Of a DNA stretch of 64,000 bases, positions 1 through 64,000 are shown piece by piece. Every line of letters starts with the position of its first letter. The stretch's first letter is position 1. Below the pieces are notes generated by a model. That model searched no databases. It was not told the origin of the DNA and was given only the letters and a program-made list of their open reading frames with translations. Source of the stretch: Ailurus styani. Taxonomy: Eukaryota; Chordata; Mammalia; Carnivora; Ailuridae. The stretch lies in contig LNAC01000278.1 of NCBI GenBank assembly GCA_002007465.1, positions 1,030,333 to 1,094,332 on the forward strand, given 5' to 3'. A program made the position numbers and the translations under genes.

Positions 1-483
1 ATGCCAGTTCTTTCTGGCCTGCCAGGTCTCTATGGATAGGTCTGCTGTCAGTCTAATATTTCTACCATTGTATGTTACAGACCTCTTGTCCCGAGCTGCT
101 TTCAGGATTTTCTCCTTGACACTAAGACTTGTAAGTTTTACTATTAGATGATGGGGTATGGTCCTATTTTTATTGATATTGAGGGGGGTTCTCTGTGCCT
201 CCTGGATTTTGATGCTTGTTCCCTTCGCCAAATTAGGGAAATTTTGTACTATAATTTGCTCCAATATACCTTCTGCCCCTCTCTCTCTTTCTTCTTCTTT
301 TGGAATCCCAATTATTCTAATATTGTTACATCTCATGATATCACTTATCTCTTGAATTCTCCCCTCATGGTCCAGTAGTTGTTTGTCTCTCTTTTTCTCA
401 GCTTCTTTATTCTCTCTCATTTGGTCTTCTGTATCACTAATTCTCCTGCCTCATTTTTCCTAGCAGTAAGAGCCTCCATTTTT

Positions 484-693
484 TTATTGCATCTCATTAA
501 TAGCTTTTTTGACTTCAACTTGGTTAGATTTTAGTTCTTTTATTTCTCCAGAAAGTGTTTTTATTTCTCTAGAGAGGGATTCTCTGTTATCTTCCATGCT
601 TTTTTTGAGCCCAGCCAGCACCTTGATAATCATCATTCTGAACTCTAGTTCTGTCATATTACTAATGTCCTCATTGATTAGGTCCCTAGCCAT
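484..693 (-). pseudogene. L1 ORF1 remnant (coiled-coil part)
   Basis: A 69-codon open stretch in the L1 ORF1 frame. The frame extends upstream past this Met (codons reading KKEQEAVT) until a TAA near 745, so the original start codon is gone. Downstream, a stop follows INEMQ, yet ORF1-like sequence continues to base 1 in shifted frames. The RNA-binding half is therefore disconnected and the protein is not expected to be functional. Confidence 0.75.
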
Positions 694-939
694 TGTTACT
701 GCCTCTTGTTCTTTTTTTTTTGTGGTGATTTTTTCTACCTTGTCATCTTATACAGGTAAGAATAGATGGATGAGAGAAGAAAATACTAAAGGGTAGCAAC
801 GACCCCAGAAAAAATATATACTAACCTAGTCAGAAGAGACCCGAAACTGGGGGGAGAAGAAAAAGGGAAAAAACAAAAACAAAACAAAACAAAAACAACA
901 AAAAAACAAAAAACAAAACAAAACACAAAATCAAAAATA

Positions 940-1065
940 AAACAAAACCCTATATCTCTATACCTATCTATATCTATATCTATATCATCTATTTCTGTTT
1001 CTATGTCTATCTCTGTCTCTGACTCTGTCTCTATGTATCTCTATCTATAGTTATATCTATTAGAC
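940..1065. repeat. TATCTA/TCTCTA-type simple repeat in the L1 5' UTR
   Basis: Imperfect CTATAT and CTCTAT runs, next to an A-rich CAAAACAAAA stretch at about 865-935. Confidence 0.7.
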
Positions 1066-2694
1066 TGGTGAATTGAACAGACCCTATATGTATACAAAAA
1101 ATAAGGTTAAATACAATGAAGGGATAAAATATGACTATAACAATGAAAATTTAAAAAGATTAAAAAAGGTATTGATAACATATAATGGCTAAAAAACGTT
1201 AAAATAGGAAAGAGGAAAAAATTTAAAAGAAAAAGTAAGAAAAAAATAAAATTCAAAGAATTTAACTTTGAACAACTAAAGGATCATGGGGAAAAAGCCA
1301 TGAATTCTATGTGTTGCTTTCTCCTAGCTCTGGAGTACCACAATTCTCAGTGATCGGTGAACTTGGTCTTGGCTGGATGTTCTTGCTGATCTTCTGGGGG
1401 AGGGGCCTGTTGTTGTGATTTTCAAGTGTCTTTGCCAAGGTGGAATTGCACCACTCTTGCCAGGGGCCAGGCTAAGTCATCAGCTTGGATTTGCTCTCAG
1501 GAGCTTTTGTTCCCTGAACGCTTTCCTTACAGCTTTGGAGGACGGGAATGAAAATGGTGGCCTCCTAATCTCTGACCTGGCGGAGCCAAGTGCTCAGGAC
1601 CTCACTCCTCAGTGCATTCTCAGAGAAAAGCAGTCAGTCCCTTCTGTCACCCTGGTCTCTGGCCACACTCTGATCTCACCCAGGCTGTGACTGAGTGTTT
1701 CTATCTCTGGCGTGTGGCCCTGTTTGGAATCTCCAAACCCAGCAGATTCCTGCAGCAGCTCCCACACCACTCCTCCCGGAGGAGGAAGGAGGGGGTCTCT
1801 CCGGATCCACTACTTGTGGGGTTCTTGCTCAAAGAGCAGTGGCCCGACTGTGCTTTGGATCACGGTTTAAGGTAAAACCGAGCTGAGAGACAGCTCCTCA
1901 GCTTGGCTCCATCTCTCCAGTTGGCTTCTCCTCTCTGATACCTGGAAGCTCTGTCTCACTCAGACACCCCTGGTCTTTTTGTGTCCCCATGGGTCCTGAG
2001 TCCACACTGTCCCTGCGAGGGCTTAGCTTCTGGGGCAGCGTCCCTCAGTGGAGCAGACTTCTACATGTTCCAATTTTGTGCTTGGTTGCTCTCTCACTTG
2101 CTGGGAACCGGCCCCTCCCCCTGGGGTCTATCTTCCCATTGCTTCAGATTCACTTCTCTGCATGTCCTACCTTCTGGAAAGTGGTCGATTTTTCTGTTCC
2201 TAGAATTATTGCTCTTCTTCTCTTTGAACTCCTGTTGAATTTGTAGGTGTTCAAAATGGTTTGATAAGTATCTGGGTAAAATTCTGGGACCTGATGATAA
2301 TTGGTTTCCTACTCCTCCGCCATCTTGCTCCTCTCTGATTTTTTTTAAAATTAAACCTGAGTGCACATATTTAGACTTATCTTTGGATGTATTACTTCCT
2401 CTAAATTTTTTTTTGATCTGGTGAATTTAATTAGTATTCCTTCTCTGTATTTTCCCAGTAAATTTAAGTTATTGGACAGGACCAAGTATAGAACAGTGTG
2501 TTTATACCTCTGTAACCTTTCTATTATTTGATATCCTTTGGGTGTTGTATTATTTCTCTGCAATTTATCTAACACTTTTTCACACCTTTCCTTCTGGTAA
2601 TGACCTGGCACTCTGAGGCACTAGGCATCAAGTCCATATTGGGCCAGTTAAAGTCCTCCTCTTGAGATATTTCTGCTGGAGCTGGTGAGGAAGG

Positions 2695-2912
2695 GTCTTT
2701 CCTTTCCTTTCCTTTCCTTTCCTTTTTTTTAAGATTTATTTATTTATATGGCAGAGAGAGAGAGTGCACAAGCAGGGGGAGCAGCAGAGGGAGAAGGAGA
2801 AGCAGGAGCCCTGCTGAGCAGGGAGCCCAACTGTGGGCTCAATCCCAGGACCCTGGGACCATGACCTGAGCCAAAGACAGACGCTTAACCAATGGAGCCA
2901 CCCAGGCACCCC
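2695..2912 (-). mobile_element. CAN-SINE 1, with CCTTT repeat beside its tail
   Basis: Antisense SINE body (AAGATTTATTTATTTATATG to CCACCCAGGCACCCC). It is preceded by CTTTC/CCTTT repeats at about 2695-2725, which are expanded tail sequence. Confidence 0.85.
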
Positions 2913-3443
2913 TGGGAAGAGTCTTTCTTTTCTGGTCATGGAGCAATGAAGATGAGACCCTAGAGCTGTTTGTGGTATCTGTTTCTTTTGCATGGAAAAG
3001 GTGGAGAACTGATTTAGTCCATTGTCAAATGCCTTGTAGCATAATAAACTAAGTTTACAGAATTTTCATAATCCCTTCAGGGAAGAAAATGAATGTGGTC
3101 CAACATGACTTTTTGGTGAATTTGTGCTTATTCCTAAAATTTACTGCGTCTTCCAGCTACTGGTGTCAATGTGTCCATTTGGGTAAATAAGCTGTAATTT
3201 TTTCCTAGGATCAACATCAGTCTCTTCCGTGACCTGATGAATAGCATCACCTTTTAATCTGTTACAGTAAAATACAAACTGGAATTATGAAGAAGAAAGA
3301 TATTCTCTTTGCAGTTTTCTTTACAATTATATATGCCAAATTAAATTTTATAAAAATGGGTATTATATTTCTCTGTTGTTACTTCTTTTGGAATGATTTG
3401 TATGGAATGTCAGAGTTGTTTAAGGATGACATTTGTAGTTCTT

Positions 3444-3640
3444 CTTTTTTTTTTTTAAAGATTTTATATATTAGAGAGATTGAGCAAGAGAGAGAGCATG
3501 CGAGGGGGTGGGGAGCAGAGGGAGAAGGAGAAGCAGACTCCCCGCTGAGCAGGGACCTAGACCTGGGGTGATCCCAGAACTTTGGGATCATGATCTGAGC
3601 TGAAGGCAGATGCTTAACTGACTGAGCCACCCAGGCGCAC
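3444..3640 (-). mobile_element. CAN-SINE 2
   Basis: Antisense SINE running from a T-run with AAAGATTTTATAT to GAGCCACCCAGGCGCAC. The flanks share CATTTGTA, a likely short target duplication. Confidence 0.85.
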
Positions 3641-3738
3641 AAGCATTTGTACTTATTTCTACAAAAACCTTTGCATCAGGCTCTTGCTTCTGGGCATGGC
3701 TCTCATCATGACGTTCTTTTTATGAAAAAAAAAAAACC

Positions 3739-3918
3739 GGGCGCCTGGGTGGCTCAGTGGGTTAATGCCTCTGCTTTCGGCTCAGGTCATGATCTCAGGG
3801 TCCTGGGATCGAGGCCCGCATCGGGCTCCCTGCTTGGCGGGGAGCCTGCTGCCTCTCTGCCTCCTTGTGATCTCTCTCCCTCTGTGAAATAAATAAATAA
3901 AATCTTAAAAAAAAAAAA
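3739..3918 (+). mobile_element. CAN-SINE 3
   Basis: Sense SINE starting GGGCGCCTGGGTGGCTCAG and ending AATAAATAAAATCTTA plus an A-run. It lies about 100 bases from SINE 2, in the opposite orientation. Confidence 0.9.
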
Positions 3919-4344
3919 CCCACTTGTTTTAGGCATCTCTGTCAATGATACAGCCTCCTATAAATGTAAGGATAAAATACTTTGGATAGCTGATGGTTAT
4001 GCTCTTCAGTGGGAGTTATTATACATATTAAGAGGGTGTGAAGCCTTGAGTGTGCTTAAAAAGTGTGTTTTTTAAAACATGCCTTTGTAATCCTTTTGCT
4101 AAATTAGAGGACCTGAATGAATGCAATTAAATTAATGAAGTACAAAATTGAAAATAAACTTATCAAAGCATGTTCAGCTAATTTGCTGTTATCCGGGGAG
4201 GCTTCACATTTGAGCCTGACTTTAAGAGATTTGTAGTATTTTGCTAAGGGGTAAAAGGCGTTTTAGGTGGGGAAAACAGTATGAGCAAAGGCATGGAGTT
4301 AATGGAGTTAAGGTTTGAGAAGGGACTCCGAGGACATGTAGCTG

Positions 4345-4500
4345 GAAGGATTACTATGAACTATTTATTGAGCACTTACCATATTTTAAGCATTGTTCTA
4401 AGTATTTTATATTTATTCTTCACAAACAGTCTTTTGGAATAGTTGTTTTATTATTTTCATTTTACCAGTGAGGAATCAGAGGGTAAAAATGGTACCTGCT
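4345..4500 (-). repeat. Probable MIR
   Basis: TTTATTGAGCACTTACCAT followed by a diverged series ending near ACCAGTGAGGAATCAGAG, matching the reverse complement of MIR as I know it. Confidence 0.55.
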
Positions 4501-4779
4501 TATGAGAGTTTTTAAGTTTTTAAGTTTGAATTAACCATGTGGAAGGTAAAAGAATTTAAAGAATAAAATATTTTTATCAAATCCTTCAGATGGGCTTGAA
4601 TTCAGAAAACAGTCACCAATCATTCAGGGGTTAAAAAAAAGTTTTATGTTAAACACAAAGTTTTAAACTTTTGTGGCAGTATGTTGATGTTAAAATGTTA
4701 GAGTCATGGTGAAATAGTATAAGATTTTTAATACCTTTTTATTATACATTATACCACAAATGAAGGAAATTACATAAAA

Positions 4780-5580
4780 ACATATATAGCCTAATGACTT
4801 TTTTGGATCTTAAAATAAACACCTTTGTAATTATTACGCAGGTCAAGAAATAAATCTTTGCCGGCCACCCCACAAGTCTTCCATGTGCCCTTTCTAGTCA
4901 GAGCCCATCCCTCTCCTTTGCTATAACTGCTATCCTGACTTGTATAGTGATTCTATCTCTATGGTTTTTTCTGATTTTATTGACCAAATGTGCATTCCTT
5001 AGCACTATGATTTAGTTGTGTGTTTTACTTATTTGCTTCTCTTAATCTGCATGTCCTGCTACCATTTGTCTTTCCCCTTTCTCTCTTACGGTTTGTTGAA
5101 GCAGTCAAGTATCTTGACCCATACAGATTCTGCCATCTGGATTATGCTGATTGCATACTTTTTCTTTATTCTCTGTATTTCCTGTAAATTAGTAGTTGGA
5201 TCTAAAAGCTTGATCATAGCTTAGATTTGTTTATTTTTTATGTTTTTGGGCAAGAATACTTCGTAAGTATTGATGTGGTATACTCTCCATGAAGATGTAT
5301 GTAGTGTCTGATTGTTTCTCTTTTTGTGATTTTTAGCAGCCACTGTTGCTTGATGCGAAGATCAGTGAATTTTTATTTATTAGAGGCTTACAAAATGGTA
5401 ATATTCGAATTCGTTATTCTTCATTTATAAGGTGGAATGCTTCCATAAAAATAAACTTTACTTCATCTACTTTGGTTACCCAGTGGTACAGTTCAATTAG
5501 GAAAGGTAGGATAGATATTTGTTCTTACTTTACCAATTTTGGGGATTTTGATGAGGATTGCTTTTAATCTTTAGATTAAT
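4780..5580 (-). repeat. Old L1-like sequence, antisense (tentative)
   Basis: AACACCTTTGTAATTATTAC and nearby CAGGTCAAGAAATA resemble the reverse complement of old mammalian L1 3' regions. The continuation to about 5580 also looks like old repeat, but I cannot name the subfamily. Confidence 0.45.
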
Positions 5581-5954
5581 ATATGATTGCCTTCCTTTTT
5601 AAAAAAAGTCAGTCTAGCTGTAAGTCTGTAAAAATCCATCTTTCAGTTTTGCTTTACCTCTATTTAGTCTCATATTTCTTTTTCTTTTTTTGCTTCTCTC
5701 TGTATTCTTTTATTCTTTACACTTTCCTCGCTTAATTTTATTTTTCTAATGTTCTGAGAGTGATACAAATTTCCAGCCTTTCTTTTCTAAAGTATGCATT
5801 TGAGATTATAAAGTTCTCTGTAAGCAGTGCTTTAGTTGCAGCACACAGGTTTTTTGATATATAGACTATACTATTTTAAACATGTCATTTAATGTGTGTA
5901 TCATACATTTCAAAATTTTTTTCATTGACCCATGACTTTTCACAAGTTTATCTC

Positions 5955-6410
5955 TATATATGTCGGTTATCTATTGTTGCGTGACAAACCACCCCAAAAT
6001 TTAGTAGCTTAAAATAATTATTTCTCCTCTCAGTTCTGTGGGTGCCTGGGCAGTTCCTCTGCTGGTTTTGTTCTGGGTTTGCTTGAGGCTGCATTCAACT
6101 ACAGCATTGGCTACACAGGGGAAGGTTTGAGACAGCTTCACTCATATCTGGCTGATGGTGCTAGCTGGTGGCTGGGGTGCCTTGGTTCTCATCTAAATGA
6201 CTTTTTACCATCTAATAGGCTATACCAGTTTCCTCATTTGTAGTCTCATGTCAGCATTCCAAGAGGCCAAAATAAAGGCAAAAAGGTTTCTGCCACATTC
6301 TGTTGGTTAGAGCAAGTCACAAGCTTGGCCCATATTCAAGGATGAGAAAGTAGATTCCTTCTTTTTAGGAGAAACACAAAGAGTTTGTCTCGTATTTAAT
6401 TTACCATAAT
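5955..6410 (+). repeat. Old interspersed repeat, family not assigned
   Basis: It begins with a TATCTATTGTTGCGTGACAA block and ends around a CACATTCTGTTGGTTAGAGC segment. Both are familiar parts of an old mammalian repeat. The end part resembles 15800-16030. Confidence 0.45.
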
Positions 6411-6542
6411 TTCCAAACATTTGGGAATTTTTCTTGTGAGTTTTTTCTTTTTCTTGTTGATTAAACAGCTTTGTAGTTATTATTATTTTATTATTTTATT
6501 TTTATTCCTAGTATTTTGGAAGTTATTCTTTACTTTTACAGG

Positions 6543-6742
6543 TTATGCTAGAAATTTTTTTTTTTTTTGACAGAGAGAGAGATCACAAGTAGGCAGAGAG
6601 AGAGGAGGAAGCAGGCTCCCCGCCGAGCAGGGAGCCTGATGTGGGCCTCGATCCCAGGACCCCGAGACCATGACCTGAGCTGAAGGCAGAGGCCTTTTAA
6701 CCCACTGAGCCACCCAGGCGCCCGGATTATGCTAGAAATTTT
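6543..6742 (-). mobile_element. CAN-SINE 4 with 16-base target duplications
   Basis: Antisense SINE at 6559-6726, flanked by TTATGCTAGAAATTTT at 6543-6558 and 6727-6742 (identical). A young insertion. Confidence 0.93.
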
Positions 6743-6902
6743 AACATGTGTTAAAATTTTTAAGTCTAAACATTAATCAGTAATACTTCATCCACCTCCT
6801 AAGCAGTAAAATGACTTAAAGAGCAGTTGGCTCCACTTAGCTTCCTCCTGAGTTATGTACATTTGTTGTGGTGTTTTTTTTTTAAGTTTTTTTTTTTTCC
6901 TC

Positions 6903-7094
6903 TTAAGACTTTATTTATTTATTTGAGAGAGAGATTGAGAGAGAGAGAGAGAGCGTGAAGGGGGGAGGGTCAGAGGGATAAACTGACTCCCCAGGGAGCC
7001 AGAGAGCCTGATGGGGAACTCGATTCTGGCACTTCAGGATCATAACCTGAGCTGAAGCCAATCTGCTCAATCAACTGGACCACTCAGGTGCCCA
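6903..7094 (-). mobile_element. CAN-SINE 5
   Basis: Antisense SINE from AAGACTTTATTTATTTATTT to GGACCACTCAGGTGCCC, more diverged than its neighbours. Confidence 0.85.
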
Positions 7095-7329
7095 GGTTTT
7101 TGTTTGTTTTTTTAAGTACTAAAAGACATTATTATTGTTTTATCTAATATTCATTTAGAGTTAACCATATGTTTACTACTTTGGTTGCTCTTCATTCATT
7201 TTTGCAACCTGAACCTTCCACTGGAATCACCGTCCCTGCTACCACCAATAGGACTTTTAGTAACAAATCTACTGATAATGAACTTTCTCCATTTTGTCAG
7301 ATAATGTCTGTATTTGCCTTCATTCATGA

Positions 7330-8480
7330 AAGTGTTTTTTTCCTCTGAACATTTAATTCTTGGTTGGTCGTGATTTTCTTTCTGTCCATTGAATATTTGA
7401 TTCTGTCATCTTCTGGTTTCCATTACTGATACTGAGAAGTCAGCTATCAGTTTGTAACTGTTGCCCCCTTTTTTTTTCTCTAGATGCTTTTAAGGATTTA
7501 TCTTTTTCTTTAATTTTTCTGGAGCTCAGTATGATTTGGTGAGGGGTGGATATTTTTTATCTGTCCTGTCTAGGATTCACTAGGCCTTTTTGACTTTGTG
7601 GATTGGTATCTCTTCCATTTGGAATATTCTCAGCCATTATCTATGCCTTGTTCTCTTTCTTTATTCTTCCTGGACACCAGCTAAGATGGTCTCATTGTAG
7701 CCACTGTCTCTTACTTTTTTTTTTCTTTCCCTTTTTTCTTTTTTCAACACTTCACAGATTTGTGTTTCATCCTTCTGGGAGTGGCATGCTGATCTCTGGA
7801 TCATTACAGTTTCAGAACATTGGTGATGAAGTGAGCATTCTCTTATTTCTTTGTTTTCCATCTTTTCGTTTACTTTTTGCTACACTCTGGATAGCAAATT
7901 CTGATTTAGCTCCTAAATCAGAATTATTAGTTGTCTCTTTGGCTGTGTGAAATCTACTAAAACTATTAAATATTTAAATTCCCTTGTTGTATGTGTTATT
8001 TTTTAAAAATACATTTTGCTCTGGGGCACCAGGGTAGCTGAGTCGATTAAGCATGGATTCTTGATCTCCGCTCAGGTCATGATCTCAGGGTTGTGAGATA
8101 GAGCCCTGTACTGGTCATGGAGCCTGCTTAAGATTGTCTCTCTCCCTCTTTCTCTGCCCCTCCCCACTTCTGTCTAAAAAAAAAAAATAACTGTTTGGTT
8201 TTCTTAGGTCTCTCTCTCTCTCTTTTTAAAAATAATTTCCTTGTTTTGGTAGATAACTTTGTTTTATTTTGTGTATTTCTTTAAGTACAGTCTGCATTGT
8301 CTTATAGGATGTGTTTGGAAATTCCAACATCTGAAATCTTCTTGGGTCTCCTTCTGTTTTCTTTAATTTCTGCTGGTTCCTGTTTATGGAGTCTAGTTTG
8401 CTGTGTGCTTGGTTATTTTTGACTGTAGTGTGGATATTTTATTTAAAATTAGGTCTGGGAATAATTTCGAGGCTTATAGT
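7330..8480 (-). repeat. Old L1-like sequence, antisense, interrupted by a SINE (tentative)
   Basis: Phrases such as GATGCTTTTAAGGATTTATC and CAGCCATTATCTATGCC resemble the reverse complement of old L1 3' sequence. Borders are uncertain. Confidence 0.4.
8023..8189 (+). mobile_element. CAN-SINE 6 (diverged)
   Basis: Sense SINE beginning GGGGCACCAGGGTAGCTGAG and ending in an A-run. Several changes in the head suggest an older copy. Confidence 0.8.
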
Positions 8481-8593
8481 AATACTTTCCTTTTAAGAGG
8501 AAAGTTTGCTTCTTACAGTGCCTGGGAACAATATTGAGGGAACGAGTTAAATGAAGTTCCTTAAGAGTACATTCTAAAATTTTTAGCACAACA

Positions 8594-8782
8594 TTTTTTT
8601 TTTAAAGATTTTATTTATTTATTTGACAGAGAGAGAGCACAAGTAGGCAGAGTGGGAGGCCGAGGGAGAGAAGCAGGCTCTCTGCCAAGCAGGGAGCCCG
8701 ATGTGGGACTCCATCCCAGGACCCTGGGATCATGACCTGAGCCAAAGGCAGCGACTTAACCAACTGAGCCACCCAGGCGCCC
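8594..8782 (-). mobile_element. CAN-SINE 7
   Basis: Antisense SINE from AAAGATTTTATTTATTTATT to GAGCCACCCAGGCGCCC. Confidence 0.9.
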
Positions 8783-11108
8783 TTATATACTGTATTCTTA
8801 TAGTAAAGTACACTAGAGAAAAGAAATGATTACTCAGAACATCATAAGGAAAATACATTTACTGTCCTGTACTGTAAAATATCTATGAATAAGTGGACCC
8901 GCACAGTTCAAACCTGTGTTGTTAAGGGTCAGCTGTAGTTGCCAGTTCTGATCTCCTTCCTCACCCTGTCATTTCTGGCAGTTTTCCTGTGTCTTTCTTT
9001 TCAGTCCCAGAAGCTGCTGCCTATGTTCACCCCTGACCTCAGTTGAGTGGGTATCATATACACACATATATACAATATTTCATATGGCTATGGAAGTGAA
9101 TTGAAAGAGGTTAGAGATGATAAGGAAACTACTTAGAAGGCAGGTGGAGTAGTTATAGTAGTATATGTGAGAAATTTTGATGGCTTGAATTGAAGTCCTG
9201 GCAACAGAGATAAGAAGAGCATAGAGAGCAATTGGGTATGAAGAAATATGAGAAAGGGAAAATACTTAAGAATAATTCCCAAGTTTGTGGTTCGGGTGGT
9301 TGTGTAGATGAAGGTACATTCACTGAGTTAAGGCCTAGGCTCAGTATGAGAAGATGGAAGAACAAATTTGGAAGATGGAAGAAAAATGAATTCAGATGTA
9401 TTCATTGAATATTATTTAATTTTTAGAATTTTGTTTTGGGATATACTAATAAATTGATTATCTCATCAACATTAATGAAGCAGTGATTTAAAAGCAATTC
9501 ATTGTTTATAAAAGAAAAATAATGATTATAAAAAAATCTTGGACATCAACTGGAATAAATAATTCTTTCTATTATTTTACCCAGCTCTGGTGATTAGTTG
9601 TAGCAATGTTATTTCACCTACCACTTTAAATTAATGTTGATTTCATTTTTATTGGCCTAAAACTTTTACCTCTTTTTTAAATGATAAATGTGTAGAAGAA
9701 CTGTAAAAAAAAAAAAAGTAATATATGCTTAATTTCATGCTTATACACATTTAAGGAAGCACCAATTTAACTTAAGGCAGTAGTAGTAATCTGTAAGATT
9801 TTTTTCTTTTTTTCCTTCAGAAGAGATTCATACATTACCCCAAGTCTAGGATATACTGGCCCTAGTTTACCTAGAATGAACTAGGTGAGAGAAGCGTTAG
9901 GGTCAGAATTACTGTTCTGGTTAATTAAATTCCGATTACAGTTTCCAGAATTATGTTCTTTCTTTTTTACTTTGTCTGAAAGCTCTTATATAAAAACTTC
10001 TCTATTTTAATTTTTGACAATTTCTTTTTCTTAGTCTTAATTGTTGCCTCCTCCCATCTTTAGGGGAAGTTCCTGGCTATTAATTTTACATTTTGCTGGC
10101 GATACTAAAGAGCAGTTAACTCCATCTCCCTCTCCCTCACCTCTTCCAAAAATAAGGGACTAACAAAGCACTATTCTGTTATGTTCTAAGGAAAAAAGTC
10201 TTTCCTAGATTATTGAAACATTATTGATATACAATAAACTGCTGATATTTAAAGTATACAACTTGGTGAGTTTTGACATATAGCACCTGTGAAACAATTA
10301 ACTACAATCAAGGTAATGAACATTTTATCATCCCAAAGTTCCCTTGTGGCCCCTTTCTAGTCAGTCCTCTCCCTGTCCCTTGCTTGAAGCAGCTACTGAT
10401 CTGCTTTCTATAACTACAGATTGGTTTTGGTTGCTCTAGAATTTCTTAAGTGGAATCATATACTATATGTGTTTTTTTTTTTCTACCTACTTTCAGTCAG
10501 CATAATGCTTTTGAGATTCATCTATGTTGTGTGTATCAATTGCTTTTTTAATTGTTGAGTACATTTTATGGATATACCACAATTTTTTAATCCATTTGCT
10601 TGTTGGTGGATATTTGGAGTGTTTCTAGGCTTGGCTTTGACTATTCAAAATAAAGCTGTTATGGACATTTGTGTAGAGTTTGTATATGGACATATGATTT
10701 CATGTCCCTTGAGCAAATACTTAGTAGTGGAATGGTTGGATTGTATGGTAGGTGTATGTTTATCTTTTTAAGAAACTTGCTGCTGTTTTCCAAAGTGTTA
10801 GTATCATTTTATATTCCTGTTAGCTGTATGGAAGATTCCAGTTGTTCCACATCCTTGGTAACGGTTGGTGTGATCAGTCTTTTTAATCTGAACCATTCTA
10901 GTGGATGTATACAGTGGTTTCTCACTGTGGTCTTAATTTTCATTTTCCTGAGAACTAAGGGAACATTTGGCCATTTTTCATGTGTTTATTTTCCATCCAT
11001 ACATTTTCTTTCACACAGTGTCTATTTAAATCTTTAAATGAATTGTCATCTTAGTCTACTGTTAGAGTTTGTTCTGTATTCTGAATATAAGGTTTTTCTT
11101 ATATGTTT

Positions 11109-11330
11109 TACAAATATTTTCTTTTTTTCTTTTTAAGATTTTATTTATTTGACAGAGAGAGACAGCGAGAGAGGGAACACAAGCAGGGGGAGCGGGAGAG
11201 AGAGAAGCAGGCTTCCTGCTGAGCAGGGAGCCCGATGTGGGGCTCGATCCCAGGACACTGGGATCATGACCTGAGCCAAAGGCAGATGCCTAATGACTGA
11301 GCCTCCCAATCACCCCTACAAATATTTTCT
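11109..11330 (-). mobile_element. CAN-SINE 8 with 14-base target duplications
   Basis: Antisense SINE at 11123-11316, flanked by TACAAATATTTTCT at 11109-11122 and 11317-11330. It is inserted into the old L1. Confidence 0.92.
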
Positions 11331-11667
11331 TAATAATATTTTGAAGAGCAAAATTTTGATGAAGTCCAGTTTGTTGATTTTTTTTTTTCTGGTGCTGCTT
11401 GCACTGTGTGTCCAATTTAACAAATCTTTGTTTAACTCAGGTTACAAAGGTTTTTTTTTTTTCCCCTGTTTTCTTCTCTCTCATAGTTTTACCTCTTCTA
11501 TTTAGGTTTTTGTTCCACTTCAAATTAATTTTTTTGGTATATTGTGTGCAGTAAGGGTTGAAGTTAATTTTTTTTTTTTTACATATGGCTACCCAGTTGA
11601 TCTGATACCATTTGTTAAAAAGATTATTCTTTGCCCACTGAATCACCTTAGCACCTTTGTCTTAAAT

Positions 11668-11796
11668 CAATTGGCTATAATACAGATTGCTAATATATCA
11701 ATACAGCCAATTGATTGGTTGTATTATACAGACCAATGGATTTTACTGTATAGGATACAAAGTTCATTGATAGGGTTTCAGACTGCAATTGGCTAT
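11668..11796. repeat. 107-base insert in old L1, flanked by 11-base direct repeats
   Basis: CAATTGGCTAT occurs at 11668-11678 and 11786-11796. Between them is sequence foreign to the L1. Part of it (11723-11786) matches 13971-14034 at 61 of 64 positions, and another part is a near-palindrome (11700-11725, arms AATACAGCCAAT and ATTGGTTGTATT). Confidence 0.75.
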
Positions 11797-12574
11797 GTAT
11801 GTGTGGGTCTGTTTCTGGACTCTTCTGTTCCTTTGATCTATATTTGTACTCTAATATACTCTCGTTTATTGTAGCTTTATAATAAGCCGTGAGATGAGGT
11901 ACAATTCTTTAGACTTTCTTTTCTCCAAAATTTATTAGTTATTCTAGGTCCTTTGCAATTATAAATGAATTTTAAAATAACCTTGTTATGCTCTGTAAAA
12001 AAGCCTGATGGGGTTTTGATTGGGATCCCATTGAATTTCTAAATCAATTTGGGGAAAATTGACATCTTAACAATTTTGAGTCTTCTGTTCCATGAGCATG
12101 TTACATCTCTCTATTTAGTCATCGGTGATTTCTCTGCAGTGTATTTTGGTTTTCAGGATGTAGGTCTTACATATCTTGTTTTTCTTTCCAAATTTATTGT
12201 GAAATATTTACTATTTTGGGTGCTTTTGTAAATGATATGCTTAAAATTCCAATTTCCAATTATTTTCCTATATGTAGAAATACAGTTGATATTTGTGTAT
12301 AGATGTTGTATTCTAGAACGTTGCTGAACTCACTTAGCTTTTTTATAGATGCCTTAGGATTTTCTACATAGATGTTTATAGAATCCGCAATAAAGATAGT
12401 TTTACTTTGTCCTTTCTATTCTGTGTGCCTTTTATTTTTCTCACCTTTTTGCACTGTGTTTTGCAGTAGCAGTATTGACTAGAAGTGGTGAGAGTTGCTA
12501 TCTTTGCCACATTCTGGACCACAGAGACTCAGACTTTCATTAATAAATATGATGATAGCTGTAGGGTTGTTGTT

Positions 12575-12780
12575 GTTTTTTGTTTTTTGTTTTTGTTTTT
12601 TAAGATTGAGAACAAGACCACGAGCTTGAGTAGAGGGGAGGCGCAGAGGGAGAGGGAGAAGCAGACTCCCCACTGAGCAGGGATCCAGACAGGGGCTCAG
12701 TCCCAGGACCCTGATATCATGACCTGAGGCAAAGGCAGATGCTTAACCAGCTAAGCCACCCAGGTGCTCCATAGCAGTAG
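12575..12780 (-). mobile_element. CAN-SINE 9
   Basis: Antisense SINE with a TTGTTTTTTG-type tail, ending GCCACCCAGGTGCTCC. The flanks ATAGCTGTAGG and ATAGCAGTAGG suggest target duplications. It is inserted in the old L1. Confidence 0.85.
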
Positions 12781-13118
12781 GTTTTTGTTGATGTCCTTTA
12801 GCAGATTGAGGAAATTCTTTTTATTCCTAGTTTGATAAGAGTTTTTATGATGAATAGGTGTTAGATTTTGTCAGAGGCCTTTTCTGTATATCTGTTGATA
12901 AGATCATATGGTAATTTTTTTTAGACAGTTCATATGGCTGAATTATGGATTGATTTTCAAATGTTAACCTGACCTTCCATTTCTTGGGTAAATTCCTCCC
13001 ATCCTATACTTTTTATAAATACTTGGTTATTGGTCTTGTCTTTTTTAAATAATGTGTTTGCAAAAGAAAAAGTAGAAGTTGGCACAAAGCACTTCTTGCA
13101 TTATACCAAAATGTGCAG

Positions 13119-13329
13119 AGGTTGTCTTTTTTTTTTTTTTTAAAGATGTTATTTATTTATTTAACAGAGAGAGAGAGAGCACAAGTAGGCAGAGAGGCAG
13201 GCAGAGGGAGATGGGGAAGCAGGCTCCCTGCTGAGCAGAGAGCCTGATGTGGGACTGATCCCAGGCCCCTAAGATCATGACCTGAGCCAAAGGCAGAAGC
13301 TTAACCCGCTGAGCCACCCAGGTTGTCTT
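13119..13329 (-). mobile_element. CAN-SINE 10
   Basis: Antisense SINE between T-run plus AAAGATGTTATTTATTTATT and GAGCCACCCA. AGGTTGTCTT on both sides (13119-13128 and 13320-13329) is the likely duplication. Confidence 0.9.
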
Positions 13330-13692
13330 GAGGGTATGCACTTGTAGTTGTTTGAATTCTGAGCTAAACTAGCCTTTTTTTTTTTTTTGTGGAACATCAT
13401 TTTTACTTGGAAGAATGACTAAATAACTATAGTTATTTGGCTTTGAATGTTGCAGACATTCTCTTATAGTGCCTTCAAGGAAAAATAGCAGTGTTTTTTG
13501 CTAGTGTTACAATTTAAGCTTTTTAGTGAAAATTAGAATTTGGAAAACTTGTCTCTGCTACCATGAGCTTGATAGCTTCCTAATGGTTAAAACTTTCCTG
13601 GTGAGATAGGTGGGAGTGTTGACAAATATAATTCTAAAAAATATTGCATAGTAAAATATATTACATTTGGAAAGTCTACTACACAACTCAGT

Positions 13693-13910
13693 GAATCATT
13701 ATTTTCTTTTTTTTTTTGAAGATTTTTTTTATTTATTATTTGTCAAAGAGCACACAAGCAGGGGGAGTGGCAAGCAGGGGGAGAAGCAGGCTCCCTGCTG
13801 AGCAAGGAGCCCAATAGGGGACTCAGGCCCAGGACCCTGGGATCATGACCTGAGCTGAATGCAGATGCTTAATTTACTGAGCCCCTCAGGCATCCCGAAT
13901 CATTATTTTC
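13693..13910 (-). mobile_element. CAN-SINE 11 with 14-base target duplications
   Basis: Antisense SINE, flanked by GAATCATTATTTTC at 13693-13706 and 13897-13910. Confidence 0.92.
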
Positions 13911-13964
13911 CACCAAACTAATGCATATTACAAAATTTTGTGAGGATAAAAGATCCCCTGGAAG

Positions 13965-14335
13965 TGTAATATAATACACACCAATGGATTTTACTGTATA
14001 GGATACAAAGTTCATTGCTAGGGTTTCAGACTGCGTTGTAACATTATAGTATCAAGGAAGAATAGCCACAATTATGAAAATACTCCTGTTTTACAACTAC
14101 CTATCTCTATCACAGTAGATTAAAAGAATGCAGACTCTCATACGAAAACCCAGTTTTCTCCCATTAAGTTAGATAGAAAGAATGCAGACTCTAGTATGAG
14201 AACCCAGTTTTATTCTATTAAGTCAGACATTAATGAAATTTTCCAAAATATGAAACAGTGCTACTTTCCTTACTAAATTTTTTTGTTTGGGAAAATATAG
14301 CTCTTTTTATAAAAATTTTATTTAACATGTAATAT
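13965..14335 (+). mobile_element. hAT (Charlie-like) DNA transposon remnant, transposase C-terminal part
   Basis: The series from CCAATGGATTTTACTGTA through AATAGCCACAATTATG and GAATGCAGACTCT to CATTAAGTCAGACATTAATG-like sequence follows, in order, the 3' coding end of hAT Charlie-type transposases as I know it. AT-rich 3' sequence follows (GGGAAAATATAGCTCTTTTT). The frame is broken and the terminal inverted repeat is not visible. A 54-base segment is tandemly duplicated inside it. Confidence 0.65.
14117..14224 (+). repeat. 54-base tandem duplication (two units) in the hAT remnant
   Basis: Units 14117-14170 and 14171-14224 both contain AGAATGCAGACTCT, ACCCAGTTTT and CATTAAGT/CTATTAAGT at the same spacing. 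They have diverged by several substitutions. Confidence 0.85.
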
Positions 14336-15799
14336 GTGTATTATCTTTAAATGAATTTTGTTATACCCTGAAGTGTAACAAGACAACTGATGATTAATGA
14401 TTGTTGTAGATATTACAGATGACCTTGCCATTAGTGTGCAAATCAGCAATACAGTTTGAGCATGTTGAATACCTTTATTTTAATGTATTTAGCTGATAAA
14501 TTGATCTTTCTGGTAGCCAAAAGGAATACACAAGAGTAGAAGACATGTCTTATTAGTTTCAAGCCTTTTTTAGTTTCATAGGATAAAAATCAAGAAAAGG
14601 AAAATACCGAATATCTGTTAGAATTGAATCTGCCTAACAGAGCATGTTTTTGGAAGTAAATTAACTTCTCTCCAGTCTTTAACATGACATTTCCAGTGAA
14701 AAAATGTAACCCAATAATTAGAATTCTAGCATACTGTTCTAATTTATCCTAAATGATCTACATATATTTATATAGCTAGTTTGTTCAATATTGAGAACAT
14801 CCATGGAAAACATTAAAGAATTCTTTAAAAAGAGGAATTCAGAAAGCCTTATAAAAGGAGCTCATAATTAACTGCACATGCCTGAATATATATAAAGGAA
14901 TTTTCTGAACCAGTTTTACAAGCTCATAAAAAGTTTAAAGCAGATAAACAATCCTGTAATACAATTAAAAAATAGAAAAAAAATAATAAACCCAAGCACT
15001 CTTAGAATAAGAGCATCTACTGAATTGTAATTAAGTTTGGCTTTCTAGTCCTGTTCAGTGACCCTGGTATCATATTACTGGAAGTGTTCGTTCTACAGAT
15101 TGTTGGAGCTCCACTAAGTGTTGAACACAGAGGGTTGAATACTATATGCCCCCAAGAGTATACATGAAGGTGTGCTACCTAGATTCCCCTTCAAAGAAGG
15201 GCCTACTGTCCAGCTGAAAGGAGTTGGATCACCAAGTATCCCTTTCTGGATACACCTTAAGGTCTACCTTAGTTGCAGAGCAATTTTCTCATGACCTCCC
15301 TGGAGCCGCATGGATTTGTAGACTGACAAGATAAAGATAAAAAGACCTGGCTGTTTCAGCTTTTCACAGAGCACTCTGTTAGACAGTACTTGCTACAGGG
15401 CTTCCTGCCCGATTGATTGAAACTTTATTGGGCCTGCATCACAGTTTTAGCTTACCTTGCCCTCCTTTCATAGACGTGGATCCCCCATAAGCACTTTGTA
15501 TCCCAAGCACCACTTCATGTCTACTTTTGGAGAGACCAACCTGCAGTAGCTTCTGATTTCACAAAACTGATTTACTGAGAAGAAATATCAATCAAACAGA
15601 AGATTTAAAATGTTATCAATGTTGTATAGAAGCATAGGATGCTATGGTGGTGTGTTATAAAAAGAACCTAAGCCTGGTTGTTACATTGTTTAGGGAGGTA
15701 ACCTGGATTAGTGGTCAGACCTGGTACAATTGCCAAATTAATCACTTTGAGTAGCATGAACCATACCACTTATTTACCAAGCCAGTTTTTTTATTTGTA

Positions 15800-16035
15800 A
15801 TGTGGAATGACATGTGATCTTTCCTCCTTTAGGCTATTAATCTGGGATTGCTCACATGGCTAGGAGAAGATTCCCAGTAGCAAGAGAGAGGGCCCAATGC
15901 ACAAACATTTCTCAAGCCCTTGCTTGGATCAGCTTGCTAATATCCTATTGACTGAAGCAGTTCACATGGCCAAATCTTGGTTCAAGGGTAGAGAAATAGA
16001 CTCCACCTCTCCATGGGGAAATTTGTAAAATGAGT
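15800..16035 (+). repeat. Old interspersed repeat, same family as 5955-6410 (tentative)
   Basis: The end part (TAGAGAAATAGACTCCACCT) parallels AGAAAGTAGATTCC in the 6300-6360 copy. The family is not assigned. Confidence 0.35.
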
Positions 16036-16155
16036 GTGTGTGTATTAAAAATTACTAATATAATGCTTGATAGTTAATTGTAGTTAATATTTATTAAGCA
16101 CTTACTATAAATAATACTGGGTAAGGGGCAACTGGACTATTATATTTAATATATT

Positions 16156-16364
16156 CTTTTTTTAAGATTTTACTCTCTTATTTTTGAGAGAGAGAGAGAG
16201 AGAAAGCATGTTTGAGCACACCAGTGCACAAGTGGGGGGAGGGGCACAGGGCGAAGCACACTCCCTGATGGGCAGGTAGCCCAACTCGAGACTCGATCCC
16301 AGGACCCAGGCTCATGATCTGAGCTGAAGGCAGACATTTAACTGACTGAGCCACCCAGGTGGCC
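16156..16364 (-). mobile_element. CAN-SINE 12
   Basis: Antisense SINE from TTTTTTTAAGATTTTACTCT to GAGCCACCCAGGTGGCC. It lies about 140 bases before exon 2. Confidence 0.87.
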
Positions 16365-16505
16365 TGTATTTATATATTCTATCTCTGTATGATATGAAAA
16401 AGAAGGAACTCATTTGGAGAATTTGGTATATTCTTCTGATATCTTAAAATAATTTTTATGATGGGAACAGTTTGCAAATAAAGCTCTCTTTTCTTTTCTT
16501 TACAG

Positions 16506-16542
16506 TAAGAAAAATGGAAAACCACCATTACAGAACAATGAG
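16506..16542 (+). CDS. ABCD3: ABCD3 exon 2
   Basis: A 37-nt exon after acceptor CTTTACAG and before donor GTAAAA. The first base completes a glycine codon begun in exon 1, and the 12 codons after it read KKNGKPPLQNNE. This is the hydrophilic, lysine-rich stretch after the N-terminal targeting segment (about residues 37-48) and faces the cytosol. A minus-strand SINE is inserted about 60 bases downstream. Confidence 0.93.
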
Positions 16543-16586
16543 GTAAAATTTTAACTACTCGACTCTTTGGGATTTCATGTATTTAT

Positions 16587-16816
16587 TTTGTTATATAATT
16601 TTGAAGATTTATTTATTTTAGAGAGAGAGAAAGCAAGCCCATGCGTAAGCAGGGGGAGGGGCAGAGAGCGAAAATCTTCAAGCAGACTCCCCCACTGAGT
16701 GCTAAGCCCCCTAGGGGTTCTGTCCCGGACCAATGAGATCATGACCTGAGCTGAAACCAAGAGTCAGAGGCTCAATATACCGACCCCTCCAGGTGCCCTT
16801 TGTTACATAATTTTGA
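16587..16816 (-). mobile_element. CAN-SINE 13 with 18-base target duplications, next to exon 2
   Basis: Antisense SINE, flanked by TTTGTTATATAATTTTGA (16587-16604) and TTTGTTACATAATTTTGA (16799-16816), one mismatch. The insertion point is 62 bases past the exon 2 end. Confidence 0.92.
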
Positions 16817-17489
16817 GTCATATAATTTTAGAATTAGAAGGGAACTTAACTATTATCTTCACTCCATTGTATATTATAGCAATTCTTTTTGAAATAGGAT
16901 TCTTTGATAGGTGACTTCTAGTTATTTACTTGAATCTATTCATTTGATGAAGAAGTACCACCTAGGAGGCAACCATTACTATATTAGTTCTAGCCCATGA
17001 TGAGATTAATTTTCCCCTCTGCCCTCTTAGTGATTGATTCTATTTTTGTCTTTTGTAGCCACACAGGACAGGCCTGCTTCATTTTTTCTAATTGACTCTC
17101 ATATTGTTTGAAGATAGTTGTATCTTCTGAGTCTTTTTTTCCATGCTAAGCAATGCCTCATTCCTTCAAGTGTTTCTTAACCTGTAATGGTTTCCAATCC
17201 TTTTTCAGTTCTGAATATATTCTTCTGGACCTATACTGGTTAATTTCTCTAGACATTATTCTTAGTCTAGAACATAGTTGTCCAGATGTGGTCTGACTAG
17301 GATGGAATAATACATCAGCACTTTTACAAATATCTTGTTATGAAAGCCGTATTGCTGAAATTCAGCCTAAAATTGCTTTTATTTCTTTAGCCTTAACTGC
17401 TGTTTACATTGAGTTATTGTAAATTATAACCTTCAAGTATCTTTCTGATGAACAACTCTGTTGACAGATTGCCTACATTCTGTATTCAT

Positions 17490-18069
17490 CAGTTGATTTT
17501 TTTTAATAACTGCTTTATTGATACAGTTCAAAGACCATAAAATTTATCCATTTCAGGATAAAGTTCAGTGGTTTTAGCATATTCACGGAATGTGTGGCTA
17601 ACTAATTTTAGAAGATTTTCATCTCCCCAAAAAGAAATTCCATACCCATTAGAAATCACTCCTCATTACCCTCTTTTCCTAGTCCCTAGTAACCAGTAAT
17701 TTGCTTTCTGTTTCTGTGATTTGCTTATTTCAGATATACTATATAAAAAGAGTCAGGTAATGTGTGGTCTTTTGTGACTGGCTTCTTTCACTTAGCATGA
17801 TGTTTTTAAGGTTCATTTGTGTCGTTGTTGCATGTATCAATACTTCATTCCTTTTTATTACCAAATAATATTCCTTTGTATGAATTTACCACATTTAACC
17901 ACTTATCAGTTGAGGGAAATTTAGATTGTTTTCATTTTTGGGCTATTATGAATAAGGCTGCTATGAACATTCATGTGCAAGTTTTTATGTGAACATGTGT
18001 TTTCATTTCTTTTGGTATATATCCAGGAGTGGAATTGCTGGGTCATATGGTAACTCAGTTGATTTTTTT
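17490..18069 (-). mobile_element. Old 5'-truncated L1, antisense, with 14-base target duplications
   Basis: Reverse complement of an old L1 3' UTR (for example ATAAAATTTATCCATTTC and GGAATTGCTGGGTCATATGG on +). CAGTTGATTTTTTT at 17490-17503 and 18056-18069 marks the insertion. Confidence 0.7.
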
Positions 18070-18819
18070 GAATAAACATTAATTTATTCCTATATGTGGC
18101 AGCTTATTGAATCTGTACTATTAGTCTATACTGTAGTATGTACTGTTAGTGTAATTTTGAATGTAATTCTAATGTCTGGTATATTAAGTAAAAGGCATTA
18201 TCCATAATTTAAATTGGCCTTCTTTCTTTTTTTTCTCTCACAATTGCTGATAATATTGACTGTTTAAAGGACCAGGGAAATTATTCTGGCATCTCTTAAT
18301 TTTTGTTTGTTTGCTTATTTTTGGCTACGGTTTTTTGGCTGTGATTATATCCAACCATAGCAAAATCTGGTTCATATTTCTAATTAAGGACCACAGTAAT
18401 TTTTATAAGAAACATCAAACCCTTGAGTAATTTATTAATTCATTTATTAAATCAGTCTCTCAACAAATACCGATGGAACCCTCATAAATGCCTAGTTATT
18501 GGTCTTGGCTCTGGGTGTGTATCAGATATAAATAAATATAAGCCCCTACCCCTGTGGAGCTTACAGTATACATGTCAGTTAATATCCTTAAAAAAGAAGA
18601 AAATGGAAAGAGACATGACTTATTCCTAGGAAACTCATGCCAGCTTCTAGTGATTAGTGTCTCTTAAATCTTGCCACATCCCCCATGTAATGTCTGTCCT
18701 CTGAATATCCTGGAGATTGATATGAAAATTGCTGTTCTTTGGTTTCTGTGATCTTTTTATCTGGCTTTGAAAAATGGAACAAGGTATGCTTATCTTATTG
18801 TCTAGCATATCTCCATCTT

Positions 18820-18863
18820 CATAATCTCTCTAAATTAAAAAAATGCATAATCTCTCTAAATTA
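18820..18863 (+). repeat. Short direct repeat
   Basis: CATAATCTCTCTAAATTA occurs at 18820-18837 and 18846-18863, an exact 18-base repeat 26 bases apart. Confidence 0.8.
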
Positions 18864-19124
18864 TATCTGAGTAAACAAACCTTAATTATCTTAGTTATAG
18901 CTACCATCTGCATATTATATCTTCAAGTTCTAGGACATCATTAAAACTTGTCAGTACAGCTAAATTCATTCACTGATTTTTTTTAATTCTTTCTATTTTT
19001 TGTACAACCCTTTTTTTTTTAGCATGTACTTATTTGCTCATCCTGTAGTGTATATTGTATAATTTAGGAAGAAGAGGAAGATTTAATAGAGTTAGACAGT
19101 ATAAAGAGCTAGTTGACTTGGCTT

Positions 19125-19228
19125 AAAAATACTTAATTTTGTGCTGTGAAAGATGTAAGCCTGATGATTCACAGACCTGTACCCCTTGGGCAAAGAATAA
19201 AAATAAAATTAAAAAAAATACTTAATTT
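19125..19228 (+). mobile_element. Very short L1 3'-tail insertion with 15-base target duplications
   Basis: 19140-19213 (74 bases) resembles the extreme 3' end of carnivore L1 (TGATTCACAGACCTGTACCC, then A-rich AATAAAAATAAAATT). AAAAATACTTAATTT at 19125-19139 and 19214-19228 flanks it exactly. Confidence 0.75.
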
Positions 19229-21689
19229 GGATGGCAGTATACATGATATAAAATTCAAAATATATAAAGGTAGACACTGCTGGGTTTCTGGGAAACTATA
19301 AACTCAGATGGGGAATTTAGCATTCCCATGCATATTTTATACTGATGGGTGTGTGTATGTGTGTGTATCTTCATAAATAATATAGGTAGAATTATTTTGC
19401 ATATTAAGTTTTAGTCTAATTAAGTTTAATTAGAATCATGGTATATATCATTCTATTTTTAGCATATTTTTTAGATCCTATGTTGATGTTTATGTTGATA
19501 GCTGCAGATCTAGTTAATTTAACGGTTCGATAGAATTCTGTTGTATAGGAGCTGCTTCCTTTTTTATTGTGTAGAATTTTCATTTCATAAATTTTGCAGT
19601 TTATATAATCTCATTGATGCACATTTAGGTTTTTGATTTTTATAATATAAACAGTGTGCAGATGTTTTTCAATTATGTGTTTAAGCATATGTGCAGGAAT
19701 ACCAGTAGGATAAGTACCTTAAAATGAATTTGTTGAGTTATTTTATAGTCTGTGTACATTTTACATTTTGATAAGTGCTATTATAGATGCTACCTAATAG
19801 TTGTGTTGATTTACACTTTCTCCAACAATATACAGGAATGCTTATACTCTTGATAGCGCCATATGGCCTTTTATTTGTTGTTTCAGATGTCTGTTTCAGT
19901 CCATTCTAGTTCATCCCACCTTTCTAAGTTGATTGACACATCAATAGGAACTTCTCTTTGCTCTTTGACCTTGTTGCCTCCTGAATGTTAGGTACATTAT
20001 TTTCTGATTGCATTATTTCTTAAATTATTTAAATGGTCTTTATCTAATGATTTGTTTTTTCTATAGTTTACATTTTAAATTTATATCCTCACAGTGTTTT
20101 TTGTATTTTTTTAAGAAATACTGGAAAGTTCATAGGTAGAGGAAAGTCAATTGTGTAATTAAAATGAATTCATGGGAGAGGCTAGTAGTGTTTATGAAAT
20201 GTACTGTCTCTGTAGATTGGTTTCAGATAAGAACTTTATTATGTGTCAAGAATGGTAGAATGTCATGGTATTTCTTCATCCTTTCTGAGCCTGCCCTCTA
20301 GTCCAGGTGTTTCTTTGCAGAACATGCTGTAATGACTATAGGAAACATATGCAATTCCTTTATGGCTTGAAAGCTAATGGAAATCAAGTCAGGCTTTCAG
20401 ACAATTTATGATTTAGGAGTGATGACAATAGGAATAGAAATAAAAGGAGGAGAAATTATATACCAGGTAGAAGGTAATAATATAAATTCCTTCAATGTGA
20501 CTTTCTTACAACTTTTTTTAAACCTCCCTTTTGTTTTCCCTAGATCATTTCTTGAAAGCAGCTAGAAGCTAGAAATAGGTAATCCTCTGTTTAAGTCAGA
20601 AGATGACTGTTTTATTTATTATTACTCTGTCTATTCAAGGGTATTCATTACATGTGGGGTAATATAGGGAGTGGGGAGGCAGTGATAGGAAAAGCTTGAA
20701 AGTAGAAGTTTAACTTTCCTTTTATTAAAGGTAGTTGGTATCTATTGACTTGTCTTTATTTTCTTCCTATATTTTTTCAGTTTGGGGAAGTAAAAGGGGA
20801 GATTTTGGTTGAAGTTGTAAGGTTTGACTTGAGGAAAATAGGCTGAAGTAAATAGACTCTGAATAGTGCTTTTGGTCTGTTTTAGTTTCTGATGTGTTCC
20901 CATCATTCAGAACAGTGCCTGAGACTGAGTGAATATTTATTGAATGAATGAAGGAGCACATGCATGTATGACTGAAGTGACTGGGCCTCTAATTCAGTAG
21001 GGTGAGGTTTACAACCTTCATAAGGTTTCAAAGACCTGGACTCTGTTCCAAGAGTTACAGGATAGGCCAATTCTTTCCTATCTTAGTCTTCCTGATCTAA
21101 CTCTACAAACACAATGCCTTCAGACTTCTTTTCTTGATCTATGATTCTGTAATGCATTCAGTGCTTGTTAGGATTATATAAATATAAAGCACTTAGCACA
21201 GTGTCTGACAAATAGATGGTAGCTTATTATTATTATTCTAATTCAGTACACAGACTATTCATTTCAGGTTCCTCAACTTAGGTAAAACATATTTACACTA
21301 AAGTTTATCTAATTATAGAATTTACTAAACCATGGGTATTTATCAAGAGCGTAGTAGTTAACAAATAAGTGAATTGTGATTATGGGAGTTGGGGGAGGGT
21401 CTGGGTAGGGCGATCACATTCTTGTCTCTGTGGCCTGTTGCAAGAAGTTTCTCCTGTTGTTCTTCTAAACAGTTCAGGTGTAATAAAGTAAACAGCCTCT
21501 ACCATACCCAGTTTATCTCATTGTTCTTATCCTTCGAAATGAAGAAATGTCTGAGGGTGATAAGATTAATTACTGCTCTTAAGTTTCTCTGGTAGTTTCC
21601 CACTACACTGACTAAATAAACTCTAAATCCTTATTATGGTTTCAAGGGTCTGTTCTTTTACAGACCCTGTCAACCTCTTCAGCTTCTCT

Positions 21690-22010
21690 CGTTTTTATTC
21701 TCTTTGTTTTAATTCTACTGTCTTGCTCTTTAGTGTATGCACTGAATTTATTCTCAACGCTTGGTTTTTGTGGTTGATGTTCCCTGTGCTTGACTACCCT
21801 CCTTCCCTGAAGTTATCACATGGCTTCACTTTATTTATGTCTCAGCTTAAATATCACCTCCCCAAAAACTCTTGCTTGTCATCCTGTCTGGATCAGTCTT
21901 TATCACATGGCCCTGCCTAGTATATCTGTAACAATTTATTGGTTTGTTTTTAATCTGTATTTCTCCTCCTAGAATGTGAGCTGTAGGAGTAAAGAAATCT
22001 TGTCTGTCTT
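21690..22010 (+). repeat. L2-like fragment
   Basis: TGTCTCAGCTTAAATATCAC, then AGAATGTGAGCTGTAGGAG and CTTGTCTGTCTTTG follow the order of an L2 3' end. Confidence 0.5.
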
Positions 22011-22199
22011 TGAGTTAATGAGAGAGTGTGAAGAGAGAGTGAATTGGTAGATTGCATATTAGAAATGCTAAATCTAGGAATCTAGATGTTTCCAGTAATT
22101 AATATCAGGAAAATTCCTGTTCAGGATTTTAAAAACATTCTGCTGTTAATCAGGAAGTGGATAATAAACAGTTAGTAAATACTTGACCATTTCTTAACT

Positions 22200-22420
22200 G
22201 TCTCTCTGATCTCATCTTCTGTTACCATCCCTTGCTTATAGTTCCAGCCAGATTGGCCATTTCTTGCTCCTCAAGCAATTAAAGAGCTTATACCTTGGCA
22301 TTTTGCACTTGCTGTTTCTTCTGCTTGCAGTATTCTTCTCCCAGATAATTCACTTGGCCCCAGAACTTCTCATTTCCTTATTTAATTTTTGACAACATCT
22401 TATTTTCTTGAAAGCATGTT
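22200..22420 (+). repeat. Second L2-like fragment
   Basis: TTGCACTTGCTGTTTCTTCT and TATTCTTCTCCCAGATAATT resemble L2 upstream of its 3' end. It lies about 190 bases from the previous fragment in the same orientation. Confidence 0.45.
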
Positions 22421-22550
22421 TGAAGAGCAGTGCAAGTTTGCACTCTCTAAACGCAATATCCATTTTGATAGTTGTTATTATTGACTTAGATGAAATGTGG
22501 TTCTTTAATATTACTTGTGTAAATATTTTAATTTTTTTGTTTTAATGTAG

Positions 22551-22649
22551 AAAGAAGGGAAAAAAGAGCGAGCTGTGGTGGACAAGGTGTTTTTTTTAAG
22601 ACTCACACGGATTCTGAAAATCATGGTTCCTAGAACATTTTGTAAGGAG
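22551..22649 (+). CDS. ABCD3: ABCD3 exon 3
   Basis: 99 nt, 33 codons, phase 0 at both ends, with acceptor TTTAATGTAG and donor GTAAGT. It begins KEGKKERAVVDKVFF and ends MVPRTFCKE (about residues 49-81), the cytosolic segment before the first family-conserved membrane helix. Compared with the human protein as I recall it, the middle reads FFLRLTRILK rather than FFSRLIQILK, so three residues differ in an otherwise conserved exon. Confidence 0.96.
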
Positions 22650-25600
22650 GTAAGTCTTAAATTATAATGTTAAGTGTTTAACTTTTAAAAAGCTTATGTG
22701 AGATCAGAACATTACAATTTATACTACGGATCAAATGTTTTTTGGGTAGGTAATGAAGAGTACTAATTTTTTTTCTTTGAATTATCTATTATCATTGCAA
22801 GTACCCTTGTTGTTTGGTGCCAGATTTTCAATAGTTTCCTCTTGTTTATGAAATAGGATTTTATTATATTTTATGTGAAATACTAGAGTACTTCAGTGCA
22901 GCTACCCTAAGTGGTATTGTTTTATTATAGCTAAATTCTATTAATAAAAATAAGATTAAATTTAGAAAGACAAACCTTTTTATTACATTGAGATATTCAT
23001 AAGTCACATTGATGTGGAATATGTTTGAAGGTTGTTCTTTCGTATTTGGTTAAATATGTCTTGAGACACTGAAAATGATACATGAATTCTTCCAGTATTT
23101 TCAGGAGGTGAGGTCGTTTTAGGAATGAAGTTTTATTATCCTCTCCTTTGCCCTTTTATCAAGATGACCTTTATCATTATCTGAGGAGTATTTTTAATGA
23201 TTAAAAAATAAGATAATGCTGTGTTCTCCATCTTTAATCGCCTTTTGTAGAACCATAAATATCATCACCTTTATCTCTTTACTCCCCATACTTCATCCTT
23301 TCAGCCACTGGTATTGGGTCATTTTTCATTCTAAACATTCTTAACATGGGTATTGTAGTGTTCGTTATTCTTACTTCAAAGAATCTCCGCTTTTTTTATC
23401 TTCTCTGCCAAATTTATTTTCTTGAAATGTAATGTTTTCCATTGTTCAAATTTTAAAAGCCATTAGACTTATAATCTATTAATAGCAACAAAAAGATAAG
23501 GTATTCCCACAGCACTGTAATCCCCGAAGAGACTCTACATTTCCCTATCACACTGGACTTGCTCTCTTTCTCCCTCATTCTGCATCATGGCTTGTGGATT
23601 CCACCCTTATCAGCCTCTAAAACATAATTTAATAACAATTTTTCCCCTAATAAAATAGAGATAATATGTGTTCCATGAAGAAAAATTAGAAAATGCAGAT
23701 AGATTTCTCTTTCCTTCTCGGTGCCTCTTAGCCTCTCACTCAGAACTTCTATCAGTATTTCGGTGTCTAGCACATATTTTAATAAAGATGAGATCACACT
23801 GAGACTTTTTAAATCTGCTCCCTTTCTTATTTTTAAATGCTTTTTCCTTGTGTTTCTCTTGAATTAGTCTCCCTTTCCATTCCTACTGTTCTCACTGTAT
23901 TTTTCTTACCTTGATTATCATAATCTCTTAATTGGTCCTTTTGCCTCTTCTCATTTTCTTAATTGTCTTTTTTCTAAAACCCTAATAAAAGCATTTGTCT
24001 TCTTTTTTCTTGTAGGGTAAATCACAACCTAACTTTGACCTTTCTTTCACTATCATCTGCTTGGAAGAGTCTTTGCTATTTTATAGTCAGGCTCTGTGCT
24101 CTCATGCTTTCATGACCTCATGTCTGTGACATCCTGTCCCCTCCCCACAACAAAACCAGATACTTATTAAAAAATAGCTTGATGCTTGTTATTTTCTTGA
24201 AGTTTTCTCTTTCAAAAACCCACCCGATTAAAGAATCCTTATATAAAATACAATCTTCTCTGGAAAGATTTGTATATTCCCCTCTTAATCAGTTAACAGT
24301 TCAGTGCTCATTTGACTTTTTAGCAGGGGTTTGCTGAGTGTAAAATGAATGTGAGACATTGGATAGATCTCTGGGAGTTAGTAAGGGAGATACCAGGGCC
24401 TAACTTGGCCAACCTCTAGCTTTCTCTAGGCCCAGCCATGCTACAGTCATTTTACACACGATCTTTGAGATTTATAAAAATCCAAGTTTAACCCCAGTTC
24501 ACTGGGGGTTTCACTTAGAAATAAACTCTTGTAGAAATAACAGAAGATTGGAAGTAGGGATAGAGAGACTAATTTGATTTAGGCAATAGAGAAATGATAA
24601 TACTGCATATGAATATATGGACATTCATACATATCGTGAGGTGAGGGACTGCCTACATCAATGCAGATCTGGTTTCTGACATACTCCACAAACCCATTCA
24701 TCATGGAAATAGTAGTGATTTTAAGGACATCCTTTGTAGAAAGGCATTTCAGGATTGTCAGTAATCACAGTTTGCCAGATTTTGCTGAGACAAGTAAAGT
24801 TGGTACTTATTTCAAGGAAAAATTAAGCCGAGAACAGAAAAAGAAGGAAAAAAGAAACAATCTTTGTTTAGTGTTAATCTTTATACGTCAAATGATTAAT
24901 TTAGGATTGAGACTGTATTTAAGGTCTGAATTAAAAGTTAGCCTTACAGTTAAAGGGACATCTCCAGATAGTGTTTATTACAATTAAAAGGTTCTTCGGT
25001 TGCCAGTTGAATACCTAACTTTCAGACAGAGGCTAGGGTAGGAAGATGAGATCTTTGCTTTCTGGCTGACTTTGGGGTAGCAGCTATCACTGCTCAGTCA
25101 CACAAAGCTTTCTTTGACATGGTCTTTTCTTGTGGCTTCATTATTCTGTGTTTTTGACTCCCTGCCTCATCTACACCTAAAGCGCTGTACTTCTAGTATC
25201 TTCATCTTTTTAAAAAACATTTGTTTTGCAAAAATTTCATAATAGTTGCAGTTGCCATGCGGCACCATGATTTTGACTTTAAATATATTATCCAACAAAT
25301 GTCCCTGCTGCTGCATGCCCTCTTCCCTGACCTTAGCTTCCATGTTACTGTAATTCTTCTAATTTAGAAGATTTAAGTAGGGTCAGCTTTGAATATGTGT
25401 GTGTATGTGTTAGAGGTTGGAGGATTAGATTCTCATCTCAGAGAGAGAGAATGGACTCCTGACTCAGCCTCTCATCTTTTCCCCTTGGTAATCCTTCTTC
25501 CACAGCATTGCTTAAGTAATGTCGAAACGACACATTTTTAACAGCTTGCAGTAGGTTAATATTGCTAAAGTCTGCTGGATATGCAATACTGTTATTCATA

Positions 25601-26310
25601 TGGTTTCAGTCTATTTCCTATTTCTCATTAAATCCTTTTTTTTTTTAACTTATAATCATCACTCTCTCCTTTGTTTTACTTGGTTTGTTTAATGTATTTC
25701 TAACAACATAACCCTCTTTTGCCACTCAGGCCTTCCTATCCTGCCAGTTTTTATATGAAGTGATGCAAATATATTTATCAACTATGCTGTATTCTTATTT
25801 TTTGTGCATAAATCTTGTCTTAATCACAAAATTGAGGGCAGGGGCAGTATTAGAGATTTTTCCAGTAAATTGAACCAAATTTATTGCATTAGACACAATT
25901 TTAGCCTTCAGTATCTGCTTAACTGTATATTAATAGTTACTGTCATTTTTCTTTATTAGACTTCTGTATTAAAAATATAGGATAATCACAGTATGCTGTG
26001 ATTCAGGTAATCGAAGTTATACTACTAGCTTCTTTTAATTGTATGAAAGCAAATTATTTGACCTGTATGGGATTCACTTTTGAATTCTGGATGGGAAAGC
26101 TAGATTAAATGATATATAAGTCTTTTTCATTTATATTTTTAAATTCTTTTAAAATTGTATTTAAAAATTGCCTATATGTAAAATGTCAGCCACTGTATTA
26201 AAGCTAGAATAAAGATTTGAATTTAGAAATAAAAAATCTTTGCCAAGGTAATGTTTCTTTTAACTTTTAAAAATGCATTTATTTAATTTACTATACCTGG
26301 TTTATTTTAG
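22650..26310 (+). other. ABCD3: Intron 3
   Basis: About 3.7 kb of AT-rich sequence without a SINE. A 108-codon open stretch at 24661-24987 matches nothing I recognise and lacks exon-like borders, so I treat it as chance. Nothing else assignable. Confidence 0.8.
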
Positions 26311-26399
26311 ACAGGTTACTTGATACTTATTGCTGTTATGCTGGTGTCTCGAACATATTGTGATGTTTGGATGATTCAAAATGGGACACTCATTGAAAG
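26311..26399 (+). CDS. ABCD3: ABCD3 exon 4 (membrane helix 1)
   Basis: 89 nt after acceptor TTTATTTTAG, ending in phase 2 before donor GTACTT. It encodes TGYLILIAVMLVSRTYCDVW followed by MIQNGTLIE and the first two bases of a serine codon (about residues 82-111). The hydrophobic run is the first conserved transmembrane helix, and NGT is a possible N-glycosylation sequon. Its phase-2 end is what the exon 5 pair must match. Confidence 0.97.
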
Positions 26400-26524
26400 G
26401 TACTTTTTTATTCACCTTCCTCCTGTATGTACAAAATACTAATTTGTCTCATATTTAACATTATCTTAAGCAAAAAATAGATTCTCAATTAGGTATAAAT
26501 ACTTAAGTCAAATTAGGTATTTGT

Positions 26525-26700
26525 TCGTTTACTTAACAGATGTTTATTGAGTGTCTCCCATGTGCCAGACACCCTGCTACTCTGTGATAGGGATATACTG
26601 GTGAACAGGAGAGGCTCTGTACCAAGTGCTGCAGAGCTGACACTTAATAGAGAGTTAGGGACAAGGAAACAAATTAAAATGCAGTATAATAAATGCTGTA
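26525..26700 (+). repeat. Old interspersed repeat (MIR/L2-age), family not assigned
   Basis: TTTATTGAGTGTCTCCCATG, TGCCAGACACCCTGCTAC and GGTGAACAGGAGAGG form a familiar old mammalian repeat pattern just downstream of exon 4. Confidence 0.4.
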
Positions 26701-27329
26701 GCAGGGGTTAAAAAAGTCACCAAGTTGGATGTCTAAAATTAATGAGATAATTTAGAGGAAAATATCAAAGCATTTCAGAGAATCATATTGAGAATGTTTA
26801 TTAGAAGAAAAAAACAATTTGTAGACATTTCCTTCAGTTTCTGAAGTTGGTGCTTTATACGTTTTTTCATTATAGTCTTTATACGTATTATATTATCACT
26901 ATAATTGATATTTTGAATTTAAAAACTTATAGTAACATTTATCTGTTAAAGATTTTATTCCTAATGATACCAAATTGAATGTCAGAGTAAAACATTTTTC
27001 TTGGAATTCTCTTTCCTGGCATGCAGTATTTTATCATAAAATTTCTTAAAATACTTAATCTAATAACTTTTTGAATGACACTACTTAAAATTTTTTAATG
27101 CTCCCAAATTTTGAAATGAAGTGCCCCCCACCCCTGCATATTCTTGATTTGCTTCTCAGGATTTGTAGGATGAGGAAGAATGCTTTATGCACATGTTTTC
27201 TGACTCCTCTCTCTAGGCAAATAGAGAAAGTTATTTGCATAGGATTAAAACCCTAACTACATGCCTGAGGACATTTGTAATTGTGTAGGCTCTTGTATTT
27301 AACACAGGTCTACCTGAAACCTGTGGTCA

Positions 27330-29150
27330 GTGCCCTGCCTTTTTTTTTTCTAATTATAGTAATACATGAACAACTTAAAAAGCAATATATGAACACAGCT
27401 TAATGTCAAATAGTGTTACTGGACTTAATCACAGACACATCAGTTCTGTGCCCCATTCTTCCATTTGTAACTCCATTCCCGGAGCCGGTTTTCTTTTTAC
27501 TGTTCATCTCTACCTCTGTATTTCAGTGTAACTTGTGTTACTGTCCTAGATTTTTCAGTTTTAGAGAGTATGCATTTATTTCCTACTTTGAAAGATGCGA
27601 ATTAGCTCTTTTACACTCCTGCCCATGCCCATGCTCATCCTCTTGTGTTGTTTTATCACATTTTTTTGTTAAGTCAGAATTTAATTGTTTACGTGATTTT
27701 GCCTGTTTACCTCTGAGCCACATGCTGTACTTTCGTAGTTTCTTTGGTGTACAACTTTTTGTTTTTCCTGGCATTTGAAAATTACAAGTTTTTGCTTGTG
27801 TACCATAGTTCTTTGCCTACTTCTTACTAATTCAGCCTAAGCTTATTTGACAACACTGTAAAATCTTCTCAGTATTGTAATATGGTCATACACACCAGGG
27901 GATCTTTTGATTTTTGTCTATTACCACCGCACCCTATACCTCTTGTTAGTTTCTTATCTTCCTGCCTAATCTGTACTGATTGCACTTTAAGTCCACTAAA
28001 GAGCAGTCCAGTTTGAATTTGCTTTAATTATGATCTTGGGAATTTCTTATATCTTTCTCTTTTGTGTTAAATAACCTGTTTTCTGAATCCTCTGTCTTCC
28101 TTTTCCTTAGTTTACTTTCTCATTTTGGCATGTACATTGTTTTTCTGAGAAAGGGCTACAACGGAAGTAAATTTTTGAGACCTGAACTCTTATATTCGAT
28201 TGATAGTTTAGCTATATATATACATTCCAACTTGGAAATCATTTTTTGTTAGAATTTTGAAAGCATCACCCTATTGTCCTCTATAGAGCTCAGCAGTTCT
28301 CAGCCTTGGTTGCAGGATGATTAGAATCATCTGGGGAATTTTGAGAACCATTAATACCTGGGCCCACCCCTAGAGATCCTGATTCAATTAGTCATTAGTT
28401 TTTGAAACATCCCAGGTGATTCTAATGTGAAGCCATGGTTAAACACTGCTGGTCTAGTTGCTGCGTTGGGTATGGAGGTCTATTCCTGTGCTGCTTGCCC
28501 TTCCTTAGCAGTGGATCTTTTTTTAGCCCCCTGTGGAAGCTTTTATGATCATTTTTTGTTGTTGGTGGTGGTTGTTTATTGCTGGTGTTTAGGAATTTTA
28601 CTGAATGTCACTGTGAATTTTTTTCCCCACTCTGCTGGACACTAGGTGGACTCTTTTCAGTTGAGAAACTCATTCCGCGTTCTGAGAAATTTTCTTGTGG
28701 TTTTAAAAAAAATTCTTCCTTTCTATTTTTTTTCTTTAATTTTTCTGGAATCTTTATTACTTGAGTGTTGGAATTCAAGATATAAGATAATCAAGTGATT
28801 ATCTTATAATTTCTCTACTGTTTAATCTCTGACATTTTATTTTCTAGGAAATTTCTTTATACTTTATCATCCAGTGAATTTATATTTGTCATCATTTTAT
28901 TTCTAAGAGTTACCTTTTTGTACAGATGTTCATTTTTAGAGCATTCTTGCAAGTCGTGTGGCTTTTTTTTTTTTTCTTTTTAGGTTCCTGCATTGTTTGT
29001 TTTTTCTTGGTCCTTTGTTCTTCTTATTTTTGTTGTTCATATTAGAGGCTTTCCTTAAGTCTGTCACTCTTGCTTGTCTATTCATCTTTAAAAGTGAAGG
29101 GCTAAAAAACTTGCTAGAAGCCAACTCGAGGGCTTATTGATTGTCTGGTC
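27330..29150. repeat. Probable old L1 sequence, antisense (weak)
   Basis: A T-rich + strand with phrases typical of reverse-complement L1 3' sequence around 28660-28920. The borders and the 27330-28000 part are uncertain. Confidence 0.3.
28285..28460 (+). repeat. MER5A-like hAT MITE
   Basis: CAGCAGTTCTCAGCCTTGG, AGAATCATCTGGGGAATTTT and GGTGATTCTAATGTGAAGCC follow the MER5A order. Confidence 0.6.
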
Positions 29151-29703
29151 TTTCCTGAATGGTGTTCGAAGAGAGTCTGGTCATTTTTGTGTGTGTGCCC
29201 TAGTGAGGAATCCTCTTAGAAATTCTAAGAAGTTTGTCATAAACATAATTGAAGTGTTTATTTGTTGCTGCTAGCATATCTATAGCTTTGGAAGATCAAT
29301 TTTACTGCTAAGTTCTGCTTATATGAGCTGTGTAAATAATTAATTGGAGTCCTTTGTATACTATATAGAAGACATGTATGCCCTTTAATATGATTATAAA
29401 ATTTGTACTTTTTCCTTTGATAACTTTATTATCTAAGCACCATATCTGTTAATAAAAATATCTGGAGAAAATGCATTGCCAAGAGTAGGTGGTACATTCA
29501 CTGCTGATGATGGACAAGAGGAAAGTTATTATGTAGCATGAGCCGGCCTGTAATTTTACTAGATAAACTAATCAATTTGTTGGGTACTTAGTTTTAAAAT
29601 ATAGATATGACATAAAGAAAAAAAATGAGGAAAAACCTGTTTCTAAAAAACATTATTTTATACTAATTAAACTTACAGAAAAGTTGCAGAAATAGTAAAA
29701 AGA

Positions 29704-29933
29704 ACTTCCATATACTCTTTTTTTTTTAAGTGTTTTTTTTTAAGATTTTATTTATTTGAGAGAGAGAGAGAGCAAGCATGAGCAGTGGGGAGGGGCAGAG
29801 GGAGAAGCAGACTCCCCGCTGAGTAGGGAGTCTGATGCAGGGCTCAATCCAAGGACCCTGGGAACATGACCTGAGCCAAAGGCAGACGCTTAACCTACTG
29901 AGACACCCAGGTGCTCCACTTCCATATACTCTT
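29704..29933 (-). mobile_element. CAN-SINE 14 with 16-base target duplications
   Basis: Antisense SINE, flanked by ACTTCCATATACTCTT at 29704-29719 and 29918-29933 (identical). It lies about 620 bases upstream of the alternative exon. Confidence 0.93.
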
Positions 29934-30552
29934 AACCCATATTCATCAATTGTGAAAGTCATTTTAAAGTGTTAACTTTCTCCTTGATAAATATTTTTGA
30001 GCTTCTGTGTATGAGATCTTTGATATTTGGTTAAATTTAACATTTTTAAACATTGTGAATTCATAATATGGGACAGTTTTACTTGAAAAACGACACATTG
30101 CTCTAACTTGCTACTAAAGCTACATTATAAATTGGTTTTGTTTTTTTTTCCTTTTTGCTTCTTCCAAAGAGGTTTAGATTCATCTATTTCTGCTAAAAAA
30201 AAAAAAAAAGTCTGAAAGAGATTCATTCTGGTCCTTAATGTATATTTTAATATCCTTTATATCTTTTAGGCTTATTTGTTAGCAGTGCCTAAAGACTTTG
30301 GAGTATGGGCAAATTTTAATAGGACAGACTTCTTTAAGGTAGAAACTGGAAATTCCATGATATGGAGGAGAATCCTTCCTACCTTGTTGCTGCTATAGTG
30401 TAATTATAAAGATATATTTTATTTTCAGGTGTTTGCCTACAGGCATTATAAAGTCATTTTAAAATCACCAAATTATCTTTTATAACGATCCTTACATGTT
30501 TTAGAATATGATACGAACTGTAAAATTACTCTTTATTATTTTTCTTTTGCAG

Positions 30553-30622
30553 TGGAATAATAAGCAGAAATAAGGCTTTATTCAAGAAACCATTTTTTAA
30601 ATTTATAGCTGCTACTCCAATG
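30553..30622 (+). CDS. ABCD3: Candidate alternative exon 5 (5-alt), diverged duplicate of exon 5
   Basis: A 70-nt open segment between acceptor TTTTTCTTTTGCAG and donor GTAAAC. Read from the phase-2 end of exon 4 it gives Ser followed by 23 codons starting GIISRNKALFKK and ending FIAATPM. Canonical exon 5 gives Ser followed by 23 codons starting GIIGRSRKDFKR and ending FITAMPL. Eleven of the 23 full codons encode identical residues (codons 1-3, 5, 10, 11, 15, 17, 18, 20, 22), and several others are conservative (R/K twice, S/N, L/M). By my count nucleotide identity is 37 of 70. It would replace residues around 112-134, the linker into membrane helix 2. The matching length, phases and splice sites argue for an ancient exon duplication kept as a mutually exclusive exon. 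A decaying copy is possible. I do not know whether it is already annotated in any species. Confidence 0.8.
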
Positions 30623-31569
30623 GTAAACCGTTGCTGAATGATAGCATGTGCTTCACCAAGTTTTATAATCTTGTGTGTTTCACAGCTTGGGCAGCACTAA
30701 AGCACTTTGGTTTTATGTGAAGTTTGGTTCAAACAATTTTAATCTAAACCTCTAAACTTTTTGTACTGTTTTAATTGCTCTTGTTTTTAATATTCTGATT
30801 TCTAGAAACAACAGTTTTATGTGGTTGAATTTTAGCTTTTTTCTAGCTCACCTTAAGCTTAAGAAATTATTTAGCACTTCTATCAAAATTGGACTATTAA
30901 TTTTTCTATCAGTCTAAAGTAACATTTCCCAAAGTATGTTCTTTGGAATGCCAGCTATGATAGAGGAAATGATACCTGTTACGAATCCCTCTCAGAGAGT
31001 TTTAATGCACAAGTTTTATGTTAAGAGCTTTGAGAACGTCTTTGAAAAGGACCTTTGTTAGTTTTTTTTAACCCAGGTTTTCTCAAATTTATTTGAGCAT
31101 ATGCCTTTTTTGCTCTAAAACACCAGCTAACATTACTTGGCATTATTCCCCTAGTCCCTCATAAAAATCAGATTATTTCTGTATCATATATCGTGTCGTT
31201 TTTTTTGTATGTGGAGCTAGGTTTAAATCATTTAGCGCAGTGTTTTTCAAAATATATTTTACTTACATTTGGCATTATTAGTAAACATTCATTGGAAAAA
31301 GACTATGTGGTCAAATAAGTTATATCTTTTTAGAGATCATAGACATATGGTACTCAGAGATCCTTTACTTATATGATATAATGGTTTTCAAAAAGTAGTA
31401 GAATTCTTACGTTAAATAAGTTCTTAATGGATATTTTTAGAACAGGTAGATATGTAAAATAAATTAAAAACGTGAAAGAGGAGTTGGTCTAGTTGAAGTG
31501 TTCCACAGATCTGCAGCCTCTAGAGAACCATTCTGAGGCTCTGGGGAACCCCGCTAGTCTACTACTCTC

Positions 31570-31790
31570 TGACTTATGATTTAGTCCTAGTGTCAGCAGA
31601 TAAGCTCTGTGGGTCCAATCCCACTGCCGTCTGTTTGGGAAAATTTTATTAAGATGCAGCCAGTCTCATTCTTGGCTGTTTTTCTTCTGCGATCAGAACG
31701 GAATAATCAGAACAGAGCCCTTCTGGCCCACAGAAGCATAAAATATTTACTCTTGACCTTTTACAGCGAGAGTTTGCTGATCTCTCATTA
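31570..31790 (-). repeat. hAT-type MITE, same family as 42190-42560 in reverse
   Basis: CTCTGTGGGTCCAATCCCAC, ATAAAATATTTACTCTTGAC and GAGAGTTTGCTGATCTCTC form the reverse complement of the family whose forward end reads GGGGTCAGCAAACT at 42190. Confidence 0.5.
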
Positions 31791-32222
31791 GGATGTCTCT
31801 GCCATTCATACAAATGAGAATCAGGGTATTAAAATATTTGAAAACAAATACCAGTTTATTTCATCCATAATAACCCATTGCTGGCTCTATAAAGTTGTTA
31901 GTTGTTTTAACATCTAAACCCCTTTTGTGGCAGCTAAGCCTTTTTTTAAATTACCATTTTTTAGGAAGGAAAGAACTAAGGAAATCATTGTTATTTAATT
32001 TTGCCACTCAGAGAGTGATTTTCAAGATGCCTATTTCAAATGGTCAAATTTCAAAAGTTGGAAACCTGTTTGTGCAAGAAAATGTTTTTCAGCATCTTTT
32101 TTTCTTATTGAATCTTTTGAGTCAATAAAAACTTCCAAGAGTAATTTTAGAGCTTTACAGGTTTTCTTGGAGTACAATATTGCTTCTTTCGCAACTAATG
32201 CATTGCATGTGGTGGTTTGCAG

Positions 32223-32292
32223 TGGTATCATTGGTCGTAGCAGGAAAGATTTCAAGAGATACTTATTCAACTTCATCACCGCCATGCCTCTC
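32223..32292 (+). CDS. ABCD3: ABCD3 exon 5 (canonical)
   Basis: 70 nt, phase 2 to phase 0, donor GTAAGT. It encodes the end of a serine codon, then GIIGRSRKDFKRYLFNFITA and MPL (about residues 112-134), the linker after helix 1 and the start of helix 2. The acceptor region is unusually purine-rich (ATGTGGTGGTTTGCAG), with a good branch-like CTAAT about 25 bases upstream. The competing upstream copy has a strong pyrimidine tract. Confidence 0.96.
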
Positions 32293-33613
32293 GTAAGTGT
32301 AATTCTTTAAAAATCTTTACATAGGGAAAAAATTGGATCTTCCTAAAATCTTCAGACATTTTTACTTCTTAAGTTTACTTTAAATGGATTTATGGTACTA
32401 AGGTACCTATCTCAAGTTTCGTTTTGTAACTTACAGCAGAACTTTTCTACGTAAACCTTTATATGAGACAGTAAAAAAGGAATGAGGTTGGGTTCAGTTT
32501 CATTGTATACATGTGTGGATGTGTCCATATGCGTTGTTTTGTTCTAACCTTTAGGCCAGGGTTTCTGTGATGTTTAGTAGCATCCCACTGGATGGCAGGA
32601 GTGCCCCTCCCCCAGTTTGAACAACCCCAGATGTCTCCAGGACATTGGCAAGTGTCCTGAGGGGCAGATAGGAGTGGTGGCAAAAGCACCCTGATTGGGA
32701 AACATTGCTGCTTTAGGCCATAAACTATTATAGTAGCTTGAACCACTGATGTAGTTGAAGTGAAATTGGAATTTAGTATCTGAATTTATTAAAAATAAAG
32801 GTCAGTGTTTGGTTAAAATCATAAGTGGTATTCTCAGCTTGGTTCTTTATTGCTACTACAAGAATTTTAGTATTATAAATACGGGAGTAAAAAAGAAAAG
32901 CTTGATTGTAAACTCCAGCTAATTAGAGAATATGTCAGAGATTTAATAAAGCTTGAGGCTACATGTACACGGCTTTTAGACCTTTAGAGAAAGTTGAGAT
33001 AAGTAGTGTAGAAGTCATTAAGAGATGGAGATTCAGTGGACAACCATTGTTTTCTTGAGAAAATGTTTATGTAAATGTGAGTTTGGAACTATGGAAGAAT
33101 TCATTTCAATGTAATGATGGGAACGAGAAGTAAAGATGACTCTAGAAATAATCTGGAAATGGTATGAGTTGGTATGAAATTTATAGTATTTTTTTAACAA
33201 GTGCAAATAGAATTCATTGTCTAGGGTTGTAGTGCTTGTAGAAGGAAACAGAAGATACAAACATAAATGTCAGGGCTCCTTTACATTGGATCCAAAGGGG
33301 ACAGATTTGGCTTTTTTTGTTGACAAAAGAAGAATCAAGATGCTTCTCATAATTAATGATATTAACGTATTCTAAAACTGAGTGTCAAGTAGAGTTTTAA
33401 TATATCAGCATAACAGAGCCAATTGCATTTGGTTTGGCATGTTCTCTTAGTATCTTTGCACACTCTGAGTAAAACAGAAGTGAATCCTATCAATTTGGAC
33501 GATTGGTTATAAAAATCATAGGATTTGGGGACAGAGCCAATGCTAGAGCAATAGATTATTATTTTGTAAGTAAAAATGTAGTAAAACCAGTAATATGTGT
33601 TTGTTTGTTTCAG
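32293..33613 (+). other. ABCD3: Intron 5
   Basis: About 1.3 kb. It contains part of an old DNA-transposon-like repeat (32545-32725) that has a second copy at 62280-62505. The remainder is unassigned. Confidence 0.85.
32545..32725 (+). repeat. Old DNA-transposon-like repeat (partial), same family as 62280-62505
   Basis: GATGTTTAGTAGCATCCCAC and AGATGTCTCCAGGACATTGG correspond in order to TAGGATATTTGACAGCATCT and AATGTCTCCAAACATTGCTA in the second copy. Confidence 0.55.
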
Positions 33614-33711
33614 ATCTCTCTAGTTAATAACTTCTTGAAGTTTGGGTTGAATGAGCTCAAACTGTGCTTCCGAGTAAGACTAACTAAATACCTCTATGAG
33701 GAGTATCTCCA
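33614..33711 (+). CDS. ABCD3: ABCD3 exon 6 (membrane helix 2 continuation)
   Basis: 98 nt after acceptor TTTGTTTCAG, ending in phase 2 at donor GTAAGT. It encodes ISLVNNFLKFGLNELKLCFR then VRLTKYLYEEYL, with the glutamine codon split into the next exon (about residues 135-167). The RxRLTKYLYEEYL stretch is a conserved cytosolic coupling region of ABC-D proteins. A young SINE sits only about 20 bases beyond its donor site. Confidence 0.97.
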
Positions 33712-33716
33712 GTAAG

Positions 33717-33946
33717 TGATAACCTATTTTTTTTTTTAAGATTTTATTTATTTTATTTGACACAGAGAGAGAGACCACAAGTAGGCAGAGAGGCAGGCAG
33801 AGAGACAGGGAGAGGAGGAAGCAGGCTCCCTGCTGAGCAGAGAGCCCGATGCGGGCCTCGATCCCAGGACGCTGAGACCATGACCTGAGTCGAAAGCAGA
33901 GGCTTCAACCCACTGAGCCACCCAGGCGCCCTGATAACCTATTTTT
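33717..33946 (-). mobile_element. CAN-SINE 15 with 15-base target duplications, 20 bases from the exon 6 donor
   Basis: Antisense SINE at 33732-33931, flanked by TGATAACCTATTTTT at 33717-33731 and 33932-33946. Its poly-T and TTTTTAAG run on the + strand directly follows the exon 6 splice donor. Confidence 0.94.
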
Positions 33947-34059
33947 ATATTAAAAATACTTACATCGAATAGAAATGCTTAGGATATTGAGATCTAGAAG
34001 TTTTTCTCTTGTATTGGATATATTTTTCAAGGAAATTCTCTTAGACCAACAAGCATGTA

Positions 34060-34190
34060 GGCAAGACCTTAGCAATTTAGACTTTAATCCTGGCTCTTCC
34101 ATTAATTTGCAAGTCATCCTTCTCTGGACTTGCTTCCTTATCTCTAAAGTAAGGACAATCTTTAAGGCTCTTCTAGCTCCAGACCTTTCT
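34060..34190 (+). repeat. Probable MIR
   Basis: TTTAATCCTGGCTCTTCCAT, then CTGGACTTGCTTCCTTATCT and AAAGTAAGGACAAT match the MIR core order. Confidence 0.5.
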
Positions 34191-34280
34191 ATTTCTGTCA
34201 ATTTGCACTGTGTGCTAGAATGTGAATTTTTTGTTTTTAAAATCCTCAGTTTTCATGTCACTTTCTTTTACCTGTTTCAG

Positions 34281-34404
34281 AGCTTTCACATATTATAAAA
34301 TGGGAAATCTGGACAACAGAATAGCCAACCCAGACCAGTTGCTTACACAAGATGTAGAAAAGTTTTGTAACAGTGTAGTTGATCTGTATTCAAATCTTAG
34401 TAAG
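34281..34404 (+). CDS. ABCD3: ABCD3 exon 7
   Basis: 124 nt after acceptor CTGTTTCAG, ending in phase 0 before GTAAGT. It encodes [20 protein letters not shown] and continues to DLYSNLSK (about residues 168-208). The [11 protein letters not shown] motif is characteristic of peroxisomal ABC-D half-transporters and lies in the intracellular loop that contacts the nucleotide-binding domain. Confidence 0.97.
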
Positions 34405-36528
34405 GTAAGTTTCTTTATTTTCTTTTTAAAAATTATGTGTTAATTTGTTGAGTTTTAAAGAGCAAATTTATATAGAATTGATTTGATGGACGTAACAGCA
34501 TATAACTACTGAGTGCTTTTATAAGAAAATTAGAGTTGTTATAATAGCTTTAACTACAGTTATTTAATTTTCTCCCTTGTTTTTGTGAGGTGCTTTGGCC
34601 AAGAATGAAGAATTTAGTGTGTCTTATACAGATTTTTCATGAATTTTACAGGGTGATTTCAGTAAAAGAACAGAAATTTGAATTTTTTGTCACTTGACCT
34701 GTGGACTTGTGGCAGTTGTTAGAAATTGACCATCAGTTTATGTTTCTAGTTCCACATCTGTAACACCAGCCTGGACTTCTTCCTGTCCATTTCCATGCTT
34801 CAGTATCTCTAATTCTAATAGATCATTTGAGTAATGGTGAAAAAATCTTCACAAGATACTAGGTGATTTCAGTTTTCTAATTACTGTTTCCCCCATCCCA
34901 GAATATTGCCAGAGCTCTTGGGACTGAGGATAGGCCTTAACCAGGTTTCTTCCTGCCAGTTTCCTCAGTTCTTATTCGTCTTACTAGCTTATCCCACCAC
35001 CCTTAACAGCTTTTGCTGTAGTCTCCTCCTTAAATCATCTTCTTTGCCGTTACCTCCTGCCTTGTCTGGGACATGTATGGGGCACCTGCAGGATCATCTC
35101 CCCAGCCTTTCCTCCTCTCTCATCTCAGATGCCCTATTTCCTACCACTGTCCACATGGCTGCTCTTGGTTGGGGTGAGAGCTTGTCTCAAAGTGGACCAA
35201 TGATAGTGTCTTTGTCCCTGGCCACAGTTGATCCAAATACCCAGTCTGAGACAAAGGAGCTCTACACAGGGGGCTGGGTCACATTGTAAGAAGAGGGATG
35301 CTCCCGCTTCAACCATGTGGGTGGAGGGAGGACAGGCAATTCTTAGAAGAGTGCTGTGGATCCATAAGAGCTTTCCCTCTCATGGGATGAGAGGATGCCT
35401 TTACTCTTTACTAGGATGCCTTTTCACTTCATGCCACACTTTTTATTCAGCTTTCCAGAAGCCTTTGCTAACTGATTCTGTACTCTAGGAACTCTGACAA
35501 CTCTAAATTATTGATTAATTCAGCTTTCTCTTCAGCTTTCATTACCACATTTTGGTGTTTGTGTGTGTAGGGGCGGGGGAGTGTATATACAAATATTTGT
35601 GTAATTCCGCAGACACCGTTATGTATTCTTTACATCTTGGCACTTGAGCAACGCTACAGCTCAGGGCTTGTCACATTGGCAATAGGGAAAAGTAATTGTA
35701 GTGGGCTCTGCACTACAGTATATTTACTGTTTTTAACATCTCATTGTTTGAACTGTGACTTAAATGATGAGTCATTTTTGTCAACTTTTAAATGTACTTA
35801 CATTTTACAAGTATGTCTATCTTGATAATTTATAAGGCAAAAAAGAACAGGTTAATTTAATAGAAGCCAACAGAAAGGGGTGGCTATAGACTTAAAGTGA
35901 ATGAATATAATAGGGGTTTTTCGAAAAAGACTTCAAAATGTGTTAAAACTTTTGATATATCATTTGAGTTGTCTCTATATAAGGAACAGTATATTAGTAT
36001 CTTGTCTTAGTTCTAGGAGCTTGAGTTTTATATCAGAATATTATAGGCTCATTCAGTTATTTCAGTATATGGATATTGTGATAAAGTAATAGAATTAAGC
36101 AATACTACGAGCACGAAGAGCCTTTCATTTTATAGGTGTAGATACATACAAAGCAGAAAGATTGAGGTTACAGTGTCTTTTATTCAGTGTCTTTACACAA
36201 GACATTGAGAAATTACTCAGTTACTAATGGTTAATTATCACAGTTGAACTACCTTAATTGTTGGAAAATGGTAAATGTTTTTCCCGCTTGATGGTCAGTA
36301 GGCATTGGTCATGCTATCTCTGTTTTAAGTTTCTCGAGAATAAGAATGGTTTCCTGTATGTATTTGTTGATCTATATACTGTTTATAGGATATTATATAT
36401 GATGGGAACTCTGCACGTTGAAAATTATGTGTTAAATGTTAAATAACATTTTATATTTATTGTGTTTTATTAGCTGTCAATGTACACAATCTACATCTTT
36501 TTAATTCTTTACCTTCTAATATTTACAG
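34405..36528 (+). other. ABCD3: Intron 7
   Basis: About 2.1 kb without a SINE. A somewhat GC-richer stretch at 34900-35490 has open frames of about 60-130 codons on both strands but no recognisable protein. It may be an old repeat I cannot name. A short TG-rich run occurs near 35555-35590. Confidence 0.8.
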
Positions 36529-36585
36529 CCATTTTTAGACATAGTTTTGTATATCTTCAAGTTAACAAGTGCAATAGGAGCTCAG
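36529..36585 (+). CDS. ABCD3: ABCD3 exon 8 (membrane helix 3)
   Basis: 57 nt, 19 codons, phase 0 at both ends, acceptor ATTTACAG and donor GTGAGT. It encodes PFLDIVLYIFKLTSAIGAQ (about residues 209-227), a hydrophobic helix of the transmembrane domain. Confidence 0.96.
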
Positions 36586-37559
36586 GTGAGTTTACTCTTT
36601 TAAATTGCTATAGTACCGTGTTGTAAATAGCTGGATTGTGGAAATTTTTATGTATCTCAAAGAATGTGTTTTTACAACATGTACCCAATAAAGTCTAGTT
36701 ATAAAATAATACTGTATTAGAGACTTAAAAAAGTACTCTAATTTGGTGTTTGAATTTTCCTTAAGTCAGATACTTGGAAAATTTTTGTGGCATTAATAAT
36801 CAGAAGTGCTTAAACACTGACATCAGGTCCTTATTATTGTATAGTAATGTCTAAAAAGAGATTTGGAGGCAGCCATTTTAATATGAAAGTTGAATGTTGA
36901 AATATCAGAAATACCTTTAGATATAATGGTTTTTTATGTAATATGTAATTTTATAGTTATATAAATAGTGGACTATCTCATGAGCCTTATTATCCTGTGT
37001 CTCTCTAATGTTTGTGTTGGTAAGAATGACCTTTAAATTTTCTCTTGAGTATTCTCATTGAAATATAACTTTAGTCATGTAATATGTGATGTCACTCAAC
37101 ATATTTATTACACAACCATGTAATAGTGTGCCTGTAGTGTGTATATATGTACATGTGTAAGCATACATATCTTGTAGTTGATTAACATATAATTTATATA
37201 GTAGTTTTTGCTCCTTTCCAGAACACTGGGGAAAGTAGGTTTTTATTTGAATTTTCTTATCTACCATCCTAACCTTTTGCTACCTTATGATCTAGGTTTA
37301 ATCATTCTTCTAGCTTGTTTTTACTATAAGCAAGTGAATAGGGCTAATCCCTCTGGTCTTTGTGCTGCAATATTTTTATGGTACTTAATACATTTTTACA
37401 ATACCTAAATATCTCTCCATGTATTCCTGTTATCTGATTCTGCATTTCTCAAAGGTAGAAACTATGTTCTAGTTCTCTCCTTTGCCTATTCTTGCATTGA
37501 CTGTTGAAATGCATTGAATTAATCATATTTAATTAAAAATATTGAATACAAAGTATAGT

Positions 37560-38200
37560 CCATACATCCTGTACTAGGTAGTAGGGACAAAAAGATGAGT
37601 AAGACACAGCTCCAGCTGAAGAAGGTTTACATTAGTGAAAGAATAGATATTCAGTTATAATGCAGAATGAAAGTACGGTAACCGAAGTTTGATAAAAATA
37701 TTTAGTGTCCAGAAGAATTGGAGGCGATATTTGAGTTGCTCTGAGGATGATGAGTAGGTGTCCATTAGATATGTCAGGCTTGCCAGGCATAATACCAGCT
37801 TTCTTAAATGGCATGTTCAGGAAATCGTTTTTTCAGTCTGGCAGGACATAGGATATAGATGGGAGTGAGGAAAGGGCCTGTGGTGAGCTTGGGGAGGTTA
37901 GCGTAAAGCTTCTCTCTTGGGTTGGTCAGTGGGTGATGAGGTTACTCACCAATTTAAAAGGTATGGCAGCTGCAAGCAAGATGTTGGAGAAGGGAAAGGC
38001 AGGTAGAGCTTGTTTGGGAGACTTTAGCTTGATGCCCTGCAGAGTAGTGAGCCAAGTACTCTGTAGTACTTGGTACTTTGGAATACTATCTTGGATTCTG
38101 AAGAGTGATGGGAGTAGAGATAAAAATTTGTGAGGAAAGATCTAAGGGAGAAACCTTAGGGAATATTAACATTCCATGAGAAGGCAAAAAAAGAGGTCTG
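37560..38200 (+). repeat. Old interspersed repeat, family not assigned
   Basis: A purine-rich style (GGGACAAAAAGATGAGTAAG, GAAGGTTTACATTAGTG) shared with 43500-43960 and 58150-59240. I recognise the style but not the family. Confidence 0.35.
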
Positions 38201-38246
38201 AGAGTGTCTGTGGAATCTTAAGGGAATATCAGGTAGAGTTCCATCA

Positions 38247-38447
38247 AGGGCGCCTGGGTGGCTCAGTGGGTTAAAGCCTCTGCCCTCGGCTCAGGTCATG
38301 ATCTCAGGGTCCTGGGATCGAGGCGCACATCGGGCTCTCTGCTCGGCAGGGAGCCTGCTTCCTCCTCTCTCTCTGCCTGCCTCTCTGCCTGCTTGTGATC
38401 TCTCTCTGTGTGTCAGCGAAATAAATAAAATCTTTAAAAAAAAAAAA
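38247..38447 (+). mobile_element. CAN-SINE 16
   Basis: Sense SINE with head GGGCGCCTGGGTGGCTCAG, GTTAAAGCCTCTGCCCTCGG and tail AATAAATAAAATCTTTA. Little diverged, hence young. Confidence 0.94.
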
Positions 38448-38516
38448 GAGTTTTAGATGCCATAGGAAGAGTGAGGACTGCAGCTAGGAGTTTTTATTTA
38501 TATTTATTTTATTTAT

Positions 38517-38720
38517 TTTTTTTTGAAAGAATTCATTTATTTATTTGACAGAAAGAGGGAGAGGGAGAGAGCATAAGCAGGGCGGGTAGCGGGCAGAAGG
38601 AGAAGGAGAAGCAGGTTCCCAGCTGAGTAGGAAGTCTGACGTGAGCTCAATCCCAGGACTCTTGGGATCATGACCTGAGCCGAAGCCAGACACTCAACTG
38701 ACTAGGCCACTCAGGTGCCC
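38517..38720 (-). mobile_element. CAN-SINE 17
   Basis: Antisense SINE from TTTTTTTGAAAGAATTCAT to GGCCACTCAGGTGCCC, older than SINE 16. AGGAGTTTTTA occurs on both sides (near 38487 and 38730). Confidence 0.87.
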
Positions 38721-38968
38721 ACTGTTAGAGGAGTTTTTAGGTCAGCAAATTCAGGAGAGCTGAGGATGAGATGCAGTGTTGGAGGAGGAACATAATAGAT
38801 GAGTAGTTAAAAGTGTGAAGGCCCAATGTATATTTTCCCAAAAAAGAAATAATTAAGGGGGAGAAATTAGCCAAGTCACTGTAGTTATTTATAGAAATTG
38901 TGCATGTTGCATCTAGTGAATTTATTATGATATCTTGAACTTTTTATATTCTCTTCCAATAATAATAG

Positions 38969-39111
38969 GGCCCAACAAGTATGATGGCCTACTTGATTGT
39001 TTCTGGGCTACTCCTAACTCGACTTAGAAGACCCATTGGTAAGATGACAATAACTGAACAAAAGTATGAGGGAGAGTATAGATTCGTTAATTCTCGGCTC
39101 ATCACAAACAG
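38969..39111 (+). CDS. ABCD3: ABCD3 exon 9 (membrane helix 4 and start of EAA-like loop)
   Basis: 143 nt after acceptor AATAATAATAG, ending in phase 2 at GTAAGA. It starts GPTSMMAYLIVSGLLLTRLR and ends with EYRFVNSRLITN plus two bases of a serine codon (about residues 228-274). The hydrophobic stretch is a membrane helix. The conserved end leads into the EAA-like motif completed by exon 10. Confidence 0.97.
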
Positions 39112-39529
39112 GTAAGAAGAAATGTGTTAAATTTAGATGTACTAAAACTTTGTTTTTATGGATATTGACGTCATATAAGTTAACTCCAAAAAGCCTGGGA
39201 GACAGTGTTAATGAAATTGTTTGTGTGTGTTTATTTACCTCTTTTGAATAATACATTATGAAAAATACCAGTTTTGTAAAGTAGTAATCCTCAACATTTC
39301 TCTTTTTCTTAACTGTGTAGTAACCTCTTCATCTCTTTTTATTGATTAATTTTCTGTTCTTTTCACTTTAAACACACTCAAAATACAATTCAAATTCAAG
39401 TTTACTTATAACACTTCCTCCAAGAAAATTCTGTCTCAGTTTATCCACAAATACTTTTATTTTGAGACTGTGTATGCTCAATAATTCAGTCTCCCTGCAT
39501 GTGTCTCAACTTATTTTCCTGATAGTTTC

Positions 39530-39760
39530 CAAAATAGGAAGAAAAAGTATTAGGCTTTGGAGCCAGCCTGACTAGTTTAAAAATCTGCCTCCTCCACTTA
39601 TCAATTATATAGTATATGACTTCTGGCAAGTTAGTTATAGCTTCACTTTTCTTGTTTATAATAGAGAATATAGGACTGTCACAAACATTAAATATAAAAT
39701 ATGTACAAAGCTTCCAGTTTTGATAAGTAGTAGGTACTCGGTAAATTTTCTCATGTATTG
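39530..39760 (+). repeat. Probable MIR
   Basis: GGCTTTGGAGCCAGCCTGAC, CTGGCAAGTTAGTTATAGC and GTAGTAGGTACTCGGTAAAT follow MIR order. Confidence 0.55.
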
Positions 39761-41004
39761 ATCTGTAAACTTTAAGTCATTTTGAGGGTCCTAATATTTA
39801 TTTAGTACCCTAAAGTATTTACAGAATTGCTTAGAAGATTACTTTTTTTAACAGTTCCTTATTTCCTTATATTGCTAAAATGGTAGCAGTTTTAAATAGG
39901 GTTTTGTGCTCTAGGGAGGCAGAGGAATAGATGGTTGATTGAGTGAAGAGGTGATCTGCCAAGCGAATGAAAGATGGTATGAGCTAGAGTGCTTTCTTTG
40001 TCAAGAAACAGAAAACCCTGACTCTGGTAGCTATAAAAAATAAGGACATTTACTACTTGACATAAGAACTCTTAAGGTAGCCCCATTCCAGGTAAAACAT
40101 GATCAGGGCTCTGGTTCTTTGATGTTCTCTTGACAGCCCTCCTTTGTATGTTGCTGCTTTCCTCAGCCTAATTTTTTTTATGATCACAAGATGGCAAAAG
40201 CAGTTTTAGATCTCACCGGCCCTCCTCCCCTGTAAAAAGTCCAGAAATAAAAACAGGCCATCTCTTCAAGAGAGCAGGGAAACTCCCAGAAGCCCCACCC
40301 TTTGTTTCACTTCTCACTGGCCAGAATGATCACTTGTCCATGCCTGAGGAAATCACAGCCAAGTGACTGGCTTAGACCAAATTAAACTCATTCCTTATAG
40401 ATGGGGTTGAGGCCATGCCTAAACCTTTTGGGTGCATAGAAATGGATAAATGCATAACTAAGAAAAGTGAAGTTCTCTTACATTAGAAGAAGGTTGTGGA
40501 AGAGAATCAATGATGGATAGGCAGCCTTAGTATTCTGGGTTGTTTTTGCCCTTTCAGGTTTTAGATTGGGGCTAAAATGAGATGGAAGTAGAATGCTCAT
40601 CTCATCTTCCATAGGCTTAAACAATGGAGGTAGAAGGAAGTGAGAAAAGTAATTACAGGTATAGAATTCTTTCTTAAACTGGAATTGGGATACCCTGGGG
40701 CTCTGTATTGTTGTGTCAAGGAAATAGTGAAACACAAATCAAACATGATTCATCTTTGTACAAAGTTAATTTTGTTTGAAGGGGTTGAGGCAAGAGCTAC
40801 CTTGTTTTTATAATGGAAAAAATGCAGGTACATTTTGGAGTAGAATATAAAATTCACATACATTTTTAAGGGGAAAAAAAGACTTGAAAGAAATATTGGG
40901 TGTTTATCGAAGGCTTTTTAACTGTGCCCTCTAGACGCCTATGTAAATCTTTACTTTTCTCCTCTGTAGGAGTTATTTTTCTGGGGTTGTTTACATCGTA
41001 CTGA

Positions 41005-41130
41005 ATTGGGAGTGGAATGACTAGACTTTAGAGTCAGATATGAGTTACAGTCTCAGCTGCTTGACTTGCTAGCCATATGACTTTGACAGACTTTTCTTAA
41101 CTACACTGAACCTTTCTTCATCAGTAAGAT
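41005..41130 (+). repeat. Probable MIR
   Basis: GACTTTAGAGTCAGATATGA, TGCTAGCCATATGACTTTG and CTTTCTTCATCAGTAAGATG match the MIR core. Confidence 0.55.
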
Positions 41131-41770
41131 GCCCCTTTTCTTCTAGTCAAGATTCTTGTGGCCCTTATGGACCCATTCAGGCCAGTTCAAGAAAAGGCGG
41201 ATTGTTGTGAGGATATGGTGGGATTCTCAGCATAAGAACGACTGTGCAGCCGGGGCTCCTGCAAGCTGGCACTGTGAAGTCATTCGGACTTGGTTTGCTT
41301 TTCAGTCTTTCAAAGACTGTATGTCATGGCTTCACTCCATAGCTTAGCCGTTGTTTTCTCCTCTCTCTCCTGTAGCGTCTGTACTCCATTTGTCATCTGT
41401 AATGGCTTTCCCAGCCCTGCCTTCCTATACGTCCTAGCAACTTCCTTCTTATTTCTTATTAAAGAAATTAAATTAATTAACTTTCTGAGAACTAGCCCAG
41501 CACATCTTTTCCAGCCAGGCTATACATGGCATATGCAACATGTGGCTGCTGCTCAGTCTGTGACCCAGTTTAGGTGTGTATTTCTGTGCCCTCTGATCAG
41601 TCAAGCTCGGAGCAGGCTTTCAAGTACAGGACTGTGGCCAGATGCACTGAATAAGCTTATAGTCTTAAGTGTCCATTTAAATAAAATATTCAGTCACCAA
41701 ATACTGTATTTCACTTGTTTTTCAGGCACTGTTAATATTAAAATTAATTACTAAATTATTTTTTTAATAG

Positions 41771-41840
41771 TGAAGAAATTGCCTTTTACAATGGGAATAA
41801 GAGAGAAAAGCAGACAATCCACTCAGTCTTCCGAAAACTG
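41771..41840 (+). CDS. ABCD3: ABCD3 exon 10 (EAA-like loop)
   Basis: 70 nt after acceptor TTTTTAATAG, donor GTAAGG. It completes the serine codon and encodes EEIAFYNGNKREKQTIHSVF followed by RKL (about residues 276-298). SEEIAFYNG is the EAA-like motif shared with ABCD1 and ABCD2 that couples ATP hydrolysis to substrate movement. Confidence 0.97.
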
Positions 41841-42189
41841 GTAAGGTGGCATGCTTGAGACTCATGTATTTATGGAAAGATTTTTTTTTTTGGCATATGC
41901 TGATCTATATCTGTATCTATCTATATAGGTATATATATCTTTAATCTCTAAGATATTTATTTTTAAGTACCTATGAAGTATTTTTATACTGTATTTTCAT
42001 AAAAAATAAAAGAATAAATACTGTCAGTATGTTATTGTCAGTATGTTAAGCTGCCCAGTTATAAAAATAGGTTGATTTATTAAAATAAATGTCAGTGTAC
42101 TTTTAGAGGTTGCTAGGAGTTTTGTTTAGTGATAAATTCTTTTGTTTCTGAAGCATTCTTGAAGATACTGTGATGGTTTTTATTTAGAG

Positions 42190-42560
42190 TAGGGGTCAGC
42201 AAACTATTTCTATAAAAGACAAGATAGTACTTATGTAGTTCAGGCTTTTCTGAGTGTCAATACACTCAGAAGTAGCCATATACTCCATGTAAATAAGTGG
42301 GTGTAGCTCTGTTCCAATATTTTTTTATAAAAATAAATGGCAGGCAGGGGGCACCTGGGTGGCTCAGTGGGTTAAAGCCTCTGCCTTCGGCTCAGGTCAT
42401 GATCTCAGGGTCCTGGGATCGAGGCCCTCCTCTCTCTCTGCCTGCCTCTCAGCCTACTTATGATCTCTCTCTCTCTGTGTCGAATAAATAAAAAATCTTA
42501 AATAAATAAATAAATGGCCGGATTTGGATTGTGGGCCATAGTTTGTTGACCCTTGATTTA
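42190..42560 (+). repeat. hAT-type MITE with visible inverted ends, split by a SINE
   Basis: The left end AGGGGTCAGCAAACT and the right end AGTTTGTTGACCCTT are inverted repeats. Internal AGTTCAGGCTTTTCTGAGTG and GGGTGTAGCTCTGTTCCAAT are typical of the family. Confidence 0.65.
42331..42517 (+). mobile_element. CAN-SINE 18, nested in the MITE
   Basis: Sense SINE starting near 42347 (GGGGGCACCTGGGTGGCTCA) with a shortened middle (missing about 40 bases after GGGATCGAGGCC). AAATAAATGG at 42331-42340 and 42508-42517 is the likely duplication. Confidence 0.9.
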
Positions 42561-42843
42561 GAGTTGAAAACATTGTTTCTTGTGAAAACTATACATTTAT
42601 CAGTTTTTATTTTCTTGCCATTTGGAAAGTTTTAATTCAAGGAATTTTATTACTTCATTTAAAACATATTGAGTGCCATCTAGATGCCTGCGCTTATTCC
42701 AGGTGCTGGTTAATAATAGTGGTGGATGTGACGTACAAAATCCTGCCTTTAAGGAGCTTACATTTTAGTGGAAGCTTGTGAAATTAAGTCCATGTTAAGG
42801 TGACTTAAAAAGGTTAAAGAAATAGTCATTTTAAATGATTTCA

Positions 42844-43064
42844 GGGGTGCCTGGGTGGCTCAGTTGGTTGAGCATCCAACTCTTGGTTTTGGCTCGGGTC
42901 GTGATCTCATGGGTTGGGGGATTGAACAGCACATCTGGGCTCCATGTTCAGGAGGGAGTCTGCTTGAAGTTTCTCTCCCTCTGCCCCTCCCCCCATTCAC
43001 ATACGCTCATGTTCTCTCTGTCTCTCCCTCGCCCTCTCTAAAATAAGTAAATCTTAAAAAAAAT
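42844..43064 (+). mobile_element. CAN-SINE 19
   Basis: Sense SINE starting GGGGTGCCTGGGTGGCTCAG and ending AAGTAAATCTTAAAAAAA. The GTTGGTTGAGCATCCAACTC head marks a different, older subtype. Confidence 0.9.
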
Positions 43065-43159
43065 TATTTTAGAAATTGAATTTTTGTCTTATTTAGGTTT
43101 AATATGACTGAACTTTGATCATGCTCACTGATAAAATGCATTTAAGGTAATTTTCCAGG

Positions 43160-43480
43160 GACCTGCTATTTATCAGCTCACTCTTTACATGGCTTGCTTA
43201 TTCTTATCCTTTAGATTTCAGCCCCAAAGGTAACAACTTATTGTGACCTTGCTTTCTCTGGTTAGTCTGTCTGAAATGGCCTTCACCAGTTCCCAATTTA
43301 ATGATCTGTTTCCTTAAAAGATGTATTGCAATTTATAATTATCTTATTTGTTTCCTAGTTTGTTTCATTAAAATGTACACTTCATGAGCTCAGGGACCTT
43401 GTCTGTTTTATTCATTGGCGTATCTCCAGCATTGAGCACAGCATGTAACACATAGTATTCACGGATAAATATTTCAGTAC
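43160..43480 (+). repeat. L2-like fragment
   Basis: ATGTACACTTCATGAGCTCA, GGGACCTTGTCTGTTTTATT and CAGCATTGAGCACAGCATGT follow the L2 3' end. Confidence 0.55.
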
Positions 43481-43499
43481 ATTGTACTTTTGCAAGAGA

Positions 43500-43960
43500 T
43501 TATAAGAGGAAGCCACCCTTTACTCAGGAAACTCACATTTTAGTGGGGGAGACAGTAAATAACAACTGAATATTTTATATGATTCTGGCTGTTAACGAGT
43601 TTTGTGACCAAAAATAAAATGGGATGAAATGGTACAGTGTGATGAAGTGGTTGCCTACCTGTTTTAGGTAGGATGGCAAGAAGGTCTTTCTTGAAGAGGT
43701 GACATTTTACTAGAAACCCACATGGAATGAGGGACTTAGTCACAAAATAAAACTGTCTAGGACAGCAACAGTATTCCTGGCGGAGAGAACAATAAGAGGA
43801 AACCTTAAGGCAGTTTGAGGAACCAGTGTTTCTGGAGCTCGGTGAGAAGGAACAACATAGAAGCAGATGAAGTTTAGGCTAGAACCCAGGGTCAGATCAT
43901 GCAGGGCCTTGAATAATCTGACAGATGGAAAAGTTGAGAACACTGAAAAGGCAGAAAATA
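43500..43960 (+). repeat. Old interspersed repeat, family not assigned
   Basis: TCTTGAAGAGGTGACATTTT, GTCAGATCATGCAGGGCCTT and CTCGGTGAGAAGGAACAAC form a well-known old mammalian repeat pattern whose name I cannot give with certainty. Confidence 0.4.
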
Positions 43961-44535
43961 AAACATTTTTAGACTTGTAATTTTGAGGTAGTGGATGCTT
44001 GATTAAAGCTGCAGACTAAGGCTGTGCAGCCTTGATGACATTAGCACTTGCTTCAGATCGATTGTAATAAGATTCTTAGGAAAAGTGTAGACCAGATGTC
44101 TCCAGTTAAAGCAAAGCCCTGAGTGCCAATCTAGACTGCTAGTGGTTTACCTAAATTAGCTCATCCTTCTGTTTTATTGTTGTTATTTTGATTATTGATC
44201 AGTTTTAGCAAGTATAGATCTGATAATATTGTGAATACAGTATTATATACAAATGATACCACATTAACATATATATAATTTTCATTCTGTTTGCATAAAA
44301 ATGGTTTCATAAAGTATTTGGCATCTGCTCTGTGATAAGTATTGTGCATGAAATGTGATATACAGTATAATCAGAAATCATAGGGAATATTTGTAGAATC
44401 AATAAATTATACATTTTTTATTTTTAGTAAGTATTTATGGAATAAATAGATCATACAGTTTTTTATTTTCAGGGTAGATTCAAATTTTTATATATACATA
44501 AAATATATATATTTTTTGTTTTTGCTTTCTGCCAG

Positions 44536-44605
44536 GTGGAGCATCTCCATAATTTCATTTTGTTTCGGTTTTCTATGGGCTTCATTGATAGCATAGTTGC
44601 CAAAT
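44536..44605 (+). CDS. ABCD3: ABCD3 exon 11
   Basis: 70 nt after acceptor CTTTCTGCCAG, ending one base into a tyrosine codon before GTAAGT. It encodes VEHLHNFILFRFSMGFIDSI followed by VAK (about residues 299-321), part of the fifth membrane helix region. Confidence 0.96.
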
Positions 44606-44694
44606 GTAAGTATGCTTTAAAAGAGATAGTGGAATGAAATTTGTGGAGAAAGTGAAGTATTGTTAATGTTTAATTCTTAACTGTATTGTTTCAG

Positions 44695-44792
44695 ATTTTG
44701 CCACTGTTGTTGGTTACCTAGTTGTAAGTCGTCCTTTCCTAGATTTGTCTCACCCTCGACATCTCAAGAGTACACATTCAGAACTTCTAGAG
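44695..44792 (+). CDS. ABCD3: ABCD3 exon 12
   Basis: 98 nt after acceptor TTGTTTCAG, ending in phase 0 before GTAAAG. It encodes the end of Tyr, then FATVVGYLVVSRPFLDLSHP and continues to HSELLE (about residues 322-354). The hydrophobic first half continues the membrane domain. The preceding intron is only 89 bases. Confidence 0.96.
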
Positions 44793-44907
44793 GTAAAGTA
44801 TCAGTAATCATAGTTACAATAAATTGAAATTTAAATATAAAAGCAACGAAAAGCTAGTTTTTAGTCTTAGAAATACAAGTGAGAACCAGTATTTATTTCT
44901 ATTTAAG

Positions 44908-44999
44908 GATTACTACCAAAGTGGAAGAATGCTCTTACGAATGTCTCAAGCTCTGGGTCGGATAGTTTTGGCTGGCCGTGAAATGACTAGATTGGCTGG
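44908..44999 (+). CDS. ABCD3: ABCD3 exon 13
   Basis: 92 nt after acceptor TCTATTTAAG, ending in phase 2 before GTAAGT. It encodes DYYQSGRMLLRMSQALGRIV followed by LAGREMTRLA and two bases of Gly (about residues 355-385), the last helix and the loop facing the nucleotide-binding domain. Confidence 0.97.
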
Positions 45000-46614
45000 G
45001 TAAGTAAGATTAGTAATACTGAGCAATTGCAGAAAATAAGTTTTAAAAATGTTATACTTAATGAGTGTGCCCAGTTGAGGTTAAGATAAGGGGCAACTGA
45101 AGCCCCGTTTCCTATTCCTGCAAGCTGATTTTGATAGGAAAATTAAGGAAAATTCTTCTCTGAGAGGGAGCTTTTCATGTTTCCTGAAGAGAACTCTTTT
45201 GAGTCTCCAACCAGGTTAATGGTTCTCAAGCCGTCTGCTCCATGGACACTAGTATTTGATGAGTTAGAAAATGTTAAGTCATGGCAGTCTTTTCTTAATT
45301 CATGGAAAATTAAGTTAATGAATAGAATTTTTGTATTTGAATTTTTTTGTCCTCCACTATATTTTTTTCTTCTTAGGTTTTTGAAACTGGCAACCTAGCA
45401 ACAGGTAAAGGTGAAGTTGATTTTAATGGGGAAAAAAATGAAAAGTCACCTTTTGGTATCTGTAGATACAATTGCAAATATGGTCATTCTGTCTAGTAAA
45501 ATTGTTCTTAGACTGTAATATGGTATTTTAATATGAATTTAATATGAATTAAGTATTTCGGTATTTTAAGCTCTAATATAAAGGGCTTTGGTACAACATT
45601 AAAAAAACACCATAATGTAAGAAGTACATCTGAAGAAATTGGATCACTTTAGATCCTTCCCTAACCTTTGACTCATCCGCATATTACTTCTTTATTCTGC
45701 CTCTTCTGTGGCAACTTAAGTCTTCATGGCAAGGTGGAGGAGGTTGTCAACTACTGTGAGGAGTCTCTTTCTCTTGAGAATGTGGACATTCTTCTTACTT
45801 GTTAATAACTTTTCTTATGATGTTACGGTTCATGGTAGATGGGGTGCTTCTGTTCCTTCAGGAGGTTTCTATTTGATTTTCACAGAAAATTCCTCTTTGG
45901 CTTCTTTGATGTAGATTGCTTCCTCTTTGACCATCATTTTTTTTTGTTTCCTTGATGTCTTGGCATTAGTTTTGATTTCTGTCTATTGCCACAGTGATTT
46001 CCATCTCATATTAAGAGGACTTCATCTTTTCTCCCATTTCAGAGTAGGAAAGAGAGGACTCTTCCATATTCTTCCATGTTTTCAGGGAGGTAGCAGGCAT
46101 TTGGCATATATGTAATAAATGCCTTCCTTGCACAAGAAGGCTAACTTTATACTTGGCTATTGCTCACTCCAGGAGGAACTCGGTCCATACTTCCTATGTC
46201 TGAGGAGTGTACTAGCACTAGTCCTTGTGTAATGTCTACTCGAAGCCTTAAAATTCTAGTGGCAAACAACCTTTTTGACTCACCTGTTAATGAAGTAATT
46301 ATCTGTTAAGGTGGAGATCCTATGAAACCTCTTCCCTTATCCTCATATTCCTGCTCTCCTACTAAAACATGATAAAAAAGCATGCATACACTATCACTTA
46401 TACTTTATGATGAGGAATCTTCTTTTAGGTTATTTCATTTAAACTAAATTATAATTTTAGAAATTTCAGTTAAGTTTGAATAAAAGTTTTGAACTTACAC
46501 AATGTTATATATCAGTTACATCTCAAATAACAAAAATAATAGTAAAAGATATGATGGCCTTTCATCATGAAAAATGAAAAAAGTTTTCATTATGACTTTT
46601 TTTTTAAATTTCAG
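45000..46614 (+). other. ABCD3: Intron 13
   Basis: About 1.6 kb with no SINE. I recognise no repeat in it. Confidence 0.85.
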
Positions 46615-46706
46615 TTTTACTGCTCGGATAACAGAATTAATGCAAGTATTAAAGGATTTAAATCAAGGAAAATATGAGCGCACAATGGTCTCACAACAGG
46701 AAAGGG
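46615..46706 (+). CDS. ABCD3: ABCD3 exon 14
   Basis: 92 nt after acceptor AAATTTCAG, donor GTAAAT. It completes Gly and encodes FTARITELMQVLKDLNQGKY followed by ERTMVSQQER and one base of Gly (about residues 386-416). This is the linker from the membrane domain to the nucleotide-binding domain. Confidence 0.96.
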
Positions 46707-46787
46707 GTAAATATGAATGCACTAGGTCCCATAGTTTAAGTTTTGGCTGACATAATATGTTGCTCTAATACTTATTTTCCACCTAAG

Positions 46788-46863
46788 GTATTGAAGAAGG
46801 AGCACAAGTCATTCCCTTGATACCTGGTACTGGAGAAATCATCAATGCTGATAACATTATAAA
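46788..46863 (+). CDS. ABCD3: ABCD3 exon 15
   Basis: 76 nt after an 81-base intron, acceptor CCACCTAAG, donor GTATGT. It encodes the end of Gly, IEEGAQVIPLIPGTGEIINA and DNII plus two bases of Lys (about residues 417-441), the lead-in to the nucleotide-binding domain. Confidence 0.96.
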
Positions 46864-46988
46864 GTATGTATAGGAAAAGTTCTTTAGGACCATAAACATT
46901 TGTTAAACTGTGTAGTAGCATTCTCTTTCAGCTATGTTTGCTTAGCGTTTAATATAAAATTGTTATTTTTTATCAATTTCTTCTATAG

Positions 46989-47052
46989 ATTTGATCATGT
47001 TCCTTTAGCAACGCCAAATGGAGATATCTTGATCCGAGACCTTAATTTTGAA
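46989..47052 (+). CDS. ABCD3: ABCD3 exon 16 (start of nucleotide-binding domain)
   Basis: 64 nt after acceptor TTCTTCTATAG, donor GTAAGT, ending in phase 0. It encodes FDHVPLATPNGDILIRDLNF and E (about residues 442-462), the first strands of the ATP-binding core, including the A-loop region. Confidence 0.96.
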
Positions 47053-47223
47053 GTAAGTTATTAAATGATTGTATATAAGCTTAGATCAGATTTAAAATGT
47101 GAAATGAAAAGCTTGTCTGAATATGTAAAATAACTGTAAAGTTTGACTTAGTCTCTGAATCCACAAAATTCTTTTAAAAAGTAAGTCTTTGAAACACTTA
47201 GAAATCTATTTTTCTTAATTGTT

Positions 47224-47460
47224 AAGACTTTCAGGTTTCAGGGCGCCTGGGTGGCTCAGTGGGTTAAAGCCTCTGCCTTCGGCTCAGGTCATGATCTCAG
47301 GGTCCTGGGATTGAGGCCCGCATTGGGCTCTCTGCTTGGCAGAGAGCCTGCTTCCTCCTCTCTCTCTGCCTGCCTCTCTGCCTACTTGTGATCTTATCTC
47401 TCTCTCTCTGTCAAATAAATAAATAAAATCTTTAAAAAAAAAAAAGACTTTCAGGTTTCA
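47224..47460 (+). mobile_element. CAN-SINE 20 with 17-base perfect target duplications
   Basis: Sense, nearly consensus SINE at 47241-47443, flanked by AAGACTTTCAGGTTTCA at 47224-47240 and 47444-47460. The youngest-looking copy here. Confidence 0.95.
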
Positions 47461-47992
47461 GATATTATTATCAAAAAATCTTTTGCAAATAAGGTCTATC
47501 TCAAAAAAGCCATAGAAGATATAGTTGATTGTAATCTCTGGTGGGAAATGAATATTTCAAGATTCAATGTAATTTTAGTCTAAGTTGAAAAAAATTAGGG
47601 TTAGATATTGTTTTGACTGTGCAGGAGGATCTGTCCCCATACAAACCAAATATAGACTCTGTTCTCACTGAAAATAGTGGGGGAGCAACACAGTAGCACT
47701 GCAGTAACTTCTCATGCCAGGTGAAGAGTGATGCTGATTCAGTCTAGTCTCTTAATCAAATGGGAATATGGCAGACCCAATTAAAAAGAAAAAGCAGAAG
47801 AGGAGTATATTTATAGGATTGTGAGACACTCCCAGAACTAAGGGTTACTATTAGGATATATGTCTATTATGACTTTATGAGTAATTCAGATCAGAAAATC
47901 TTGATTAAAAAAAAAATCTTGATGATTAGTAACAGATTCCTACCATGCAGGCTGTCTCCCCAAGTCTAAAACCCACTAGATACCACTTTAGA

Positions 47993-48152
47993 ACTACACT
48001 GTCCAGTAGAACTGTTTGCAGTGATGGAAATGTTCTGTATATGTTTTGTCCAATATAGTAGCCACACTTGAAATTTAATTTTAATAAGTTATATCTTAAA
48101 TAGTTACATGTGACTGCCTAGTGGCTCCTGTATGGGTTGGCACAGCTCTAGA
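47993..48152 (+). repeat. DNA-transposon MITE
   Basis: The left part ACTGTCCAGTAGAACTG and the right part CATGTGACTGCCTAGTGGCT with GGTTGGCACAGCTCTAGAA correspond to the ends of an old MITE. The middle is deleted relative to the form I know. Confidence 0.5.
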
Positions 48153-49899
48153 ACTCCTCTCTCCCTGCCTACACTATGTATGTGACCTTCTGTAATTTGT
48201 ATTGTATGTGAAGATTCTTTTCAACTGCTTTTACTTTAGGAGTGTTGTCTGATAATTTATAAAATAAGTATAATTATTGAATTTGTTTTTAAATTGTTAT
48301 CTTAGGCAAGTCTTCAATTTTGTTATTCTTAGTAATGTATATTTTTAAAGTACATGTCAGCTTTCTTTTTAAGGAACTATAAAATAAAAAATGTTAGTTA
48401 TGCAAAGTACTTTGAACTTATTTGACAGTGGTTATTTATATATTACCATATTTATCTTCAAGAGAGGAAATACAAGAATATGTAGAGAAAATGGAAATAT
48501 AGTTGGTAAATATCGAATGACTCCCAAGTATTCCAGAAGTGTTGTCTCATTTAACTCTAGGTGCTCTAGTCAATTTGGTGTGCTCCCTTGGCACAGTAGG
48601 TAGCCACCCACCAGACTTGATTTCAGGGATAAAGCAGAGCTCAGAACCCCATCTTTGTTAGATTTTCAGTAGCTCTTATTGCCATTACCCCAGGGGGGAA
48701 AAGGGCAGCGAGATTTCTCCAGTAAACAGTCCTCTTGGCCCTTTCTCCCACTTTCCCTCACTCTGTCTTTATGCAAATATAGGTTCCACTAACAATACAG
48801 ATGTATAAATAGATTAAGCATAGTGAGAAGGTGTTCTTTGGGATCTGTATGTACAGATACATAGAACAGGTAAGATGATTATCATCTGTGATATTCACTT
48901 TGTTACATGGTTACCACAGTGAAGGTGTCACTTTCCTGTCCAGAAGCTCTTCCTTTTAAAGCCCTTATGTTTGGATTTAGTATACGTCTAGTCATCAGTC
49001 CCTGTAACTTCACTTTTGTAGTCTCAAACCCTTCACTTTCTTGCTGTTAATTTGGTTTCAGTAGGAAAGTCCTATTTGAGTCCCTAGTTATGCCCCTGCT
49101 TGTTCACGGTTTGTTTTTTTTTTTGTTTGTTTGTTTTTTTGGTTTTTTTTACTTTGTGATCATGTTCTCTATCACCTGTTGTCTATCTTGTTAACTCTTA
49201 CTTTGTCTTCTCTTCCAATGGAAACTGTTTCTTTGACTTCTGTTCTTTGGGTCTTCTGTAATGAATTCCTCTTCTGTCTCACTCTGATTTAAGGTATTTT
49301 AAGTTCAACTTGACCTTTTTCCATTTATTCAGTCTTTCCATCATTTTTCTTAGCATAGCCTTCCTTTATTTAACACACATCCTTCAGTTCCCTTTGGTTA
49401 TTTTCTACCCATTTGGCTTATTCGAAAATAAGGATATCTTTCACCTAGAAGGAGGCATAATAACACAGACTTGGTCACCAAAAAACAAATTTGTAATGCT
49501 TTATGACTATTTTATCTTTTATTTTACATAATAACAAAATAATATAAGCTTCTTCGGGATTGGACATTTTATACCTAATTCCTTTATAAACTCCCCCAGC
49601 ACAGACATATTTATTTATCTAGATGTAGACTGAGGGGACCCTAAGAGATTAATGACTTGTAGGTTATAATGTGGGTGTTTAAAATAGTACTTTGTAAGTT
49701 ATTCAAATTTTTACCTTCTTAGTAAGGCACATTCTGATATTTAAGGAAGCCTGTGAGTCTTCATAAGCAGCATACTTTTGTATAATCTTTTACATAAGTC
49801 ATTTATTTGTAGAACTATTTTTATGACATTATTAAGGTAAATTCTAAAGAAGTTGATTTATCAAAAAGGCTTATATGGGGGTATTTTAATTGGTAAAAA

Positions 49900-50175
49900 T
49901 ATAGTGGTACATCATATGTGGAATTTAGGAAACAAAACAGATGAACATTAGAGCATTAGGGAAAGGGAAAAAAAGAGGGAGGCAAACCATTAAACAAGAC
50001 TCAACTATAGAGAATAAACTGAGGTTTGCTGGAGAGGAGAAGAGTGGGGAATGGGTGATGGGTGTCAAGGGGGGGCACTTGTGATGAGCACTGGGTGCCT
50101 TACGTAAGTGATGAATCACTGGATTCTACTCCTGAAACTAATACTACACTATATATTAACTAAACTTTAAATAAG
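49900..50175 (+). mobile_element. Carnivore L1 3' end, 5'-truncated
   Basis: GATGAGCACTGGGTGCCTTA, GTGATGAATCACTGGATTCT and GAAACTAATACTACACTATA are the L1 3' end of carnivores. The tail is TTTAAATAA. The flanks ATAGTGGTACA (about 49900-49912) and ATAGTGATACA (about 50200) could be an imperfect target duplication. Confidence 0.75.
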
Positions 50176-50739
50176 ACTTCAAACATTAAAGGAAAAAATA
50201 GTGATACAAAGCATCTGTTGATCTATTAAACCAGTCCAGGAACCTCAGTAATACAGTGTTATTAATAAGTTAATTTTCAGTAAAAGTTTCCCTTATCTTT
50301 AGTCTTAATTTAACCTGGGGGGAATAAAAACATTTAAAAAAAATTTTTACTACAGAAAAACTGTTGCTTTATTATCATGACTGATGTCATAATTGGAAGT
50401 TTGTCCAACATTACCAAAAGCCATGGGGGTAAAGTTATGCGGAATCTAAGACATTTGAGCATTAAAGAGAATGCCTACAGATATCTCTTAAGTCTAGTTA
50501 TTATGTTTGCAGATCATCATGTATTTGGTTTTTGGGTTTCCTGGCTTATTGTAACAAGTAGTATGAAGAAGTATTGGCTATCAGTGAAAACCACAATAGG
50601 AACAGTTAGGAACAGAAGATAGTATATATGGCTGACATTCTTCAAAGCATAGTAGTAGGGGACCATTTAATTAACAGCTCTGAACTCTGAGAGCTCAGGA
50701 TATCACTATTATAGTAAAGTAAAATTATTATATATAATC

Positions 50740-50910
50740 GAAGTATTCACTATACTCAATTTTAATAGGAAAAGGTAGTAAGTAGGTAATTGCTTAGGAA
50801 GAAGTCTCAGGAATATTCACTGTCTTCAGTTTCACAGGAACTTGAATTATCAGGAATATTCATAATGTTTGGTTTCATAGGAAAAGGTAATAGGTAATTG
50901 CTTGGGAAGT
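50740..50910 (+). repeat. Degenerate local repeat region
   Basis: TAGGAAAAGGTA plus GGTAATTGCTTAGGAAG near 50766-50805 recurs as TAGGAAAAGGTA plus GGTAATTGCTTGGGAAG near 50878-50910. CAGGAATATTCA occurs at both ends of the intervening unit. Confidence 0.7.
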
Positions 50911-51070
50911 CCATCAAAAAGATTCTCTAAAATGATTTCTCAGAAAAAGGGGCAGTTTATTTTTCTGGAAAAATCATTCCCTGTAGTTTATTCTCTAATT
51001 GACATGCATATGATGTGGCATTTTATTATAGATAAGTTATGTAGTAGGCTAGTAATTCTCAACGTTTTTT

Positions 51071-51332
51071 AGAAGCTCATTCTTTTTTTTTTATTTTAAT
51101 AAGATTTATTTATTTGAGAACAAGAGAGAGAGAGAGAGAATGAGAGACAGAGAGCTGGGGTAGAGGCAGAGGGAGAGGGAGAAAGAGAATCCTGAAGCAG
51201 ACTCCCCAGTGAGTGTGGAGTCCAACAGCAGGGTGGATGTCATGACCCTGAGATCATGACCTGAGCTGAAATCAAGAGTCAGCTGCCCAGATGACCCAGC
51301 CACCCACGTGCCCAGAAACTCATTCTTTTTTT
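51071..51332 (-). mobile_element. CAN-SINE 21
   Basis: Antisense SINE from AAGATTTATTTATTTGAGAA to GCCACCCACGTGCCC. AGAAGCTCATTCTTTTTTT (51071 on) and AGAAACTCATTCTTTTTTT (51314 on) are its duplications, one mismatch. Confidence 0.9.
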
Positions 51333-51850
51333 ATTGTGGTAAAATATCTATAACATAAAATTTACCCCTTTCATCCATTAAATTTTTTTTTATTGTGGCA
51401 AAATGTACATAACATAAAATGTATTCTTTTAACCATTTTTTTAAGCACAGTGTTGTGCAACCATTACCACTAACCATCCCCAGGACTCTTTCATCATAAC
51501 AAATAGAAACTCTATACCCATTATTAAAAACAGTAACTCCTCATCCCCACTCCACCCCCAGCCCCTGGTTAACTACTGTTCTGCTTTATGGATATAACTG
51601 TTCTAGGGACTTCATATAAGTGGAGTCATGCAGTAGTTGTCCTTTTATGTCTAGCTTATTTCACTTAGCTCGATATGTCTTCAGGGTTCATCTGTGTTCT
51701 AGCATGTGTCAGAATTTCATTTTCAAGGCTGAGTACTCTTCTATTGTATGTATAGACCACATTTTGTTTATCCGTTAGTCCTCTTCAGTTGCTTTCACCT
51801 TTGGCTATTGGGAATAATGCTGATGGCTCTGTGTTTCATCAGAATAAAAG
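51330..51850 (-). repeat. Old L1 3' UTR, antisense
   Basis: AAATGTACATAACATAAAAT, TTGTGCAACCATTACCACTA and CATATAAGTGGAGTCATGCA are the reverse complement of old mammalian L1 3' sequence, seen also at 17504-18055. Confidence 0.7.
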
Positions 51851-51899
51851 GTAGTCCTTTCAGTGACTCCCAGTGCCCTGTAGTGCCTCTTTTCTGTTT

Positions 51900-52310
51900 T
51901 TTGACCAGGACAGGTACATTCCTGTCTCAGTGCCTTTGAACCAGCTTTTTGTGGGTGGGGTTGGGCTGGAGCCATCTTCCTCCAGAAAACTCCTCTAATT
52001 CACACCATTCAAAGTTGCCCAGTTACCATTTTCAATGAGACCTGGCCTCACTACCTTAAAAATGTAACCTCCCCTACCCACTCCCAAATTTCCTTACCTT
52101 GATATATATTTTTTCTCCATAACACTTATTTTCTAATATACTATTTAATTTACTCATTTATTGTGTGTATTCTTTATTATATGTCTCTCCTACTAGAATA
52201 TAAAATGGTAAGGGCAGGTTTTGTTGGTTTTTTTTTCTTTTATTGATGTAGCCCTATTACCTAGAGCAGAGCCTGACACTGAGCATTCAATAAATATTCA
52301 CTGAGTTAAA
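51900..52310 (+). repeat. L2-like fragment
   Basis: CTCTCCTACTAGAATATAAA, GGTAAGGGCAGGTTTTG and CATTCAATAAATATTCACTG follow the L2 3' end. Confidence 0.5.
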
Positions 52311-53189
52311 TAATAGGAATGTAGGGCCTCATCAGTTAAGAAAAATTGTCAAAGGCAGGTTCCACAACCAGAGTAACTCACATCTTTGTTGTCTTTTTTC
52401 CTGACTGCTGTGATACACTTCTGTGTGATGTTGTGAGCTGGAATTGTAACCCAGGTTTCTGATTCTTCACAGTGTTGATTAAATACTTACATGAGACTAT
52501 AAGCTCAGAACTTAACCACTTTTGATCACATTTTCTCATTTAACTTTACATCATTGCAGAGCGATGTGGTGGCACTTGTAAATATTTATAATATATATAT
52601 ATATATATACTTGTAAGAACCTGATCTATAGAAACGTTTCTTACTAATACATAAATTTTCTCACTGGTTCTGGTTTATTGCAGTATTATCTAAAAGAGCA
52701 AAGCAAATACAAATGACCTAAATATTTAACGAAAAGGAAATTTTTAAATAAATTATGGTATGTTCTTAGAATGGAATACACTGTAGGCATTAAAAAAAAT
52801 AGAATGGGAGGAATCTGAATATACTGACTTGGAAGAATATTTGTGATATATTGTTAAATAGTAACATGTAGAATATATATTGTATGATTTCATTTTTTAA
52901 AAAAAAAGACCATATACACACATACTTGTTTTTGAGAATCCTCAAAATTTATAAGCTGTTGTTCTGGGTTCTGATTGATTTTACTCTGATTTTTAAATGA
53001 AAAAATGAGTAAAATTTGAAAGTAAACAAAAGTGAAAGGTCTCTAAAACCATACCCTCCACTGCTTCTATCTGTTACCACATTTATAGACAAAACAGAAA
53101 GCTTATCATTAGCAAAGAACAATATGACTCTAAGGAAATGTTCACTGAGTATATATTCACTATTAATTCATAGACTGATTTTCTTTCAG

Positions 53190-53267
53190 GTTCGATCTGG
53201 GGCCAATGTTTTAATTTGTGGTCCAAATGGCTGTGGGAAGAGTTCACTTTTCCGTGTTCTTGGAGAA
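53190..53267 (+). CDS. ABCD3: ABCD3 exon 17 (Walker A)
   Basis: 78 nt, 26 codons, phase 0 at both ends, acceptor TTTCTTTCAG and donor GTAAGT. It encodes VRSGANVLICGPNGCGKSSL followed by FRVLGE (about residues 463-488). GPNGCGKS is the Walker A P-loop, and its lysine contacts the ATP phosphates. Confidence 0.98.
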
Positions 53268-53373
53268 GTAAGTACAAGTGGGCCTCCAGATTTTGCAGTC
53301 TTGTTTTGCCATACAATCTACCACATTGTGAAATTGACAACTGCTCTCCTCCCCACTCCTTTTCCTTTTATAG

Positions 53374-53439
53374 TTATGGCCTCTTTTTGGAGGATGTCTG
53401 ACTAAACCTGAGAGAGGAAAGTTATTTTATGTTCCTCAG
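53374..53439 (+). CDS. ABCD3: ABCD3 exon 18
   Basis: 66 nt, 22 codons, phase 0, acceptor CTTTTATAG and donor GTAAGA. It encodes LWPLFGGCLTKPERGKLFYV followed by PQ (about residues 489-510). The final Gln is the Q-loop residue. The eighth codon is TGT (Cys), where the human protein as I recall it has Arg. Confidence 0.97.
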
Positions 53440-53556
53440 GTAAGACCTTATTTCAGTTATTTTGTAATCTTTGATGTAAAGATCTCTTAATTTATTTTTT
53501 AAAAAGTCACTTAAAAAAAAAGTCACTTACAATGATTTTTGCTCTGTCGCTATCAG

Positions 53557-53646
53557 AGACCTTATATGACTCTTGGAACACTTCGAGACCAAGTGATATA
53601 TCCAGATGGAAGAGAAGATCAGAAAAGGAAGGGGATATCTGATCTA
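53557..53646 (+). CDS. ABCD3: ABCD3 exon 19
   Basis: 90 nt, 30 codons, phase 0, acceptor GCTATCAG and donor GTAAGG. It encodes [20 protein letters not shown] followed by [10 protein letters not shown] (about residues 511-540). [17 protein letters not shown] directly follows the Q-loop and is a hallmark of ABC-D proteins. Confidence 0.98.
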
Positions 53647-54125
53647 GTAAGGAAATGTTTATGTCCTAGACCTACTGGAAATACTCCATTTCAGATTCTT
53701 TATCTTAATCAGATTCGTTAAATATTTTAACTGCCAGGTAGTTTATCCTACCCTGAAAAACCTTCTAAAACCTTGTCATTAATTTTAACTTTACAAGCTG
53801 AGGTAAGATGTTATTTATCTGCTTAAATATGGCTTAGTGAGTATTTAACCTTGTCTCCATACACTATTTTTTGTTCTCTTTTCTCATTGCTCTCATCCTT
53901 TAATTATGTACAGTAGTGTTATTTAAACTACTAGATATGTCTTGTCAGAATTAGTGTAGATAGGAAGTGAGGGTTCAGTTTGTGTCAGGCTATCTTTGTG
54001 TCATATTGTTTTGTGCAGTGATATTGGCAATACAATTATAGTGATTCTAGTTTAAAAAATAAAGCAAGACAGAGAATTTTGGCTGACATTAAGTTTGATT
54101 TCACCTTTAATCATTGTGCTAAAAG
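53647..54125 (+). other. ABCD3: Intron 19
   Basis: 479 bases, AT-rich, with no repeat recognised. Confidence 0.9.
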
Positions 54126-54245
54126 GTACTAAAGGAATACTTAGATAATGTCCAGTTGGGTCATATCCTTGAACGTGAAGGAGGCTGGGACAGTGTTCAG
54201 GATTGGATGGATGTCCTCAGTGGTGGAGAGAAACAAAGAATGGCG
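54126..54245 (+). CDS. ABCD3: ABCD3 exon 20 (ABC signature)
   Basis: 120 nt, 40 codons, phase 0, acceptor GTGCTAAAAG (a weak pyrimidine tract) and donor GTAAGT. It starts [20 protein letters not shown] and ends [12 protein letters not shown] (about residues 541-580). LSGGEKQR is the ABC signature that completes the ATP site of the partner subunit. Confidence 0.98.
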
Positions 54246-57200
54246 GTAAGTATACTTTGAACACATTAGCATGACAGTGTAACTGGTTGCATAAAGTCAC
54301 TTTTAGAGTCCAGTATTTTGATTATTTTTATTAATTGATTAATTGAAATTATTTTAATCTTTTAATTTAGCAGTTATAGTACAGATTAGCTTAAATCATA
54401 ATAGAAGTGCTTGAAAATGTATAACTTGCATGTGCATTTAGAATTCTGAAAAATTCATAAGTTTTCCGCTTATATGCTATTAATCCATTGGGGATTAATT
54501 AAAGTGGGGGGGACTTTCTAGCATATTGATCCTGGGTTATATGGTAGTCCAAGATGTCTTAATATCTTTTCCCTTCTGACCCCTCACTGAAGCTGTTCTC
54601 TCTGAAGTATCTGAAGGTGTTAGAGATGATCCAGTCTGTGTTCCCACTTTATTCTGCTCCTGCCCTCCCCTCTACCATTATATCTATCCTGGTTTCAGGG
54701 TTCAGTATCTACTACACAGAGTTATTTAGAATTTTTACATTTTCCTAATAGAAGCATTTGAAAAGAACTGTTTTAATTTTATGACTTGTCTAAACTTATT
54801 CCTGACCAAACATGACTACGTAACACTGCCTATTAAGAGTGATACCTTGAATACTCTCTTAAGAGGGTTAACTTATAAAGAGTCATTTTCTAACTCTGCA
54901 TTCCATAGTTTGAGCAGCTGCAGAGGAATTTTTTTTTTCCCAGAGTATTAACCTTGAGGGAATTAGAAAAAGCTGTAACCAGAGAAAAACAGCAAAAGAA
55001 ATGGCTTATTGCTGAATTGCTTACTCATTATCTTTAAATTATATTCTCCCTTTTTTATTGTCTCTTATTCCCTGATAGCGCATGTTATTTTTCCCAGAAC
55101 ATATCCATTCTGTATGAACTTAATGTCAGCGTGATCTTGTCATTTGTCTGGCTAGTGCTGGAACATGAGATTAATCTATAGAGTGAAGAATGAATCATAA
55201 ACAAAAGAAAAGAGATGTCAGCTATACGCAAAGTGGAAATTCGGTGGCAGGAGTAAGAATTTGAAGTGATTGAGGTTTCTGGAATCAATTTGAAGATGAC
55301 TATAGATATAACTGCAAGTCAAGAGAATAAGTTTCAGTTACTATGACTTCAAAGAAAATGGAAGGATAGGTCAAGATTCACAAAGGCACACAGTGTAAAT
55401 CCAGAAAAAGAAAAATAAATGTACTTAACTAAGGAATCCTGTGTAGGGGGTATAAATGTATATCCTCTGTAGGGGGTATAAAGAGGGGATAGTTTTTATC
55501 TGAAGATAAGAAATTCAAGGCCTAGAGGAGTGAGGGGATATCTTGGAGGAAAGGGAAGGAGTGGAAGGAGGAGCTCTATAAAGCTAGATGAACCATGATA
55601 GAGTTGGTTGGGAAATGGAGAAACTCACCCATGGCACTGCTGCACGACCAAGCCATTGGCAGGTATGTTCTGTATAGACCAATATTTGGAGAATTGGTTG
55701 TGAAATTTAAAAGAGAGCATATTGTTTTGCTACCGTCAGAAGGTTTGTGGGGAGACAGGGAAGGCTAATATAACACATGTCTAGGCTGATGAAATTGGGT
55801 GAAATTTGTGTATGGTCATTTAAATGTTCTTACAGTTTTGGGATAGGCTTGAAATTTGCAAAGTAAAAAATGAGGGAAGTGAGGACATAATTTTATAAAT
55901 TATAAAAATGGTAATTTTTTAGGAAGAACGGACTTGAAAGCTCTAACCACCCAAAACAGTGAATATGTAAGAGTGGAGGTTGGTTGGTGTAAACAGGTGA
56001 AACAAGGGAACTTTTGGATAAGGAAAGTCAGGTTTGAATTGGAGGGAATGGAGTAATACTGAATAAAAGGGAGGTCTGGTGAACACATTTCTAAAATTCC
56101 TTGAGGAATGGGAGTAAATGTAGGAAAATAAGATCATTGTTCCATAATTTTAGTGAAAAAACTTAATCACAGTATAATTTCCACAGAGTTCACTACTAGC
56201 TGGGAGTGTACTCTTTGCAAGGCACTGAGATAGGTGCCTGCCCTTAATAATCTAGGTAGGAGATCCAGGTATTCTCAACTAACTGTAACACAAGGCAGTC
56301 TTCAATTATATCTATAAAGAAAGTACACTGAAATAATGATGAGGGAAGCAATGGGTTTGAATGGCAGACTGTATGTAATTCTCCCAACAGACAGGGGAAA
56401 GATTTGTAGGATCTAAGCAGCCTCCTAATGCCACGTGGCTACTGAGTGGCAGAATGGAGGTTCAAGTGTGGGTGGGTCTGACGTCAGACTTCTTGCTCCT
56501 GACCAGTACATTATATAGCCTCTGGTGTGCAGGTGGCTGTCTATCCAGTTCTCTTCTCTCACTGCCCCTCAGAGTCTCAAGTAACATTTTCCTTACCTCC
56601 ATTGCACCCCTTTGGGCCCAGCCATTACGAGCCAGGGTTGCTCGACCCAGTATCGTAAGTTGCGGTATCTTATTTCTCTGACTGATAGTTCTCTTTCCCG
56701 CTCCACTCTACTTGTTATTCCTATTTAGTCGTGTTTTTTTTAAATTATGAATTATGAAAAAGTATATAAGATAGAAAAAGTTGGAATATTTATAAAAGTA
56801 TAGAGAAGGGCCAAAACCCCTTACTAGAGATAGCACTGTCATAAAATTGTTAGTGTTTTTTAAAACCAATTTTGTAATTAATTCTTTTTCTTAACCTAAT
56901 CGGCAACTGTCTCCCTTCTTCAGACTAGCAGATATCTTGAATGTTGACCCCTGCCTTTTCTTATGATTGATAGTCCCCTTTTGACTCTGCCTCCTTTCCT
57001 GTCCAGTACAGACTTACTAATCCAGGGCCTGGCACTTAGGAGGTACTCAGGAGGTATTTCTTAAAGGAATGAACAAATGCTTCTTTTCCCTTAACTTCCT
57101 TTCCCACTTTTGGTTTCCTCATATCAGCTCACCTTCAGCCCAAGAGCGGTTCTTTGCCTTGGTGTTTCTGTATATAGGCTTCTGAGCGCCGCTGAAAGAT

Positions 57201-60056
57201 CAGAATGATGTGGTTTGGTGCCACCACACTTCCATGGTTTTCAGTCCTACAGGGGCTCACAGTGTTCTCTGGTGATCTTCCTTTTGCCCTTCTCTCTCAT
57301 TTTTCATGATAATCATTTAAAAACTACCAGTCTCGGGCTTTCTACCCCATTTCCTTCTCCCAGCAGAACAACTCACTACCTACTTAAAGAAAAAAGAGAA
57401 GCTGGTATTACGTCAGTTACTGACAGCTCATTTTCATTGAGCGCATAATAGGTGGTAGGCTAAGCCCTTTACATTGAATTCTTGTAAGTCCCTTGAGCCG
57501 GGAACTGTCGAGTGCCCCCTTGTACAGAGGAAATTGACCTGTAGCACCATGAAGTAGGCTGCCAAGCGAGGATAGCCAGTAAAGGTTGCCGCTGTGCCGT
57601 CAGGAAGGGCTGGTCAAGCTCAGATGGTAGTACCACTGCAGTGTTCACGTGCTTACTTACTTTATAGTCTTCTCATATTGTGGTGTCAAGGACTGACAGC
57701 ATAGTGGGAGAGAGACACATGAGAAAATTGCCAAGCAATATCCCAAATTCCCAAATGTGATGATGAAGGTATACAGAGTTCCATGGGAACACGGGGAGGG
57801 GGGGGTTATTTGTGGAGTTATTCAGATAATCAGTCCTATTAATGAAGTTCACGCTGGACTGTCCTGACCTCCCTGCTTCTGTCTGTGGAGGATATGTCAT
57901 CCCTCCTCTTAAGAAAGGCTAAATTCTCCATGTTTTTGGACTTTCTCTGACTGTCATATTCTTTCCTTCAGTTATACATGTGTGCAGATACACCTTATAT
58001 TTAATCTCTCTGGTCTTTCTCTTTCAGAAACACACTTTCAGGTCTCCCTGATGTAAAAAGCAAGCTCTGCCTTAACCAAACGTCCTCTGTAGTCTGTACC
58101 TTTCATTCTCTGCACAGCTGAACTTCTAGTAGTCTTTGCTTGCTCAACTCATCAGAGAGAGCTGCTTATGTTTTCATCATTAACTTATCAAATATCTACA
58201 TGTTTCCTTCATGCAAGTGTTCGGTGTAAAATAGTGGTTAAAACAGAGTCTCTGCTTATGTGAATATAACAGCCTAGAAGAGTGGACAAGGAGACAACAT
58301 ACAGTTGACAGCATACGAAGGGCTGCAGAGAAGTTAGTTATGAGAGGGACCCACTTGCATTGAGGGGGAGGGTTCAGGGTAGATTTGAAGAGAGATTTCA
58401 AAGATGCAAGAAGCAGAGCAAAAGGAAAGTGTTTGAAACAAAAGGAAAGTGACATGTGCTAAACCTCTCTGGCCTAAGACCCCTTGTGTCCTGGTACTTG
58501 AGGAGAGGCAATTTTGGCTAGAATGTTGAGGTTGGAAAGCAAGAAAGAATCTGATTCTTCAGGGCCTGAGGGCCCCAGTAAGAAGTGGGTTTTGTTCTAA
58601 GTGAAGTGGGAAGTTGAACAGAGAAGAGTGACATTCTTTGGTTTACATTTCTGAAAAATCCTTTCTGGTTACAGGGAGAATGGATTGGAAGAGAGTAAAA
58701 GAGGAAGTAGGCTATTCATGGTCCTCCAGGCAGGAGATGGTTGTGTTCTGGGCTGAGGGCATGATTGTGGAGATGGGAGAAGTGAGTGGACTACAAACTC
58801 TGAAGGACTTACCCGAATGGACTTAAAAATGTGAGGGTGGGAGTGTGAAAGGGAGGAACAAAAGTAGGACTTGTGGCCTTCCAGCTTGATAGGCTGTTTG
58901 ATAATGTTATTTTCTGAAATGTTTAAGGTGTGGTGGGGTGGATGGATGGATTTTAAGGGGAAAATTCGATAACTGAATAGAAATATCAAATAGGAATTTT
59001 TATTTAACAGTCTAGAAATTTGAAGAGCAGGACATACAAGAGATATGTATTGAGAGTTCACAAATGAAAATAATATTTGGAATCATGAGATTCGATAAGA
59101 TCATTCAGGGAGAGACAATATAGGATAAAGAGGAGAGGGCTTACGAATTGGTCCTGAGGAACCCCAAAATTTAATGGTCAAGTGAAGAAGGAAGTGCTGG
59201 CAAAGAAACTGAGGAAGCAGCCTAAGAAGTGAAAAGACATGTTAAGACTATGGTTTCACTGTCACTTTCTCATGAAGGAGGAAGTGGTCATCTGAATTGC
59301 ATGTAGCAGAAAAGATAAACTGGGTAAGGATAGAAAAGTGCCCATTGGTCTTGGCACATGGCGATCATTGCTAGGGGCGGATGACCAGTTGGAATATATG
59401 TTAGAAAAAGGATCAGAGTAAATAATTCCCAGAAAATAAAATACATATGGAAAATAAATGAGAAAATGTTCAGCATTCTGTCTAATTGAAGAAATGGAAG
59501 CTATAACAATCTCGGTGTTAATTTTCACCTAAAAAGTTAACAGAGCCTTTAAAAAATGAGCACATCCAGTATTAACCTCAGGGATATAAAACAGGTGCAC
59601 TCAAAAATTATTGGTGGAAATATTAATTGGCAGCTTAATATTAATTGACATTAAGCAATAGAATATTTAGAAAGAAACACATTTTTGCACTTAAGCCATC
59701 TGGGGTGTGACTTCTAAGATTTGGTTAAAATATGTACCCTCTAATCTTGTTTAGAGAATGGTCCCTAATAGTTTAAAACTCAGCTTTATTTCACATCAGT
59801 CTTAAATGTTTTGAATTAACTCTTTTAACAGTAAATTTCCTATGTGTTACATTTTCCTCTCTGCTTGGGAAGATAGTAAAAACACATAGGTTTTGCTTTA
59901 TATATATATGTATTTCTGTTTGGGGGAAGTAGGCATTTTGAGTTAAAATAATTTTTATACTTGCTTTACAAAATGCAATGCATAATTAAGGTAAATCTAT
60001 TTTAGTTTATTAATTTCTGCATGTGATTATACAAAATATTTCTTTTTATGCTTCAG
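54246..60056 (+). other. ABCD3: Intron 20
   Basis: About 5.8 kb with no SINE at all. It includes old repeat sequence near 58150-59240 and a faint L2-like stretch around 56930-57090. The remainder (54250-56920, 57100-58140, 59250-60040) is unassigned. Confidence 0.8.
58150..59240 (+). repeat. Old interspersed repeat, family not assigned
   Basis: CAGGGAGAATGGATTGGAAG, GGTCCTCCAGGCAGGAGATG and TTGGTCCTGAGGAACCCCAA are parts, in order, of the same old repeat type as 43500-43960. Confidence 0.4.
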
Positions 60057-60161
60057 ATGGCAAGATTATTTTATCATAAACCCCAGTTTGCCATTTTGGA
60101 TGAATGCACAAGTGCAGTTAGTGTGGATGTGGAAGGCTACATTTATAGTCATTGTCGAAAG
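60057..60161 (+). CDS. ABCD3: ABCD3 exon 21 (Walker B, D-loop)
   Basis: 105 nt, 35 codons, phase 0, acceptor TATGCTTCAG and donor GTAAGC. It encodes [20 protein letters not shown] followed by [15 protein letters not shown] (about residues 581-615). FAILDE is Walker B with the catalytic Glu, and CTSAVS is the D-loop region. Confidence 0.98.
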
Positions 60162-60867
60162 GTAAGCATTTCAGGTTCTCAGTTGGAGGGTCCCAATCAT
60201 TCTTCTTGGTTTACTCTGTGTCCAACCAAATGTCTACTCAAAGAGAAGATTTCAAGTTATTAAGTAACAAAATGACTATCAAAGGGTGTTCTATCTGCTT
60301 TAATAAAGATTTCAAATTATAATTAATAGATATGAGTAAAAAAATTGTAAATGAATTCTGTATATAATTCTCTTTAGCTGTATCTTAGATTTGAAGCAAA
60401 TACTATATTTAAATTTACTTCCCTTTTATCTCATTCCCTCTACTCAGGAATTAATAAACTGATATTAATGTGTTCCGTTAAGAATGAAACCTAAATATAC
60501 TTTTTTTTTTAATCAAGAAAACTTGATAGTAATCATGTGGTAGTTTCAGTTTGTCTTTTTTTTTTCCTTTTTTCTTTTTTTTTTCCCTCTGGCCTGGGCA
60601 ACATTTTACCAGAGTTTCTTGTGGTAGCCTTTTCTGAGGCTGTGCATACTGATACCATTCTTTAGCTATTTAGTAGTTCTGTGGTTACTGTCACAGTGTC
60701 TATATTCTTGTGGGATTTTGAGAATAAGAGCAGTATATCCTAACTATTTTACAGTGTTACATAAGTAACAGAAGTACAGGAGTCTTTTAACAAATTTTAA
60801 GTGTTATTTGGGGGTTTACAGTAAATAGAAAAGGTCATGTTGCATATTTACGGTATGAATTTGTACT

Positions 60868-61012
60868 ATTCAGAGTGTGGTCATTGATCAGCATCTCCTG
60901 GGAGCTTGTTAGAATGCAGACTCTCTGGCTCTACCAAATTAGAGTCCACATTTTAACCAAATTCCCAGAGGATTCAAATGCACATTACAGTTTGAGAAGC
61001 ATTGGTATAATG
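60868..61012 (+). repeat. MER5A-like hAT MITE
   Basis: CAGAGTGTGGTCATTGATCA, GGGAGCTTGTTAGAATGCAG and CATTACAGTTTGAGAAGC follow MER5A order. Confidence 0.65.
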
Positions 61013-61820
61013 TTGAAAGAATAAATTTGCTACATTAATCTTTGTAGGAAGATTTTTCTGTACTTATTTTATTTCTTTAGTGGTTTGTTTTCTATTCTTG
61101 AATCAGTTTTGTTCATTTATAATCTTTATGTATCTGTTCATATGAACTTTCAGATTTATAGGTATTGGAGGTATGGTCTCTATTTGATCAGTGATTTAGA
61201 GGCTCTTTGGTGGTAGTTTTGACTGTGTGATGTCCCCTTATGTTTAGCTGTATGTCCCCATGTAAGATGCAATTTTCCTATAAAAGTATAGATTCCATTT
61301 AAAAGAAGAAAATTCTTATGGGGTCCCCGGTCAGTAGTTTAAATTATATTACTATAATAGCAGTTGAATATGTATAAACATGAAATGAGATATGAACTTG
61401 AACTTAGAGCTCATTTACAGCCACAAAACAAATACAAATTTACAAATTAAGTACAGACAAAACACAGTTTCAAGTTGGTAACATTAAAGAGACCTCTGAT
61501 ACTGTTTTGCCAAAACTAAACCACCAGTTTGGGATTTAATTATGGAAAGATACGTAGTCTGAGGTCCAGATCTTATATTTTGAATTTTGCTTATGTATCT
61601 TATTTAAGTAATTCTATCAGAAAGCGTGCTTTCATTAAGTTGAGATCTGATCCAATTATTGTAGACTCATAAAAAATAATACCTGAAGTGAGCTTTCAGA
61701 AATCAAGTGAGTGTTGTACCAGTGAAAAGTTTTACTAATATCTTATTTTGTCATGCAGTTTGTAACCAATTTGAGAACCTTTCCACATGACATCCAAAGT
61801 TATGGCACATTAAAAGTGTT

Positions 61821-62072
61821 AAGTGCTATCACTTTTCTTTCTTTCTTTCCTTCCTTCCCTTCCCTTTTCCTTCCCTTTTCCTTGCTCCCTTCCTCCCTCC
61901 CTTCCTCCCTTCCTCCCTTCCTTTCCTTCCCTCCCTTAAGCAGGCTCCACACCCAGCACAGAGCCCGACTTGGAGCTTCATCTCATAACCCTGAAGTAAT
62001 GACCTGAGTCAAAATCAAGAGTCAGACATTTTACTGACTGAGCCACCCAGGCGCCCCAAGTGCTCTCACTTT
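61821..62072 (-). mobile_element. CAN-SINE 22 with an expanded CTTCC tail
   Basis: The duplications AAGTGCTATCACTTT (61821-61835) and AAGTGCTCTCACTTT (62058-62072) bracket a TTCCTTCCCTCC-type pyrimidine expansion (61836-61938) plus the SINE head region (61939-62057, ending GCCACCCAGGCGCCCC on +). The expansion stands where the poly-T tail and SINE 3' part should be. Confidence 0.88.
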
Positions 62073-62279
62073 CAGTAATTACTTGGTACCAGCAGAAGTA
62101 CAAACACAGACTTGGGCACTTAAATCTCATGGTAGAAATGATCAGAATATACTTAGACTAATTTAAAAAAAATTATCAAAATGAAAATAAAATTAGAACT
62201 CATGATGGAATTATCTGTATACTCTAGCATTTATCTCTGTCCACCTGAAGAGATCCATTTTAAGCCACTACTGATCTAG

Positions 62280-62505
62280 AGCAGGGTTTCTCAGTCTCAG
62301 CTCTGTTGACATTTTGGATCAGCTAATCCTTAGTTGTGAGGAGATGTCCTTTGCTTTATAGGATATTTGACAGCATCTCTGACCTCTATTCATTAGATGT
62401 TAGTAGCACTCTCAGTTGTGACCATCAAAAATGTCTCCAAACATTGCTAAGTGTCCCCTTAGGGATAAAACTCCTCTTCCCTCCCCCAGTTGAGAACCAC
62501 TGATT
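62280..62505 (+). repeat. Old DNA-transposon-like repeat, second copy of the 32545 family
   Basis: It begins CAGGGTTTCTCAGTCTCAGC and ends CAGTTGAGAACCACTGATTC, with inverted ends (GTTTCTCA and TGAGAACC) typical of a hAT-type MITE. Confidence 0.6.
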
Positions 62506-62589
62506 CAGAGCATCTGCAGTTATATTGATTAGTGAGGTTTTTTTTCTGATCTTTATTAGAAATCTCTAACTCTTTATTTACAGTTTAAA

Positions 62590-62787
62590 AACCAGTAAGG
62601 TTTTGGGGCACCTGGTTAGGCGTCTGCCTTCGGCTCAGGTCATGATCCCGGGGTCCCAGGATTGAGCCCCACTTTGGCTCCCCAATTAGGGGGAGTCTGC
62701 TTCTCCCTCTGCCCCTCCTCCTTCTTGTGCTCTCTCTCTCTCTCAAATAAATAAATAAAATCTTAAAAAAAAGAACCAATAAGGTTT
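62590..62787 (+). mobile_element. CAN-SINE 23 with 14-base target duplications
   Basis: Sense SINE from GGGGCACCTGGTTAGGCG to AATAAATAAAATCTTA. AACCAGTAAGGTTT (62590-62603) and AACCAATAAGGTTT (62774-62787) flank it. Confidence 0.92.
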
Positions 62788-63434
62788 CAAAACTGAAAGG
62801 TTTTTCATTATTTTGTAGCATGCTTAATGGGGTAGCCAAACCTTGCCTAAACTAACAGAAGATATTTAAACTCTTAACTCATCTCAATGTTGGTGTTCTT
62901 ATATGTTGCCACAGAAACATTCATATTTTCTGCCCCACAATTCTGATGATAATACTGCTTTTCCAAAATCTGAATTCCCAGACACAATCCAAAACAGGTT
63001 CCAATAAAGGATTATGACCCTGTATTTGAAAAATTTTGACCGTAGATAGTACTATTTTGATTTAATTTTCCTGATTTTGACCTCTTGCTATTTTTACTCT
63101 TCTTGTACTCTTTTCATATATTTTTCACAATAAAATAGAAACTGTGTCAGGATGTATATTTTCTGCCCCAAACAAAATAGTACATTTAATGCTAGTACAT
63201 GTTAGTTTTTTTTCTTAAAGAATTTATTGATACTTGTGTGTTTTTATTATATGGTCAGTGGTCTGTACTTTGCATTACCTTGAACATTGGCATCAGTTGT
63301 AATTTTTTCTGTTTTTCATTGATTTTCATTTATAGCTTATGAAGATAGTCATTTTAATAGTTTAAATATATAGATGAGTTTAATTTTTGATTCTGTGTTA
63401 TTGCTGTAAAACTGAGTCTTTTTTTTTGTATTAG

Positions 63435-63491
63435 GTTGGCATCACGCTCTTCACTGTGTCACATAGAAAGTCTCTTTGGAAACACCATGAG
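63435..63491 (+). CDS. ABCD3: ABCD3 exon 22 (H-loop)
   Basis: 57 nt, 19 codons, phase 0, acceptor TTTTGTATTAG. The donor is GTTTGT, the least consensus-like of the series. It encodes VGITLFTVSHRKSLWKHHE (about residues 616-634). The His of TVSHR is the H-loop switch residue. The C-terminal exon was not found before the window ends. Confidence 0.97.
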
Positions 63492-64000
63492 GTTTGTATT
63501 TCTTATATTGAATGGTATAGTGGAATTTTATCTTATTTAAATATGTGAATTCAGGTGATTATGGTTTTAGATTTCCGGTGTATGTTCTCTTATAAACCTT
63601 GAAGGATAAAAGGTGATTCTAGATTTTCCTTAAATATTGTAGTTGTCAGTTTTGAAAGCTCTAATACATATTAAACAAGCCCTGGTTGATTTGAGAGATA
63701 TTAGAGAACCAGTTAGTGGTTCTCCGTTTTTATAAATGACTATTATATAATAACTGACTAAAATTTACACAACCTTATCACAGCTATGGCTAAGTAAAGT
63801 TTTTCTTGACACCCAGTATTGACAAAAGGGAAAGAGTCTTAGGAAGGATTAGATGGCAGAAAGTTTAAGGACATTTTTAGTGAGATCATGGCTGTAAGGG
63901 GAAACTGAGTAATGTCGGCTGTGTTTATCATTGTACTGTAATAAAATAGAATCATTAAGTAGTCACTATAACTTACATAGTGATTACAGTGAGGTTTGCA
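63492..64000 (+). other. ABCD3: Intron 22 (5' part)
   Basis: No sequence resembling the last ABCD3 exon, and no repeat recognised, up to the window edge. Confidence 0.85.

Follow-up and report, generated by a model that had tools for sequence, protein, structure and literature searches.

The locus analysed here raises the question of whether ABCD3, the gene for PMP70, carries two versions of its fifth exon that are used one at a time. PMP70 is a common peroxisome marker. The window, that is, the whole stretch of 64,000 nucleotides (64 kb), allowed us to delimit coding exons 2-22 of ABCD3 on the + strand, and all 21, like an alternative copy of exon 5, are bordered by AG and GT. A search of the window did not find the coding part of exon 1, and no known non-coding RNA reached the Rfam gathering score in the window.

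The identity of the gene was straightforward. The best matches of the window protein were solved ABCD3 chains, with an E-value of 0 and alignment from end to end, and the two domains of ABCD3 (PF06472 and PF00005) were found, as scored on the dog alternative form and the jaguar canonical form. The window canonical protein was compared with the first 120 related proteins: a jaguar protein was closest (585 of 598 residues), followed by one of dog (578), and the source is therefore probably a carnivore. The window protein reads GIEEGAQ around exon 15 (46788-46863), one residue longer than the solved ABCD3 chain (GIE-GVQ). The features around the two copies are the following.

26311-26399, + strand: ABCD3 exon 4 (exon map), shared upstream partner, ending with NGTLIE and AG (Glu111 and the first two bases of Ser112); weak donor AAG/GTACTT
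30533-30552, + strand: polypyrimidine tract and AG acceptor of the alternative exon, 14/16 pyrimidines at -20 to -5
30553-30622, + strand: alternative copy of exon 5, completing Ser112 and encoding GIISRNKALFKKPFFKFIAATPM; 23/23 residues as in goat P0001-P0003 and dog P0004
30623-30628, + strand: alternative exon donor GTAAAC, third weakest of 22 exons by a simple score
32203-32222, + strand: acceptor of canonical exon 5, with the fewest pyrimidines of 22 exons (9/16)
32223-32292, + strand: canonical exon 5, encoding GIIGRSRKDFKRYLFNFITAMPL, the canonical type in the aligned solved ABCD3 chains
32293-32298, + strand: canonical exon 5 donor GTAAGT
33614-33711, + strand: ABCD3 exon 6 (exon map), shared downstream partner

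Two short interspersed elements were also recognised by eye, one upstream of the alternative exon (29740-29925) and one just past exon 6 (33730-33935), both of which we take to resemble carnivore tRNA-derived SINEs. Canonical exon 5 reads FITAMPL in this animal, with a Thr131 (32278-32280) that is absent from the 27 distinct canonical segments counted, 23 of which have Ala.

Both copies are 70 nt long, are entered in the same phase (1 nt, then 23 codons) and are free of stops. The acceptor of the block at 30553-30622 ends with CTTTTGCAG. The two copies share 37 of 70 nucleotides and 11 of 23 residues. The preliminary description of this DNA had reported the length, the phase, the acceptor, the donor GTAAAC, the open frame and these two counts; all were re-read or recounted directly, with the same outcome. 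The pair thus presents what is expected of tandem-duplicated mutually exclusive exons, i.e., neighbouring homologous exons that agree in length and phase, have usable splice sites and contain no stop.

We then asked how far such a likeness exceeds chance. Open (stop-free) 70-mers of both window strands were scored against exon 5 by BLOSUM62. The block scored 55, exon 5 against itself 119. When flanking AG and GT were required, there were 94 open 70-mers on both strands, the two exons among them, and the third best of these scored -2; without restriction on position, the next best of 31,157 open 70-mers scored 26. Across 300 introns randomised to the same 4-mer statistics, the highest score was 11 and 55 was never reached. 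The same kind of scan, for AG/GT-flanked stretches of equal length, gave no convincing second copy of the other 20 ABCD3 exons (best score 16). The low nucleotide identity (just 37/70) is what a fortuitous resemblance of intron sequence to exon 5 would have in its favour, but no randomised intron (0/300) came near the score, and the orthologous protein segments of other vertebrates described below already refute it; the chance that it holds is negligible. The earlier statement that the resemblance goes beyond chance is upheld by these values (55 versus -2 for the next flanked candidate and 11 for the best random intron).

Three protein searches, in which 201 of 205 candidates (best 120 listed), 102 of 110 and 10 of 12 passed, gave 168 distinct proteins among the matches listed. 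The 23-residue block could be parsed in 167 of the 168, and the proteins were sorted by block positions 3-5 and 8-10. Among these matches, 94 proteins were of the alternative type and 71 of the canonical type, one held both (P0017), and those of sea urchin (P0054) and lamprey (P0151) fell in neither. Residues outside the sorting rule separated the types as well: residue 126 was Phe in 52/52 distinct alternative segments and Leu in 28/28 canonical ones, and residue 133 was Ile (once Thr) in alternative segments versus Met in canonical ones, with no exception. Residue 116 was Ser (once Asn, once Tyr) in alternative segments versus Gly in canonical segments, a clean split that is partly built in, as the rule used this residue. 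The mean identity over the 23 residues was 16.8 for pairs of alternative segments, 18.2 for pairs of canonical ones and 8.2 between types; no distinct segment was closer to the opposite type, and a tree of the 23 columns gave a support of 0.977 to the canonical clade and of 0.845 to the alternative clade.

Among amphibians, the alternative type was present in the caecilian Rhinatrema and in the frogs Pelobates, Anomaloglossus, Pseudophryne, Hyla, Engystomops, Bombina and Ascaphus; among fishes, it was present in many teleosts. Many of these entries are named 'isoform X2'. In mammals, it was found among the matches listed in 4 entries from 2 species, goat (3 models, P0001-P0003) and dog (P0004, which stands for a cluster of 30 sequences), all identical to the window at 23/23 residues; goat and dog models may share projected evidence. 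The other mammals among the matches listed, including human (P0059) and mouse (P0049), had the canonical block. Since clusters at 90% identity merge isoforms, such canonical-only listings are weak evidence either way. The 9 shark proteins among the matches listed were of the canonical type only. The lamprey segment is mixed, with Ser116 together with Leu126 and Met133, and stood beside the alternative clade (support 0.875) in the 23-column tree, which is too short to decide; the sea urchin segment is also mixed in type. A salmonid protein named abcd3b (P0131) has the alternative type, which suggests, if this name is right, an origin before the teleost genome duplication.

How the two copies would be used can be read from the frame. 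With either copy alone, the 598-codon spliced frame remains open, whereas both copies lead to a stop at codon 104 and neither copy to a stop at codon 78 (numbering of the window's partial frame). One copy keeps the frame, both or none break it, and a full-length protein therefore needs exactly one copy. At the level of proteins, 167 of the 168 could be parsed with one block and both blocks were found in a single one, the catfish (Tachysurus) model P0017, where the alternative block precedes the canonical one as in the window. Two pairs of annotated frog proteins, from species other than that of the window, differ by the swapped segment alone: isoforms X1 and X2 of Pelobates fuscus (P0094/P0005; 653 residues) show 11 differences and those of Pseudophryne corroboree (P0098/P0007; 657 residues) show 12, all within the block. 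Proteins named 'isoform' in databases are largely automatic gene models. The mutually exclusive use proposed in the preliminary description gains support from both the frame logic and the two frog pairs.

The block could also act as a poison exon. Joined with exon 5, or with exon 5 lost, it would change the reading frame, so that nonsense-mediated decay would silence ABCD3, and its peptide would be irrelevant. The stop that soon follows double inclusion is in line with such a role, and so is the catfish model P0017, which joins both copies. However, conservation of the 23 residues at the protein level extends from fish to mammals and includes constrained positions, and the two frog isoforms carry the block alone within an otherwise full-length protein. 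We consider this role improbable. On the sequences compared here, the block is a real, ancient and conserved copy of exon 5 that most likely serves ABCD3 as a mutually exclusive exon. Splicing in this animal would join exon 4 to either copy and that copy to exon 6, and transcripts with both copies or with none would be removed by nonsense-mediated decay. Taken together, an ancient pair of homologous, mutually exclusive exons in ABCD3 (exon 4, one copy, exon 6) appears highly probable; the choice between the two is probably regulated, and their swap would alter the region of the first two membrane helices (TM1 and TM2).

Proteins of fish, of amphibians and of at least some mammals include both types, and the catfish order is that of the window; the duplication thus predates the fish-tetrapod split, which lies about 430 million years back. 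The alternative type in teleosts, amphibians, goat and dog points to an ancient origin with both copies kept, and it is with these proteins that the earlier proposal of an old exon duplication under protein-level constraint now agrees. The distance between carnivores and artiodactyls is about 0.3 substitutions per site. In a neutral simulation, all 23 residues were kept between carnivore and goat in 0 of 100,000 cases at 0.25 substitutions per site or more, in 4 of 100,000 at 0.20 and in 657 of 100,000 at 0.10. Intact splice sites without stops, taken alone, were kept by chance in about a quarter of the cases at 0.3 substitutions per site, and so prove little. As judged from this conservation, both copies stayed under protein-level selection.

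These figures also bear on the idea that the block is a relic, an exon functional in fish and amphibians whose splicing was lost in this lineage and in many mammals. This idea draws on the few mammalian entries with the alternative exon (4, from goat and dog) against the canonical block of the other mammals listed, and on the weakness of the alternative exon donor. Nevertheless, AG and GT are intact and no stop has appeared, the 23/23 residues in common with goat and dog are far above what simulated neutral drift leaves, and clustering at 90% identity hides mammalian isoforms. A relic is in our opinion unlikely, to about the same degree as a poison exon, and a retained, mutually exclusive exon is the reading followed below.

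The splice signals of the 22 exons were ranked with a simple consensus score. The alternative exon combines a good pyrimidine tract (14/16) with the third weakest donor, whereas canonical exon 5 has the poorest tract (9/16) and the fifth weakest donor. The donor of exon 4 (AAG/GTACTT, 26397-26405) scored 5.33, the second weakest value, with only exon 22 lower. As the tract of the canonical exon is the poorest of the gene and the alternative donor is weak, the choice between copies is probably regulated, and it may begin at the exon 4 donor. Such a pattern of weak signals is usual for regulated exons, and is no proof of regulation. RNA pairing was considered as a cause of exclusivity, based on an inverted repeat between the alternative acceptor (30518-30546) and the intron before exon 5 (32124-32152). 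This candidate was rejected, as 56 of 400 random stretches of 26400-33613 had a duplex energy at least as good. Thus, with RNA pairing tested, no mechanism of exclusivity beyond the frame was found.

In an alignment with solved ABCD3 chains, the block corresponds to residues 113-135, 12 of which differ between the window copies. Solved canonical structures (PDB 9ngj, 9w62, 8z9x, 8z0f and others) would match an alternative form in all other exons and in 11 of the 23 segment residues, including 114, 115, 117, 122 and 134, but not in the remaining 12; of the five chains listed, the two ABCD3 sequences displayed in the alignment have the canonical segment. Ile114, Ile115, Arg117 and the invariant Phe122 are kept between types, as is Glu111, the last full codon of exon 4. 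According to the available portion of PMC11369193, Glu111 is in contact with the CoA adenine, and ATP binding tilts TM2 away from the cavity.

An AlphaFold model of the dog alternative form, built with 43 aligned sequences, was poor overall (mean pLDDT 53.6, pTM 0.42), with ten-residue blocks over 111-140 at a pLDDT of 72-84. It shows one helix up to residue 115 and another starting at 119, separated by a break at 116-118. It places Glu111 at the end of the first helix, versus in TM2 in the accessible text of PMC11369193, and the TM1/TM2 border is thus approximate. In this model, the swapped segment reaches from the end of TM1 over the turn and takes in half of TM2, the first, and these parts would be exchanged together, with Gly or Ser at residue 116 of a turn predicted to lie on the matrix side. 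The preliminary description had placed the substitutions mainly in a polar linker. The linker is indeed changed, but the differences extend beyond it, across the turn between the helices and the initial half of TM2.

Judging by their spacing, residues 122, 126, 129 and 133 would share one helical face. Residues 126 and 133 differ between types throughout; residue 129, which is Phe in both window copies and Tyr in most non-mammalian alternative segments, differs between types outside the mammals seen. The fit to PF06472 was 344.3 bits for the dog alternative form and 345.2 bits for the jaguar canonical form. Vertebrates probably make two ABCD3 forms that differ where the first two membrane helices meet. 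We infer altered gating or substrate handling, and the most likely effect would be a re-tuned outward opening or acyl-CoA handling rather than a loss of transport. Substrate entry, partner choice and targeting, which the preliminary description had named as possibly affected, would be further candidate effects.

Tandem-duplicated mutually exclusive exons are a well-known kind, of which the ABCD3 pair is most likely an example. In human genes, 236 tandem duplicated exon substitutions are annotated, as stated in the portion of PMC9741552 available. The cases described there resemble the ABCD3 pair: they involve neighbouring homologous exons, are ancient, with more than 90% having bony-fish counterparts, derive for one half from internal, mutually exclusive exons and are enriched in transmembrane proteins. 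However, the main text of this catalogue does not name ABCD3, nor do those of PMC5740500, PMC4465641, PMC7954323 and PMC9013439. ABCD3 is mentioned among the genes mis-spliced in leukaemia with mutant U1 snRNA in the available part of PMC8773931. The alternative exon is annotated in databases, often as 'isoform X2', and is therefore not new to annotation pipelines. In the literature among the matches listed, we recognised no description of an alternative exon 5 of ABCD3, which does not prove its absence; a dedicated study of the exon pair seems to be missing.

The closest parallel belongs to the same pathway. ACOX1 (peroxisomal acyl-CoA oxidase 1), which takes over acyl-CoAs in peroxisomal beta-oxidation, has duplicated exons that are internal and mutually exclusive. 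Its duplicated coding exon serves as an example in the consulted portion of PMC9741552, and its splice variants are conserved in vertebrates, as reported in the available part of PMC8919083, where PMP70 is itself used as the peroxisome marker. In contrast to ABCD3, where the swap concerns a membrane transporter and no study was found among the matches listed, ACOX1 is a soluble matrix enzyme whose isoforms have been studied.

ABCD3 imports branched-chain acyl-CoAs into peroxisomes and its dysfunction leads to liver disease (PMC11369193, available text), and Ceapins act through ABCD3, as given in the accessible part of PMC6588346. The structural work that we have seen used the canonical form. 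If a second conserved form exists, the substrate range, tissue differences and drug effects such as those of Ceapins may have been measured on one isoform. The natural swap would also offer a ready-made experiment on the role of the TM1-TM2 hairpin in type IV ABC transporters. As a tentative proposal, to which we attach a rather low probability, PMP70 could represent two vertebrate transporters, made through a regulated exon switch that is about 430 million years old or older. This switch would reset the matrix-side TM1-TM2 hairpin and hence the choice of acyl-CoAs released or the speed of their release, possibly in concert with the exon switch of ACOX1, the next enzyme of the pathway.
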